Source: Mediterranea sp. (in: CFB group bacteria)
Lineage (GTDB): Bacteria; Bacteroidota; Bacteroidia; Bacteroidales; Bacteroidaceae
Direction of reading: 5' to 3'
DNA length: 49,026 nucleotides
NCBI GenBank assembly: GCA_031262385.1
Contig: JAISHU010000104.1
Span: forward strand, 1-49,026
How positions within the stretch are numbered: position 1 is the stretch's first letter; the number at the start of each line of letters is the position of its first letter. Both the position numbers and the translations under genes were made by a program. This document shows, in pieces, positions 1 through 49,026 of the stretch. The notes below the pieces were generated by a model. That model ran no database searches, was not told where the DNA came from, and worked only from the letters and a program-made list of their open reading frames with translations.

Positions 1-189
1 CAGGATTACTACTTTGCCGCCCTGCGCCGCCTGCTCAAAGAGGGACGCCTGCACGAAGAAGATATGGTGGGATACCTCAGCAGCGGTAAGGCAGGTACGC
101 AAACTTCGTTCCTTGAAATTAACGTGGTGGGTGACGCATTGAAATATGCCGGCGAAAGCGTGCTTCCCAACAAGAACCGCTACCTGTGA
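1..189 (+). CDS. C-terminal fragment of an unidentified protein (truncated by window edge)
   Basis: Open frame 1 from base 1 to TGA at 187-189 (…GYLSSGKAGTQTSFLEINVVGDALKYAGESVLPNKNRYL*); family not recognised; stop overlaps the GTG start of the next gene. Confidence 0.6.
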   Translation, partial: QDYYFAALRRLLKEGRLHEEDMVGYLSSGKAGTQTSFLEINVVGDALKYAGESVLPNKNRYL

Positions 190-809
190 CACTCGATGAC
201 TACATTTTGCAGCACATCGACGAGGAGAGCGATTACCTAAAGGCACTCTATCGCGACACGCACCTCAAATTGCTCTATCCGCGCATGGCGTCGGGGCATT
301 TGCAGGGACGGATACTGAAGATGCTTGTGCGGATGATGCGTCCCCGACGAGTGCTGGAGATTGGTACGTATAGCGGATATTCCGCCCTTTGCATGGCAGA
401 AGGCTTGCCGAACGACGGACATCTCTACACCTTCGAGATAAACGACGAACAGGAAGAGTTTACCCGCCCGTGGCTGGAAGGCTCGCCCTACGCCGATAAG
501 ATAACATTTTACATAGGCGATGCGCTGCAACTGGCACCCCACTTGGGCGAAACGTTCGACCTGACCTTTATCGACGGCGATAAGCGAAAGTACACCGACT
601 ACTACGAGATGGCACTTTCGCTGACTACCGACGGTGGTTTCTTGATTGCGGACAACACCCTATGGGACGGACATGTGATAGACCCTGATATGCGCGATGC
701 ACAAACCATGAGCATCCGTACGTTTAACGACACCGTAAAACAAGACCCACGGGTGGAAAAGGTAATCCTCCCCCTGCGCGACGGATTGACGGTGATAAGA
801 AAAAAATAG
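186..809 (+). CDS. Class I SAM-dependent O-methyltransferase (caffeoyl-CoA OMT-like)
   Basis: VLEIGTYSGYSALCMAEGL, DLTFIDGDKRKYTDYYE, GGFLIADNTLWDG motifs. Confidence 0.9.
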   Translation: MTLDDYILQHIDEESDYLKALYRDTHLKLLYPRMASGHLQGRILKMLVRMMRPRRVLEIGTYSGYSALCMAEGLPNDGHLYTFEINDEQEEFTRPWLEGSPYADKITFYIGDALQLAPHLGETFDLTFIDGDKRKYTDYYEMALSLTTDGGFLIADNTLWDGHVIDPDMRDAQTMSIRTFNDTVKQDPRVEKVILPLRDGLTVIRKK

Positions 810-872
810 ACCTGTCACCGCTTCCTCATAACTCATAAATTCATAACTTAAAAAACTTATAAACTCATCCAA

Positions 873-1205
873 ATGGAAACTACCAGACAGAATAAGATAG
901 CCCGTCTGCTTCAGAAAGAGCTAAGCGAAATATTTCTGCTACAGGCAAAATCCATGCACGGCATGTTGGTATCGGTAAGTGCGGTACGCATCAGTCCCGA
1001 CCTCAGTGTGGCACGTGCCTATCTCAGTATCTTTCCGTCCGAAAAGGCGGAAGAAACGATACAAAGCATCAACAAAAACATGAAGTCCATTCGCTACGAA
1101 CTGGGCACACGTGTACGCCATCAGCTCCGCATCATCCCCGAGCTGAAATTCTTTGTGGACGATTCGCTGGATTATCTGGAAAAGATTGACGAGTTGCTCA
1201 AGTGA
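873..1205 (+). CDS. rbfA: 30S ribosome-binding factor RbfA
   Basis: 110 aa, METTRQNKIARLLQKELSEIF…ISPDLSVARAYLSIFP…RHQLRIIPELKFFVDDSLDY. Confidence 0.93.
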   Translation: METTRQNKIARLLQKELSEIFLLQAKSMHGMLVSVSAVRISPDLSVARAYLSIFPSEKAEETIQSINKNMKSIRYELGTRVRHQLRIIPELKFFVDDSLDYLEKIDELLK

Positions 1206-2428
1206 ACCTACCGTTCTACATTGCCCGCCGCTACCTCTTCTCCAAAAAGAAGCACAATGCCGTCAATATCATCTCGGCCGTATCGGTGTGCGGGGTGACA
1301 TTGGCTGCACTGGCAATGGTGTGCACCCTTTCGGTATTCAACGGCTTTCAGGAAATGGTAGCCGGTTTGTTTACCGCTTTCGACCCACAACTCAAAATTA
1401 CCGTGCGCCAAGGCAAGGTGTTCAATCCCGATGACTCCCTGCTTTTACAGGTGCGCGCACTGCCCGAAGTGGCACTCTGCACCGAGACACTCGAAGAAAA
1501 CGCCATGGTACAATACAAGAACAACCAAGCCATGGTTACCATTAAAGGAGTGGAGGACAGCTTTCAGGAACTTACCGACATCGACAGTCTGCTGTTTGGC
1601 GCGGGAACGTTTCTGTTGCACGACTCTGTGGTGGAATACGGCATCATGGGTGCCGAACTTATCTCGCTACTGGGTACAGGCATTCAGCATGTCGATCCGC
1701 TGCAAGTCTATGCTCCCAAGCGGCAAGCACGGGTCAACATTGCCAATCCGTTGACCTCCTTCAATCGTGGTTATCTCTTTTCGCCCGGCGCGGTGTTTGT
1801 GGTAGGACAATCCGAATACGACGGGCACTACATTCTCACTTCGCTGCCATTTGCCCGTCAATTGTTCGATTACGACCACGAAGTATCAGCCCTTGAGCTG
1901 AAGCTGAAGCCCGATGCATCCGAGGCGGCAGTAGAAAAAAAGATAGCCCGCATGCTGGGCGAAACGTATGTGGTGGAAAACCGCTACGAACAACAAGCCG
2001 ATGTGTTTCGCGTAATGGAGATTGAGAAGATGGTCTCTTACTTGTTCCTTGTATTCATTCTGGTGGTGGCTTGCTTCAATATCATCGGCTCACTCTCCAT
2101 GTTGATTCTGGATAAGCGCGAGGACGTGGAAACGTTGCGTCATCTGGGTGCCGACAACCGACTGATAGCCCGTGTCTTTCTGTTCGAGGGTTGTTTGATT
2201 TCCCTTTTCGGTGCTCTTGTCGGCATCGTACTGGGGGTATTGCTTTGTTATTTGCAACAGACCTTCGGACTTATTTCGCTGGGTGGCGGTAACGGCAGCT
2301 TTATTGTGGATGCCTATCCTGTAAGCGTGCATGCCACCGACGTATTACTGGTATTCGCCACAGTGGTGGTGGTAGGATTCCTGTCGGTGTGGTATCCGGT
2401 GCGATACTTTACACGGAGATTGTTGTAA
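1202..2428 (+). CDS. FtsX-like / LolC-LolE-type ABC transporter permease
   Basis: N-terminal PFYIARRYLFSKKKHNAVNIIS, C-terminal TM segments with DKREDVETLRHLGA. Confidence 0.9.
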   Translation: MNLPFYIARRYLFSKKKHNAVNIISAVSVCGVTLAALAMVCTLSVFNGFQEMVAGLFTAFDPQLKITVRQGKVFNPDDSLLLQVRALPEVALCTETLEENAMVQYKNNQAMVTIKGVEDSFQELTDIDSLLFGAGTFLLHDSVVEYGIMGAELISLLGTGIQHVDPLQVYAPKRQARVNIANPLTSFNRGYLFSPGAVFVVGQSEYDGHYILTSLPFARQLFDYDHEVSALELKLKPDASEAAVEKKIARMLGETYVVENRYEQQADVFRVMEIEKMVSYLFLVFILVVACFNIIGSLSMLILDKREDVETLRHLGADNRLIARVFLFEGCLISLFGALVGIVLGVLLCYLQQTFGLISLGGGNGSFIVDAYPVSVHATDVLLVFATVVVVGFLSVWYPVRYFTRRLL

Positions 2429-2526
2429 AATAGCCATTCACTTTAGTTGACGGAAAGAACTATTATTTCTACCTTTGCCGTCACAACAAACCTAATTTCT
2501 TACACGACTAACGAATTATTACGACA

Positions 2527-3477
2527 ATGCAACTGTTTAAAAACATCTTAATCGGTATCTGTTATAAGCGTTGGAGCTTGTATGTCTCTTTGCTTTATCT
2601 GATAAGAAAAGTCTTACAAGTGCTTCATTGTAGAAGCAATGGTTTCTCAACGTATTATGTAAAAGCCAACAATAAAAATTTCGTCAAGAACTGGCTCAAA
2701 AAAAGTAATGGCACTGCGTACTTCGACTTTGTGGTAGCTAAAATGCCTAACTGCTCTGAATCCAAAGGCATGTTAACCTCTCTGACTTATGCCTTTGATG
2801 ATATCTATCTTATTCCTGTATTTTTCAACGAAAACTATGATTCTCGTCTATTCGGACGACTTGACCCTGCTCTGCCCGAAGGTCCCTATTGTTATACAAA
2901 TAAGGCTCTTGACATAGATGTGACCCTGCATAAAGGAGATGTGGTTATTGATGCGGGAGCATGGATCGGCGATTTTAGTGCATATGCATCTGCGAAAGGG
3001 GCTATATGCTATGCCTTCGAACCGGTAAGCTCCACACAAGAGTGGCTGAAACAGACTATCAACCTCAACAAACAAGCCGAAGGAAAGATTATTCCGGTTC
3101 AACAAGCTTTGAGCAATCATACCGGCGAAATGGAAATATCCATAACAGAACATGGCGGCGGAGTTGTTAACTCAATCACACAAACTGTCGGTTTAAAAGG
3201 TGAAATAATACAACTGACTACAATAGATCGATTTGTTGAAGATAAGAATATTAATTGTGTAGATTTTATCAAAGCCGACATTGAAGGTGCCGAAAGGGAT
3301 ATGCTTCGCGGTGCGACTGACACTCTCCGGCGTTTTGCTCCGAAATTAGCAATTTGTACCTACCATCTTCCGGATGATCCGCAAGTGCTTACGCAAATAA
3401 TCATGGAGGCAAATCCGAAGTATCGAATCGCTTATACAAAGCACAAACTGTTTGCCGTTGCAGAACGGGAAATCTGA
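2527..3477 (+). CDS. FkbM family methyltransferase
   Basis: VVIDAGAWIGDFSAYASAKGAICYAFEP … VDFIKADIEGAERDMLRGA. Confidence 0.88.
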   Translation: MQLFKNILIGICYKRWSLYVSLLYLIRKVLQVLHCRSNGFSTYYVKANNKNFVKNWLKKSNGTAYFDFVVAKMPNCSESKGMLTSLTYAFDDIYLIPVFFNENYDSRLFGRLDPALPEGPYCYTNKALDIDVTLHKGDVVIDAGAWIGDFSAYASAKGAICYAFEPVSSTQEWLKQTINLNKQAEGKIIPVQQALSNHTGEMEISITEHGGGVVNSITQTVGLKGEIIQLTTIDRFVEDKNINCVDFIKADIEGAERDMLRGATDTLRRFAPKLAICTYHLPDDPQVLTQIIMEANPKYRIAYTKHKLFAVAEREI

Positions 3478-3573
3478 TCACACCGTTATACGGGAACTAT
3501 CTGCCCAAGCGCATAAGTATGCCGGGCTACTGATTAAACATCTGAATCTTTAAACACTTACGACTACATCGTT

Positions 3574-4692
3574 ATGCCTAATCTACCTAATATATCTATA
3601 ATCTTTGCATTTAGAGACAGGGATTATTTACGCGTAAAACGCTGCCTTGATTCATTGGCAGAACAAACCTATAAAGATATTGAAGTACTGTTTATTGACT
3701 ATGGAAGTCAGCGCAATACAAAACAGTGCATCTCTGAATTAGTGAAATCATACTCCTTTACCAAGTATCTGTACATATACACAGAAGGAATGATCTGGAA
3801 TAAACCACATGCCCTGAATATCGGTATTCAAAAAGCAATATCTCCCTATATTCTTATAGGTGATATTGACCTGATATACTCAACTCAAGCCATAGATGCA
3901 TTATGGAACAACAGAGACAAAGAGGGTGTAGTTTGCCCTGAAGTATTGAATTTATTACCTAAAAACATGAGTATGCGTAACTTAAAAAGCACGAACGACA
4001 TACGGGCGTTTCTTTTAGTCCGGAGGGAAGTGCTCATTCAAATAAGAGGTTTTGACGAATACTATTGCTTCTGGGGTGTAGAAGATAGAGATCTGTACAG
4101 CAGGCTGACATATGTTATGAGAATGCCTTGTATGCTGCTTGATGAAACAAAATGCCGGATATATCATCAATGGCACCCGATTGTTTCGGATAGAAAGAAA
4201 GGCTTCTTTCCGGATAGATGGTGGGATGATATGAATATTTATTATGCAATCAATATCAATAATGTGATACGAAATACAGAAGGATGGGGGCGGCTATTGA
4301 CCGAGGAAGACCGTCCTATATTCACTGCGATAGAGACTTCTTACGATATTCCATATACAATTGCAAACTCATATCAGAAAGCATCTGTTTATGAAAGTAT
4401 TATCACCTCTGTCATGCAGTTAAAACAGAATGAATGTTTGTCGGTTCGTGTACGAATCCCCAAACACTATCGGCTACTCTATAAGTCATTGCATTTTATC
4501 AACTCCATTCTACGCAAAATAAGGTTTCCTGTCGGATTCGACGAAATGACAAGCGTTGAGCGGGAACGTTTTTTTTATCCGCGATATGACATTCTTTACC
4601 TCATTTGGCATCTCATAAAAAAGGAAGGACTTATTCGGGATTACCACATTCAATCCCAGAAAGACCAAATCACGATAAAGCTCATGCGATAA
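3574..4692 (+). CDS. Glycosyltransferase family 2 (with galactosyltransferase-like C-terminal motif)
   Basis: ISIIFAFRDRDYLRVKRCLDSLAEQTYKDIEVLFIDYGS, IGDIDLIY, FWGVEDRDLYSRL. Confidence 0.87.
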   Translation: MPNLPNISIIFAFRDRDYLRVKRCLDSLAEQTYKDIEVLFIDYGSQRNTKQCISELVKSYSFTKYLYIYTEGMIWNKPHALNIGIQKAISPYILIGDIDLIYSTQAIDALWNNRDKEGVVCPEVLNLLPKNMSMRNLKSTNDIRAFLLVRREVLIQIRGFDEYYCFWGVEDRDLYSRLTYVMRMPCMLLDETKCRIYHQWHPIVSDRKKGFFPDRWWDDMNIYYAININNVIRNTEGWGRLLTEEDRPIFTAIETSYDIPYTIANSYQKASVYESIITSVMQLKQNECLSVRVRIPKHYRLLYKSLHFINSILRKIRFPVGFDEMTSVERERFFYPRYDILYLIWHLIKKEGLIRDYHIQSQKDQITIKLMR

Positions 4693-4696
4693 ATCT

Positions 4697-4734
4697 GACA
4701 AAGGGGATGACTCGCATGAATCATCCCCTTTGTC
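4697..4734. terminator. Bidirectional hairpin terminator between convergent genes
   Basis: GACAAAGGGGATGA / TCATCCCCTTTGTC perfect 14-bp arms, 10-nt loop. Confidence 0.8.
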
Positions 4735-4755
4735 GTTACAGTCTCTTCGACCGGC

Positions 4756-6144
4756 TTATTTTGCCAAGTCTGCAATCACCTGCATAATCTGCTCACCGAT
4801 TTCTTCGGCAGCTTCTTGTGTGGAAGCTTCGCTGTACACACGGATAATGGGCTCGGTATTGCTTTTGCGCAAGTGCACCCATTTGTCGGCGAAGTCAATC
4901 TTCACACCGTCAATGTCGTTCACCTCTTCGCTGGCATAGAGTGCTTTCATTTTGGCAAGGATAGCATCTACGTCGGTATCGGGGGTGAGGTCGATGCGGT
5001 TCTTTGCCATGAAGTATGCGGGATAGGAGGCGCGCAGTTCGGTCATGGTTTTGCCTTCGTGCGCCAGATGACTAAGGAACAAAGCAATGCCCACCAGTGC
5101 GTCGCGTCCGTAGTGCGAAGCGGGATAGATAACACCGCCGTTGCCTTCACCGCCAATGACGGCGCCTACCTCTTTCATTTTGGCTACCACGTTGACTTCG
5201 CCCACAGCCGAAGCAGAATATTGCTGTCCGTATTTGCGGGTAATGTCGCGCAGTGCTCGGGTAGAGCTGAGGTTCGACACGGTATTGCCCGGTGTGTGTT
5301 TCAACACATAGTCGGCTACACTTACCAGCGTGTACTCTTCGCCGTACATGGTACCATCTTGACTAATCATTGCCAGACGGTCTACGTCGGGGTCTACCAC
5401 AAAGGCTACATCGGCTACCCCTTTGCTCATCAGTCCCATGATATCGCCCAAGTTCTTCTCCAACGGTTCGGGGTTGTGTTGAAACTCGCCCGTAGGTTCG
5501 CAGTAAAGCTTCTCAATGTGCTTCACGCCCAACTGTTCCAGCAGTTGCGGCAAGATGATGCCGCCCACGGAGTTCACACAGTCGATAGCTACGCGGAAAT
5601 CGGCTTTGCGGATGGCTTCTACATCAACCAAGTCGAGTGCCAGTACGGCATCAATATGTTTTTGATTGTAAGTGAGGTCTTTTCGGTAACTGCCCAAATG
5701 GTCTACATCGGCATAGTCGAAAGCTTCGGCTTCGGCAATGCGCAGCACCTCATTTCCTTCGGCGGCATTGAGGAACTCGCCGCGTTCGTTGAGCAGCTTC
5801 AGTGCATTCCACTGTTTGGGATTGTGCGACGCAGTAAGGATGATACCTCCTGCGGCACCTTCCATGGTAACGGCGAGTTCGGTGGTAGGTGTAGTAGCAA
5901 GGTCGATGTCTACTACATCCCAGCCCATTCCCATGAGCGTGCCTACAACGACGTTTTTCACCATTTCGCCCGAGATGCGGGCGTCGCGTCCGACAACAAT
6001 TTTATTGCTTTCCACCGTAGCGTTGCGACGGATAAGCGTAGCATAAGCAGAGGTAAATTTCACAATGTCGAGAGGATTCAGTCCCTCTCCCGCACCGCCG
6101 CCAATAGTGCCGCGGATGCCCGAGATTGATTTAATTAGGGTCAT
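4756..6144 (-). CDS. glmM: Phosphoglucosamine mutase
   Basis: SGIRGTIGG, TASHNPKQWNALKLLNERGEFL, DPDVDRLAMI, GEGNGGVIYP, RKSNTEPIIRVYSEA. Confidence 0.93.
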   Translation of the reverse strand: MTLIKSISGIRGTIGGGAGEGLNPLDIVKFTSAYATLIRRNATVESNKIVVGRDARISGEMVKNVVVGTLMGMGWDVVDIDLATTPTTELAVTMEGAAGGIILTASHNPKQWNALKLLNERGEFLNAAEGNEVLRIAEAEAFDYADVDHLGSYRKDLTYNQKHIDAVLALDLVDVEAIRKADFRVAIDCVNSVGGIILPQLLEQLGVKHIEKLYCEPTGEFQHNPEPLEKNLGDIMGLMSKGVADVAFVVDPDVDRLAMISQDGTMYGEEYTLVSVADYVLKHTPGNTVSNLSSTRALRDITRKYGQQYSASAVGEVNVVAKMKEVGAVIGGEGNGGVIYPASHYGRDALVGIALFLSHLAHEGKTMTELRASYPAYFMAKNRIDLTPDTDVDAILAKMKALYASEEVNDIDGVKIDFADKWVHLRKSNTEPIIRVYSEASTQEAAEEIGEQIMQVIADLAK

Positions 6145-6749
6145 TATTTATAAATTTGATATTTGCGTATATCGTAAAAATAAGGATAGACATATTGTAT
6201 AGCCGTCTGGTGTCCCATTTTAGAGGGGACGATGAGGCGTACATGCGCTTTGTCGTGAATGTAGTTCAACGGCACCAGCCAGCCGGCAGGAACTGCCGAG
6301 CCGTAGTATTGCAACATGTAACCTTCGGTAAAGAGTCCGGCAATGGAACTGCTACTTACCGTGTAGCGGAACGCGTCGACCGTTTCGGGCGAGTTGAGGT
6401 TAGACAGCGTGGTGTCTTTCTCTATCAGTCCGTACTCCATGAAACGTACCAAGATAACATCGTTTGCTTTGATGGTGTCGGTAGACGTCGAATCGCTAAC
6501 AATTTGCATATAGACGCCGCTTGCCAGTTGCACGTATTCGTTTGCCTCGGGACTGGCGTCGGTGGTCGAGTCGTTTGCGTAAAACTCACTCTGTGAAATC
6601 ACATGAATGTTGTTGGCTTCAATAAACTGTGCTATGGCATCTTTCTCTTCTTCCAGCATCTCTGCATAAGATTTGGTATCGCTGCACGACTGTATGGCAG
6701 CGCCCAACAGTAAGAGTAGAATAAAGCATGACGGGATTAAATTCTTCAT
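6144..6749 (-). CDS. DUF4827 family lipoprotein
   Basis: Lipobox-like LLLLLGAAIQSCSD; 201 aa; adjacent to glmM. Confidence 0.75.
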   Translation of the reverse strand: MKNLIPSCFILLLLLGAAIQSCSDTKSYAEMLEEEKDAIAQFIEANNIHVISQSEFYANDSTTDASPEANEYVQLASGVYMQIVSDSTSTDTIKANDVILVRFMEYGLIEKDTTLSNLNSPETVDAFRYTVSSSSIAGLFTEGYMLQYYGSAVPAGWLVPLNYIHDKAHVRLIVPSKMGHQTAIQYVYPYFYDIRKYQIYK

Positions 6750-6788
6750 GAACTATATTTTATATTTTGGCACAAATGTATCGGTTTT

Positions 6789-7826
6789 TTATCCTTCGGC
6801 ATTCAGTAAAGGCTTAAACTTTGCTAATGCTTGTTCCCACACCTGTTTTGCTTCTTCCATGGTTCCGTAAAATTCGCCACCCGAAGCGTTGAGGTGTCCG
6901 CCTCCGTTGAAAAACTCGGCAGCCAGTTGGTTGCAAGGGAAATTACCCACCGAGCGTAGCGAAATCTTTATCATGGGGCGTTCGGTGTCCTCGCGCAGGA
7001 AGCACGACAGCACCACTCCTTTGATGCTAAGCGGTATGTTCACAAAGCCTTCGCTGTCGCCACGTATGTAGCTGAAGTTACTTTGCTCTTTTTTGGTCAG
7101 CGAAATCATGGCGGCACGACTGTCGGGATAGGTCTGCATCTGCGACAGCACATAACCCATCAGTCGCAAGCGGCTTTCCGAATAGGTGTTGTACACCTTG
7201 CGGTAGATATCGTCTTTGTCGATGCCTTTGGAAAGCAATTCGCCAATGATGAAATAGATTTCGCGGTTGTTGGAGTTATAGGTAAAGGCACCCGTATCGG
7301 TAATCATGCCGGTGTAGATACACTGTGCCACTTCGTAGCTGATGTTGTCGAAATCGCCCATGCGGCAGATAAGGCGGAAAATCAATTCGGAAGTCGACGA
7401 TATTTCGGGATGCGAAATGGTGATGTCGCAAAAGGCTTCGGGGTAAAGATGATGATCGATGAGTATCTTCTTGGCAGTGGCATTCTTCACAAAGCCCGCC
7501 AGTGCCTCAATGCGGTTGAGTGCGTTAAAGTCAAGGCAGCAGATGATGTCGGCTTCGCCTATCAGCCGTGCCGCCGCGTCGTGGTGTCGGTCGTAGAACA
7601 AGATGTCTCCGCTTCCCGGCATCCATTTCAGGAAATCGGGGAAGGCGTTGGGCACGATGACACGTACCGATTTGTCTTGCGAAAGCAAATAGTGGAACAA
7701 GCCCAAAGAGGCTCCTATCGCATCGCCATCGGGCGACACATGTCCTATGATGATTATCTTTTCGGCGCGCTCCAACCAACGGGAGAAGCGGTCTATTTTC
7801 GATTGATCTATGACTTTAGTCAGCAT
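6789..7826 (-). CDS. DHH/DHHA1 phosphoesterase (NrnA-like oligoribonuclease / pAp phosphatase)
   Basis: IIGHVSPDGDAIGASLGL, ILIDHHLYPE, GGGHLNASGGEF. Confidence 0.92.
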   Translation of the reverse strand: MLTKVIDQSKIDRFSRWLERAEKIIIIGHVSPDGDAIGASLGLFHYLLSQDKSVRVIVPNAFPDFLKWMPGSGDILFYDRHHDAAARLIGEADIICCLDFNALNRIEALAGFVKNATAKKILIDHHLYPEAFCDITISHPEISSTSELIFRLICRMGDFDNISYEVAQCIYTGMITDTGAFTYNSNNREIYFIIGELLSKGIDKDDIYRKVYNTYSESRLRLMGYVLSQMQTYPDSRAAMISLTKKEQSNFSYIRGDSEGFVNIPLSIKGVVLSCFLREDTERPMIKISLRSVGNFPCNQLAAEFFNGGGHLNASGGEFYGTMEEAKQVWEQALAKFKPLLNAEG

Positions 7827-7918
7827 ATTGTTTTGTTATTCACTGGTTTTGAGAGCGCAAAAGTACAATAAAAAGGAGAATGGCGTGTGAATAATCTATA
7901 TTATTCGGGAAAAGGAAT

Positions 7919-7926
7919 TACTTTTG
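7919..7926 (+). promoter_or_regulatory. Bacteroidetes -7 element TAnnTTTG (TACTTTTG) upstream of GT4 gene
   Basis: Motif match 27 nt before ATG; a divergent minus-strand TACTTTTG lies at about 7857-7864 for the DHH gene. Confidence 0.6.
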
Positions 7927-7952
7927 CGCCTAAATATAAATAGGTAATCGCC

Positions 7953-9218
7953 ATGCGGATATTGTTAGTTAATACATCCGAACGAATAGGGGGCGCTGCC
8001 GTAGCAGCCGGCCGATTAGTAGAAGCACTGAAGAACAACGGTGTAAAAACCAAGTTGTTGGTGCGCGATAAACAAACCGACCACATTGATGTGGTACCAC
8101 TCAACCATAGTTGGCAATTGTTGTGGAAGTTCGTATGGGAGCGCATCGTCATCTGGCGTGCCAACCGTTTCAAAAAACATCATCTCTTTGCGGTAGACAT
8201 TGCCAATACGGGTACCGACATCACCACACTGCCCGAATTTAAACAAGCCGACATCGTACATCTTCACTGGATTAACCAAGGCATGCTTTCGCTGAAAAAT
8301 ATCGAAAAGATATTGGCTTCGGGTAAACCTGTGGTGTGGACATTGCACGACATGTGGCCTTTTACGGGCATCTGTCACTACGCGGGCAACTGCATCAACT
8401 ACCGCACCGCATGTAATCGTTGCCCTATATTATATGGTGGAGGCGCGAAGAAAGATTTGTCGTATCGCACGTTCCGCCGCAAGAAAGAGCTTTATACGGG
8501 TCGCCGCATCGCCTTTGCAGCATGCAGCCGATGGCTCGAAGGATGCGCCAAGTCGAGCGCGCTGCTGACGGGACAAACCATAGTAAGCATTCCCAATGCC
8601 ATTAACACCAATCTCTTTAAACCTCACAAGAAACAAGAGGCACGTCTGAAGTGCGAACTTCCTACAGAAGGAAAACTCCTGCTGTTCGGTTCGGTGAAGA
8701 TTACCGACGAGCGTAAAGGTGCAAAATACCTGATAGAAGCTTGCCACCTGCTCGCCGAACAGCATCCCGAGCTTACGGAACAGTTGGGCGTGATAGTGCT
8801 CGGCAACTACTCCCGACAGTTGGAACCTCTGCTTCCGTTCAAAGTCTACTCCATGGACTTTATTATCGAAGAGCGCAGGTTGGCGGAAGTCTACAACGCA
8901 GCCGATATCTTTGTGCTTCCGTCGTTGGAAGACAATCTTCCCAATACCATTATGGAAGCTATGGCGTGCGGCGTGCCTTGCGTAAGTTTCCACACGGGCG
9001 GCATCCCCGAAATGATAGACCACTTGCACAACGGATATGTGGCGAGGTATCGTTCGTCCGAAGATCTTGCCGAAGGCATCTATTGGCTACTTACCGACCC
9101 CGAGTACGACACCATTTCCGAACAGGCTTCGCGCAAAGCGGTGTCGAGTTATGCCGAAAGTGTTGTCGCCAAGCGCTACATCGAACTCTACAACAAAGTT
9201 TCCGGTCGCCGTGTATAA
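7953..9218 (+). CDS. Glycosyltransferase family 4
   Basis: MRILLVNTSERIGGAAVAAGRL … WTLHDMWPFTGICHYAGNC … FVLPSLEDNLPNTIMEAMACGVPCVSFHTGGIPEMI. Confidence 0.92.
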   Translation: MRILLVNTSERIGGAAVAAGRLVEALKNNGVKTKLLVRDKQTDHIDVVPLNHSWQLLWKFVWERIVIWRANRFKKHHLFAVDIANTGTDITTLPEFKQADIVHLHWINQGMLSLKNIEKILASGKPVVWTLHDMWPFTGICHYAGNCINYRTACNRCPILYGGGAKKDLSYRTFRRKKELYTGRRIAFAACSRWLEGCAKSSALLTGQTIVSIPNAINTNLFKPHKKQEARLKCELPTEGKLLLFGSVKITDERKGAKYLIEACHLLAEQHPELTEQLGVIVLGNYSRQLEPLLPFKVYSMDFIIEERRLAEVYNAADIFVLPSLEDNLPNTIMEAMACGVPCVSFHTGGIPEMIDHLHNGYVARYRSSEDLAEGIYWLLTDPEYDTISEQASRKAVSSYAESVVAKRYIELYNKVSGRRV

Positions 9219-9957
9219 ATCTGCCACACCCACGTTCAGCATCATCACCGTAACTTACAATGCGGAGGCTGTTCTCGACGATACGTTGCAAAGCGTCATC
9301 GCCCAAAGCTATCATCGTGTGGAATACATCTTGATTGACGGAGCCTCTACCGACGGAACCCTTGCCATAGCCGAAAGATACAAGACACACATCACTCACT
9401 TGGTAAGCGAGCCGGACAAGGGATTGTACGATGCCATGAACAAAGGGCTTGCACTGGCGAGCGGTGATTATGTCTGCTTTCTCAATGCAGGCGATGCGTT
9501 TCATTCGTCGGACACCTTGTTACAGATGGTACATACGTTACCCAAAGGCAGTATGCCCGACATAATATATGGCGAAACAGCGCTGGTGGATGCCCATCGT
9601 CACTTTGTACGCATGCGCCGTCTTTCCACTCCCGAAGTGCTTACTTGGAAGAGTTTTAAGCAAGGTATGTTGGTCAGCCATCAAGCTTTCTTTGCCAAGC
9701 GCACCCTCACCGAACCCTACAACCTGCAATACCGCTTTTCGGCGGACTTTGACTGGTGCATCCGTGTGATGAAAAAGGCGCAAACCTTGCACAACACGCA
9801 CCTCACCCTCATCGACTATTTGGAAGAAGGTATGACTACGCGAAACCGACGCAAGTCGCTCATCGAACGCTTTCGCATCATGGCAGTTTATTACGGATGG
9901 GGAAGTACCGTGGCACGCCACCTTGGGTTTGTGTGGCGGCTGGTGAAGGTGAGGTAG
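9211..9957 (+). CDS. Glycosyltransferase family 2 (WcaA-like)
   Basis: TPTFSIITVTYNAEAVLDDTLQSVIAQSYHRVEYILIDGASTDGT; GTG start at 9211 overlaps the GT4 stop. The ORF track start at 9037 would overlap GT4 by ~180 nt. Confidence 0.87.
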   Translation: MYKSATPTFSIITVTYNAEAVLDDTLQSVIAQSYHRVEYILIDGASTDGTLAIAERYKTHITHLVSEPDKGLYDAMNKGLALASGDYVCFLNAGDAFHSSDTLLQMVHTLPKGSMPDIIYGETALVDAHRHFVRMRRLSTPEVLTWKSFKQGMLVSHQAFFAKRTLTEPYNLQYRFSADFDWCIRVMKKAQTLHNTHLTLIDYLEEGMTTRNRRKSLIERFRIMAVYYGWGSTVARHLGFVWRLVKVR

Positions 9958-10019
9958 TTCTTTAATAGTTGTCGGATAATATCCTGTTTACGCATCAAAA
10001 TGTCACAATATTGCGCTTT

Positions 10020-10500
10020 CTGCTAACTCGTACTTTGCAAAAAAAGAGTGCTCAGCCGGAAGACAACGCACTCCGAAGCCGTAGCCAATTCGTTGCAAAC
10101 GCGAAAACAACGAATCAACTCGGCGGAAACAACGAATCATCCGCACGAAAACAACGAACTGTCGGCACGAAAACAACGAATCAACTGCCGGCTTAGCAAA
10201 TTATCCCGGCAAGTTAAGCTGTATTTCCCGGCAAATTATTGTGTTATCCCGGCAAGTTATCACGCTAACTTGCCGGGATAATTTCATAAAGTTCTTTTTG
10301 AGGCTGTTTTTTCGCGCTGAAGGCGCTTTTTGTTTCTTGACATAATTTCTTCATATCTTTCTGTAAGTATGCGGATTAAATAGCGTATTTTACATAGTTT
10401 AACGCGCTATACTCGCACGAAAGTCACCAAGCCGTCCCTTAGTCCGAAATAAGCCCGTTTTTCGAGGGTTCGTTTGACGTTTTGACACTTTGTCAATGGA
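10020..10500 (-). repeat. Locus A: intergenic mosaic repeat element (22-bp periodic) in the same family as locus B, inverted
   Basis: aacaacgaa at 10106, 10128, 10150, 10172 (exact 22-bp spacing). cccggcaa at 10205, 10227, 10248 plus an inverted copy at ~10269. 10455-10487 and 10394-10409 are inverse matches to locus B. Confidence 0.9.
10244..10281. repeat. Perfect 16-bp inverted repeat (hairpin) within locus A
   Basis: TTATCCCGGCAAGTTA – TCACGC – TAACTTGCCGGGATAA. Confidence 0.95.
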
Positions 10501-10636
10501 TGCGTCTCCCAACTTCTACCCGTACACGACCTGCCAAAAAAGGGAAACCGCCCTCTCCCTTTGACAGGAAAAGACAGTCTCCCGGATATAGAAACGAAGA
10601 TTAGATATAACTAACGACCCTTTCTATCTTATATAT

Positions 10637-11602
10637 TTAGCTAACAGGGATCCCTTCGGGAGTTATCCGCAGATGCCTTTCGGCTTCTCCGCGTTCCAGT
10701 TCGATGACATAGAAATTGCCGGTAGGAGTTTCGAAATAGTCTGCGTCGTCAACGTAATAACCGCTGAAATTGGCAGATATATAAGCTGCTACGGCAGAAG
10801 GTAATTCGGAGGAACGTACTTCCCACGAGGTGGAAATCCATTCGAACGTCGTAGAATTTAGGCGCACCTCTTTGCCGCGGTTCACATTCAAGTCGATAAT
10901 ATCGACTTCGATAGAACTATATTCGCGTTCAATCTCAATGATACGTGCATTGGGAAAGAGTTTCGCAATGGCATCTTGCACCGAAGTATAAGTGCCGGTA
11001 GGAGTTGTCGGTAGCAAAGCTCCGGTGTCGCCGCCTGCAGTTGCACCGTTGCCGGTACTACCGGTGTCGCCGCCCGTTCCGGTATTACCCGAATTGCTGT
11101 TGGTGCTGTTGCCGCGTTCGTCAACGCCCATTACAAAGATACCGTCTTCGGTGTAATACAAATCCCAGTCCACTTCGCCCACAAGGGTTTCTACGTCTAT
11201 AATGTAAACCGATTTGGAGTTGAGGCGCTCCACAAAGTCCACTTCGCCGTCGCGACGTTCGTAAACAGTCCGGTCGTTATATTCGCTACTTTCAAAAATG
11301 TTTTTAACAGCTTGCGGGATGGCAGCGTACGGCATCTCGGTAATCGTCATATACCACGTACCGTCGGGAGCATACCATACTTCGGTTTCATAGCCTTGGG
11401 CGTTTCTAAAAGTCGCTCTGTAATAGTTGGATGCCGAAACATTGCGCGTCTCCCAATTCAAATTCGAAGCACCCGCATAGTTTTGCTCAAAAGCTTTAGT
11501 AACAGGGTCGGGCACATTGTACAGGGAAGGGTTGTCGTTCTTTGTGCAACTATGCAGAGCAATCATTCCCATTGTTATCAAAATAAAATACATTTTCTTC
11601 AT
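10637..11602 (-). CDS. PepSY-like (DUF2874) lipoprotein with two PepSY-like regions joined by a Gly/Thr/Asn-rich linker
   Basis: MKKMYFILITMGMIALHSCTKND lipobox; NLNWETRN…YETEVWYAPDGTW; linker NSNSGNTGTGGDTGSTGNGATAGGDTG. Confidence 0.78.
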   Translation of the reverse strand: MKKMYFILITMGMIALHSCTKNDNPSLYNVPDPVTKAFEQNYAGASNLNWETRNVSASNYYRATFRNAQGYETEVWYAPDGTWYMTITEMPYAAIPQAVKNIFESSEYNDRTVYERRDGEVDFVERLNSKSVYIIDVETLVGEVDWDLYYTEDGIFVMGVDERGNSTNSNSGNTGTGGDTGSTGNGATAGGDTGALLPTTPTGTYTSVQDAIAKLFPNARIIEIEREYSSIEVDIIDLNVNRGKEVRLNSTTFEWISTSWEVRSSELPSAVAAYISANFSGYYVDDADYFETPTGNFYVIELERGEAERHLRITPEGIPVS

Positions 11603-11793
11603 AATCTACTTGTTTTATGTGTTAGTGATGGTTTCTACGACAAAGGTGCGGTACAAATCTGGAAAAAATTGGGCTTTTTATAAAAAAAAGTTAGGAGGTT
11701 CGGTTCTCTTCAAATAAAACACGTACTTTTGCGCAACATTTAACGCAAATGATTGATTAAAAGAATCATTCATTTCAAACCAAACAAAAAAAT

Positions 11794-12381
11794 ATGGATA
11801 AATTTAGTTACGCACTCGGCCTCGGCATAGGTCAGAATTTAGTGAGCATGGGAACCAACGTCATTGTAGTAGACGATTTTGCAAAAGCAGTGAAAGATGT
11901 TTTGGAAGGTAACGAAACCGCCATCACACACGCAGAAGCCCGCGAAATGTTGAACAACTATTTTGCCGAACGCCAGCAACAGATGAATGCCGAAAGCATA
12001 GAACAAGGCAAAACTTTTCTGGACGAAAACAAAAAACGCCCCGAAGTAGTGACATTGCCCAGCGGACTGCAATACGAGATTCTCGAAGAAGGAACACCCG
12101 GCAAACGCGCCAAAGCCACCGACCAAGTGCGTTGCCACTACGAAGGCACACTGATTGACGGCACCCTGTTCGACAGCTCCATCAAACGCGGACAACCTGC
12201 CGTGTTTGGCGTCAATCAAGTTATAAAAGGTTGGGTGGAAGCCCTGCAACTGATGAACGAAGGCGCTAAATGGCGGCTTTACATTCCTGCCGAACTGGGC
12301 TACGGTGCACAAGGCGCAGGCGATATGATTCCCCCACACAGCGTACTGCTGTTTGATGTCGAATTACTCGAAATTCTCTAA
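11794..12381 (+). CDS. FKBP-type peptidyl-prolyl cis-trans isomerase (FklB-like)
   Basis: LPSGLQYEILEEGTPG…VRCHYEGTLIDGTLFDSS…VIKGWVEALQLMNEGAKWRLYIPAELGYG. Confidence 0.93.
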   Translation: MDKFSYALGLGIGQNLVSMGTNVIVVDDFAKAVKDVLEGNETAITHAEAREMLNNYFAERQQQMNAESIEQGKTFLDENKKRPEVVTLPSGLQYEILEEGTPGKRAKATDQVRCHYEGTLIDGTLFDSSIKRGQPAVFGVNQVIKGWVEALQLMNEGAKWRLYIPAELGYGAQGAGDMIPPHSVLLFDVELLEIL

Positions 12382-12418
12382 TAGAAACTTCATTCAAAAA
12401 TTTAATAGGAAAAGCAAA

Positions 12419-13285
12419 ATGAAAAAGATTACATTGTTTATGGCAATTGCAGTTGCCGCCGGTTTGGCATCCTGCACAGCACAAGCCCCCAAGGCCAATC
12501 TGAAAACAGAAGTAGACACACTCTCGTATGCCATCGGTATGGCTCGCACCGAAGGTTTAACTCAGTATCTGGGACAAGCGGGCATCGAAGCGTCGCAAAT
12601 GGGCGACTTCATGAAAGGTCTCATAGAAGGCTCTAAGATGGTTGACCCCAAAGACAATGCCTATATGCAGGGTCTGCAAATCGGTCAAACCGTTGCTACC
12701 TTGTGGGTGGAAAACCTCACACGCGACATCTTCGGCAGCGACTCTACCCAAAGCATCAGCCGCGACAATATGCTTGCCGGATTTATCGCCGGTGTCAAAG
12801 TCGACAGCACCATCATGAAGAAAGATGCGGCTACGGCTTACATGCAAACCAACATTGAGCGCATCAGAGAAAAAGCATTGGAAATCCAGTATGCCGACAA
12901 TAAAGCTGCCGGTGAAAAATTCTTGGCGGAAAACAAAACCAAAGAAGGTGTGATTACCACTCCCAGCGGTTTGCAATACAAAATCCTGAAAGAAGGTAAG
13001 GGTGCCATCCCCGCCGATACCTCCATAGTAAACGTGAACTACAGAGGCACACTGATTGACGGAAAAGAGTTCGATAGCTCGTACAAAAACAACAAACCCA
13101 TCTCTTTCCGCGCCAACTTAGTAATCAAAGGATGGACCGAAGCATTGCAGATGATGCCCGTAGGATCTAAGTGGGAACTCTACATCCCGCAAGATTTGGC
13201 TTATGGCAAACAACAAAGCGGTCCCGACATCAAACCTTTCTCTGCACTGATTTTCGAAGTAGAATTGGTAGGCATTGAGAAGTAA
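12419..13285 (+). CDS. FKBP-type peptidyl-prolyl isomerase, lipoprotein
   Basis: MKKITLFMAIAVAAGLASCTAQ lipobox; FKBP_N plus FKBP_C motifs; start taken at internal ATG 12419 because the ORF-track start overlaps the upstream gene. Confidence 0.92.
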   Translation: MKKITLFMAIAVAAGLASCTAQAPKANLKTEVDTLSYAIGMARTEGLTQYLGQAGIEASQMGDFMKGLIEGSKMVDPKDNAYMQGLQIGQTVATLWVENLTRDIFGSDSTQSISRDNMLAGFIAGVKVDSTIMKKDAATAYMQTNIERIREKALEIQYADNKAAGEKFLAENKTKEGVITTPSGLQYKILKEGKGAIPADTSIVNVNYRGTLIDGKEFDSSYKNNKPISFRANLVIKGWTEALQMMPVGSKWELYIPQDLAYGKQQSGPDIKPFSALIFEVELVGIEK

Positions 13286-13329
13286 AGACAAACCGTCGCC
13301 ATACCATTGCAGGCGACAAGTTGTAACGG

Positions 13330-13382
13330 GAGGTGGAACAGAACTTTTTTCATTTAAGAGGGATGTTCCACCTCTTTTTATT
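13330..13382 (+). terminator. Rho-independent-like terminator after FKBP gene
   Basis: AGGTGGAACA … TGTTCCACCT followed by T-rich tract. Confidence 0.75.
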
Positions 13383-13535
13383 AGAAACTGTTTTAAATTT
13401 ATTGGAATAGATTCAAAACGGTTTTTTATTACCTAAGTCTTAAAAAAAACGACAAAACAGTAGACGAACTAAATAAAATACCTACATTTGCTTACTTTTT
13501 GACAGAGTAATCATTTTACCCTAATTATTTTTGTT

Positions 13536-14015
13536 ATGGAAAAAATAGATAATTTAGACAGGCAAATACTGGAAATCATTTCGCAAAATGCCCGTATTCC
13601 TTTCAAAGACGTTGCTGCCGAATGCGGCGTCTCTCGTGCAGCCATTCATCAGCGCGTACAGCGACTGATAGATTTGGGCGTAATAGTAGGCTCCGGTTAC
13701 CATGTTAATCCCAAATCGCTGGGATACAGAACCTGCACCTACGTCGGCATCAAGCTGGAAAAAGCATCTATGTATAAGGCTGTGGTATGCGAACTACAAA
13801 AGATACCCGAAGTCGTAGAGTGTCATTTTACCACCGGTCCTTACACCATGCTTACCAAAGTCTATGCCCGCGATAACGAACATCTCATGGATTTGTTGAA
13901 CAACAAGATGCAAGAGATTTCGGGCGTCACCTCGACCGAAACATTGATTTCGCTGGAGCAAAGCATCAAGAAAGAGATACCCATTGCTCCCGACAAACAA
14001 GAATCGGAACAGTAA
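13536..14015 (+). CDS. Lrp/AsnC family transcriptional regulator
   Basis: LDRQILEIISQNARIPFKDVAAECGVSRAAIHQRVQRLIDLGVI, AsnC ligand-binding C-terminus. Confidence 0.93.
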   Translation: MEKIDNLDRQILEIISQNARIPFKDVAAECGVSRAAIHQRVQRLIDLGVIVGSGYHVNPKSLGYRTCTYVGIKLEKASMYKAVVCELQKIPEVVECHFTTGPYTMLTKVYARDNEHLMDLLNNKMQEISGVTSTETLISLEQSIKKEIPIAPDKQESEQ

Positions 14016-14055
14016 AAAACCCCTATTATTACAGTAAGAAGAAACCCCTATTATT

Positions 14056-14367
14056 ATGGAGTTCTTAAACGAATATCATCTGATAGGTTTACTGATAGGA
14101 ATCAGCACCTTTCTTATTATCGGCCTGTTTCATCCGGTTGTGGTAAAAGCCGAATACTATTGGGGCACCCGTTGCTGGTGGATTTTTCTGCTGCTGGGTA
14201 TAGCCGGAGTGATTGGCTCGCTTTTGGTAGACAACGTACTGATAGCTTCGCTGTTAGGCGTCTTTGCCTTCTCTTCGTTTTGGACGATTAAAGAAGTCTT
14301 CGAACAAGAAGAGCGTGTCAAGAAAGGTTGGTTTCCCAAAAACCCCAATCGCACCTACCCTTTTTAA
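14056..14367 (+). CDS. DUF4491 family small membrane protein
   Basis: LIGLLIGISTFLIIGLFHPVVVKAEYYWGTRCWWIFLLLGI. Confidence 0.8.
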   Translation: MEFLNEYHLIGLLIGISTFLIIGLFHPVVVKAEYYWGTRCWWIFLLLGIAGVIGSLLVDNVLIASLLGVFAFSSFWTIKEVFEQEERVKKGWFPKNPNRTYPF

Positions 14368-14425
14368 ACAACCGTGTATAGCGAACTTTTTCGCCAAAAG
14401 GTTTGCGTAGCTCGATAAGATATAC

Positions 14426-14433
14426 TATTTTTG
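14426..14433 (+). promoter_or_regulatory. -7 element (TATTTTTG) for tRNA
   Basis: TAnnTTTG motif 28 nt upstream of tRNA. Confidence 0.55.
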
Positions 14434-14460
14434 CGTCCGCAATTCCCACAAGGGTGCATC

Positions 14461-14534
14461 GGACTTGTAGCTCAGTTGGTTAGAGCAACAGACTCATAAT
14501 CTGGAGGTCCTAGGTTCAAGCCCTAGCTGGTCCA
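14461..14534 (+). tRNA. tRNA with CAT anticodon (tRNA-Met or Ile2)
   Basis: GGACTTGTAGCTCAGTTGGTTAGAGCAACAGACTCATAATCTGGAGGTCCTAGGTTCAAGCCCTAGCTGGTCCA; anticodon CAT at 14495-14497; T-arm GGTTCAAG. Confidence 0.93.
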
Positions 14535-14543
14535 CAAAACTTC

Positions 14544-14584
14544 AAAGCCGTTATAACTGCCCGAAAGGCTGTTATAACGGCTTT
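14544..14584 (+). terminator. Terminator downstream of tRNA
   Basis: AAAGCCGTTATAAC / GTTATAACGGCTTT perfect 14-bp arms. Confidence 0.8.
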
Positions 14585-14688
14585 CTTTGTATCTCTTTTG
14601 TCGCGCGAAAATGAATACAAAACCGGTAAATAAATACAAAATCACAAAAAATATTCCTTTTTTTGCATACAATTACGAATATACTCGC

Positions 14689-14696
14689 TATTTTTG
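14689..14696 (+). promoter_or_regulatory. -7 element (TATTTTTG) upstream of argR
   Basis: TAnnTTTG motif 28 nt before ATG. Confidence 0.6.
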
Positions 14697-14723
14697 CAGC
14701 CGTAATCATAATAATTATGCACA

Positions 14724-15197
14724 ATGATAAAGAAGAAAGCAAGTCGACTGGATGCCATAAAGATGATTGTGTCGAGCAAAGACGTTAGCTCGCAGGAAGA
14801 ATTACTCATCGCTTTGAATGCAGAGGGATTCAATGTAACGCAAGCCACCCTGTCGCGCGACTTGAAACACTTAAAGGTTGCCAAAGCTGCCAACATGAAC
14901 GGAAAGTATGTATATGTACTGCCCAACAATGTGATGTATAAACGCAACAACGACCAAAGCCCCAGCGAGATGCTGATGAGCGGAGGTTTCCGCTCGTTGC
15001 ACTTCTCGGGCAACCTTGCCGTGATTCGCACACGACCCGGTTACGCCAGCAGCATGGCATACGACATAGACAATCGCGAATATCCGGACATCCTCGGTAC
15101 AGTAGCCGGCGACGACACCATTATGATGGTGCTGCGCGAAGGAACTCCACACGATGTCATTCGCCAATTTCTAGGCAAAATCATACCAAACCTATAA
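14724..15197 (+). CDS. argR: Arginine repressor ArgR
   Basis: SSQEELLIALNAEGFNVTQATLSRDLKHLKVAK; C-terminal ILGTVAGDDTIMMVLREG. Confidence 0.93.
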   Translation: MIKKKASRLDAIKMIVSSKDVSSQEELLIALNAEGFNVTQATLSRDLKHLKVAKAANMNGKYVYVLPNNVMYKRNNDQSPSEMLMSGGFRSLHFSGNLAVIRTRPGYASSMAYDIDNREYPDILGTVAGDDTIMMVLREGTPHDVIRQFLGKIIPNL

Positions 15198-15223
15198 CCG
15201 CTTTTCAACAGACGAATATTGAA

Positions 15224-15775
15224 ATGGAAACTAAACAAATTGATGTGATGGTGGCTGATGCCTCGCACGAGATTTATGTGGACAAAATTCTGGAAACCAT
15301 TCGCGATGCGGCGAAAGTGCGCGGAACAGGCATTGCCGAACGCACACACGACTACATCGCTACCAAAATGAAAGAGGGTAAAGCCATTATCGCCTTGTGC
15401 GACGACGATTTTGCCGGATTTACATACATTGAAAGTTGGGGCAACAAGCAGTATGTCGCCACATCGGGACTGATTGTGCATCCCGACTATCGCGGCATGG
15501 GAGTGGCTAAACGCATTAAGCAGGCGTCGTTCCAACTGGCACGACTGCGCTGGCCGAATGCAAAAATATTCAGTCTTACCAGCGGAGCCGCTGTGATGAA
15601 GATGAATACCGAATTGGGTTACGTGCCTGTCACTTTCAACGAGCTGACAGACGACGAAGCCTTCTGGAAAGGATGCGAAGGATGCATCAACCACGATATT
15701 CTGGTAGCCAAGAATCGTAAGTTTTGCATCTGTACGGCTATGCTGTACGACCCTAAATTGCACCAAAAGGAATAA
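15224..15775 (+). CDS. GNAT family N-acyltransferase, candidate amino-acid N-acyltransferase of arginine pathway
   Basis: ATSGLIVHPDYRGMGVAKRIKQASFQLAR GNAT motif; located between argR and argG. Confidence 0.85.
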   Translation: METKQIDVMVADASHEIYVDKILETIRDAAKVRGTGIAERTHDYIATKMKEGKAIIALCDDDFAGFTYIESWGNKQYVATSGLIVHPDYRGMGVAKRIKQASFQLARLRWPNAKIFSLTSGAAVMKMNTELGYVPVTFNELTDDEAFWKGCEGCINHDILVAKNRKFCICTAMLYDPKLHQKE

Positions 15776-15812
15776 ACGTGTTAGAAGAACTATAATAGGA
15801 GAAAACATATAA

Positions 15813-17018
15813 ATGGAAACAAAGAAAAAAGTAGTTGTAGCCTTTAGTGGCGGACTGGATACCTCGTTTACCGTGATGTATCTGGCTAAAGAAAAGGGAT
15901 ACGAAGTGTATGCCGCCTGTGCCAATACGGGTGGTTTCAGCGACGAACAGTTGAAAACCAACGAGGATAATGCTTATAAGCTGGGAGCCAAACAATATGT
16001 AACGCTCGACGTGACGCAAGAGTATTACGACAAAAGCCTGAAGTATATGGTCTACGGCAACGTACTCCGCAACGGCACTTATCCCATATCGGTAAGCTCC
16101 GAACGTATCTTTCAGGCACTCGCCATTGCACGCTATGCCAACGAAATCGGTGCCGATGCCATTGCGCACGGCTCTACCGGCGCAGGCAACGACCAAATTC
16201 GCTTCGACATGACTTTCTTGGTACTCGCACCCGGCGTGGAAATCATTACGCTGACACGCGACATGGCACTGAGCCGTCAGGAGGAGATTGATTATCTGAA
16301 CAAACATGGCTTTGCCGCCGATTTTACCAAACTGAAATATTCGTATAACGTAGGACTGTGGGGTACCTCTATCTGTGGCGGCGAAATACTGGACTCGGCA
16401 CAAGGACTGCCCGAAAGTGCTTACCTCAAACACTGCACCCGCGAGGGTAGCGAGCAACTACGCCTCACTTTTGAACAGGGCGAACTCAAAGCGGTAAACG
16501 ACGAACGCTTTGACGACCCCATCCTTGCCATTCAAAAGGTGGAAGAGATTGGAGCCGCCTATGCCATTGGTCGCGACATGCACGTGGGCGATACCATTAT
16601 CGGCATCAAAGGACGTGTGGGTTTCGAAGCAGCCGCACCCATGCTGATTATCGGCGCACACCGCTTCTTGGAAAAATATACACTCAGCAAATGGCAACAG
16701 TATTGGAAAGATCAGGTAGCCAACTGGTACGGCATGTTCCTCCACGAAAGCCAATACCTTGAGCCGGTGATGCGCGACATCGAGGCGATGCTGGAATCTT
16801 CGCAACGCAATGTCAACGGTACCGCCATTCTGGAACTGCACCCCTACTCGTATCACACCGTAGGCGTGGAAAGTGCCGACGACCTTGTGAAAACGAAATT
16901 CGGCGAGTATGGCGAAATGCAAAAAGGCTGGACTGCCGAAGATGCAAAAGGCTTTATCAAAGTCACCTCTACTCCGTTGCGAGTCTACTACAATAATCAT
17001 AAGGACGAAGAAATCTAA
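15813..17018 (+). CDS. argG: Argininosuccinate synthase
   Basis: VVVAFSGGLDTSFTVMYLA; GSTGAGNDQIRFD. Confidence 0.94.
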   Translation: METKKKVVVAFSGGLDTSFTVMYLAKEKGYEVYAACANTGGFSDEQLKTNEDNAYKLGAKQYVTLDVTQEYYDKSLKYMVYGNVLRNGTYPISVSSERIFQALAIARYANEIGADAIAHGSTGAGNDQIRFDMTFLVLAPGVEIITLTRDMALSRQEEIDYLNKHGFAADFTKLKYSYNVGLWGTSICGGEILDSAQGLPESAYLKHCTREGSEQLRLTFEQGELKAVNDERFDDPILAIQKVEEIGAAYAIGRDMHVGDTIIGIKGRVGFEAAAPMLIIGAHRFLEKYTLSKWQQYWKDQVANWYGMFLHESQYLEPVMRDIEAMLESSQRNVNGTAILELHPYSYHTVGVESADDLVKTKFGEYGEMQKGWTAEDAKGFIKVTSTPLRVYYNNHKDEEI

Positions 17019-17039
17019 AAAACTTAACCCCCTCAGCGC

Positions 17040-18008
17040 ATGATTAAAGTAGGAATTATAGGTGGCGCCGGCTACACGGCAGGCGAACTGATAAGGTTGC
17101 TCATCAACCACCCCGAAGCCGAGATTGTGTTTGTGAACAGCAGCAGCAATGCCGGCAACAAAATTACCGATGTGCACGAAGGTTTGTACGGCGAAACCAC
17201 ACTCACCTTCACCGATGCACTGCCGCTCGACGAGATTGACGTGCTTTTCTTCTGCACCGCACACGGCGATACGCGTAAGTTCATGGAAAGTCACAACATT
17301 CCCGAAACGTTGAAGATTATCGACCTCTCCATGGATTACCGCATCGCTTCGCCCGAACACGACTTTATCTACGGGCTACCCGAACTCAATCGCCGCGCCA
17401 CCTGCAAAACCATGCACGTAGCCAATCCGGGCTGCTTCGCCACTTGCATCGAACTGGGCTTACTGCCGCTTGCCAAAAACCTGATGCTTACAGGCGACAT
17501 TGCAGTAAATGCTATCACCGGAAGCTCCGGAGCAGGCGTAAAACCGAGCGCAACCAGTCATTTTAGCTGGCGCGACAACAACCTGAGTATCTACAAAGCT
17601 TTCGAGCATCAGCATGTACCCGAAATACGCCAATCGCTCCAACAGTTGCAAACCAGCTTCGATGCCGACATCGACTTTATTCCTTACCGGGGTAACTTCC
17701 CGCGCGGCATCTTTGCTACCATTGTGGTGAAAACCAAGGTCGGCATCGAAGAGATTAAGCGTATGTACGAAGAATATTACGCCAAAGACTCGTTTACCTT
17801 TGTGGTGGACGAAAACATCGACCTCAAACAAGTGGTCAATACCAATAAATGCCTCATCCACTTGGAGAAGCACGGCGACAAACTACTCATCGTGTCGTGC
17901 ATCGACAACCTGCTGAAGGGTGCAAGCGGACAAGCTGTGCACAACATGAACCTGATGTTCAACTTGGAAGAAACCGTGGGACTGCGCTTAAAGCCGAGCG
18001 CTTTTTAA
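17040..18008 (+). CDS. argC: N-acetyl(succinyl)-gamma-glutamyl-phosphate reductase
   Basis: MIKVGIIGGAGYTAGELIRLLINHPEAEI; VANPGCFATCIELGLLPL. Confidence 0.94.
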   Translation: MIKVGIIGGAGYTAGELIRLLINHPEAEIVFVNSSSNAGNKITDVHEGLYGETTLTFTDALPLDEIDVLFFCTAHGDTRKFMESHNIPETLKIIDLSMDYRIASPEHDFIYGLPELNRRATCKTMHVANPGCFATCIELGLLPLAKNLMLTGDIAVNAITGSSGAGVKPSATSHFSWRDNNLSIYKAFEHQHVPEIRQSLQQLQTSFDADIDFIPYRGNFPRGIFATIVVKTKVGIEEIKRMYEEYYAKDSFTFVVDENIDLKQVVNTNKCLIHLEKHGDKLLIVSCIDNLLKGASGQAVHNMNLMFNLEETVGLRLKPSAF

Positions 18009-18021
18009 TAAGATACGAAGA

Positions 18022-19146
18022 ATGAAACTTTTTGATGTATATCCTCTCTTCGACATCAACATTGTCAAAGGGAAAGGTTGCCGCGTTTGGGACGACAAAG
18101 GCAACGAATATTTAGACCTCTACGGCGGACATGCCGTCATTTCGATAGGACATGCGCATCCGCACTATGTGGAGGCTGTAAGCCGACAGGTGGCTACGCT
18201 GGGATTCTACTCTAACTCGGTAATCAACACCCTGCAACAGCAACTCGCCGAACGGCTGGGAACGGTGTGCGGCTACGACGACTACACGCTGTTTCTTATC
18301 AACAGCGGAGCCGAAGCCAACGAGAACGCCCTCAAACTGGCTTCGTTTTACAACGGACGCACGCGCATCCTGTCGTTTGCCAAAGCTTTTCACGGACGTA
18401 CTTCGCTGGCGGTGGAAGCTACGGACAACCCTAAAATCATTGCACCAATCAACAACAATCACCACGTCACCTACCTACCGCTCAACGATATGGAAGCGTT
18501 GCGGCACGAATTGGCGAAAGGCGATGTGTGTGCCGTTATCATCGAAGGCATTCAAGGAGTGGGAGGTATTCAGATGCCCACTACGGAGTTCCTGCAAGAA
18601 CTACGCACCCTCTGCACCGCACAAGGTACCGTACTGATTTTGGATGAGATTCAAAGCGGCTACGGACGCAGCGGACGCTTCTTTGCCCACCAATACGCCG
18701 ACATACGTCCCGATATCATCACCGTAGCCAAAGGCATCGCCAACGGTTTCCCCATGGGCGGGGTACTTATCAGTCCGATGTTCACGCCGGTGTACGGACA
18801 GTTGGGCACCACCTTCGGAGGCAATCATCTTGCCTGTGCCGCTGCTTTAGCGGTACTCGATGTGATAGAAGAAGAGAACCTCGTAGAGAATGCCGCACAA
18901 GTAGGCAAACACCTCATGGAAGAACTGCGTAAACTTCCCCATATAAAAGAGGTGCGCGGGCGCGGATTGATGATAGGTCTGGAGTTTGCCGAACCTATTA
19001 AAGAATTGCGAAACCGCCTGCTGCACGAGCAACATGTATTTACCGGCGCCAGCGGAAGCAATGTACTTCGCCTGCTTCCGCCTTTGTGCCTCAGCATCGA
19101 CGAAGCCGTCAGCTTTGTGGAGCGACTTAAGAAGGTGTTAAGGTAA
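18022..19146 (+). CDS. argD: Acetyl(succinyl)ornithine aminotransferase, class III
   Basis: LINSGAEANENALKLASFYNGRTRILSFAKAFHGRT; LILDEIQSGYGRSGRFFAHQ; TTFGGNHLACAAA. Confidence 0.92.
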   Translation: MKLFDVYPLFDINIVKGKGCRVWDDKGNEYLDLYGGHAVISIGHAHPHYVEAVSRQVATLGFYSNSVINTLQQQLAERLGTVCGYDDYTLFLINSGAEANENALKLASFYNGRTRILSFAKAFHGRTSLAVEATDNPKIIAPINNNHHVTYLPLNDMEALRHELAKGDVCAVIIEGIQGVGGIQMPTTEFLQELRTLCTAQGTVLILDEIQSGYGRSGRFFAHQYADIRPDIITVAKGIANGFPMGGVLISPMFTPVYGQLGTTFGGNHLACAAALAVLDVIEEENLVENAAQVGKHLMEELRKLPHIKEVRGRGLMIGLEFAEPIKELRNRLLHEQHVFTGASGSNVLRLLPPLCLSIDEAVSFVERLKKVLR

Positions 19147-19183
19147 AAAGGCTATCTTTGCCCGAACTTTATTGAACGGAGTT

Positions 19184-19957
19184 ATGACGATACTTTTCTC
19201 TTCACCGGTCTTCGGACCGGTTCACTCCCGCCGTTTGGGAGTCTCGCTCGGCATCAATCTGTTGCCCGAAGACGGCAAATTTTGTTCGTTCGACTGCATT
19301 TATTGCGAATGTGGATTCAACGACGAACGCCGCACACACACCAAGCTACCCAGCCGCGAAACGGTACGCACTACACTGGAAGCCCGCTTGCAAGAGATGC
19401 AGCAAAACGGTCCCACACCCGATGTGATTACTTTCGCCGGCAACGGAGAGCCTACCGCTCACCCGCATTTCCCCGAGATTATAGAAGATACGCTCGCCTT
19501 GCGCAACCACTATTTCCCTGCTGCAAAGATAAGCGTACTTACCAATGCTACCTATATCCACAAACCCCGGGTGTTCGAAGCACTCAGCAAGGTTGACAAC
19601 AACATCCTGAAGCTTGATACGGTAGACGGAGAATACATCCGTCTGGTAGACCGCCCCGGCGGACACTATTCGGTGGAAGAGATGATTGAAGGCATGAAAG
19701 CTTTCAAGGGAAACTGCATCATACAAACCATGTTCTTAAAAGGCAATTACAAAGGTATCGACGTAAACAACACAGCCGACCGCTACGTACTTCCTTGGCT
19801 GGAAGCGGTAAAAACCATTGCACCGCGCCAAGTGATGATATATACCATTGACCGCGATACCCCCGACACAAACCTGCGCAAAGCCACACACGAAGAGTTA
19901 GACCACATTGCCGACCTTGTGCGCGCAGCGGGAATCGAAGTGTCGACATCGTATTAA
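19184..19957 (+). CDS. Radical SAM protein
   Basis: CSFDCIYCECGF (CxxxCxxC), FAGNGEPTAHP; ATG at 19184 after -7 element TATCTTTG at 19153-19160. Confidence 0.9.
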   Translation: MTILFSSPVFGPVHSRRLGVSLGINLLPEDGKFCSFDCIYCECGFNDERRTHTKLPSRETVRTTLEARLQEMQQNGPTPDVITFAGNGEPTAHPHFPEIIEDTLALRNHYFPAAKISVLTNATYIHKPRVFEALSKVDNNILKLDTVDGEYIRLVDRPGGHYSVEEMIEGMKAFKGNCIIQTMFLKGNYKGIDVNNTADRYVLPWLEAVKTIAPRQVMIYTIDRDTPDTNLRKATHEELDHIADLVRAAGIEVSTSY

Positions 19958-19970
19958 AGTGGGCATCTAT

Positions 19971-20690
19971 CTACAAAGGTATTTGTATTCCAAAATTGAT
20001 TAAGGAGTAGGCTCCTTGATCGGGTATGTCTCCTTGATAGTTGAGTGGTGCATGTTGCCGGATGCTTTTCCTGAAGTTTAAGGAGGAATAACCCACGGAC
20101 GCCACATAGCTCAGCTTCTTCGGTTTGTACCGCACGCCCACAACGATGTTGTAATTCCAAATAAAGTCGGTAAAGATTTTAGTGGTTGCAGGGGTTCCGT
20201 TATAGTTGAATTTTCCCGTCATCAGCCCGATGGAAACTTCGTTCTCCAAGAAGAGTGCCAACTCTTCGTCCCACAAGTACCAATAAAGTTTGGGTACGAT
20301 ACCTATCTCGGGAGCCGCAAGTTGGTAGTCAAGAGGAGCGACACGTTCTCCAGAATAAGGAATCATCACTATATTCTCCATATTCCACTCGTAAGCTCTG
20401 TAATCGTAATCATAATAGCCGCATCGCGCCCTTAGCTCCACTTTAAAAATACTCAGAGGTTTGGAACTATATTCCACACCCAATGAAGCACCGAATCCCA
20501 TCACTTCATCAAAGAATAATCCACGCTTGAGATAGAAACCGGGAGTTAATGAAAACGGTTGGGCTGCACTGTTTAAAGAGACAAATAGCAAAAGGAGTAG
20601 GATGCCGATAGACTTCACAAAGAAAGCATACATAGACATCCTACATTTCTTTATGGCTCTTACATGACTGTCGGACAATTCCTTTTTCAT
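19971..20690 (-). CDS. Outer-membrane beta-barrel-like hypothetical protein
   Basis: Signal-like N-terminus; alternating aromatic strands (VGVRYKPKKLSYVASVGYSSLNFRKS). Confidence 0.6.
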   Translation of the reverse strand: MKKELSDSHVRAIKKCRMSMYAFFVKSIGILLLLLFVSLNSAAQPFSLTPGFYLKRGLFFDEVMGFGASLGVEYSSKPLSIFKVELRARCGYYDYDYRAYEWNMENIVMIPYSGERVAPLDYQLAAPEIGIVPKLYWYLWDEELALFLENEVSIGLMTGKFNYNGTPATTKIFTDFIWNYNIVVGVRYKPKKLSYVASVGYSSLNFRKSIRQHAPLNYQGDIPDQGAYSLINFGIQIPL

Positions 20691-20720
20691 AACTTAGTTC
20701 TTTTGTGTTTGATATGAATA

Positions 20721-20836
20721 TAAATCCTATTATTTACGTTATTGTGTTGCATGCTTGCCGTGGCATGAGCAATTGCAATACAAAAATAAGGAACAAATAG
20801 CCCAAACAAAATAAATTCAACAAATAATAGGATTTA
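20721..20836. repeat. 15-bp perfect inverted repeat flanking ~86 bp (MITE-like)
   Basis: TAAATCCTATTATTT (20721-20735) … AAATAATAGGATTTA (20822-20836). Confidence 0.8.
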
Positions 20837-20863
20837 ATCGGCTACTCCAACTGTCAATCACTG

Positions 20864-22549
20864 TCAATCATCCATTAGCAGCTCCCTTGCCCGTTCCAAC
20901 GCCGCATTGATGTTGGGACAGATGTTATCTTTCCCTATCAGTTCACAAAAGCCTGCTTTCTGTAAGTCGCGGTGTACTTTGGGGTTGACACCCGACAATA
21001 CCACGACGGTCTTCTCGCGTTCCGCCATGCGGCAAAGATTGGCTAAGTTGTGGATGCCCGTAGAATCTACAAACGGTACGCGGCGCATGCGTATGATGCG
21101 TACACGCGGGCGTTCGCCGAAGTGCGACATGGTCTCTTCGAACTTTGTGGCGATGCCGAAGAAGTAAGGACCGTTGATTTCGTACACCTCTACACCCTTT
21201 GGTATGGCAAGATGCTCCTCGTGCAAGGTCATGTCGACTTCGTTGTTGGGGTCAATCTCATCTTTTATTACCGATATTTGAGTGGTTTCCATAACGCGGT
21301 GCATAAAGAGCAGACAGGCAAGAACAAGTCCCGTACCAATGGCGATAGTCAGGTCGAAGAACACCGTCAGAAAGAAAGTCAGCAACAATACGCCTACGTC
21401 CGACTTGGGATTCTTCATAAACGCGCGAAACGTCCGCCAGCCGCTCATATTATACGATACCATTACCAGCACACCCGCCAGACAAGCCATCGGTATGTAC
21501 TTGGCAAGCGGCATGAGAAACAGCAGGATGAACAACAGCACAATGGCGTGCACAATGCCCGATACGGGAGTGCGACCTCCGTTGTGAATGTTTGCCATCG
21601 TTCGGGCAATGGCTCCGGTGGCGGGGATTCCGCCAAACAACGGAGTTACGATGTTGGCAACGCCCTGTGCTACCAGTTCGGTGTTCGAGTCGTGCTTATC
21701 GCCCGTCACACCGTCGGCAACGGTTGCCGACAGCAGCGATTCGATAGCTCCCAGCGCAGCAATGGTAATGGCAACAGGAAGAAGGTCTTTCACAGCTTCC
21801 CAGTTAATTGCCGGTACTGCCATGCCGGGCATTTCGGCTTTGATACTGAAGCGGTCGCCTATCGTGTCGAGTCCTTCCACTCCTAAGTAGGTACGAAGCA
21901 ACCACACCCCCACGGTCATCACCACAATAGCGATGAGCGAACCGGGAATCTTCTTGGAAAAGCGGGGAGCGAGAGCTATAATCGCAATGCTTCCGATGCT
22001 TACCAGCGTGTTCCACACATGCAGTGTGTCGAAATGGCGGAAATAAAGCAACCATTTCTCCACAAAATCGCCCGGCATCTTTTCGCCCCCTAAGTTCAAA
22101 CCGAACACGTCGGCTATCTGTGTAGTAAATATGGTGACGGCAATACCCGCCGTAAATCCTATGACAATGGGGTAAGGGATAAACTTAATGATTGTACCCA
22201 ACCGGAACAGACCCAGCAGCACCAAGATGACGCCCGCCAACAAGGTGGCAACGAGCAATCCAGCTTCGCCGTATTGCTGCACCACTCCATACACTATGAC
22301 AATAAAAGCGCCGGTAGGTCCGCCTATTTGCACCTTGCTGCCACCCAGCAAAGAGATAAGAAATCCGGCAACGATTGCCGTGATAATTCCTTTTTCGGGC
22401 GATACTCCCGAAGCAATGCCAAAAGCAATGGCAAGCGGAAGAGCCACGATTCCCACAATAACACCCGCCATAAGGTCGGCGGCGAACTGCTCTTTGGAGT
22501 AGTTCTTGAGCATTGAAAACAGCTTCGGCTGAAATGAAAAAGAGTTCAT
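20864..22549 (-). CDS. SulP family inorganic anion transporter with STAS domain
   Basis: DLMAGVIVGIVALPLAIAFGIASGVSPEKGIITAIVAGFLISLLGGSKVQIGGPTGAF; C-terminal STAS VPFVDSTGIHNL. Confidence 0.93.
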   Translation of the reverse strand: MNSFSFQPKLFSMLKNYSKEQFAADLMAGVIVGIVALPLAIAFGIASGVSPEKGIITAIVAGFLISLLGGSKVQIGGPTGAFIVIVYGVVQQYGEAGLLVATLLAGVILVLLGLFRLGTIIKFIPYPIVIGFTAGIAVTIFTTQIADVFGLNLGGEKMPGDFVEKWLLYFRHFDTLHVWNTLVSIGSIAIIALAPRFSKKIPGSLIAIVVMTVGVWLLRTYLGVEGLDTIGDRFSIKAEMPGMAVPAINWEAVKDLLPVAITIAALGAIESLLSATVADGVTGDKHDSNTELVAQGVANIVTPLFGGIPATGAIARTMANIHNGGRTPVSGIVHAIVLLFILLFLMPLAKYIPMACLAGVLVMVSYNMSGWRTFRAFMKNPKSDVGVLLLTFFLTVFFDLTIAIGTGLVLACLLFMHRVMETTQISVIKDEIDPNNEVDMTLHEEHLAIPKGVEVYEINGPYFFGIATKFEETMSHFGERPRVRIIRMRRVPFVDSTGIHNLANLCRMAEREKTVVVLSGVNPKVHRDLQKAGFCELIGKDNICPNINAALERARELLMDD

Positions 22550-22618
22550 TCGTTATTTTTTTTAAAAAACAGGACGCAAAAGTAGGTAAAATAAGAAATA
22601 ACTATCAAACATATTCTC

Positions 22619-22626
22619 TATTTTTG
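22619..22626 (+). promoter_or_regulatory. -7 element (TATTTTTG) upstream of rubrerythrin
   Basis: TAnnTTTG motif; divergent TACTTTTG on minus strand for SulP. Confidence 0.55.
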
Positions 22627-22682
22627 CGGGAGTTTTAAAGCCAATGGCTTCTATTCATTAACTTTTTAAAAACGTAAGGATT

Positions 22683-23261
22683 ATGACTAAGAGTGTAAAA
22701 GGAACGCAGACTGAAAAAAATCTGCTGACATCATTTGCCGGAGAGTCTCAGGCAAGAATGCGTTATACCTATTTTGCAAGTGTGGCAATGAAAGAAGGTT
22801 TCGAACAGATTTCAGCTATCTTTACCGAGACGGCTGACCAAGAAAAAGAACATGCAGAACGTATGTTTAAGTACTTAGAGGGGGGCATGGTAGAAATTAG
22901 TGCTTCTTATCCCGCCGGTGTTATCGGTACTACGCTCGAAAACTTGAAAGCTGCCGCTGCCGGCGAGCACGAAGAGTGGTCGAGTGACTATCCTCACTTT
23001 GCCGATGTAGCCGAACAAGAAGGTTTCCCCGCCATTGCTGCTATGTATCGCAACATTTCAATCGCCGAGAAAGGTCACGAAGAGCGTTACTTGGCTTTTG
23101 TAAACAACATCGAGAACGCCACCGTATTTGCCAAAGAGGGCGAAGTGGTATGGCAATGCCGCAACTGCGGTTTCATCACCGTAGGCAAAGAAGCTCCGAA
23201 GGCATGTCCCGCTTGTTTGCACCCGCAAGCTTACTTCGAAGTGAAGAAAGAAAACTGGTAA
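22683..23261 (+). CDS. rbr: Rubrerythrin
   Basis: LLTSFAGESQARMRYTYFASVA…EKEHAER; C-terminal rubredoxin CRNCGFITVGKEAPKACPAC. Confidence 0.95.
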   Translation: MTKSVKGTQTEKNLLTSFAGESQARMRYTYFASVAMKEGFEQISAIFTETADQEKEHAERMFKYLEGGMVEISASYPAGVIGTTLENLKAAAAGEHEEWSSDYPHFADVAEQEGFPAIAAMYRNISIAEKGHEERYLAFVNNIENATVFAKEGEVVWQCRNCGFITVGKEAPKACPACLHPQAYFEVKKENW

Positions 23262-23283
23262 AAGATACCATCACGTTTATAAT

Positions 23284-23320
23284 AAAGGCGTAATTACTTC
23301 GGTAGTTGCGCCTTTTTTTC
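23284..23320 (+). terminator. Terminator between convergent genes
   Basis: AAAGGCG…TTCGG…CGCCTTTTTTT hairpin plus T-tract. Confidence 0.75.
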
Positions 23321-23323
23321 ATT

Positions 23324-25324
23324 CTAAAACTTCACCCGCAGTTGCATTTGCAGGTCGGTTTTGGTATGTCCCGCTATCAGGTCGTCGCCCGAGCCGATGG
23401 TTTCGCGGTCTTGGTAAAAGGTTTCACCGAATTTGGCGATAAGAGTGCAGTGTTTCAGCAGGGTGTAACTGATACGTGCCGAACAACGAAAGCCGCGTCC
23501 ATAGTACGACGGGGAGTAGAAGCTGTCGAGTAAGCCGCTTTCGGAGATGTAGAGGCGTGCATCGTAGGTATCGGCATGGAAATAGCTGCCTTGCGCGGAG
23601 AGTTTGAGCGGGAAGTGAAAAGAGTAAGTAAGCAACTCGGTACAACTGTAGCCTGTGTGCGAAGCTTGCCCCGTTTGACGAAAGAAGGTGTAATCGAACG
23701 TGGTGCGACATTGCAGCGCGTTGCCCGCATACTCCCACCGATAGCGACATTGGTGCTGACCGGTGGGTGTGGTCTCTTTGCCGCCGGTGGCGGTGACGTC
23801 GCGTTCTTTGCGACGGTAACGATAGGTGACATACATGGAGTTTCGCGTGTCGGGCATATAAAGTGCCTTGCACATCACATCCACACCTTGCGAAGGTTTG
23901 CTGATGCGGTATTTCCACCAAGGGGAAGCGTATAAGTCCACACCGGCAAACAATCGCCAATGCGCCATAGGCGAAGCTTCCGCCGCCAGATACCATCCGT
24001 TTTCGTTTTGCGGCGTTGAACTTTCGCCGAACGAACGAGCAAACAACGCCCAATAGTTGTACGCATAATAGCGGTAGACCAGTGTCAGCAGGTAGTCGCG
24101 CGAAAGGCGGTAACTCGCCTCGTTGACACAAGCTACGCCTTGCTTGCCTTTAGCGGCTTCACCGGCAAGCGAGAGTTGTTTCCAATGGTAACGATAGTCC
24201 ACCCCCACGTTGTAGAAGCGGTTGCCGCGCAGATTGTAACGATTGTACTCTTTGCGTGCAGGCAAGTAAGGACGGTCGAAAGTGTAATAAATGCCGGTAA
24301 CTCCTACCGACAGTCGGTTGGAGAGGTAGTTGACGTTTCCGCCTGCCATTTGCAAGGCAAAAGCGTTGCGGGCGGCAATCTCTTTCTCCGTGCGGTGCAG
24401 ACCGGTCTTGGCAATGGTGGTCAGCGTATCGTTTTTCACTGTGCCGTCCATGCGCCTGTAGGAGTAGAAGCCCGACAGTTGCACCTTTCGCAGCACTTCG
24501 AACGTCAATGCCGCTCCTCTAAAAAAGTTGTATTCGTCGGTAGAACTATGTTTGGTGATGCCCGCGGCACGTTGGCGGGTCGTCGTTACCGAATAAGTTT
24601 TACCCAAACTCAGGCGGTTGTTCACCACCAGCCCTTGTCCGAACGAGAGTCGGTAATCGCCCAACGCCAATGTTTTAAGCCACCCCTTGTCGTGGAGCAG
24701 AAAATGAAACGAGTAAGCGTCGTAACCCTTTCGGTTGGACAAAGCGAACAGCGGTTCGCCGGCATCTTTCTCGGCGGTAAGTCCCATTTGAAGGTAGTCG
24801 CCGTAGTGATACGCATATTTCAGCGAATGATATTGAGGAGAACCCAGATACTTGCTTTGGTATCCTTTGCGCGTATAAAACGGCACGTCGAGGCGGGTCG
24901 TTACTTGTTGTCTGCCCTGTTTCAGCAGCGTGCGCAGTGCGGGAAAGCGAGTTTGCGGCGGGGCAAGCTTTACGCATACAAAAGGCAGCAGGCGGTCGAT
25001 GGTGCGTTTATCCATGTCGGCAACCAACTGCAACTCGCTCAACGTCAGCAACTGCCCATGTATGTAGCGGTAGGCAAGCAGATTTTCTATCTGGCTGTCG
25101 CTGAGAAAAGCCAACTGTTCCAACTCTTTTCGGGTGACGGTGTTCAGGTCAAGCGGTTCTTGCAGGCGATGCGACAGCGATTCGAGTTCTTCTTCCCAAC
25201 TCGATGTTTCGTCGTCGGCACCCAACAATTCCATGCTCTCTTCGGTAGAAAGATTGTTTTGCGCACAAAGCACAGAGGCAATCCACAGCATGGCAATAAA
25301 TAAGCTCCCTCTTCTGTTTATCAT
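23324..25324 (-). CDS. ComEA-like helix-hairpin-helix domain protein with putative beta-barrel C-terminal region
   Basis: N-terminal signal; LDLNTVTRKELEQLAFLSDSQIENLLAYRYIHGQLLTLSELQLV; long aromatic-rich alternating strands ending LQMQLRVKF. Confidence 0.75.
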   Translation of the reverse strand: MINRRGSLFIAMLWIASVLCAQNNLSTEESMELLGADDETSSWEEELESLSHRLQEPLDLNTVTRKELEQLAFLSDSQIENLLAYRYIHGQLLTLSELQLVADMDKRTIDRLLPFVCVKLAPPQTRFPALRTLLKQGRQQVTTRLDVPFYTRKGYQSKYLGSPQYHSLKYAYHYGDYLQMGLTAEKDAGEPLFALSNRKGYDAYSFHFLLHDKGWLKTLALGDYRLSFGQGLVVNNRLSLGKTYSVTTTRQRAAGITKHSSTDEYNFFRGAALTFEVLRKVQLSGFYSYRRMDGTVKNDTLTTIAKTGLHRTEKEIAARNAFALQMAGGNVNYLSNRLSVGVTGIYYTFDRPYLPARKEYNRYNLRGNRFYNVGVDYRYHWKQLSLAGEAAKGKQGVACVNEASYRLSRDYLLTLVYRYYAYNYWALFARSFGESSTPQNENGWYLAAEASPMAHWRLFAGVDLYASPWWKYRISKPSQGVDVMCKALYMPDTRNSMYVTYRYRRKERDVTATGGKETTPTGQHQCRYRWEYAGNALQCRTTFDYTFFRQTGQASHTGYSCTELLTYSFHFPLKLSAQGSYFHADTYDARLYISESGLLDSFYSPSYYGRGFRCSARISYTLLKHCTLIAKFGETFYQDRETIGSGDDLIAGHTKTDLQMQLRVKF

Positions 25325-25408
25325 ACTTCAAAGTCCGTTTAGGGGGGCGAAGATAGCTTAATTTAGTTAACAATGAAATAATTACGCACAGTTTAAATAA
25401 AAAAACAA

Positions 25409-25416
25409 TACTTTTG
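25409..25416 (+). promoter_or_regulatory. -7 element (TACTTTTG) immediately before DUF4294 gene
   Basis: Motif ends 4 nt before ATG 25421. Confidence 0.55.
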
Positions 25417-25420
25417 CAGC

Positions 25421-26041
25421 ATGAGGATAAGACACATCGTTATAGTTATCATGGCTTTGCTTGCATACCCTCCCTCGTTATGCCGGGCACAAGAAGTTAC
25501 GACAAGCACTCCGCCGCAAGGCAAGGATGTGCTGCTGGTGCCGATGTGCGTCTATCAAGGCGACACCATACCATACGTTAACTTACCCAACGTCTATATC
25601 TTCAAACCATTAGTATTCAAGAATAAAAAACAGCAGGTAGCTTACACCAAACTGGTGCGCGACGTTAAGAAAGTGCTGCCGTTGTCCAAGGAGATAAACC
25701 GTGCCATTATCGAGACTTACGAGTATATGATGACACTTCCGCCCGGCAAGCCGCGCGAACAACATATTAAAAAGGTGGAAAAAGGGTTGAAAGAACAATA
25801 CATGCCAGTTATGAAAAAGCTCACCTTTTCGCAAGGCAAGCTGCTCATTAAACTGGTTGACCGTCAAACGAATCAAACTTCTTACGATATAGTGAAAGCC
25901 TTTTTAGGCTCGTTCAGGGCAGGCTTTTATCAGGCTTTTGCCTCGCTCTTCGGCGCCAGCCTTAAAAAAGAGTACAATCCCGAAAAAGAAGACCAACTTA
26001 CCGAACGCGTAGTACTGCTGGTAGAAAACGGACAGATATAA
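25421..26041 (+). CDS. DUF4294 domain protein
   Basis: GDTIPYVNLPNVYIFKPLVFKNKKQQVAYTKLVRDVKKVLP…LIKLVDRQTNQTSYDIVKAFLGSFRAGFYQAFASLFG. Confidence 0.85.
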   Translation: MRIRHIVIVIMALLAYPPSLCRAQEVTTSTPPQGKDVLLVPMCVYQGDTIPYVNLPNVYIFKPLVFKNKKQQVAYTKLVRDVKKVLPLSKEINRAIIETYEYMMTLPPGKPREQHIKKVEKGLKEQYMPVMKKLTFSQGKLLIKLVDRQTNQTSYDIVKAFLGSFRAGFYQAFASLFGASLKKEYNPEKEDQLTERVVLLVENGQI

Positions 26042-26058
26042 TCCCTCTCTTGTCATTT

Positions 26059-26460
26059 TGTCAAAACGTCAAACGAACCCCTCGAAAAACGGCTGTTTTA
26101 CGGACTGAAGTACGGCTCGTGACTTCCGATGCCCGTGTAGCGCGTTAAACTATCTAAAAAATAGGGCTTAATGTGCACTCATCCAGAACGATAAGCTCCA
26201 AAAATCTTTGCGAAGAAAAAGCGTGCTCAGCGCGAAAAAAAGTCCCCGAAAAGAACATTCCGAAATTATCTTGCCGAGTTAGCGCGATAACTTGCCGAGA
26301 TAAATCAACAATTTGCCGAGACAGACAGCTTAACGTGCCGGGAAAAATAGTTTTCCCGGCAGCCGGTTCGTCATCTCCGTGTAGTTGATTCGTTGTTTTC
26401 GCGCAAACAGTTTGTTATTTCCGTGCAAACAGTTTGTTGTTTCCGCGCAAACAATGCATT
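26059..26460 (+). repeat. Locus B: intergenic mosaic repeat element (21-22-bp periodic), inverted homologue of locus A
   Basis: NTTGCCGAG-type cores at 26270, 26291, 26312, 26334; second-module units at 26364, 26386, 26408, 26430, 26452 (exact 22-bp spacing); TGTCAAAACGTCAAACGAACCCCTCGAAAAACGG at 26059-26092 and TAGCGCGTTAAACTAT at 26138-26153 match locus A reverse complement. Confidence 0.9.
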
Positions 26461-26604
26461 AAAAACGGGGCAAGAGCAGATTGCCTCCGTTTAAAGAGCG
26501 ATTTTCCACAAAGTGACGGTTAGGGAAAAAGGCAAAAAGACGACAGATTGATAGGATGAGGCGAGAAATAGTTTCTTTTTAAAAAAACACATCCCTCCCC
26601 GCCT

Positions 26605-27615
26605 CTATTTCCGCTTCTGTTTAGACAGCACCACACTGGGATAAAATATCTTGTTGGCACCCGAAGTGATTTTGCAAGCATCGGGTTCGCTTTCTATGAA
26701 CGACTGGATGTGACGAATGCGCTTTTCGGCAAGAATCTCGTCAACGGCTATCAGGATGCCGGTCTCTTCCACGTCGCCAAAGCCGTAGTTGATAGCTGTA
26801 CCGAACATACGCATAGTGGGACTGAGGTTCATGTAGGCATTCACCAACGGCGGTATGTTAAAGCCCAACTTGCGTATCTGTGCATTGAGCAGTTTGTAGT
26901 CTTCCTTAAATGTCTTTCCGTTAAAGAAAGCGGCAAGTTCGCGTTCGTCGGATTCCAAAATCAGCGGTTTCAACGGGGTAATAAGCCCTTCTTTGTCGCC
27001 AAAATGCTTACGAAGAAAGTACAATATCATGTCGCGCCCCTGTCTGTGATAGCTGGGATACATGGTAACCTTTCCGAAGAAATACTTCACTTCGGGCATA
27101 ATAACGGTGAGCGCTCCCAGTCCGTCCCACAGATTATCCAAAGCAAACAATCCTTTGCTTCCGGCACGTGTAGACTGGTATTCCAGCGTTACAAACGAAC
27201 GTCCCAGTTCGATAGTTACCGGCAGATATTCTTTCAAGAACTCTTCGGAGAAGTTAAACATATGGCTGGTGGCGAGCATGGGAGTGCCGTGTTCATCGAA
27301 GTCGATTTCGGTACCGAGTTTGTAACGATAGCCTCCCAGAATCTCCTCGGCTTCGGGGTTCCACACGATGAGTTGTTTGTAGGGACTTTCCATGATGTCG
27401 TACTCATCGATGTCCACCGACTCCCCGCAACCACCTCCGGCGGCACGGAAAGCAATTTCGCGCAAGCGTCCTATCTCGCGCATTAGGTTGGGCGAATCGT
27501 GTGCCGTGATGATATATATCTGATTATGGCTTTTGTTAGTCACACGCAAACGTTTGTCTTCCGTCAATTCGGCCTTCAGCAGCTCTTTAGCTACCGGTGG
27601 AATAATCTGTTGCAT
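26605..27615 (-). CDS. glsB: GNAT-type N-acyltransferase, GlsB-like (glycine lipid biosynthesis; often annotated hemolysin)
   Basis: LGGYRYKLGTEI…ELGRSFVTLEYQSTRAGSKGLFALDNLWDGLGAL…PSYHRQGRDMILYFLRKHFGD; paired with PlsC-like gene. Confidence 0.8.
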   Translation of the reverse strand: MQQIIPPVAKELLKAELTEDKRLRVTNKSHNQIYIITAHDSPNLMREIGRLREIAFRAAGGGCGESVDIDEYDIMESPYKQLIVWNPEAEEILGGYRYKLGTEIDFDEHGTPMLATSHMFNFSEEFLKEYLPVTIELGRSFVTLEYQSTRAGSKGLFALDNLWDGLGALTVIMPEVKYFFGKVTMYPSYHRQGRDMILYFLRKHFGDKEGLITPLKPLILESDERELAAFFNGKTFKEDYKLLNAQIRKLGFNIPPLVNAYMNLSPTMRMFGTAINYGFGDVEETGILIAVDEILAEKRIRHIQSFIESEPDACKITSGANKIFYPSVVLSKQKRK

Positions 27616-27619
27616 CGTT

Positions 27620-28450
27620 CTATGGTTGTTTATCTAAATTATATACTGTCTCTCTCACGCATGCCGCCCACTCAACCGGAGTTTTCGACTTATCGAAAGT
27701 TTGCCACGGAATGGGCTTGCCAATGGTGATGGTAAACGTTTTATGACGATTCTTCATCATCTCGTCTGCCAGATAGAGCATGGCTATGTTAAATTTGATA
27801 CCGAGTCGCTTACATATATTGGCTAAGTTATAAAAGAAGTTTGAATTTTGTCCCTCGAAATGAATGGGAACGACGTCTCTTTGAAACTGCACACTTTTAA
27901 TGATGAAGGTTTTTTTCCATGCCACATCGCGGATGACACCGTTTTTGCGGCGCGAGCAGAGATCGGCAGGAAAAACAATCATTTGGTTGTCCGACCCGAA
28001 GCCGGCATCTACCATGCGGGGAAAGTCTTTGGGTTGACGTCCCACCTTATTAATAGGTATGCACAACGGCGCCAGTCCGTGCAAGTGCATCAGCAGGTCG
28101 TTCACCATGTATTTTACTTTTCCGTTGTAGAAAGTACCCAGCACATAGCCCAGTGCCAGTCCGTCTTGCCCTCCCAACGGATGATTGGAAACAAACGTGT
28201 ACAAGCCCTCTTTGGGAAGATTCTCTTCACCTTTTATAATAAGCTTGGTATCCAGAAAGTCCAAAGAAGCTTTCAGGAAATCTACGCCGACTTTATGCTG
28301 CGAGTCGCGTAAAAAAGGATTCAATTCCTCTTGATGCACGATTCTTTTAAGGTAAGAAACGACAAACGAAGGAATGTATTTACTTTGCTTCGGAGCTTTC
28401 TCCCGAAGTATTTTTTCCACATCAATCAAAAAAAGAGGTGCCTCAGACAT
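27620..28450 (-). CDS. glsA: PlsC-like O-acyltransferase, GlsA-like (glycine lipid biosynthesis)
   Basis: FVSNHPLGGQDGLALG (HxxxxD-like), ADLCSRRKNGVIRDVAWKKTF; ATG at 28450 lies 3' of a minus-strand TACTTTTG -7 element, so the upstream ORF-track start is unlikely. Confidence 0.8.
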   Translation of the reverse strand: MSEAPLFLIDVEKILREKAPKQSKYIPSFVVSYLKRIVHQEELNPFLRDSQHKVGVDFLKASLDFLDTKLIIKGEENLPKEGLYTFVSNHPLGGQDGLALGYVLGTFYNGKVKYMVNDLLMHLHGLAPLCIPINKVGRQPKDFPRMVDAGFGSDNQMIVFPADLCSRRKNGVIRDVAWKKTFIIKSVQFQRDVVPIHFEGQNSNFFYNLANICKRLGIKFNIAMLYLADEMMKNRHKTFTITIGKPIPWQTFDKSKTPVEWAACVRETVYNLDKQP

Positions 28451-28677
28451 ACCGTACGTTGTAAAGAATGGGCAAAAGTAACGCATCTTTTTAATTTCTC
28501 GCAATATTTAGTCCGAAAAGCACCCGAGAACTATCAAAAAGCGCCTAAAAACTATTATTTGATAGTTTTTCCCCTAAACTATGTCTGTTTTTAGCCTATC
28601 CGGATTTGCGGGATGCCCTACTTTTGTCACAGCAAAAAGAAAATGCACAAAAATTATAATATAAAAAAAGAACAAGT

Positions 28678-29181
28678 ATGAACAGTGTTACATTTCAAAA
28701 GGATTTAGTAAACATGCAAGATGAGCTGTTTCGATTTGCCTACAAGCTTACCGCCAACCGCGATGAAGCTGACGATTTACTTCAAGAAACGTCGTTAAAG
28801 GCGTTGGATAATGAAGATAAGTATGCTCCCGACACTAACTTTAAAGGTTGGATGTACACCATTATGCGTAATATCTTTATTAATAATTACCGCAAATTGG
28901 TACGCGAACAGACTTTCGTTGACCAAACGGATAACCTTTACCACCTTAGCTTGCCTCAAGACTCCGGTTTTGAGAGCACCGAAAGCAGCTACGACACCAA
29001 AGAAATGCGTCGAGTAGTCAATGCACTTCCCAAAGAATACAGAGAACCGTTCTCTCTGCATGTTTCGGGGTTCAAGTATCGCGAAATCGCCGAACGACTG
29101 AACTTACCCCTTGGCACTGTTAAAAGCCGAATCTTTTTTACCCGTAAAAAACTGCAAACAGAATTAAAAGATTTTATTTAG
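28678..29181 (+). CDS. ECF RNA polymerase sigma-70 factor
   Basis: DELFRFAYKLTANRDEADDLLQETSLKAL…FKGWMYTIMRNIFINNYRK…EYREPFSLHVSGFKYREIAERLNLPLGTVKSRIFFTRKKL. Confidence 0.93.
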   Translation: MNSVTFQKDLVNMQDELFRFAYKLTANRDEADDLLQETSLKALDNEDKYAPDTNFKGWMYTIMRNIFINNYRKLVREQTFVDQTDNLYHLSLPQDSGFESTESSYDTKEMRRVVNALPKEYREPFSLHVSGFKYREIAERLNLPLGTVKSRIFFTRKKLQTELKDFI

Positions 29182-29278
29182 AAACTGTTTTATGTAGACA
29201 TAACACTCATATATTAAGATTTCATAGGTATAAGCATGATTAGTGAAGATTGTACTCGCACGAGTACCAATCATACGC

Positions 29279-29312
29279 AAGAGGTCGAAGTGATTCGACC
29301 TCTTTCTTTTTA
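29279..29312 (+). terminator. Terminator after sigma factor gene
   Basis: AAGAGGTCGAA/TTCGACCTCTT followed by TCTTTTT. Confidence 0.75.
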
Positions 29313-29369
29313 AGCTATTTAAGAACTTGATAATAAGCAATCATTCAAAAATCCACTATCTTTGCGCCC

Positions 29370-30146
29370 ATGTTTGAAAACGAATACACAACGCGATACC
29401 GGCATGATTGCCGCCTTCTGCGCATCCTTTTTTTTGCAGGATGCATGTTATTGTGTACCCTTTCTCTCTCTTCTCAAACTCATCAAAACCAAACAATGAA
29501 AGAATTGAATGTAAAAAAAGTAAGCATAGCGAATGTGCCTGTAGAAAACATTCCGACTTTGCTTGATGCTGAAAAGATTGCTTTTCAGTCTGTCGATAAT
29601 GCTAACTGGAAGGAGTTTCCCTATGTACCGGACGTACATTTCCGCATTGCCTACACCGGCGATGCCATCGTGTTGAACTACCGCGTGAAAGAGGCTTCGG
29701 TGCGCGCCGTGGCTGCACACGACAACGGCTCCGTATGGGAAGATGCCTGCGTGGAGTTTTTCTCCGTTCCCGCCGGCGACGGCACCTATTATAATGTGGA
29801 ATGCAACTGTGCCGGAACGCTGCTTATTGCCGCCGGTCCCGACCGCAATCACCGTACCCCGGCTCCGCAGGAAGTACTCGACCAAGTATGCCGCTGGTCG
29901 TCGCTGGGACGCGAACCTTTTGCCGAACGGGTGGGCGACTGCTCGTGGGAGCTGGTACTGGTCATTCCGTTTACCGCGTTTTTCCAACATCACATCACTT
30001 CGATGCAAGGAAAAGAGGTACGTGCCAACTTCTATAAATGCGGCGATGCACTGCAAACACCACACTTCTTGTCGTGGAACCCCATAGATTTGCCAAAACC
30101 CGATTTTCATTGCCCTGATTTTTTCGGAACACTGCACTTTGAATAA
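29370..30146 (+). CDS. Carbohydrate-binding family 9-like domain protein, secreted
   Basis: VHFRIAYTGDAIVLNYRVKEASVRAVAAHDNGSVWEDACVEFFSVP…YYNVECNCAGTLL…FYKCGDALQTPHFLSWNPI. Confidence 0.85.
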   Translation: MFENEYTTRYRHDCRLLRILFFAGCMLLCTLSLSSQTHQNQTMKELNVKKVSIANVPVENIPTLLDAEKIAFQSVDNANWKEFPYVPDVHFRIAYTGDAIVLNYRVKEASVRAVAAHDNGSVWEDACVEFFSVPAGDGTYYNVECNCAGTLLIAAGPDRNHRTPAPQEVLDQVCRWSSLGREPFAERVGDCSWELVLVIPFTAFFQHHITSMQGKEVRANFYKCGDALQTPHFLSWNPIDLPKPDFHCPDFFGTLHFE

Positions 30147-32067
30147 TCCTCCCAACAGAAAGAAACAAGAGAGAGGCACCGCCTCTCTGCGCCGGCTACC
30201 AATGCTTATCGCTCTTGTAGTCGTGGTCTACTCGTGCGCCAGTGTAGGGCGGCTCGAAGGCGGACCCGTTGACGAGATGCCGCCGCGCTTTCTTTCGTCC
30301 ACCCCGTCGCCCAACGCACTGAACAACACCCGCCCCCGCATCTCCATACTCTTCGATGAATATATCAAATTGGACAAGCCGGGCGAAAAGGTTATTATAT
30401 CGCCCCCGCAAGTGATACAGCCCGACGTAAAAGCTTCCGGCAAACGCGTGGTTGTAGAACTGAAAGATTCGCTGAGACCCAACACCACTTACACCATCGA
30501 CTTTGGCGATGCCATTCAAGACAACAACGAAGGCAACCCGCTGGGCGACTTCAGCTTTGTGTTTTCGACCGGCGCGGTGATAGACTCCATGGTGATTTCG
30601 GGCACGGTGCTCAATGCGGCAAACCTCGAACCGGTAAAAGGCATTCAAGTGGGATTGTATGCCGACTTGTCGGATACCGCCTTTACCACCAAACCGCTGG
30701 AGCGTGCCGGACGTACCGACAGCCGGGGACGTTACAGCATCCGAGGAGTGGCACCGGGCAAGTATCGCATCTTTGCCTTGCAGGATGCCGACCGCAACTA
30801 TCACTTCAACCAGCCGGTGGAAGTGATTGCGTTCTACGACAGCTTAATCATCCCTTCCATGGAAGAGCGCATGCGCATGGACACCGTGTGGAAAGACACC
30901 ATTACCATAGATACCGTCATCGCGCGGAAGTACACACACTACCTGCCCGACGACCTCTTGCTGCGCACCTTCAAAGAACATGTATCCTCGCAACGGCTGG
31001 CACGCAGCGAACGCCCCGAAGCACATAAGTTCTCGCTCTACTTCACCGCCCCTGCCGACACCCTGCCGCTGCTGAAAGGGCTGAACTTCGATGCCGACAA
31101 TGCCTTTGTGGTGGAAAAGCCCACCGGACGCATCGATACCCTCACCTATTGGATAAAAGACTCGCTGATATATAAGATAGATACGCTGAAGATGAGTTTG
31201 GAATACCTCTATACCGACTCGCTGAAGCAGTTGGTGCCCCGCACCGACACCTTGAAACTCGCCTCGCGTGCCAGACCCAAAGCTTCGCAGGAGAAAGATA
31301 AAAACAAGAAAAAGAAAAAAGGCGAAGAGGCTGCCGACTCCATCCCGAAGATAGAGTTTCTGACAATGGACGTGTACGCACCGGCAACCATGGATATATA
31401 CGACTACCTCAGTCTGTCGTTTCAAGAGCCGATAGCTTGGTTCGACAGCGCCGGCATCCGACTGGAACACAAGGTAGATAGCCTTTGGGAAGCAATGCCC
31501 TACCGGTTTGCGAAAGATTCCATCGACATCAAACGATACAACCTGCTGGCGGACTGGGGTGCCGGACAGAGCTACGCCTTCACGGTCGACTCAACGGCAT
31601 TCCACGGATTGTACGGCTTGTTTACGGCACCCGTCCGCAAAGAGTTTGCCATAAAAAAACTCGATGAGTACGGACAAATATTCTTCAACATCGAAGGCGC
31701 CGAATCCACGGCGTTCGTCGAACTGCTCGACGGCAGCGACAAAGTGGTTCGCACAGTGCCGGTAACGAGTGGCAAAGCCGATTTCTATTTCCTCAATCCG
31801 GGAAAGTACGGCGCACGATTAATTATAGACACAAACAAAAACGGAGTATGGGACACGGGCAATTATGCGAACAAAATACAGCCCGAAATGGTTTACTATT
31901 ATACACAAGTGCTGGAGTTGAAAGCAAACTTCGACTTAACGCAGGATTGGAACCTTACCGCCCAACCGTTGGATAAGCAAAAGCCCGATGAACTTAAAAA
32001 ACAAAAACCCGATGAAGACAACAAAAAGAGAAAGCAAAACAACCGGAATAGCAGCAACCGGCGCTAA
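30139..32067 (+). CDS. Ig-like (Big_5) domain lipoprotein
   Basis: CASVGRLEGGPVDEMPPRFLSSTPSPNALNNTRPRISILFDEYIKLD…PNTTYTIDFGDAIQDNNEGNPLGDFSFVFSTG. Confidence 0.85.
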   Translation: MNNPPNRKKQERGTASLRRLPMLIALVVVVYSCASVGRLEGGPVDEMPPRFLSSTPSPNALNNTRPRISILFDEYIKLDKPGEKVIISPPQVIQPDVKASGKRVVVELKDSLRPNTTYTIDFGDAIQDNNEGNPLGDFSFVFSTGAVIDSMVISGTVLNAANLEPVKGIQVGLYADLSDTAFTTKPLERAGRTDSRGRYSIRGVAPGKYRIFALQDADRNYHFNQPVEVIAFYDSLIIPSMEERMRMDTVWKDTITIDTVIARKYTHYLPDDLLLRTFKEHVSSQRLARSERPEAHKFSLYFTAPADTLPLLKGLNFDADNAFVVEKPTGRIDTLTYWIKDSLIYKIDTLKMSLEYLYTDSLKQLVPRTDTLKLASRARPKASQEKDKNKKKKKGEEAADSIPKIEFLTMDVYAPATMDIYDYLSLSFQEPIAWFDSAGIRLEHKVDSLWEAMPYRFAKDSIDIKRYNLLADWGAGQSYAFTVDSTAFHGLYGLFTAPVRKEFAIKKLDEYGQIFFNIEGAESTAFVELLDGSDKVVRTVPVTSGKADFYFLNPGKYGARLIIDTNKNGVWDTGNYANKIQPEMVYYYTQVLELKANFDLTQDWNLTAQPLDKQKPDELKKQKPDEDNKKRKQNNRNSSNRR

Positions 32068-32890
32068 ACGCATCTCCCGTATCATTCTTCTTTTAACCGC
32101 ACTCCTGCTGGCTGTGCCCACTGCCCATGCGCAGTGCACGGCAATGAACGAAGCCTTTCAGTCCGGCGAAAAGGTGGGCTACGACCTCTATTTCAACAAA
32201 TCGTTTATTTGGGTGAAGGTGGGATATGCCAGCTTGGCAACCACCTCAACGACGTTCGACAACCGGGCTGCCTACCGCATGGACATGTTGAGTGTCAGCA
32301 GCAAGGCGGTCGATATCTTTTTTAAGATGCGCGATACCCTGACCTGCTACGTCAGCCAAGAGTTGGAGCCGCTCTACTTCCGCAAAGGTGCTGAAGAGGG
32401 CAAACGATATACCATCGACGAAGCATGGTTTAACTACACCGACGGAGTGTCGCACATCAAACAGCGGCGCACATGGCCTCGCGGCGAACGTGCCGTTGAA
32501 GAGATGGAGTACAGCGACAGCCGTTGCATCTTCGACATGCTGAGCATTCTCGCACAAGCCCGCTCGTACGACCCCACCCACTACACCGTGGGACAACGCA
32601 TCTTGTTCCCCATGGCAACTGGTCGGCGGGTGGAAGAGCAAACCCTGATTTATCGCGGTAAACAAAACATCGACGCCAACGACGGCATCACCTACCGTTG
32701 CTTAGTATTCTCGTTTGTGGAATACGACAAAAAAGGTAAAGAGAAAGAGGTTATCACCTTCTTTGTGTCCGACGACAAGAATCATCTCCCTATCCGCCTC
32801 GACCTCTACCTCAACTTCGGCGCCGCAAAAGCCTTCCTGAAAAATGTCACAGGCATGCGTCATCCCATGACGGCGATGGTAAAAGAGTGA
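32012..32890 (+). CDS. DUF3108 domain protein
   Basis: AFQSGEKVGYDLYFNKSFIWVKVGYASLAT…TYRCLVFSFVEYDKKGKEKEVITFFVSDDKNHLPIRLDLYLNFGAAKAFL. Confidence 0.83.
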   Translation: MKTTKRESKTTGIAATGAKRISRIILLLTALLLAVPTAHAQCTAMNEAFQSGEKVGYDLYFNKSFIWVKVGYASLATTSTTFDNRAAYRMDMLSVSSKAVDIFFKMRDTLTCYVSQELEPLYFRKGAEEGKRYTIDEAWFNYTDGVSHIKQRRTWPRGERAVEEMEYSDSRCIFDMLSILAQARSYDPTHYTVGQRILFPMATGRRVEEQTLIYRGKQNIDANDGITYRCLVFSFVEYDKKGKEKEVITFFVSDDKNHLPIRLDLYLNFGAAKAFLKNVTGMRHPMTAMVKE

Positions 32891-32920
32891 AAGAGTAAGT
32901 ACACTCGCTTAACGAAACTC

Positions 32921-33102
32921 TTAACTCGGCAAGTTAACACGCTATATCGGTAGTTTATAGCGATTATTCCGGCAAGTTATTTTATTATCTCAGTGATTCA
33001 CGTTTGTCAAACAAGTGATTCACGTTCGCCAAACAGGTGATTCACAAATGCCAAACAGGTGATTCACAAACGTCAAACAAGGAGTTGCCGCAATGAAACA
33101 CT
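32921..33102 (+). repeat. Locus C: 22-bp periodic intergenic repeat between convergent genes
   Basis: gtgattca at 32993, 33015, 33037, 33059 (exact 22 bp) with degenerate unit at 33081; ggcaagtta-type cores at 32928, 32949, 32971. Confidence 0.92.
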
Positions 33103-33106
33103 TCTT

Positions 33107-33856
33107 CTACAAAATGCCCAGCCGCAATGCCACCGCAATACCCTCGTGTATGTTGGAAACGTGCAGCTTTTGATGTAACAATTTACGTTTGCACCCTTTT
33201 ATCGTACTCATCGAAACCTTTAGCATACATGCGATGTCGGCGTTGAGATAACCTTGCGCCGTCAGTCGCAGAATCTTTTTTTCGCGAATCGTAAGCCGAT
33301 GATAACGAATCGTCTCCCACTTACCCATGCCGGTACGTACATAGCGCGTCAACCGTTCCATATCCCATATAGATGCCGTATGTGTTACCGGAAACAAGGA
33401 GTGCGAAACCGTACACACGCCCACATGTGTCTCGGAGGCATGATTTTCCCACAACGGGTAGCAGCAGATGCTTATCCAATGGCTCTCTCCGCACCTGTTT
33501 TCGATAGGAAGCGTCAGTTCGGCGTGGCAGTTTTGCTGCCCATAGAGATTCAGATCACTGTACTTGATTAAGGTATCTTTGTAAGCGAGTTAGGCGGAGA
33601 GGAGATCTTTCCTGTGCAACACTCTTTTGAAGAACATAAAACCCTCGCGCATCATTTGTTCGGGCAGATGCTTACCCAACGCCAAGTTGTGCGGCATTAC
33701 ATGCACTACACTCTCCTTCGAGATATCTACCAGCAACAGCGCATGGTTTTGAGTATGGAGGGGAGCATCGGACAACACTCGGTAAGCTTTTAATAAATTG
33801 GTGTCTATCATGGATGGTAGGTGTATAATTAAGATTGTGGCAAACATACAAAACAA
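33107..33856 (-). pseudogene. LuxR-type HTH regulator interrupted by a single in-frame TAA
   Basis: ORFs 33856-33590 and 33454-33107 are in the same frame; reading through TAA (33590-33592) gives …HRKDLLSA*LAYKDTLIKYSDLNLYGQQNCHAELTLPIENRCGESHWISICCYPLWENHASETHVG…LTIREKKILRLTAQGYLNADIACMLKVSMSTIKGCKRKLLHQKL. Confidence 0.82.
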
Positions 33857-34029
33857 AAAAGTATTCCGCCAAATCTCCTTAACAAATAAAACAACTTACG
33901 CAATGGCAAAAAATGGAAAAATAGCGACTTATTATACTTAAGATACCCCCATTTTATTTGCACTCGGACAAGCAAGCCGCTATATTTGCTGCGACAATCT
34001 TATTGTCTAATAATTCAATTAATACAAGT

Positions 34030-35298
34030 ATGAAAGCATTAAAATTGATTTCCTCCGCAGTGCTGCTTATAGTAGTCGCTGCTTGTACCAATGAGGTACT
34101 CTCTCCCGTCATTCCTGAAATAGCCCCTACCTCTCCTGCCGTGCGAGAGCCGACCAGCCGTATTGACCCGTCACTCTCTATACGGGAACAGCAGATGACC
34201 GACGGAAATAATGTTTTTGCTTGGGATTTGTTCCGACAGATTGTAAAGACGGAGAAAAATAAAAACATTTTTATTTCTCCGCTAAGTGCTTCGTACGCAC
34301 TCTCTATGCTGGGTAACGGTGCGGCAAGTTCTACGCTGGAAGAGCTGAAAGCGGTTTTAGGTTCGACCGATTACAGCATGACAGAGATAAATGCCTACTA
34401 TAAGAAACTCACCGAATATCTACTGAAAGCCGACGGAGCGACGGTTCTCGGCATCGCTAATTCGCTGTGGATGAACAAAGATTTTACACCTTACGACACC
34501 TTTGTGAAAACAAACAAGGATTCTTATCAGGCGGAAGTTCAATCGCTGGACTTTGCACAACCCGCCTCGCGTAAAACTATCAACGATTGGGTGAGCGATA
34601 AAACATACAAATATATTCCGGAGTTATTGGATAAACTTTTACCTACTGACATTTTGTTTCTTATCAATACGCTCTATTTCGATGGTTTGTGGTCTACGCA
34701 ATTCCAAGAATCGAAAGGTGACTTCACAGGCAGCAACGGCACTAAGATAACCACCCAGTGCTTGACGAACGAAAAATATTACCGTTACTACACCGGCGAT
34801 GGCTTGCAAATAGCCGAACTGCCATACGGCAACGAAACGTACAGCATGGTGATGGTCTTACCCGAAGCAGGGCTTACGTTGCAACGCGCGTTGGAAAAGT
34901 GTGCGGCAAACTGGAATAAGTTTAGTAGCGGGTTGAAAGAAACGTTGCTCCGCATGAGCTTACCTACATTCAAAATGGATTACAGCCGTGAGCTGACAGA
35001 TGACCTGAAGGCATTGGGAATGACCCGTAGCTTCTCGGTTGAGGCTGATTTCTCGGCATTAGCCAAAGCTCCGTTAATGGTTTCAGAGGTGCTACAAAAA
35101 ACGAAGATAGATGTGAATAAATACGGGACCACCGCGGCAGGAGCAACCGTAATCAAGATGGGACTTACCTCCCCGGGCAATGAGGTCGTAAAGCCTACCC
35201 CAGTTGATTTCATTGTAAACCGCCCATTCTTATTTGCCATCCGCGAGAATAGCACAAACGCGTTACTCTTTATCGGACAGATTGAAGAATTGAAATAA
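34030..35298 (+). CDS. Serpin family protease inhibitor, lipoprotein
   Basis: MKALKLISSAVLLIVVAACTNE lipobox; NIFISPLSASYALSMLGNGA; INDWVSDKT; FLINTLYFDGLWSTQF; VNKYGTTAAGATVIKM hinge; VNRPFLFAIRENSTNALLFIGQI. Confidence 0.93.
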   Translation: MKALKLISSAVLLIVVAACTNEVLSPVIPEIAPTSPAVREPTSRIDPSLSIREQQMTDGNNVFAWDLFRQIVKTEKNKNIFISPLSASYALSMLGNGAASSTLEELKAVLGSTDYSMTEINAYYKKLTEYLLKADGATVLGIANSLWMNKDFTPYDTFVKTNKDSYQAEVQSLDFAQPASRKTINDWVSDKTYKYIPELLDKLLPTDILFLINTLYFDGLWSTQFQESKGDFTGSNGTKITTQCLTNEKYYRYYTGDGLQIAELPYGNETYSMVMVLPEAGLTLQRALEKCAANWNKFSSGLKETLLRMSLPTFKMDYSRELTDDLKALGMTRSFSVEADFSALAKAPLMVSEVLQKTKIDVNKYGTTAAGATVIKMGLTSPGNEVVKPTPVDFIVNRPFLFAIRENSTNALLFIGQIEELK

Positions 35299-35329
35299 GT
35301 TCTAAACTACACTCACACCCCGTTTTATC

Positions 35330-35968
35330 ATGAAACAGTTATTTGCCCTTACACTTTTTGCCCTCACCCTGTCTTCCACGGCTTGGTGTCAAGAGAAAAC
35401 TATGGAACTACGTTTTCGTGCGGGTGGTGCCGCCACCTTTTTATTACATAGTCACAACGATTCCAAATATAGTAGCGACACCTATGGTGGCTTACAGCCT
35501 TCGTTCAATTTTGGCATCGAAGCATCGCACTTCTTTTCGGCTAACAAAGAGTTGCTGTTCGGTGTGCAATATGCACGTGTCAGCGGACGGGAACAAAGAT
35601 CTAAAGATTACCTTGTCGCAGCTCCCGGACAGTTTTCGCCCAATCATAGTTTCTCCGGCGAAAAATTAGTCTTCCATGCGCTAACCGTCCCTGTGCAGTA
35701 TCGGTATAGTTTCAAGAAATACTTTTATGTGGACGGCGGTATATTCTTGGATGTGACAACCGCAAAGGAGCAAACTACCGGCGTTACGGTAGGACCGGGT
35801 GTGGGTGTAGGTATTCGTTACCCGCTCTCTAAAGAGTTCTCGATATCGTTTTACCCCAACGGTCGCTTGACTTTCTGGGGAGGAACAAGGGCTATGTTGC
35901 AAGGTAATATCGAATTGAATGTGGCATACCGAATACCGTTTAAGATACAACGGCTGTCGGAAAAGTAA
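35330..35968 (+). CDS. Outer membrane beta-barrel protein
   Basis: Signal peptide plus amphipathic strands (FNFGIEASHFFSANKELLFGVQYARVSG…VPVQYRYSFKKYFYVDGGIFLDV). Confidence 0.75.
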   Translation: MKQLFALTLFALTLSSTAWCQEKTMELRFRAGGAATFLLHSHNDSKYSSDTYGGLQPSFNFGIEASHFFSANKELLFGVQYARVSGREQRSKDYLVAAPGQFSPNHSFSGEKLVFHALTVPVQYRYSFKKYFYVDGGIFLDVTTAKEQTTGVTVGPGVGVGIRYPLSKEFSISFYPNGRLTFWGGTRAMLQGNIELNVAYRIPFKIQRLSEK

Positions 35969-36041
35969 TGCGCTTCCTCCCCAAAATCAACGAAAAGAGA
36001 AGATTGTTTCCTACCTTTGCGGGCAAAAATAGCCAAACAAA

Positions 36042-36623
36042 ATGGAACATCGCTACGTATTCGCCACCAACAACGCCCACAAATTGGACGAAGTGCGTGC
36101 TATGATGGGCAAGCAAATTGAATTGCTCAGCCTGAAAGATATTCATTGTTACGACGACATCCCCGAAACAGGCTCTACACTCGAAGAAAACGCGCTGCTC
36201 AAAGCCCGCTATGTGTACGAGCACTTCGGAATGGATTGCTTTGCTGACGACACCGGGCTGGAAGTGGATGCACTGGGCGGTGAGCCGGGTGTCTATTCGG
36301 CACGCTATGCCGGCGACGCACACAACTCCGACGCCAATATCCGCAAACTACTCTGCAACCTCAAAGGGAAAGAACTTCGCACCGCCCGCTTTCGTACGGT
36401 GTTTGCCCTGATTGTGGACGGCAAAGAACACCTGTTCGAAGGCACCATCGAAGGCACCATCTTAACGGCACGCCACGGCACCCGGGGCTTTGGCTACGAC
36501 TCGGTGTTTGTGCCCAACGGATACACACAAACATTTGCCGACATGAATGCGGAGCTCAAAAATCGCATCAGTCATCGCGCCGTTGCAGCCGGTAAACTGG
36601 CACAGTTTCTTAGCAAAATCTGA
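36042..36623 (+). CDS. rdgB: Non-canonical purine NTP diphosphatase (RdgB/HAM1)
   Basis: [67 protein letters not shown]. Confidence 0.95.
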
Positions 36624-36713
36624 CATTTGCCCTTTTTATCGGTCATTCAGACAACGAACCGCTTGGCGTGTTGGAAAAATGATTAACTTTGCGCGACCAC
36701 TAAACAAGCAAAG

Positions 36714-37205
36714 ATGAAAAAAATTATTAATCCTTGGAAAGAGATAGAAGGTTACAACTGCTTCGGATGTGCACCCCATAATCCCGCCGGTCTGCAAATG
36801 GAGTTTTACGAAGACGACGAAGAGATTGTAAGCATCTGGAAACCTCAGCCGCAATACCAAGGTTGGCTCAATACGTTGCACGGAGGCATACAGGCTGTAT
36901 TGCTGGACGAAATCTGTGCGTGGGTAATTGTACGACGGATGCAAACTTCCGGCGTAACTTCCAAAATGGAAACACGTTACCGACATCCCATATCGACCAA
37001 CGACTCGCACGTGGTATTGCGTGCCGCTATTCGCGAACAGCGGCGCAACATTGTGCTTATCGACGCCAAACTCTACAACGCCGACGGTAAACTTTGTACC
37101 GAAGCACTTTGTACCTACTTTACCTATCCGCGCGAACAAGCCGAACGCGAAATGATGTTTCGCGGATGCGACACCGAAACGGAAGAAATATTACCGCTCC
37201 TATAA
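36714..37205 (+). CDS. PaaI family (hotdog) thioesterase
   Basis: CFGCAPHNPAGLQMEFYEDDEEI…WLNTLHGGIQAVLLDEICAW. Confidence 0.87.
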   Translation: MKKIINPWKEIEGYNCFGCAPHNPAGLQMEFYEDDEEIVSIWKPQPQYQGWLNTLHGGIQAVLLDEICAWVIVRRMQTSGVTSKMETRYRHPISTNDSHVVLRAAIREQRRNIVLIDAKLYNADGKLCTEALCTYFTYPREQAEREMMFRGCDTETEEILPLL

Positions 37206-37238
37206 ATGCAATCTTATTTTTAAAATCAGACAACGCGT

Positions 37239-38093
37239 ATGTTACTACGAATTGCCGTACAAGCCAAAGGACGACTGTACGAAGAGACAATGACCTTTTT
37301 GGAAGAAGCCGACATCAAACTCACCAGCACCAAACGAACGCTGCTGGTACAGTCGGGCAACTTCCCCGTCGAAGTGCTTTTTCTGCGCGACGACGACATC
37401 CCGCAATCGGTTGCCACCGGCGTGGCAGACATCGGTATTGTGGGCGAAAACGAATATGTGGAGAAGCACGAAGATGCCGAACTGGTAAAACGACTGGGAT
37501 TCAGCCGATGCCGACTGTCGCTCGCCATTCCCAAAGATGCCGACTACACCGGCATACACTGGTTTGAAGGCAAAAAGATTGCAACCTCCTACCCCTATAT
37601 CCTCTCCAAATTTTTAGCCGAACACGGGGTACATGCCGAAATACATGTAATCACCGGCTCGGTGGAGGTAGCTCCCGGCATCGGACTCGCCGACGCCATT
37701 TTCGACATTGTAAGCTCGGGATCGACGCTGGTGAGCAACCGCCTCAAAGAGGTGGAGGTGGTTATGCGCTCCGAAGCCCTTCTGATAGGTTACAAAGAGC
37801 TGCACCCGCAAAAACGCGAAATCCTGCGCGAACTGCTCTTCCGCATGGATGCCGTGCGCACCGCTGAAGACAAGAAGTATGTGCTGATGAATGCACCCAA
37901 AGATAAGCTGAACGACATCATACAAGTACTGCCCGGCATGAAAAGCCCCACTATTATGCCGCTGGCACAAGAGGGGTGGTGCTCGGTGCACACCGTGTTG
38001 AGCCAAGAGTGCTTTTGGGAAATCATAGGCAAACTGAAATCGCTCGGAGCCGAAGGTATATTGGTATTACCCATCGAAAAAATGATTCCATGA
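37239..38093 (+). CDS. hisG: ATP phosphoribosyltransferase (long form)
   Basis: MLLRIAVQAKGRLYEETMTFLEEA; GVADIGIVGENEY; GSVEVAPGIGLADAIFDIVSSGSTL. Confidence 0.94.
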   Translation: MLLRIAVQAKGRLYEETMTFLEEADIKLTSTKRTLLVQSGNFPVEVLFLRDDDIPQSVATGVADIGIVGENEYVEKHEDAELVKRLGFSRCRLSLAIPKDADYTGIHWFEGKKIATSYPYILSKFLAEHGVHAEIHVITGSVEVAPGIGLADAIFDIVSSGSTLVSNRLKEVEVVMRSEALLIGYKELHPQKREILRELLFRMDAVRTAEDKKYVLMNAPKDKLNDIIQVLPGMKSPTIMPLAQEGWCSVHTVLSQECFWEIIGKLKSLGAEGILVLPIEKMIP

Positions 38094-39361
38094 ACATTAT
38101 AGAATATCCGCAGCCCGAAACGTGGAGCGAACTGGTGAAACGTCCCTTGCTCGACACCGAACAGCTTTTCGACACCGTGCGCAGCCTCATAGAGACGGTG
38201 CGGCGCGGAGGCGATAAAGCTTTGTTGGAACTGGAAGCCCGCTTTGACCATGTGCAACTAACGTCGCTCGCAGTTACCGACGCCGAACGCGAAGCTGCCG
38301 AGGCGCTGGTGGACGATACCTTGAAAGCGGCACTGCAACAGGCGGCACACAACATCGAAACGTTTCATGCCGCCCAACGCTTTGAAGGCCGACCCGTGGA
38401 AACCATGCCCGGCGTAACCTGCCGACAGAAAGCTGTCGCCATAGAGAAAGTGGGACTTTACATCCCCGGCGGAACAGCCCCGCTGTTTTCTACCGTACTG
38501 ATGCTGGGCATTCCGGCACGTCTTGCCGGATGCCGCGAGATAGTGCTCTGCACCCCGCCTGACAAAGAGGGACACATACACCCCGCCATTCTGACCGCCG
38601 CACGCATTGCCGGCATCACACATATATATAAGGTGGGAGGAGCACAAGCAATCGCCGCCATGGCATACGGCACCGAGAGCATCCCCAAAGTCTATAAGAT
38701 ATTCGGTCCCGGCAACCAGTATGTCACCGCCGCCAAACAGTTGGTTAGCCTGCGCGACGTTGCCATTGACATGCCCGCCGGTCCGTCGGAAGTAGCCGTA
38801 CTCGCCGACCACACCGCCAAAGCCGCTTATGTGGCAGCCGACCTGCTGAGTCAGGCGGAACACGGAGCCGACAGTCAGGCTATGCTGATAACCACCTCGC
38901 CCAAACTACTCGCCAAGGTGCAAGTCGAAGTAGAACGGCAACTGGCAGCACTGCCCCGAAAGGAACTCGCCGCCCAGGCACTCGCCCACAGCCGCCTCAT
39001 CTTGGTCAACGACATGGAAGAGGCAATCCGCCTCACCAATCTATATGCCCCCGAACACCTGATTATCGAAACCGAAGCCTACCACCAAGTGGGCGACCGC
39101 ATCGTCAATGCCGGTTCGGTGTTCTTGGGACACTACACCCCCGAAAGTGCAGGCGACTACGCTTCGGGTACCAACCACACACTTCCTACTAATGGCTATG
39201 CCCGCGCATACAGCGGCGTAAGTCTGGATAGCTTTATCCGCAAAATAACGTTTCAGGAGATTACCCGCGAAGGCATCCGTCTTATCGGTCCGGTAGTGGA
39301 AGCAATGGCACAAGCCGAACAACTCACCGCACACAAGAATGCGGTAACCCTTAGAATGTAG
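38090..39361 (+). CDS. hisD: Histidinol dehydrogenase
   Basis: ATGA overlap with hisG stop; [56 protein letters not shown]. Confidence 0.95.
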
Positions 39362-39383
39362 CAATAATATAACAAAACGAAAA

Positions 39384-40451
39384 ATGAAACATTTAGAACA
39401 ACTGCTGCGTCCCAATATACGGGAGCTTAAACCTTATTCATCGGCGCGCGACGAATACAACGGCGTCGAGGCATCCGTGTTTCTGGATGCCAACGAAAAT
39501 CCGTACAGCAAACCCTATAATCGCTATCCCGACCCGATGCAGCGCGAACTGAAACAGTCCATATCCCGCATCAAAAACGTACCTACCGAGCATATCTTTT
39601 TGGGTAACGGCAGCGACGAAGCCATCGACTTGCTCTTCCGCGCCTTCTGCGAACCGCGCACCGACAATGTAGTCGCCATTGCACCTACCTACGGCATGTA
39701 TCGCGTGTGCGCCGATGTGAACGATGTGGAGTATCGCTCGGTGCTACTGGACGAAAACTTTCAGTTGGTTGCCGATACCCTGCTGGCTGCAACGGACGAT
39801 CGCACCAAACTGATTTTCCTCTGCTCGCCCAACAATCCCAGCGGCAACGACCTCAACCGCAACGAGATGATGAAAATAGTGGAGCAATTCGACGGGCTTG
39901 TGGTGATTGACGAAGCTTACATAGACTTTTCCGACCAGCCGTCGTTTTTAACCCAACTGACAAGTCTACCCAACGTGGTGGTGCTGCAAACTTTCTCCAA
40001 AGCTTACGGCAACGCAGCCATCCGACTGGGCATGGCTTTTGCCTCGCCCGACATTATTAACGTCCTCAACAAAATTAAATATCCCTACAACGTAAACTCG
40101 CTGACGCAGCAACATGCCATGCAACTGCTGCATCGCCGCTACGAGATAGATCGCTGGATAAAAGACATCAAGGAAGAGCGCCGCACGTTGCTGCGCCAGT
40201 TCTCTTCGCTGAAGTGCGTAAAAGAGATGTTCCATACCGACGCCAACTTCTTTCTGGCACGCATGACCGATGCCGTGGACATCTACAACTATTTGGTAAA
40301 CGAAGGCATCATTGTACGCAACCGCCACAACGTCGCTCTCTGCCAAGATTGCCTGCGCGTCACCGTGGGCACCAGCTCCGAAAACCGCAGCCTCATCGAA
40401 TCGCTGAGAAAGTATAAGGTGAAAACAAAGAAGAAAAAAGAGACAGAATGA
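39384..40451 (+). CDS. hisC: Histidinol-phosphate aminotransferase
   Basis: [67 protein letters not shown]. Confidence 0.94.
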
Positions 40452-41572
40452 AAAAGAAAATACTCTTCGTCGACCGCGACGGCACACTGGTGGTCGAACC
40501 GCCCGTGGACTACCAACTCGATGCGTTCGAGAAGTTGCAGTTCTACCCCAAGGTGATGCGCAACCTCGGATTCATCCGAAGTAAGCTGGACTACCTGCTG
40601 GTAATGGTGACCAACCAAGACGGACTGGGCACGGCATCGTTCCCCGAAGAGACCTTTTGGCCGGTGCACCGCCTGATACTGCAAACGCTGGAGGGCGAAG
40701 GCATTACCTTCGACGACATCTGCATCGACCGCAGCATGCCTGCCGACAATGCGCCTACCCGCAAACCCCGCACCGGCATGTTGACGCACTACATCGACCA
40801 GCCCGAAACGTATGACCTTGCAGGTAGCTTTGTGATAGGCGACCGCCCCACCGACGTGGAACTGGCGGTGAATTTGGGCTGTCGAGCCATCTACCTGCAA
40901 AACGATACCGATGCACTGACCGACGCGGAGAAGGCGGCGTGTGCCTTGGTCACCACCGACTGGGACCAAATAGCAGAATTCCTTTTTGCCGGCGAACGAA
41001 CGGCGGAAGTACACCGCACTACGCGCGAAACAGATATTCGCGTAGCACTCAACCTCGACGGAAGCGGAGAGTGCCGCATCCATACGGGCATCGGCTTCTT
41101 CGACCATATGCTGGAACAGATAGGCAAACACGGAGGAATAGACCTCACCGTAGAAGTAAAAGGAGATCTTGAGGTGGACGAACATCACACCATCGAAGAC
41201 ACGGCTTTGGCACTGGGCGAATGTCTCTACCAAGCTTTGGGCAACAAACGCGGCATCGAACGGTACGGCTATGCCCTCCCCATGGACGACGCACTGGCTT
41301 GGGTGTGTCTGGACTTCGGCGGACGACCTTGGTTGGTGTGGGACGTCACCTTCACCCGCGAAAAGATAGGCGAAATGCCCACCGAAATGTTTATGCACTT
41401 CTTTAAGTCGCTCAGCGATACCGCCCGCATGAACCTCAACATACGCGCCGAGGGTGCCAACGAGCATCATAAAATCGAAGCCGTTTTTAAAGCGTTGGCA
41501 CGTGCCCTGAAAATGGCTGTCCGGCGCGACATCTATCACTACGAACTCCCCAGCAGCAAAGGGGTATTGTAA
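40448..41572 (+). CDS. hisB: Bifunctional histidinol-phosphatase / imidazoleglycerol-phosphate dehydratase
   Basis: [18 protein letters not shown] motif; [49 protein letters not shown]. Confidence 0.95.
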
Positions 41573-41590
41573 CACTGCAAACCAGACAAC

Positions 41591-43054
41591 ATGTCCAACC
41601 TAAAGACGCTTGCCAAAGATACCGCCATTTATGGTGCCAGCAGCATTCTCGGTCGGTTCTTAAACTACCTGCTGACCCCCTTGTACACCAATACGCTGAC
41701 AGCCGACTCGGGTGGCTACGGCGTTATCACCAACGTCTACGCTTGGACGGCTTTGCTGTTGGTGTTGCTCACCTTTGGCATGGAGACGGGCTTCTTCCGC
41801 TTTGCCAACAAAGAAAACGAAGACCCCAAACGGGTCTATTCCACCACGCTGCTCATTGTTAGCGCCGTAGCGGTGACATTTGCGGTGGTAACGCTGTTGC
41901 TGCTGAAGCCCATAGCAGGCATGCTGGGCTACGGCGAGCATCCGTGGTACATCGGTATAATGGTGATTGTGGTGGCAATGGATGCCATACAGAGCATTGT
42001 CTTTGCCTACCTGCGCTACCTCAAACGCCCCATACGCTTTGCTACGCTCAAGTTGCTGTTTATCCTGCTCAACATCTCGCTCAACCTGATTTACTATGTA
42101 GGCATGGGCGGACGCGATGCAGGCTATACTTTCTTTATCAACTTGATATGTACGTCGGTCATTATGCTTTGCCTCATTCCCTATATGCGCGGCTTCAAGT
42201 ATGTGCTCGACCGCGCCCTGCTGAAACGCATGTGGCGTTACTCCATGCCGTTGCTGATACTGGGTGTTGCCGGCATACTCAATCAGACGGCGGACAAGAT
42301 GCTGTTCCCCTTTATCTACCCCGACAAAGCCGAAGGACTGACACAATTGGGCATCTATGGCGCAGCTTCCAAGATAGCCATGATTATGGCGATGCTTACG
42401 CAAGCTTTCCGCTACGCCTACGAACCTTTTGTGTTCGGTAAGAGCCGCGAAAGCGACAGCCGCGAGATGTATGCCAAAGCCATGAAGTATTTCATCATCT
42501 TCACGCTGCTTGCCTACTTGGGAGTGATATTCTATATGGATATATTGCAATACATTGTGGGTGGAGATTATCGCGACGGATTGCGCGTAGTGCCCATTGT
42601 TATGGCGGCGGAGATATTTATGGGTGTCTATTTCAACCTCTCCTTCTGGTACAAACTTATTGACGAGACGCGCTGGGGTGCCTACTTTTCGCTGATAGGC
42701 TGCGTGGTGCTTGTTACCATTAACGTGCTGTTTATTCCGCACTACGGCTATATGGCATGTGCTTGGGGAGGATTTGCCGGTTACGGCGTGGCTATGTTGC
42801 TCTCTTACTTTGTGGGGCAGCGTAAATACCCCATTCGTTACGACCTGAAAGGCATCGGCATCTACGTGTTGCTCGCCGCGATGCTTTACGTAGCTGCCGA
42901 AGCGGTGACGATAGACAGCTTGGTGCTGCGTCTCGTCTACCGCACGGTGTTGTTGCTACTGTTTGTGGGTTATTTTGCAAAAAGAGATTTGGCAATACCC
43001 ATTTCCAAGCCGCGCAATTCCGCCAGTCCGCGTAAGCGACCGATGCAAGAGTAG
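41591..43054 (+). CDS. Oligosaccharide flippase / polysaccharide biosynthesis (Wzx-like) protein
   Basis: [31 protein letters not shown]; ~14 TM segments. Confidence 0.88.
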
Positions 43055-44145
43055 CCCGGGTTGGTTTTCTTTTTCAAATCATCTATCATCTGATGACCGT
43101 GGTCGGGGCGCATAGGCACCGACACACCGCGGCGTTGCTGCATTTCGAGGAAGGCACGCATCACGTGATACATATCCACATCGCCTTCCAAATGGTTGGC
43201 TTCGTAGAAGTTACCTTCGTCGTCGCGTTGGGTGCTGCGGAAGTGTACAAAGTTCACGCGGTCGCCGAAGCGTCGCATCATCCCTTCCAAATCGTTGGCA
43301 CTGCTTACTCCCAGCGAACCGGTGCAGAGACACAGACCGTTACTTTGATTGGGCACAGCATCTATGAGTGCCTGAAAATCTTCGGCATTGCTCATGATGC
43401 GCGGCAGTCCAAGGATAGAGCATGGGGGGTCGTCGGGGTGAATCACCAACATCACGTCCGCTTCGTCGGCAACGGGTGCAATCTCTTGCAAGAAGTAGAC
43501 GAGGTTGGCGCGCAGCTTTTCGGGAGTGATTTCTTTGTAACGATCCAATTCGCGCTGAAACTGTTCCAGCGTAAAGCTCTCTTCGGAGCCGGGCAGTCCG
43601 GCAATCATGTTGCGTACCAGCAGTTGCTTGTCGGCTTCACTCATCGTATCAAAGCGTGCTTTAGCACGTGCTGTTTCTTCCGCCGTATAGTCGGCTTCGG
43701 CACCGGGGCGCTTCAGCAAAAACAGGTCGAAAGCAATAAAGGCGGCACGTTCAAAGCGCAGTGCACGGCTGCCGTCGGGCAGTTCGTAAGCAAGGTCGGT
43801 GCGCGTCCAGTCCAGCACAGGCATAAAGTTATAGGTTACAATGTTTATGCCGCACTCGCCCAAGTTGCGCAAACTCTCCTTATAGTTATCGATGTAACGC
43901 TGAAAGTCGCCGGTTTGTGTTTTGATGTGCTCGTGTACCGGCACACTTTCTACCACCGACCAGCGCAGTCCCACCGATTCGATGAGTGCTCTGCGTTTCA
44001 TAATCTCTTCGACACTCCACACCTCGCCGTTGGGGATGTGATGCAGTGCGTTTACCACGCCGGTAGCGCCTGCCTGTTTGATGTCCCACAGGCTGACCGG
44101 GTCGTTAGGACCGTACCAGCGCCAAGTTTGTTCACTAAGAATCAT
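42970..44145 (-). CDS. uxuA: Mannonate dehydratase
   Basis: [73 protein letters not shown]. Confidence 0.95.
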
Positions 44146-44177
44146 AGGTTTAAGTTTATAAGTTATAAGTTCTTAAG

Positions 44178-44987
44178 TTAGATAGAGAAGGCATCGAAGC
44201 CACCGTCTACTACCGAGAGTACACCTGTTACAAACGACGAAGCGTCGCTGATGAGGTAATGTATCGTACCCAGCAGTTCTTCGGGTTCGGCAAAGCGTCC
44301 GCAGGGTGTATGTGCGATAATGGTTTTACCGCGGTCGGTGAGCGAACCGTCGGGGTTGGTCAGCAGGTCGCGGTTTTGATTGGTCAGCAAGAAGCCGGGA
44401 ACGATGGCGTTCACGCGCAGGTCGGGGCTGAATTTCGTAGCCAGTTCGGTAGCCATATAGCGGGTATAGTTGGCAATGGCTGCTTTTGCCGAGCCGTAAC
44501 CTACTACGCGGGTAAGCGGGCGCAATGCCGATTCCGAACAGAAGTTCACGATGGCGCCTTTTTTGTTTTTCGCCATCACATCCACAAACACCATGGTGGG
44601 GAGCACCGTACCGAATAAGTTCAGGTCTACCACTTTACGGAAAGCGTCTACCTCAAGGTCGAGCACAGTTTTGTCGGGTGCGATAGTAGCTCCCGGCATG
44701 TTACCTCCGGCAGCGTTGAGCAACACGTCGATGGTACCGAAGTGAGCTACGATAGCAGCTTTGTTGGCTTCGAGCACCTCTTTGTTCAACACATCGGTAA
44801 CCAAGAATAAGGCTTCACCTTTTTGCAGCAGTTCGGCTTCCAGCTTTTTGCCGACCTCTTCCGAGCGGTCGAGTACCACCACTTTGGCACCTTGTTCCAC
44901 CAGATAATGAGCGATGCTCTGTCCCAATATACCGCATCCGCCTGTAAGTACAATGACTTTGTCTTTAATGTCGAATAAGTTCTTCAT
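44178..44987 (-). CDS. SDR family oxidoreductase, candidate D-mannonate oxidoreductase (fructuronate reductase)
   Basis: VIVLTGGCGILGQSIAHYLVEQGAKVVVLDR; VVGYGSAKAAIANYTRYMA; adjacent to uxuA. Confidence 0.9.
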   Translation of the reverse strand: MKNLFDIKDKVIVLTGGCGILGQSIAHYLVEQGAKVVVLDRSEEVGKKLEAELLQKGEALFLVTDVLNKEVLEANKAAIVAHFGTIDVLLNAAGGNMPGATIAPDKTVLDLEVDAFRKVVDLNLFGTVLPTMVFVDVMAKNKKGAIVNFCSESALRPLTRVVGYGSAKAAIANYTRYMATELATKFSPDLRVNAIVPGFLLTNQNRDLLTNPDGSLTDRGKTIIAHTPCGRFAEPEELLGTIHYLISDASSFVTGVLSVVDGGFDAFSI

Positions 44988-45129
44988 TTCTATGTATTTT
45001 GTAGAATTAGGCGGCAAAGATAGTGTAAAAACGGCGCAATAAACTCATATAGTATCTATTCGTGACGATAAATAAGAATAAAATAACTAACAATAGCAAA
45101 AAATAAAAACATAATTAAATAATAACTTG

Positions 45130-45137
45130 TATATTTG
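45130..45137 (+). promoter_or_regulatory. -7 element (TATATTTG) upstream of LruC-domain gene
   Basis: TAnnTTTG motif 33 nt before ATG. Confidence 0.55.
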
Positions 45138-45170
45138 CAGCAATTTAGAGTTGCTATCACTTAAAAAACT

Positions 45171-47543
45171 ATGATAATTGAGATGAAAAGAAACACAATT
45201 CTATTGTTTATTATGGCAGCGGTCGTTTTATTGACCGGCTGCTTGGGGGGCAATGTCTATGACCCGACTAAAAAGCCGGAAATTCCTCCCACAGAAAACC
45301 CGTTAGGAGAAGGCTTCACCGCCCCGCCCAGCTTCGATTGGACCATGTACAAGAGTATATCGCTTACCGCCGAAGTGAAAGACGAATTTAACGGGCAATA
45401 CAACTACTTGATAGAAGTTTTTGCGCAAAATCCACTGCTTACTTCTACTGCTACTCCCATTGCCACAGGCGTTGCCGGAAAAGGACAAAATTATACGGCA
45501 ACTTTGATTCTGCCTATACCGGCTACCGAACTGTATATACGTAAAACCGACCCCAAACAGCGCAAAGAGACCTATGCGTTTACTGTTCCCGCAGCATCGG
45601 GCAGTATCACATGCAAACTCTATCCCGGTGGCGCCGCTACCCGCGCAGTGGGCAGCAGCACGGCGGCTGTAGATGCGGCAAAAGCAGAAGGATTCAGCGA
45701 GCCGGAGGTTGACCCCAAAACGTGGTTTACACTGCCGAGTAACTGGACAGAACTACCTAAACAGGATGGCAGGAATGAATATCCGGGGGGTAGCAACTTT
45801 TTGATTGAAGGTACCTTTAATCGAGAAATTAATGCGAGTACGAATAGCGGTCGTGTCAAGGTCTATGTAAAAGGTACATGGGCTATCCCAACGAATGAAA
45901 TCCAGAGCAATTTGGACATTTATGTACTCAACGGAGGTAAAATTGAAGTTACTAAGGATGGATTCCAATTTGGGAAAGCATGTTCTATCTCCGTACAAGA
46001 AGGGGGTACAATAGATATTAAGGTAGCCAACAATGTAACCTTTCAAGATGCACCCTTTTACAACTTCGGCACGTTGAAATCGGGGACTAATGCCACCATA
46101 ACGTTTGGTGATAATATGGTGCTGAACTATGGCGATATATTAGTAAAGAAAAAAATGAAATTTGTTTCAGCAACAGTATCCAATCACGGTACTATCTCCG
46201 TCGATGAATGGCTGGACACCAATACTCCCAAAGATAAGTATTGGGTAAACTGGAACAGTGCCACTATCAAAGCGTACAAATGGACTGGTGGCGGTACTAT
46301 CTATAACGATGGATTTATAGAAGTAACCTTGCGCGAGAGTGCCACGGATGAGTTTATCTATAATGCTTGCACAATCATTGCCAAGGAGTCGTTTGACTTT
46401 ATTAAAATGACCTTAGATAAAGGTTCGTTGACCTCCGGACAAGACAGTAACGGGAAATGGCTTCCTGTTCCTTTAGTTACTTCACCGTATTCGACTGAAG
46501 TTACCATGAAGAACGGTTCGTTAATCAAAGCGACCAACTTGTTTTTCACAAATGGTGGTAGTACCGTAACAGGTGTTTCAGGTGGTGATATCTCCATGCT
46601 AAAAGCAGGAACAATCGAACTTGGAGAATACAACTGGGATACTCGGATAAGCGGAAATCTTGTATTGGAAAGAGATACAGTAATCAGTCCGAACGACAGT
46701 CAATGGAGTTCGTGCTTCCATGCCGAAGGCATCCCCACCACCGGTTACGACGAATCGCAATACACCGTAGAAACCTGCGGCGGTATACTCAACGAAGGCA
46801 ACGAAGGAGAGACTCCCACCAATCCCACTTATCCCCTTGTGACCGACGACGATACGGGTTATACCTTTGCTTTCGAAGACAACTGGCCTGTCTACGGCGA
46901 TTTGGACTTTAACGATGCGGTAGTCTCTATCGACAACATCATTACCGAACAACGTGCCGACGGCTCGCTGCAAGCAGCTACCATTAAAGGTAGTGTACGG
47001 GCTGTGGGTGCTTCGAAAACGCTGACTCTCGCTCTGCGTATGCAGACGATTCCCAACAGCTATCAGCTAATCAGTTCCGACTTGCATCGCTTTATGGGCA
47101 ACGCAACAGGCGACAACGAATTTATCAATACGAAAAAGGGAGGCTATACAAAGACACCCGCAACCTTTGAGGTGAAATATACCTTTAGTGGTACATCGGT
47201 GATGCCCGTCGACTTCAATATTAATATGGTGGATTTGTATATCTCGACCCCCTCGTGGAGCAACAAAACCATGTCCATAGAGATACACCTTCCCGATATT
47301 GCCCCCACCGACAAAGCCGACCCGAAACTATTCGACACGGGCGACGACGCTTCTACGTTGGAAGGTTACTACCTCAGCAAAGAGCGAATAGCATGGGCTA
47401 TCATGATTCCCGCTCCGTTTGCATGGCCGCTGGAATATAAAAATATTAAAGACGTATATCCCGACTTCAAGAGTTGGATAACCTCCGGCGGTACAAATAA
47501 TCCCGACTGGTATCAGAATCACAACGGCGATGTGTTTGAATAA
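45171..47543 (+). CDS. LruC domain-containing (DUF4842) lipoprotein
   Basis: Lipobox VVLLTGCLGG; C-terminal YPLVTDDDTGYTFAFEDNWPVYGDLDFNDAVVSIDNII…LTLALRMQTIP; central beta-solenoid-like region. Confidence 0.87.
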   Translation: MIIEMKRNTILLFIMAAVVLLTGCLGGNVYDPTKKPEIPPTENPLGEGFTAPPSFDWTMYKSISLTAEVKDEFNGQYNYLIEVFAQNPLLTSTATPIATGVAGKGQNYTATLILPIPATELYIRKTDPKQRKETYAFTVPAASGSITCKLYPGGAATRAVGSSTAAVDAAKAEGFSEPEVDPKTWFTLPSNWTELPKQDGRNEYPGGSNFLIEGTFNREINASTNSGRVKVYVKGTWAIPTNEIQSNLDIYVLNGGKIEVTKDGFQFGKACSISVQEGGTIDIKVANNVTFQDAPFYNFGTLKSGTNATITFGDNMVLNYGDILVKKKMKFVSATVSNHGTISVDEWLDTNTPKDKYWVNWNSATIKAYKWTGGGTIYNDGFIEVTLRESATDEFIYNACTIIAKESFDFIKMTLDKGSLTSGQDSNGKWLPVPLVTSPYSTEVTMKNGSLIKATNLFFTNGGSTVTGVSGGDISMLKAGTIELGEYNWDTRISGNLVLERDTVISPNDSQWSSCFHAEGIPTTGYDESQYTVETCGGILNEGNEGETPTNPTYPLVTDDDTGYTFAFEDNWPVYGDLDFNDAVVSIDNIITEQRADGSLQAATIKGSVRAVGASKTLTLALRMQTIPNSYQLISSDLHRFMGNATGDNEFINTKKGGYTKTPATFEVKYTFSGTSVMPVDFNINMVDLYISTPSWSNKTMSIEIHLPDIAPTDKADPKLFDTGDDASTLEGYYLSKERIAWAIMIPAPFAWPLEYKNIKDVYPDFKSWITSGGTNNPDWYQNHNGDVFE

Positions 47544-47574
47544 CCGCTAAGCATTTTCCCGCAAATCATCATTT

Positions 47575-47615
47575 AAAAAGCAACCCCGTCTCACTACGAG
47601 ACGGGGTTGCTTTTT
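47575..47615 (+). terminator. Strong terminator after LruC gene
   Basis: AAAAAGCAACCCCGTCTC – ACTAC – GAGACGGGGTTGCTTTTT, 18-bp perfect arms. Confidence 0.9.
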
Positions 47616-47826
47616 AAAACAATCTTCCTAATTTATTCGGAAGCTGTTTTGAATTTAGTGCTTGTTTCGTCCTGATTTTGGTTGACCGTAGTATCTCAAT
47701 CTTTTCCTCAAGCAAAGAGAAGGTGCACGCTAAAGGTGTGATGGACGCGTGATAAGCTGTTTTATAACTTTTCTTTCTTACATCCTTATCTTTACAGCTT
47801 ATTTTATTGTCTTTGCACCGCACATT

Positions 47827-47924
47827 CTTTACCGTCCGACCAACGTCGTACGAGCGTCCGACGATGGTTGTACGACCGTACGACGTTGGTCGGACGCTCG
47901 TACGACGTTGGTCGGACGGTAAAG
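47827..47924. repeat. Locus D: four tandem 22-bp units forming a perfect 36-bp-arm inverted repeat
   Basis: Units start at 47833, 47855, 47877, 47899; arms 47827-47862 and 47889-47924 (CTTTACCGTCCGACCAACGTCGTACGAGCGTCCGAC and its exact reverse complement). Confidence 0.95.
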
Positions 47925-48154
47925 GAAGTGCAGTATAAAAATAATATATTACTGATACATAATTATTTATCAGTAAATAACAACTACTAAACAATTCACT
48001 GCCTCCGGTAAGTTTCTTAGCATCTCCGCAGAAGACAGGCAGCTATCTGACAAGTAAAAGAGAAAGATAAGACCGAAAAGAGACTCGGGAGCATGAGTAA
48101 TAAAAATTATATCAATAAAATCAAAACGGTTTCTAATAATCTTCGAAAAAGATA

Positions 48155-48162
48155 TACCTTTG
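48155..48162 (+). promoter_or_regulatory. -7 element (TACCTTTG) just before S41 protease start
   Basis: Motif ends 6 nt before ATG 48169. Confidence 0.5.
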
Positions 48163-48168
48163 TTCTCT

Positions 48169-49026
48169 ATGACAAAAAAAGCTCTTATATATATAATAGG
48201 TGTATGCCTCTGCACAAACATGCAGGCACAACTGCCCGGCGGTCGTACGGCGGCACGCAAGTTACAAATGGCAGAGTTTGCCATATCGCGTCTTTATGTG
48301 GACACGGTCAACGAAGATAAGCTGGTGGAAAAAGCCATCGTAAGTATGTTGGCGGACTTAGACCCCCACTCGGTGTACAACAACGCCAAAGAGGTGAAGA
48401 AGATGAACGAACCTTTGCAAGGCAACTTCGAAGGCATCGGCGTGCAGTTCCAAATGGTGGAAGACACGCTGCTGGTGATACAACCCGTAACGGGCGGTCC
48501 GTCGGAGAAAGCCGGCATTCTGGCGGGCGACCGCATCACCGCCGTTAACGACTCGGCTATCGCCGGTGTAAAGATGTCGACCGAAGAAATCATGCGCCGT
48601 CTGCGCGGACCCAAAGGGACACAAGTACTCCTCACCATTGTGCGCCGCGAAGTAAACCGACCGCTGAACATCACCGTCAAGCGCGACAAGATTCCCATCT
48701 TCAGCATAGATGCCTCGTACCTCATACAACCCGGCACAGGCTACATCCGCATCAGTCGCTTTGCAGCCACTACCGCCGTAGAGTTTACCGAGGCACTCAA
48801 GAAACTTCAAAAGCAAGGCATGAGCGAACTGATTCTCGACCTGCAAGGCAACGGAGGAGGCTACCTCAACGCCGCTATTGATTTGGCGGACGAGTTCCTA
48901 AAACAGCACGAACTGATTGTCTACACCGAAGGACGCAGCGCCAAACGAAACGACTTCTTTGCCAAAGGCACCGGTAACTTCAAGAAGGGAAAGCTCATCG
49001 TGCTGGTAGACGAATACTCCGCCTCG
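48169..49026 (+). CDS. S41 family C-terminal processing peptidase with PDZ domain (truncated by window edge)
   Basis: MTKKALIYIIGVCLCTNMQAQ signal; LADLDPHSVYNNAKEVKKMNEPLQGNFEGIGVQFQMVEDTLLVIQPVTGGPSEKAGILAGDRITAVND; LQGNGGGYLNAAIDLADEFL. Confidence 0.9.
   Translation, partial: MTKKALIYIIGVCLCTNMQAQLPGGRTAARKLQMAEFAISRLYVDTVNEDKLVEKAIVSMLADLDPHSVYNNAKEVKKMNEPLQGNFEGIGVQFQMVEDTLLVIQPVTGGPSEKAGILAGDRITAVNDSAIAGVKMSTEEIMRRLRGPKGTQVLLTIVRREVNRPLNITVKRDKIPIFSIDASYLIQPGTGYIRISRFAATTAVEFTEALKKLQKQGMSELILDLQGNGGGYLNAAIDLADEFLKQHELIVYTEGRSAKRNDFFAKGTGNFKKGKLIVLVDEYSAS

Follow-up and report, generated by a model that had tools for sequence, protein, structure and literature searches.

A dispersed non-coding element of Bacteroides with a central array of fixed 22-bp period and changing unit sequence

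The repeat array and the element around it

In the window, which is the whole stretch of 49,026 nucleotides analysed here, a glycosyltransferase gene on the + strand (end at 9957) and a lipoprotein-like gene on the − strand (end at 10637) are convergent, and a phased repeat array lies between them (Table 1). The array is built of two modules. In module 1, AACAACGAA starts at 10106, 10128, 10150 and 10172, with spacings of 22, 22 and 22 bp; in module 2, CCCGGCAA starts at 10205, 10227 and 10248, with spacings of 22 and 21 bp. The hairpin at the end of module 2 is perfect, with 16-bp arms (10244–10259/10266–10281), and is followed by T runs. With one mismatch allowed, AAAACAACGAATCA occurs four times in the window, versus 0.05 occurrences expected. 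The neighbouring genes are housekeeping genes, and no cas or transposase gene is present among the neighbours tested. The first-pass annotation had described both sets of repeats, the perfect hairpin, the convergent genes and the lack of a nearby transposase or cas gene; each of these points was found as described.

The array at these positions is confirmed as real and above chance: the 271-bp array stretch has ∼40 matches in its own genome, which cover most or the whole of it at 85–97% identity. The first-pass annotation was right about a phased array, but it had taken the array for a single locus; the array is the centre of a non-coding element of ∼510 bp that is scattered through the genome. 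As listed in Table 1, the window contains two copies, A and B. The similarity of copy A to most other copies stops near 9978 and 10507, and for one copy at 10630. Since its head is located at the right end, the genus-wide element reads on the − strand at copy A.

Table 1. Coordinates of the two element copies and of the parts of copy A in the window
Feature	Position	Strand	Basis
Element copy A, core of 516 consensus positions, head at right end	9981..10496	-	Alignment of 69 near-full own copies
Tail motif GAGTTAGCA(A)AAAGCGC of copy A	10013..10029	-	Common to other species
Module 1, four 22-bp units, core AAAACAACGAA, variable ∼11-bp spacers	10102..10189	+	
Module 2, three 22/21-bp units, core CCCGGCAAGTTA	10201..10259	+	
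Hairpin, last module-2 unit and its inverted copy	10244..10281	.	
Head block of copy A, homologous to GAGAATCGCKTATTTCnGnCC... of other species	10376..10471	-	Profile R1
Terminal motif CAAAGTGTCAAAACGTCAAAC of copy A	10472..10492	-	Pattern matches and conservation
Element copy B, ∼71% identical to consensus, intergenic, orientation opposite to copy A	26050..26552	+	

The right-end motif occurs 81 times in the own genome at up to 3 mismatches; a shorter version of it occurs 84 times, 42 times on each strand, with 0 control hits. The pattern of the terminal motif was found 82 times in the own genome, and fewer times per genome in 23 other genomes. The copy number of at least 81–84 is a lower bound, and probably an underestimate, because the ends of several contigs fall within an element; the own-genome analysis covered the stretches around copies. 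The own copies are intergenic and equally distributed on both strands. The 271-bp stretch has 0 matches in 99 other genomes of the genus, and the element has no match in the plasmid (72,556 plasmids), phage and viral-contig collections.

Two further arrays are present in the window. At 32921–33085, a different 22-bp array (GTGATTCAC cores, CAAACAAGTGATTCACAAACGC) adjoins CGGCAAGTTA motifs that are like module 2. It is probably a second array type of the same genome; related arrays are located at L160:2955-3053 and, next to an element-type right end, at L128:2646-2739. At 47831–47918, one 88-bp near-perfect palindromic array is composed of 11/22-bp units (CGTCCGACCAACGTCGTACG...), and its sequence is unrelated to the element.

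A genus-wide family with one period and many unit sequences

Weak right-end matches in related genomes led to loci that have the same end and different 22-bp arrays. The head motif GAGAATCGCGTATTTCGGCCC (up to 3 mismatches) was found at more than 120 places, spread over more than 30 Bacteroides genomes (genus in the GTDB sense), versus a handful of places for the reversed control. A sequence profile of the conserved end (A1, R1), 119 positions in length and built without the own genome, matches 72 of the 159 genomes of the genus and 40 of the 93 good ones, with at least 20 copies in each of several genomes, the scoring being capped at 22 copies; its threshold misses diverged families, and 87 of the 159 genomes have no detected copy at that threshold. 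Profile R1 has one sole match in the 49-kb window, at 10454–10409 on the − strand (E 0.0043), and it matches 31 of the 67 other own-genome stretches that hold copies (E ≤ 0.056 in 308 kb); at the genome-wide threshold of 0.001, the profile has no match in the own genome. The matches in the window and in the 31 stretches indicate that the own family is one diverged member of the genus family. A search of 84,980 named species placed the exact two-part motif at 57 sites, all of them in Bacteroides or its segregates. Named isolates that carry the element include Mediterranea massiliensis, Bacteroides ndongoniae and Caecibacteroides pullorum.

The family shares one layout: a head and a tail (GTTAGCAAAA), both conserved, enclose the array of 22-bp units. 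The head contains the terminal motif TGACACTTTG, followed by GAGAATCGC[G/T]TATTTC and by a further conserved block ∼85–100 bp on; in the other species, TGACACTTTG usually has the opposite orientation relative to the head. The tail motif of other species, located near +404, is the counterpart of the own tail motif.

The period of the array was analysed at 98 loci of other species, which were chosen by the head and not by the array. Downstream of the head, 22 bp is the strongest lag in 88 of the 98 loci, which are not all independent, as they come partly from sister species and several species contribute many; the corresponding control numbers are 5/98 (shuffled), 3/98 (upstream) and 2/45 (downstream). 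For 85 loci, lag-22 matching in the region 140–350 bp after the head is 0.445, versus 0.257 after shuffling (z 65). Lags 44 and 66 are also in excess, with z of 63 and 25, respectively; lags 11 and 33 show no excess in the 85 loci, and neither do the flanks. In one small sample of unselected stretches of the same genus, none of 7 arrays has a period of 22. The first-pass annotation had named two outcomes that would speak against it, namely lag-22 matching no more frequent than in shuffled sequence and membership of a known repeat family; neither was observed, and no Rfam family is above the gathering threshold in the element.

Different from the period, the unit sequence is free. At 16/22 identity or higher (the largest chance value being 14 in 300 trials), 90 unit consensi fall into 45 clusters, and the GC content of the units ranges from 0.23 to 0.77 among the 90 arrays. 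Dyad symmetry of the units exceeds that of permuted units (z 7.3). Conservation of the 22-bp spacing despite near-complete change of the letters suggests a platform for a DNA-binding protein. In the first-pass annotation, all cores were placed on nearly the same face of the DNA, an argument that requires a helical repeat of 11 bp; with a repeat of 10.5 bp, each unit is rotated by ∼34 degrees relative to the one before. Either the bound DNA would therefore have 11 bp per turn, or 22 bp would be the length of the footprint.

Variation, inheritance and mobility

Compared to the consensus, the 69 near-full own copies contain 3819 substitutions and only 18 indels, so the spacing is preserved and the repeat number is nearly fixed; 4 of the 18 indels remove exactly one 22-bp unit. 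The spacing constraint is thus seen twice, as avoidance of indels within one genome and as a fixed period across species. The mean pairwise difference between own copies is 15.8%. The distance to the nearest neighbour is mostly 8–11%, with a minimum of 7.4%, which indicates that there are no recent duplicates among them; with no near-identical pair among them, the own copies give no sign of current mobility.

In 65 own copies, 191 of 516 positions are invariant, and singletons account for only 136 of 3266 differences. Linkage between variable sites is at the null level beyond ∼20 bp, and mutual information is confined to local pairs, mostly within ∼15 bp, with no sign of a long-range stem among the own copies. 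Assembly chimeras are an unlikely source of the lost linkage, as the decay over ∼20 bp is shorter than the usual assembly word lengths. Two histories are compatible with this pattern of variation: exchange among the copies may be pervasive, or the copies may be numerous, old and each under a constraint of its own.

Recurrent in-place mini-inversions of 4–5 bp (TGCCG/CGGCA and GCCC/GGGC) were observed between own copies, at core positions 291–295, 251–253 and 474–475, which correspond to ∼10231–10276 and ∼10454 of the window in copy A. In one example, AACT[TGCCG]AGATAA versus AACT[CGGCA]AGATAA, the states are linked at three sites and split 42:27. Template switching within small palindromes may have produced these mini-inversions.

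Orthologous copies in different species can be recognised by their flanking genes, and one orthologous pair (L236/L238) aligns through the array without any indel. For the copy next to aroC, four sister species with AroC identities of 96–100% have the head; in outgroups with AroC identity of 90% or lower, no head was detected in the interval between the corresponding two genes. The gap at aroC is ∼290–360 bp in the clearest outgroups, versus 770–780 bp with a full element; outgroup gaps are sometimes long, for example in G091. In G091, the long intergenic gap upstream of aroC (L393) holds one isolated end motif, CATTTTGACACTTTG, and no head; this motif may be an element remnant. A single gain with subsequent inheritance is the best reading of the aroC copy; the intergenic DNA has diverged too far for an exact empty site to be defined.

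Like MITEs, the element is short, non-coding, multicopy and intergenic. Inspection of the flanks of ∼70 own copies, the exact ends of which are uncertain, revealed no target-site duplication. The ends of the own-genome element share only short similarity; in other species, TGACACTTTG is found at the far end (up to 1 mismatch) in inverted orientation in 2 of 98 loci and in direct orientation in 5 of 98, and no clear terminal inverted repeat was found in the own copies or in these 98 loci. Due to the lack of target-site duplications and clean terminal inverted repeats, we do not file the element as a MITE, though it is MITE-like in behaviour.

Strings of the 8-bp repeats CATTAGCA/TATTGACA are present in the flanks of many own copies (for example L149, L152 and L170). 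The flanks also hold TGCACCGCCTCATTAGCACATTA; in some copies the opposite flank carries it in inverted form (TAATGTGCTAATGAGGCGGTGCAC). Together, the strings and TGCACCGCCTCATTAGCACATTA may represent another intergenic repeat, one that is frequently adjacent to the element.

Possible functions and related systems

The observations are best explained by a non-autonomous, mobile-like, non-coding element of Bacteroides, which probably carries an iterated protein-binding platform. The array would be a row of abutting predicted binding sites for one protein. As the units lean towards dyad symmetry, the protein is probably a homodimer, and its assembly may take the form of a filament or comb; a DNA-bound assembly with one pair of subunits on every 22 bp would explain the spacing constraint. 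If the specificity of the protein and the unit sequence co-evolve, the spacing would be conserved and the sequence would not. The candidate protein may be the element's own mobiliser (a transposase or recombinase) or one host DNA-binding protein, and propagation together with exchange between copies would homogenise the array within one species. We tentatively extend this to a possible kind of chromosomal platform, in which the 22-bp phase rather than the sequence is selected, with one fast co-evolving protein, species-specific units and tens of copies per genome. As the first-pass annotation proposed, iterated binding sites for a protein, phased at 22 bp, are still the best functional reading; a role tied to convergent genes or to bidirectional termination is not supported.

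Instead of a mobile-like element, the copies may be sites of fixed chromosomal function (nucleoid organisation, segregation, insulation or domain marking), spread in ancient times and kept per locus, with one host protein on the 22-bp comb. Indel-poor evolution without young copies, the even spread on both strands without preference for gene orientation, and the retention of orthologous copies are all in favour of such sites. However, the number of detected copies varies from 0 to at least 80 per species (in 87 genomes none reaches the threshold, which misses diverged families), and presence at aroC is clade-specific; we consider this reading unlikely.

Bacteroides has paralogous small RNA families such as FopS (PMC11697453), and the hairpin and array may likewise act as RNA, either sponge or scaffold. 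The hairpin of the window copy is perfect, and one Rfam match to this Bacteroidetes family (RF04319) is located at L246:2810-2875 (−), 1.3 kb from one element copy. The Rfam match is absent from the element itself, however, and 77 head sequences gave no consensus structure or covariation on either strand, nor did the scan for covarying stems give any stand-out, so that we rejected a structured RNA. Among the 69 own copies, the right arm of the hairpin is in the TGCCG state in 27 and in the CGGCA state in 42, these being mini-inverted forms; the CGGCA state breaks the stem, and no long-range compensating change was seen. A small RNA family is thus quite improbable. Even less credit is given to an ordinary minisatellite, in which 22 bp is merely the unit duplicated by chance: tandem duplication is the obvious route to such arrays, but the period is kept despite the 45 clusters of unit sequences, and a whole unit is missing in only 4 of 69 own copies, different from the free unit number of VNTRs. 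The bidirectional terminator suggested by the hairpin, the T runs and the convergent genes of copy A is hardly credible, as only 19 of the 63 resolvable own copies lie between convergent genes (+E−), versus 15 between divergent ones (−E+), 17 in −E− and 12 in +E+ context, and the copies in other species are similarly unbiased (17/18/21/17); the same lack of orientation bias led us to reject a promoter role.

Three other identities were rejected. Many copies have an open frame of ∼100 codons, but across the copies all six frames contain stops and the 22-bp losses break the frame, which argues against protein coding. Different from CRISPR, the units abut at the 22-bp period with imperfect cores, and the housekeeping neighbours include no cas gene. 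The element is not a plasmid iteron, being unmatched in the plasmid collection and surrounded by chromosomal housekeeping genes in the window.

By architecture, the nearest described relative of the mobile-like element is BrickBuilt, a MITE of Porphyromonas gingivalis that is dispersed, strictly intergenic and non-coding, with ∼20 copies (PMC4596501). BrickBuilt also belongs to the order Bacteroidales and is composed of a leader, an array of short direct repeats and a tail; its unit is 23 nt, the unit number varies from 1 to 22.8, IS5-like terminal inverted repeats occur in some copies, and nucleotide similarity is confined to one species or its sister (PMC4596501). Like BrickBuilt, the Bacteroides element occurs in Bacteroidales and is dispersed, intergenic and non-coding, with an end-array-end layout and with nucleotide similarity that is confined in the same way. 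Different from BrickBuilt, its unit is 22 bp, the unit number is nearly fixed, no terminal inverted repeat or target-site duplication is established, and dozens of species have the period in common but not the unit sequence.

BOX elements of pneumococcus are also modular, dispersed intergenic repeats with end modules and one iterated middle, present in ∼100 copies, and their modules have been described as RNA stem-loops; the Bacteroides element, unlike BOX, has no covariation, and its units keep an exact 22-bp phase while their sequence is free. Plasmid iterons and partition centromeres are direct repeats of ∼20–22 bp bound by one cognate protein, with replicon-specific unit sequence and shared architecture. 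In contrast to them, the element has tens of chromosomal copies, and no rep or par gene is found beside the window copies. The arrays bound by MuA/TnsB-type transposases contain 22-bp sites, often abutting, at transposon ends; here the array is internal and no transposase is linked.

Conserved spacing with unconserved sequence over dozens of species is unusual among bacterial DNA repeats, and no description of the element was found in the literature searched, in which a subscription paper could be missed. We predict that in each species one protein binds its own 22-bp unit cooperatively; owing to the named isolates among the carriers, binding is testable on cultured strains. If the element is mobile, tens of intergenic regions in each genome would be shaped by a species-specific repeat family of Bacteroides; a host site would point to a nucleoprotein system, spread over the whole chromosome and so far undescribed, in one of the major genera of the gut.

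What the first reader, a model, noticed from the sequence alone, without database searches (positions are those of the whole stretch)
10394..10500. Locus A has a long non-array tail shared, inverted, with locus B 16 kb away
CCGTTTTTCGAGGGTTCGTTTGACGTTTTGACA (10455-10487) is the reverse complement of 26059-26092 apart from one extra C. ATAGTTTAACGCGCTA (10394-10409) is the exact reverse complement of 26138-26153. Intervening sequence also aligns imperfectly (e.g. TTCAGCGCGAAAAAAC in A reverse complement vs CTCAGCGCGAAAAAAA in B). A and B are therefore divergent copies of one ~400-bp modular element, with no coding capacity apparent.
Basis: seen in the sequence. Interest (0 to 1): 0.72.

Follow-up and report, generated by a model that had tools for sequence, protein, structure and literature searches.

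The report
Dispersed intergenic 22-bp-array repeat element
The two matching stretches are copies of a roughly 500-bp non-coding DNA element that occurs about 95 times in this gut bacterium's genome, never close together, and whose relatives across the genus keep the same ends and the same 22-bp repeat length while the repeat's own sequence changes completely.

Summary
A (9994-10496) and B (26050-26552, inverted) align end to end at about 77% identity (score 197; shuffles at most 32). They belong to a family with at least 92 tail-bearing copies in the 2.6-Mb genome, almost all intergenic. Each copy has a leader, nine 22-bp units in two sub-arrays, an AT-rich stretch and a tail that is nearly invariant. 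Leader-to-tail length is constant; four short copies lack exactly one unit.

A multi-species model finds the tail in 56 of 158 genomes of the genus. In five relatives examined the arrays keep a 22-bp period although the unit sequence differs. Neighbouring genes are shared between species no more than chance predicts, so copies dispersed separately in each lineage. In the home genome copies repel each other: none of 18 spacings is below 7.2 kb, against about 6.8 expected. Copies are unlinked mosaics of shared two-state variants, which suggests exchange among copies.

No target-site duplication, long terminal inverted repeat, RNA covariation, Rfam match or REP-type transposase was found. Best reading: a non-autonomous dispersed DNA element, comparable to the BrickBuilt MITE of Porphyromonas but not shown to be a MITE. 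Its mobiliser is unknown.

The parts
9978..10496 (+). Element A, whole; left edge fuzzy (about 9978-9994)
   Evidence: Alignment with B starts at 9994; match to L056 starts at 9979; 80+ genomic copies compared
10022..10037 (+). Leader anchor GCTAACTCGTACTTTG; its distance to the tail is 434 bp in most copies
10082..10191 (+). Alpha sub-array: five 22-bp units (AAACAACGAATCAACTCGGCG type), the first one divergent in A
10192..10283 (+). Beta sub-array: four 22-bp units (TATCCCGGCAAGTTA type), the last one inverted
10394..10409 (+). Conserved motif ATAGTTTAACGCGCTA (about 2.6% variation across copies)
10410..10496 (+). Tail; 32-mer 10456-10487 exact in 61 of 80 pattern-matched copies; homologous tail in other species
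10497..10630 (+). Right-hand extension shared with only a few copies (94% with L097; part of it with L056)
26050..26552 (-). Element B, a divergent copy in the opposite orientation
   Evidence: 65% identical to its most distant sister
26059..26092 (-). Tail of B, with one extra C
26138..26153 (-). Motif ATAGTTTAACGCGCTA of B
26264..26460 (-). 22-bp arrays of B
   Evidence: E 8.5e-46
32907..32991 (+). Remnant C: beta-array fragment without leader or tail
   Evidence: E 4.7e-6
32992..33079 (+). Four 22-bp units of a different sequence (GTGATTCACGTTTGNCAAACA) abutting remnant C
   Evidence: family D3; (lag 22)

Best explanation
A and B are copies of a non-coding, non-autonomous dispersed DNA element. 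It has spread within each lineage of the genus into gaps between genes, by an unknown enzyme supplied elsewhere. It acts as DNA: proteins probably bind the conserved tail and the array, whose units repeat every 22 bp (about two helical turns) and so face one side of the helix. The copies then stay alike because they exchange short stretches of sequence, and close neighbours are prevented or lost. Shown by computation: family, architecture, 22-bp period, constant length, lineage-specific dispersal, spacing, shared unlinked variants. Inferred: mobility in trans, protein binding, gene conversion, and the cause of the spacing.
For: At least 92 tail-bearing copies in the home genome. Tail found in 56 of 158 genus genomes, from 1 to dozens of copies each, at the sensitivity of model R2. 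Of 236 proteins flanking home copies, about 14 copy pairs match the neighbourhoods of 60 relative copies, close to my rough chance estimate of about 17, so sites are mostly not inherited in common. Leader-to-tail length is constant in 64 of 68 copies, the other four lacking one unit; about 44 substitutions but 0.19 indels per copy. 22-bp period in five relatives with different units, z about 20-34. 74 of 125 variable sites have only two states (2.8 expected) and linkage disappears beyond about 30 bp. No spacing under 7.2 kb.
Against: No fixed target-site duplication of 5 bp or more. No long terminal inverted repeat; at most 10 bp (ATCAAAGTGT) in two copies plus one 18-bp flank match. No autonomous parent seen. 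No near-identical young copies: the closest pair is 94%. Constant length and an invariant tail could equally mean selection for a cellular function.
Confidence: 0.5

Rival explanations
1. The elements are cellular chromosome-organising sites: a nucleoid or segregation protein binds the phased 22-bp array and the tail at roughly 100-200 spaced places.
For: Repulsive spacing with a minimum of 7.2 kb, mean 14.6 kb, CV 0.32 in the home genome; relatives show 8-17 kb spacings where copies are dense, e.g. G178 C14 at 14.9, 17.1 and 14.9 kb. Constant length and 22-bp period. Nearly invariant tail.
Against: 102 of 158 genus genomes give no match at this model's sensitivity; copy number varies widely; positions not conserved; one home contig (C41) runs about 40 kb without a tail match; no binding protein identified.
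Confidence: 0.25
2. A classical MITE derived from an insertion sequence, with target immunity explaining the spacing.
For: Size, intergenic location, lack of coding, high copy number and minisatellite core resemble BrickBuilt (PMC4596501). Repulsion at several kb is what transposition immunity would give (own knowledge).
Against: No consistent target-site duplication and no clear terminal inverted repeats. The Mu-transpos_C search was uninformative because no control genome rang.
Confidence: 0.15
3. A family of non-coding RNA genes or transcription terminators.
For: A short terminator-like stem followed by T residues was called inside A at 10314-10326, though such calls are expected by chance.
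Against: No Rfam family. RNAalifold predicts no pair on 23 tails from ten genomes. No stem-like long-range covariation among 62 copies. Orientation to genes is mixed: +- 21, -- 18, -+ 17, ++ 11.
Confidence: 0.05
4. Old repeat junk with no present activity, alike only through common descent.
For: No recent identical copies.
Against: Tail variation of 0.6-1.3% against up to 20% elsewhere, almost no indels, spacing, and mostly two-state unlinked variants.
Confidence: 0.05

Closest known systems
BrickBuilt MITE of Porphyromonas gingivalis (PMC4596501)
   Same: Also from Bacteroidales; non-coding, intergenic, leader + tandem minisatellite (23 nt) + tail, multiple copies.
   Different: BrickBuilt has 19 copies in ATCC 33277, a repeat number that varies from 1 to about 23, IS5-like 12-bp terminal inverted repeats and partial target duplications. 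Here at least 92 copies, a fixed unit number, no such ends, a genus-wide tail with changing units, and repulsive spacing. No sequence comparison with BrickBuilt itself was run.
REPINs/BIMEs with RAYT transposases (PMC3116915, PMC2817692)
   Same: About 100 intergenic copies per genome; modular.
   Different: REPs are short hairpin units; this is a 500-bp array element without hairpin covariation, and no Y1 transposase was found in the home genome.
MITE464/PgRS of P. gingivalis
   Same: A MITE-like element containing tandem repeats (41 nt), as described in PMC4596501.
   Different: Different unit length, IS5-type ends, 10-20 copies.
Plasmid iteron arrays (own knowledge)
   Same: Direct repeats of about 17-22 bp spaced by two helical turns and bound by a protein.
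   Different: Dispersed in the chromosome and without a replication gene; no match in the plasmid collection.

Membership tests
MITE / BrickBuilt-like | Non-coding, 50-1000 bp, intergenic, multicopy | tested here: met
MITE / BrickBuilt-like | Leader + tandem array + tail | tested here: met
MITE / BrickBuilt-like | Terminal inverted repeats | tested here: not met
   Only a 10-bp match in two copies and one 18-bp flank match among 68; shuffled pairings give similar lengths
MITE / BrickBuilt-like | Target-site duplication | tested here: not met
   No enriched offset pair over shuffled pairing for k = 4-8 in 68 copies
MITE / BrickBuilt-like | Parent element with the same ends and a transposase | tested here: inconclusive
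   All anchored copies have the same short length; Mu-transpos_C search had no positive control; genome 84% complete
REPIN/RAYT | Short inverted REP hairpins | tested here: not met
   About 500 bp; no stem covariation
REPIN/RAYT | RAYT (Y1_Tnp) gene in the genome | tested here: not met
   None in the home genome nor in 9 other element-bearing genomes; present in 4 of 14; the home genome is 84% complete
Known structured RNA | Rfam match or covarying pairs | tested here: not met
Nucleoid/segregation site array | Bound by a dedicated protein in vivo | not testable with these tools
   Needs pull-down or ChIP
Intrinsically curved DNA element | Phased A-tracts giving strong predicted curvature | tested here: not met
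   Home arrays z +0.6; G025, G101 and G007 z about -3.5 to -4.1 (wedge parameters from memory)

The most novel reading that the evidence does not exclude
A genus-wide class of chromosomal sites in which a protein reads a phased 22-bp array whose unit sequence turns over in every lineage, as satellite DNA does at centromeres, while the period, the ends and a minimum spacing of several kb are kept to organise the chromosome.
Probability: 0.2. Interest if true: 0.88.

Novelty: new variant of a known kind. Interest (0 to 1): 0.62.

Why it matters
I found no description of this family in the papers searched. It combines conserved ends, a fixed 22-bp period under sequence turnover, population-like exchange among about 95 copies and mutual repulsion along the chromosome. 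Those features make two cases testable: transposition immunity seen in genome data, or a chromosome-organising array. The copies probably also break short-read assemblies: 16 copies sit within 700 bp of contig ends.

Tried and rejected
Convergent-gene specificity: three window loci lie between convergent genes, but genome-wide orientation is mixed. Fixed target duplications and long inverted ends were not found. RNA structure: none. REP/RAYT: no Y1 transposase in the home genome. Phage or plasmid carriage: exact tail patterns absent from viral contigs, no plasmid match. DNA curvature: predicted in some relatives, not in the home arrays. Independent mutation of copies as the sole source of variation: rejected by two-state sites, although site-specific constraint is not excluded. 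A paper describing this element was not found in eight library searches. The 31-bp own-species tail pattern found nothing in genome contigs, where the home genome may be left out.

Full report
Check of the observation. The two short matches are at the stated coordinates, and A aligns with the reverse complement of B, 9994-10496 against 26552-26050, with 371 identities in a gapped alignment scoring 197, against at most 32 in 200 shuffles. The repeat finder reports the same inverted blocks.

Copy number. A 501-base query found 40 scored long matches in the home genome. The tail 32-mer with up to 3 mismatches gave 80 places, 61 of them exact, B gave its own set, and a tail profile gave 92. An array profile added five strong arrays with no tail match, possibly cut off by contig ends, and about a dozen decayed remnants, including 32907-32991 in this window. 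The assembly has 171 contigs and is 84% complete; 16 copies sit within 700 bp of contig ends, so the count is a minimum.

Architecture. The alignment of 72 copies gives a fuzzy left edge, a leader, arrays, an AT-rich stretch, the motif ATAGTTTAACGCGCTA and a tail. In 22-bp rows the array is nine units in phase: five of AAACAACGAAT type and four of TATCCCGGCAAGTTA type, the last inverted. From leader anchor to tail end the length is 465-468 bp in 64 copies and 444-445 in four, one unit less. There are about 44 substitutions but 0.19 indels per copy. No frame is kept open consistently.

Relatives. The home-species element has no long match in 80 relatives, but a tail profile found G025 and G037, and a multi-species profile found 56 of 158 genus genomes, with 18-33 copies in five of them. 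A conserved core, CGAAATAARCGATTCTCAG, named G025 and G037 as Bacteroides sp. RGIG8771 and Mediterranea massiliensis SIG138, by matching contig lengths. In G025, G037, G101, G007 and G159 the stretch upstream of the tail has a 22-bp period (z 20-34), also at 44 and 66, although the units differ between species. The period is kept while the sequence is not.

Positions. Of 236 proteins next to home copies, about 14 copy pairs matched the neighbourhoods of 60 relative copies. A rough expectation from the fraction of each genome covered is about 17 (my estimate). A few pairs, such as L106 with L221, look orthologous. The copies have therefore mostly dispersed separately in each lineage.

Spacing. 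Within contigs, 22 consecutive spacings run from 7.2 to 25.6 kb, mean 14.6 kb, CV 0.32. Leaving out copies near contig ends, 18 spacings have a minimum of 7.2 kb; uniform placement within the same contigs expects 6.8 below 7 kb (p about 1.5e-4; p for the minimum 5e-5). The 7-kb threshold was chosen after seeing the data; the minimum-spacing test does not depend on it. In relatives only one of 25 spacings is below 8.4 kb, and that one involves a weak match. Transposition immunity, loss by recombination between neighbours, or a cellular function could each produce this.

Variation among copies. Median pairwise identity is 87% and the closest pair 94%, so there are no fresh duplicates. Of 125 sites with at least six variants, 74 have only two states, against 2.8 expected under independent mutation. 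Linkage falls to background beyond about 30 bp. Some linked clusters are reversals of short motifs such as CTCGGCAAG/CTTGCCGGG. Exchange among copies explains this best; strong site-specific constraint is an alternative. The tail varies by 0.6-1.3%, other parts by up to 20%.

What it is not. No Rfam match, no consensus pairs in the tail, no stem-like long-range covariation. No enriched target duplication, no long inverted ends, no Y1 transposase in the home genome. The Mu-transpos_C search cannot be used, since no control rang. No viral or plasmid match. The home arrays are not predicted to be curved, although those of three relatives are (parameters recalled from memory).

Comparison. The nearest described element is BrickBuilt of P. 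gingivalis, a leader-minisatellite-tail MITE with 23-nt repeats and IS5-type ends (PMC4596501). This family works like it in layout, but two defining MITE features, inverted ends and target duplications, were tested and not met, so I do not file it as a MITE.

Verdict. The better description is a lineage-amplified, non-coding, non-autonomous DNA element with a phased 22-bp array. Mobility in trans, protein binding and gene conversion are inferences. A chromosome-organising role is not excluded.

Noticed in passing
window 32907-33079: A beta-array remnant directly followed by four 22-bp units of unrelated sequence (GTGATTCACGTTTGNCAAACA); a similar array lies beside, but outside, the element in L070 (2866-3000).
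   Followed up: partly
window 47800-47951 and 47572-47618: A long imperfect inverted repeat (75-nt arms, 83%, 2-nt gap) and a perfect 21-nt inverted repeat with a 5-nt gap downstream of the 45171-47543 ORF.
   Followed up: no
flanks of several copies, e.g. L103, L070, L069, L078: A separate short repeat, GTGCACCGCCTCATTAGCACATTAGCATATTG, recurs in whole or part at either end of some copies, in both orientations.
   Followed up: partly
window 10497-10630 and L097: A right-hand extension is shared at 94% between A and one other copy, ending 7 bp before the stop of the PepSY-like gene 10637-11602.
   Followed up: partly
window 33107-33856: Two short minus-strand ORFs in adjoining stretches that may be one broken gene; identity not tested.
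   Followed up: no
G025, G101, G007 element arrays: Strong predicted curvature from phased A/T tracts, absent from the home-genome arrays.
   Followed up: partly

Follow-up and report, generated by a model that had tools for sequence, protein, structure and literature searches.

BrickBuilt of Porphyromonas gingivalis is a MITE/minisatellite that is intergenic, multi-copy and species-restricted. It consists of head-to-tail 23-nt units of one repeat family, and its leader and tail carry terminal inverted repeats of IS5-like type (PMC4596501). In the same paper, 22-nt tandem direct repeats are mentioned for P. gingivalis W83 (PMC4596501). The VNTRs TR5 (22 bp, 10 units) and TR1 (23 bp, AACATCCGGATGTT + 9 bp) of Bacteroides fragilis are non-coding and vary among isolates (PMC7585543). 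The tandem repeats of gut Bacteroides intergenic DNA have hitherto served as typing markers. REP/BIME sequences are dispersed intergenic palindromes that are mobilised by Y1 transposases and lack a 22-bp phased head-to-tail arrangement, and the iterons of plasmid origins are helically phased direct repeats of about 20-22 bp.

This work analyses a stretch of 49,026 nucleotides from Mediterranea sp. (contig JAISHU010000104.1 of assembly GCA_031262385.1), referred to as the window, in which locus C carries tandem repeats of a family labeled F3. BrickBuilt is the nearest described repeat to F3: both occur in Bacteroidales and are intergenic, multi-copy, restricted in distribution and arranged head-to-tail, with a unit of 21/22 bp in F3 versus 23 nt in BrickBuilt. 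They differ in that a common leader or tail is lacking in most F3 arrays and that the F3 units are strongly diverged. Locus C is among those with neither a common leader nor a common tail, whereas four other F3 copies share a leader and a tail in which inverted ends are not evident. TR5 and TR1 are also non-coding Bacteroides repeats with 22/23-bp units, TR1 including a perfect palindrome of 14 bp, and are probably members of one broad class with F3; however, their sequences differ from F3, and they were reported as typing markers only and not as a dispersed, phased class. Dispersed intergenic palindromes are common to F3 and REP/BIME, with only F3 being 22-bp phased and head-to-tail. F3 resembles iterons in its helical phasing but occupies at least 18 loci and has no adjacent Rep gene: no replication initiator gene was found beside the arrays, where a DUF3108 gene, LuxR-type genes and diverse housekeeping genes are located. 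A published description of a class of 22-bp phased arrays was not found in the open-access literature.

We tentatively read locus C as a phased array of palindromic candidate protein-binding sites that would spread as a non-coding repeat. If a genus-wide 22-bp step with species-specific palindromes holds true, such arrays would form a class that is open to testing, with a geometry suggestive of a binding protein. The predicted protein, if real, may help to organise the chromosome of dominant gut bacteria; if there is no such protein, the 22-bp period itself needs a mutational explanation.

Array anatomy at locus C

The positions of the GTGATTCAC and GGCAAGTTA-type cores in the initial annotation were all correct, as was their spacing of 21-22 bp, and the array comprises eight in-register units with steps of 21, 22, 22, 22, 22, 22 and 22 bp (Table 1). 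This periodicity is far beyond chance: at lag 22, the best stretch matches itself at 57 of 66 positions, while 500 dinucleotide shuffles of the same intergenic DNA gave at most 32 over lags 20-24. The F2 core AACTCGGCAAGTT and the F3 core AACTCAGTGAGTT have the arms AACT...AGTT in common and F2 also stands in the F3 register; the earlier view of one 22-bp scaffold with differing cores is supported. Locus C indeed lies between convergent genes, with the qualification that the right-hand LuxR/GerE-type frame is interrupted by a stop and is probably a pseudogene or a draft-sequence error. No similarity of locus C to phages was found, and the single Rfam match in the whole window was a tRNA, with none to the arrays.

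Table 1 Features of the window (positions in the window; cores with the position of their first base)
Feature	Position	Strand	Remarks
Locus A, copy of the 514-bp dispersed element with F1 and F2 arrays	9984..10497	-	Ends approximate
Locus B, diverged copy of the same 514-bp element as locus A	26050..26555	+	Ends approximate
Left flanking gene of locus C, DUF3108 protein	31988..32890	+	
Three F2-type units in phase with the F3 array	32928..32992	+	GGCAAGTTA 32928; GGTAGTTTA 32949 (degenerate copy); GGCAAGTTA 32971
F3 array of four 22-bp units, GTGATTCAC + 13 bp	32993..33080	+	GTGATTCAC 32993, 33015, 33037, 33059
Degenerate in-phase final unit	33081..33089	+	GGAGTTGCC 33081
Right flanking LuxR/GerE-type reading frame of locus C	33107..33895	-	In-frame stop at 33590-33592
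F4, near-perfect inverted repeat of ~90 bp on a 22-bp unit (CGACCAACGTCG + 10 bp)	47825..47925	.	

The F3 family in the source genome

The source genome is a 2.6-Mb draft (84% complete) in which the window is contig 135. Pattern and profile searches for tandem arrays of this motif in stretches of this genome detected at least 18 intergenic F3 arrays with 90 units altogether, these counts being minimum numbers. Arrays contain 2-8 units. In the whole genome, the two-unit pattern gave 13 matches and a looser pattern 22, against 0 for the reversed-pattern control of the former and 0 for the control of the latter. Each unit consists of a 12-13-bp imperfect palindrome, of the type AATCA-NN-TGATT or AACTCA-S-TGAGTT, in which the left half is often the asymmetric AAACA, and a spacer of 9-10 bp that varies. 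The palindrome centres are 21 or 22 bp apart, which is about two turns of B-DNA. Among 72 steps between units, 56 measured 22 bp and 16 measured 21 bp; steps of 20, 23 and 24 bp, which the search also permitted, did not occur despite heavy substitution. The 21-bp steps coincide with AACTCA-S-TGAGTT junctions, and the 22-bp steps with AATCA-NN-TGATT or AAACA-NN-TGATT.

The units had been described as near-palindromes, as expected for dimeric sites. At locus C itself the palindromes are imperfect, with less symmetric AAACA halves, but across the family the half-sites covary over the unit junction and not inside the unit. AACTCA is located opposite 8 of the 9 TGAGTT halves with a classed partner (Fisher p = 1.9e-6), and junction position 5 is complementary at a rate of 0.78 versus 0.59 after shuffling (0 of 500 shuffles as high), the half-site p-values being optimistic since the F3 units are mutually related. 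Pairing within units is 0.56 versus 0.53 shuffled, without covariation. Part of the covariation may reflect shared ancestry, the units being copied from one another.

All 15 F3 arrays with genes called on both sides (by a simple script) are intergenic, in DNA that is 91% coding. Six are flanked by divergent, six by tandem and only three by convergent genes, so the convergent placement noted at first is no rule. Their neighbours are diverse (rplU, dnaB, gcvH, tyrS, phoH, tig and others); no common theme and no visible regulon emerged among them. LuxR genes adjoin only locus C and one other array (L032), and a link to these genes was dismissed as coincidence.

Phased operators are palindromic sites at a fixed, whole-turn spacing, and the 56 and 16 steps of 22 and 21 bp together with the matched half-sites agree with this architecture. 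A dimeric, sequence-specific DNA-binding protein would occupy each palindrome, and the fixed step would align all dimers on one helix face and so permit cooperative binding. Whole units would be gained or lost, arrays would be copied as parts of dispersed non-coding repeats, and the step would be retained genus-wide through shared geometry while the site sequence turns over. Such a bound array could serve in nucleoid organisation, silencing, insulation or merely in repeat maintenance. Against bound sites speak the neighbours without a theme, the presence of non-palindromic 22-bp units (F1) and the folding of several arrays as RNA.

This folding brings up the alternative that the arrays act as RNA, being transcribed from neighbouring genes and folding into hairpin rows by which the transcripts would be stabilised, terminated or processed. 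On either strand, the folding of several F3 arrays exceeds that of dinucleotide shuffles (z down to -8), and F4 folds as a near-perfect long hairpin (z -12 versus dinucleotide shuffles); locus C, however, folds weakly (z about -2) and the array at L024 not at all. The covarying junction palindrome would leave an unsuitable loop of 1-2 nt, whereas the internal hairpin frame shows no covariation, and this junction covariation favours action as DNA over action as RNA. The arrays have neither an Rfam match nor a preferred orientation to genes, and no convincing compensatory helices emerged when 53 copies of the 514-bp element were analysed with RNAalifold and by mutual information. We therefore consider action as RNA distinctly unlikely.

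The 22-bp period across the genus

Tandem Repeats Finder was run on 1.4 Mb of pooled same-genus DNA and non-redundant arrays were counted. Thirty arrays had a period of 22, versus 4, 8, 5 and 4 with periods of 20, 21, 23 and 24; with small samples per genome, this peak describes the pooled sample and not every species, and 80 kb sampled from one genome (G013) contained no 22-bp array. The period-22 arrays have mostly unrelated sequences. Significant palindromes were present in 43% of the 22-bp units versus 8% of the arrays of other periods, a signal that depends on the measure, being weak with a circular score of consensus units and clearer with an arm-length score. No period-22 peak was seen in pooled DNA of other Bacteroidales families (0.33 Mb) or in E. 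coli K-12 (0.15 Mb). In 500 kb of genome G021, none of the eight arrays of 21-23 bp was located inside called genes. At several other same-genus loci (among them L143, L146 and L140), tandem repeats with multiples of 7 bp (7, 14 bp) were observed, which are nearly lacking in the source genome.

That related species favour a 22-base step with mostly unrelated sequences hints at a spacing rule. An array unique to the species had initially been named as a sign of random repeat growth. The F3 sequence does come close to this, but related species have the same architecture with other sequences, and this speaks against a repeat that grew at random in one species only. A broader proposal, which we regard as doubtful, is a satellite-like system of the Bacteroides group. 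In it, different species would keep the 22-bp monomer length, even at one shared intergenic position, as the monomer sequence changes. The reason would be a conserved DNA-binding machinery of architectural type that requires palindromes two turns apart and whose specificity co-evolves and differs from species to species.

Relatives of locus C and the minisatellite alternative

Of 148 other same-genus genomes, one (G519) contained the F3 pattern, and the pattern was absent from all 392 genomes searched across the order Bacteroidales; judged from these searches, the F3 sequence appears nearly private to the source species. The array of G519 has eight units with steps of 21 or 22 bp, and its leader and tail are common to three arrays of the source genome (L004, L032 and L076). 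These four copies from two species differ mainly by missing whole units, with the register kept. The shared element is 89% identical between both genomes over ~200 bp, versus 71% for coding DNA at the orthologous DUF3108 region; this difference points to either interspecies transfer or strong constraint. The DUF3108 protein itself has 67% identity to that of G519 and 59% to that of Mediterranea sp. isolate Hm464_bin97. In G519, the gap behind the orthologous DUF3108 gene (L215, 2580-2954) is without F3 and contains three unrelated arrays in a row, TACTTCTACTCGG... (22 bp), TCTCCAACCCTTGGAGAGATCT (22 bp) and ATGTAAGCCACCCTTACATGGTA (23 bp), two of which have clear palindromes. The corresponding gap in L093 has no array.

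Several of these results also fit a functionless intergenic minisatellite or MITE-like repeat that is shaped by slippage, unequal recombination and gene conversion, in which 22 bp would reflect the copying mechanism and not selection. The near-private F3 sequence, the absence of common neighbours and of an orientation bias, and the difference between copies by whole units are consistent with it, and the 89% versus 71% identity is as for a mobile repeat that moved between species. TR5 (22 bp) and TR1 (23 bp), both non-coding, vary in copy number among B. fragilis isolates (PMC7585543), and the loop flips at small palindromes described below point in the same direction. Generic slippage, however, predicts neither one period across species with unrelated sequences nor the lack of 20, 23 and 24-bp steps among diverged units. 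On balance, phased binding sites are the most likely reading of locus C and a functionless minisatellite is nearly as likely.

The 514-bp dispersed element and F4

Loci A, B and C had been grouped as sister loci, yet A and B each represent a copy of a single long dispersed element. The likeness drawn between the locus C spacers and TTTCGCGCAAACA of locus B did not hold either, as the latter is an oddity of one B copy and the 53-copy consensus reads CGCGTCGACAG. The 53 near-complete copies aligned have a mean pairwise identity of 86% and depart from the consensus by 2602 substitutions and 12 insertion/deletion events. The length of the element is far better preserved than its sequence, which is odd for dead repeats. 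Unlike BrickBuilt, it has no general terminal inverted repeats, strongly inverted flanks being present in 1 of 52 copies. A search of 60 other genomes from the same genus and order gave no match to the element, and it showed no similarity to plasmids.

Mobilisation of REP/BIME-type palindromes by a Y1 (RAYT) transposase would also yield dispersed, intergenic, palindromic repeats. Nevertheless, no Y1 transposase (PF01797) match was found in the source genome (draft, 84% complete) or in G021, G026, G016, G020 and G027, all of which have 22-bp arrays, and head-to-tail 22-bp phasing is not part of REP anatomy, which makes this origin very improbable.

At consensus positions 221-226 of the 514-bp element, the core reads TGCCG in 30 copies and, inverted, CGGCA in the other 23 of the 53. 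The flip is located between short AACT/AGTT arms, which suggests a hairpin-mediated rearrangement (hairpin-loop microinversion). Similar GTTT/AAAC flips occur in F3 spacers.

The F4 core has 134 matches genome-wide at ≤ 2 mismatches, and L093 contains, at a place that does not correspond, a 22-bp array of the related core CGACCTACGTCG. Many copies of the 514-bp element have a short frame MSKNKKRVQREKTAPKRTL at consensus positions ~155-215, with GAGGAAATT-ATG as its start context; read on the opposite strand, this stretch looks like a terminator, with a hairpin and a run of T.

Follow-up and report, generated by a model that had tools for sequence, protein, structure and literature searches.

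A perfect inverted repeat upstream of an S41 protease gene as one copy of a dispersed, MITE-like element with a 22-bp-phased array of putative protein-binding sites

The inverted repeat and its setting

The window, meaning the whole stretch of 49,026 nucleotides that was analysed, contains an array flanked by a DUF4842-domain gene (45171-47543) and the start of an S41 PDZ protease gene. Direct reading of the sequence, together with folding, gives exact reverse-complement arms of 36 bp each on the forward strand (47827-47862 and 47889-47924), which enclose a 26-nt loop. The inverted repeat is composed of four 22-bp units, with cores identified from the sequence and by unit search at 47833-47852 (CGTCCGACCAACGTCGTACG), 47855-47874 (CGTCCGACGATGGTTGTACG), 47877-47896 (CGTACGACGTTGGTCGGACG), and 47899-47918 (again CGTACGACGTTGGTCGGACG). 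An earlier note on this DNA had described the arms, the loop, and the four units, and all lie where it had placed them. Its head-to-head arrangement of units 1-2 and 3-4 is accurate for the window copy but not for the family to which this copy belongs, in which the outer units alone are consistently inverted and the inner two are mostly direct or mixed. When up to three mismatches were allowed, the unit was found three times in the window, against 0.01 occurrences expected by chance. The perfect arms form part of a longer, imperfect repeat with 75-nt arms (47800-47874 and 47877-47951; 83%), and the minimum free energy of the single strand from 47780 to 47960 is -103.4 kcal/mol, compared with -45.3 +/- 3.9 for shuffles (z = -14.75).

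The DUF4842-domain gene has its own strong hairpin (47572-47618), separate from the array, which agrees with the earlier note that the array is not the terminator of this upstream gene. A run of U (T in the DNA) directly 3' of the array stem is absent, and a terminator scan also missed the array; an intrinsic terminator was rejected, the stem being without a T run. No Rfam match at the gathering score was obtained for the array, and the DUF4842-S41 gene order, sought for an orthologous empty site to set beside the window copy, was absent both from the congener matches and from the named relatives.

Arrays with the same period occur elsewhere in the window. Two inverted copies of another element (10100-10290 and 26050-26446), both flanked by genes that appear convergent, carry 22-bp arrays of the GCGAAAACAACGAATCAACTCG and ATTATCCCGGCAAGTTA types, and four 22-bp units (AGTGATTCACGTTTGTCAAACA), each made of two 11-bp palindromic halves, are present at 32992-33079.

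A dispersed element with an IS3-type left end

With the 98-bp core as the query, the search for further unit copies that the earlier note had suggested returned approximately 36 places in the organism's own draft genome (2.6 Mb, 171 contigs, 84% complete), mostly as matches of 94-98 bp. Flank alignment delimits a whole element of approximately 372 bp on the forward strand (47663-48034), many near full-length copies of which are present in the genome at 78-92% identity. It begins with a left terminus (47663-47688, forward strand; TGTTTCGTCCTGATTTTGGTTGACCG), which terminus search and IS comparison matched to the terminal inverted repeat of an IS from the IS3 family in the congener G076. A left segment (47689-47826, forward strand) common to approximately 20 copies leads into the array, and a right segment (47925-48034, forward strand), with a small palindrome at 47949-47976, is common to approximately 25 copies. 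Most arrays have four units, but one copy has three, one has five, and two have a single unit; some arrays carry right-type flanks on both sides, and in approximately seven the flanks have decayed to recognisable remnants. The element is short, multi-copy, and dispersed, and has no internal transposase gene, as is characteristic of MITEs, and the identity of the window repeat as a dispersed element is well supported. The array was not found in other species among 84,980 GTDB species, nor among 158 congeners. The element had no match in phages or plasmids and the array none in viral contigs, for want of which a phage or plasmid origin was rejected.

The intergenic regions of this genome consist of layered repeats. 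A second, unrelated dispersed repeat (48031-48125) directly adjoins the element, and approximately 20 other genomic places match this part without an array. At the start of another contig (C122; locus L084), a further inverted repeat (CTTTCAGCCGAACTCGC...) encloses the left terminus of the element, which there adjoins an array of a different family.

Of 157 genomes, 13 contain the left end (TGTTTCGTCCTGATTTTGGTTGACC, at 47663 in the window), and G076 alone gives 21 matches to it. One of the G076 copies bounds a 1569-bp IS, the inverted ends of which match at 21 of 25 positions, with a 3-bp repeat (GTC) outside; the OrfB of this IS exceeds the cut-off of the IS3 family model (160) with a score of 232.8 bits. 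The same genome carries a 251-bp element (L240) with the same left end, a 3-bp target duplication (GAC), and an internal 22-bp array, and in three further congeners (G150, G147, and G026) arrays with a different sequence follow the left end. These cases show a recurrent association of 22-bp arrays with IS3-type ends. The possibility, raised in the earlier note, of a match to the terminus of a known mobile element is thus borne out in part, at the left end. At three other loci in G076 (L247, L248, and L249), GTGAGGGTAAC-type repeats form an outer palindrome around the IS3-type end, as though its centre had been the insertion site, which recalls IS insertion into REP palindromes.

In the own-genome copies, no right-hand terminal repeat was found, a search within 3 kb for the left terminus in inverted orientation was negative, and no target-site duplication was identified, the right boundary of the element being ill-defined. 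The 84%-complete draft yielded no IS3 transposase (IS3 family match) and no Y1/RAYT transposase (PF01797). Insertion sequences are often missing from draft metagenome assemblies, and the absence of a transposase therefore carries little weight. An autonomous IS3 in this genome was rejected, none having been found in the draft, as was a RAYT-driven REP, given the absence of a Y1 transposase from it.

Across 126 units, the consensus is CGTMCGACSWWSGTCGKACG followed by a variable 2-nt linker, with six core positions invariant. Of the 87 steps between unit starts, 84 measure 22 bp and the remaining three 44 bp, and copies with flanks at only 31-67% identity retain a 94-96% core match. The unit and its spacing, and not the long hairpin, look to be what is conserved. 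At positions 4 and 17 of the unit, one C-type and one A-type half-site are combined in 93 of the 126 units, which is above the expectation under independence.

22-bp arrays across the genus

A sequence-free scan for periods of 13 to 45 bp was applied to the window, to 36 named relatives around the S41 gene, and to 1.15 Mb from 20 congeners. Intergenic arrays in the 20 congeners had a period of 22 bp in 19 cases, 21 bp in four, 23 bp in four, and 44 bp in two, with every other period represented at most once; the same lag scan detected no arrays in 400 kb of shuffled sequence. A period of 22 bp thus predominates among intergenic arrays across Bacteroides, and the unit sequences differ by species. 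The earlier note had remarked on a shared period in unrelated sequences, which is correct and extends genus-wide. Palindromy of the consensus units is enriched overall (combined p = 1.4e-7), and is absent in many arrays.

One congener unit (GACACYTGTGCTAAGTGTC) occurs in tandem and in 22-bp phase in 16 of 157 genomes; the search pattern was itself a doublet with a 3-nt linker, but did not impose longer 22-bp runs. The 22-bp arrays of the isolate Bacteroides sp. ET71, one of them upstream of its S41 gene, have this same core. Over the 60 units of this family, most core positions have 0 bits of variation and three linker positions have 1.4-1.5 bits, although part of the core was fixed by the unit pattern used in the search. 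Another congener (G016) has a dispersed family (CGTCCCACTGCAGTGGGACG) with a half-site one base off that of the own genome (CGTCCGAC); the arrays of the window's family and the G016 CGTCCCAC arrays had no orthologous positions in common in the flanks compared. Several species have 22-bp arrays with differing units ahead of the S41 protease gene (L096, L099, L104, L119, L266, and L272), as does the window, and the region upstream of this gene may be a favoured array site.

In three orthologous intergenic pairs (G115/G046, G135/G071, and G090/G016), the arrays are aligned in phase with their cores kept, and the linkers and the non-coding flanks have changed. The G090/G016 region is the coaD-S41 intergenic region, and third codon positions of its neighbouring genes are 63-64% identical. 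Slippage or conversion acting alone should also have made the linkers uniform; conserved cores with changed linkers at orthologous sites would instead point to protein sites lined up along one face of the helix. The persistence of arrays at orthologous sites favours either a host role or continuing homogenisation.

Putative binding sites, alternatives, and known systems

We interpret the window repeat as a copy of a dispersed element that is non-autonomous and MITE-like, with a core of four helix-phased, quasi-palindromic 22-bp sites that are putatively bound by protein; taken as a whole, this reading stands at about an even chance. Each unit would be recognised by a sequence-specific and probably dimeric protein, which would bind every two turns along the same helical face, with selection for binding maintaining the cores and the spacing. 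The element would have spread by transposition, perhaps via a transposase that is now absent or is missing from the draft, and the binding protein could be a host nucleoid or regulatory protein, or a transposase. Among the possibilities named in the earlier note (cruciform, long RNA hairpin, and operator array), an operator or binding array fits best, as the features expected of a phase-locked array are present, namely conserved cores, fixed helical spacing, and free linkers; both hairpin readings are weakened by the comparison of copies and by the missing U-run. Protein binding is the function that would best account for the arrays, although the case for it is evenly balanced. Gene conversion among copies could homogenise the cores with no protein bound, and unit palindromy is missing from many arrays despite its overall significance.

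An element of the same kind could also be purely selfish, namely a MITE with a minisatellite core that spread by transposition, with 22-bp units multiplied by slippage and homogenised by gene conversion, and with no host function, in which case the units may be transposase-binding sites. The IS3-type left end and the dispersal are in keeping with this, as are the 251-bp congener MITE with the same end, GAC duplication, and internal 22-bp array, and the changes in array length by whole units (1, 3, 4, or 5). However, linkers vary where cores do not, although slippage and conversion should homogenise both; the arrays outlast their flanks at orthologous sites; and a cognate transposase (IS3 or Y1) was not found in the own draft. 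We regard a purely selfish origin as possible but rather doubtful.

Alternatively, the transcript could form a long stem that terminates transcription or that stabilises or processes mRNA. The very stable predicted fold is consistent with this, and other 22-bp arrays in the window are located between apparently convergent genes. Against this, covariation between the array halves is absent from the 28 four-unit arrays, in which the mean number of Watson-Crick pairs is 32.96 of 43, compared with 34.7 after the halves were shuffled among copies. The window copy has five mismatched pairs of 43 and is the most nearly perfect hairpin of the 28, the other four-unit copies having 6-18. Given the additional mismatches in the other copies and the lack of covariation, the conserved trait is unlikely to be a hairpin, whether of RNA or cruciform. 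Gene context does not suggest a 3'-end function: among the 30 copies of this family with both neighbours called (by simple ORF calls), 11 lie between divergent genes, 15 between co-directional genes, and just four between convergent genes. The missing U-run, the failure of the terminator scan and of Rfam to recognise the array, and the terminator-like hairpin that the adjacent gene already possesses also count against an RNA element, which we consider improbable.

Extrusion of the perfect palindrome in vivo, as a cruciform or supercoil-sensitive DNA structure, would be in keeping with the perfect 36-bp arms of the window copy, but this copy is the extreme of its family with respect to mismatches, and such a structure is very improbable as an explanation of the array. 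An assembly artefact, to which the five copies at contig ends might point, is scarcely credible, in view of the approximately 36 places that have distinct flanks and were mostly assembled straight through, and of arrays of the same class in the single-contig congener assemblies G021, G040, and G060.

Returning to the binding-site reading, the arrays may, more tentatively, belong to a system that extends throughout Bacteroides, in which intergenic 22-bp-phased arrays turn over in unit sequence between species and keep the two-turn spacing. The DNA-binding protein for which they are putative sites would evolve fast, would form filaments or bind cooperatively, and would either organise the chromosome or control the expression of many loci. 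If the arrays do bind protein, they represent an undescribed layer of chromosome organisation or regulation in a major genus of the human and animal gut, and one that is immediately testable, as the array sites are known, dense, and species-specific. A constant 22-bp phase over unrelated sequences, with conserved cores and free linkers at orthologous sites, is unusual for minisatellites and provides a direct experimental handle. The repeat, at first sight of an ordinary mobile type, belongs to a class of phase-locked arrays that is unusual and extends over the genus.

No description of the 22-bp array class in Bacteroides was found in the open-access literature, and the nearest known systems, on our best reading, are BrickBuilt MITEs and REP/BIMEs. 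BrickBuilt of Porphyromonas gingivalis, a MITE, has IS5-like ends and a 23-nt minisatellite; it is present in approximately 19 copies, is confined to P. gingivalis and P. gulae, and has no transposase remnant (PMC4596501). Like the element described here, it belongs to the Bacteroidales, is intergenic and MITE-like, and has a short-period tandem array between a leader and a tail, whereas its 23-nt unit is unrelated in sequence to the 22-bp unit and its ends are IS5-like rather than having an IS3-like left end (PMC4596501). Its units are described as direct repeats, and the words "hairpin" and "palindrom" do not occur in the text of that paper (PMC4596501); furthermore, the 22-bp phenomenon is genus-wide with differing units. 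The IS3 family itself is represented by the left-end sequence, as on the 1569-bp congener IS3, but the element here is approximately 372 bp long, with no transposase and no identified right-hand repeat. Genome-wide sets of short intergenic repeats proposed as binding sites are also known from the TAACTGA direct repeats, although these are heptamers near start codons with a proposed post-transcriptional action and no 22-bp palindromic unit (PMC4679880).

REP/BIMEs are dispersed extragenic palindromes that are tied to RAYTs and reported to be protein-binding sites (PMC2817692). They resemble the arrays described here as dispersed extragenic palindromes in regular alternating, species-specific arrays (PMC2817692), but differ in that no Y1/RAYT gene is present in the own draft and in the fixed 22-bp head-to-tail phase found here. 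IS insertion into REPs is known (PMC1525189), in contrast to the IS3-type end here, which is part of the element. The BrickBuilt paper also mentions tandem repeats of 22, 23, and 41 nt noted in P. gingivalis strain W83 (PMC4596501), and the 22-bp class unites what have been separate reports: the 22/23-nt repeats of P. gingivalis, MITE-borne minisatellites, and REP/BIMEs.
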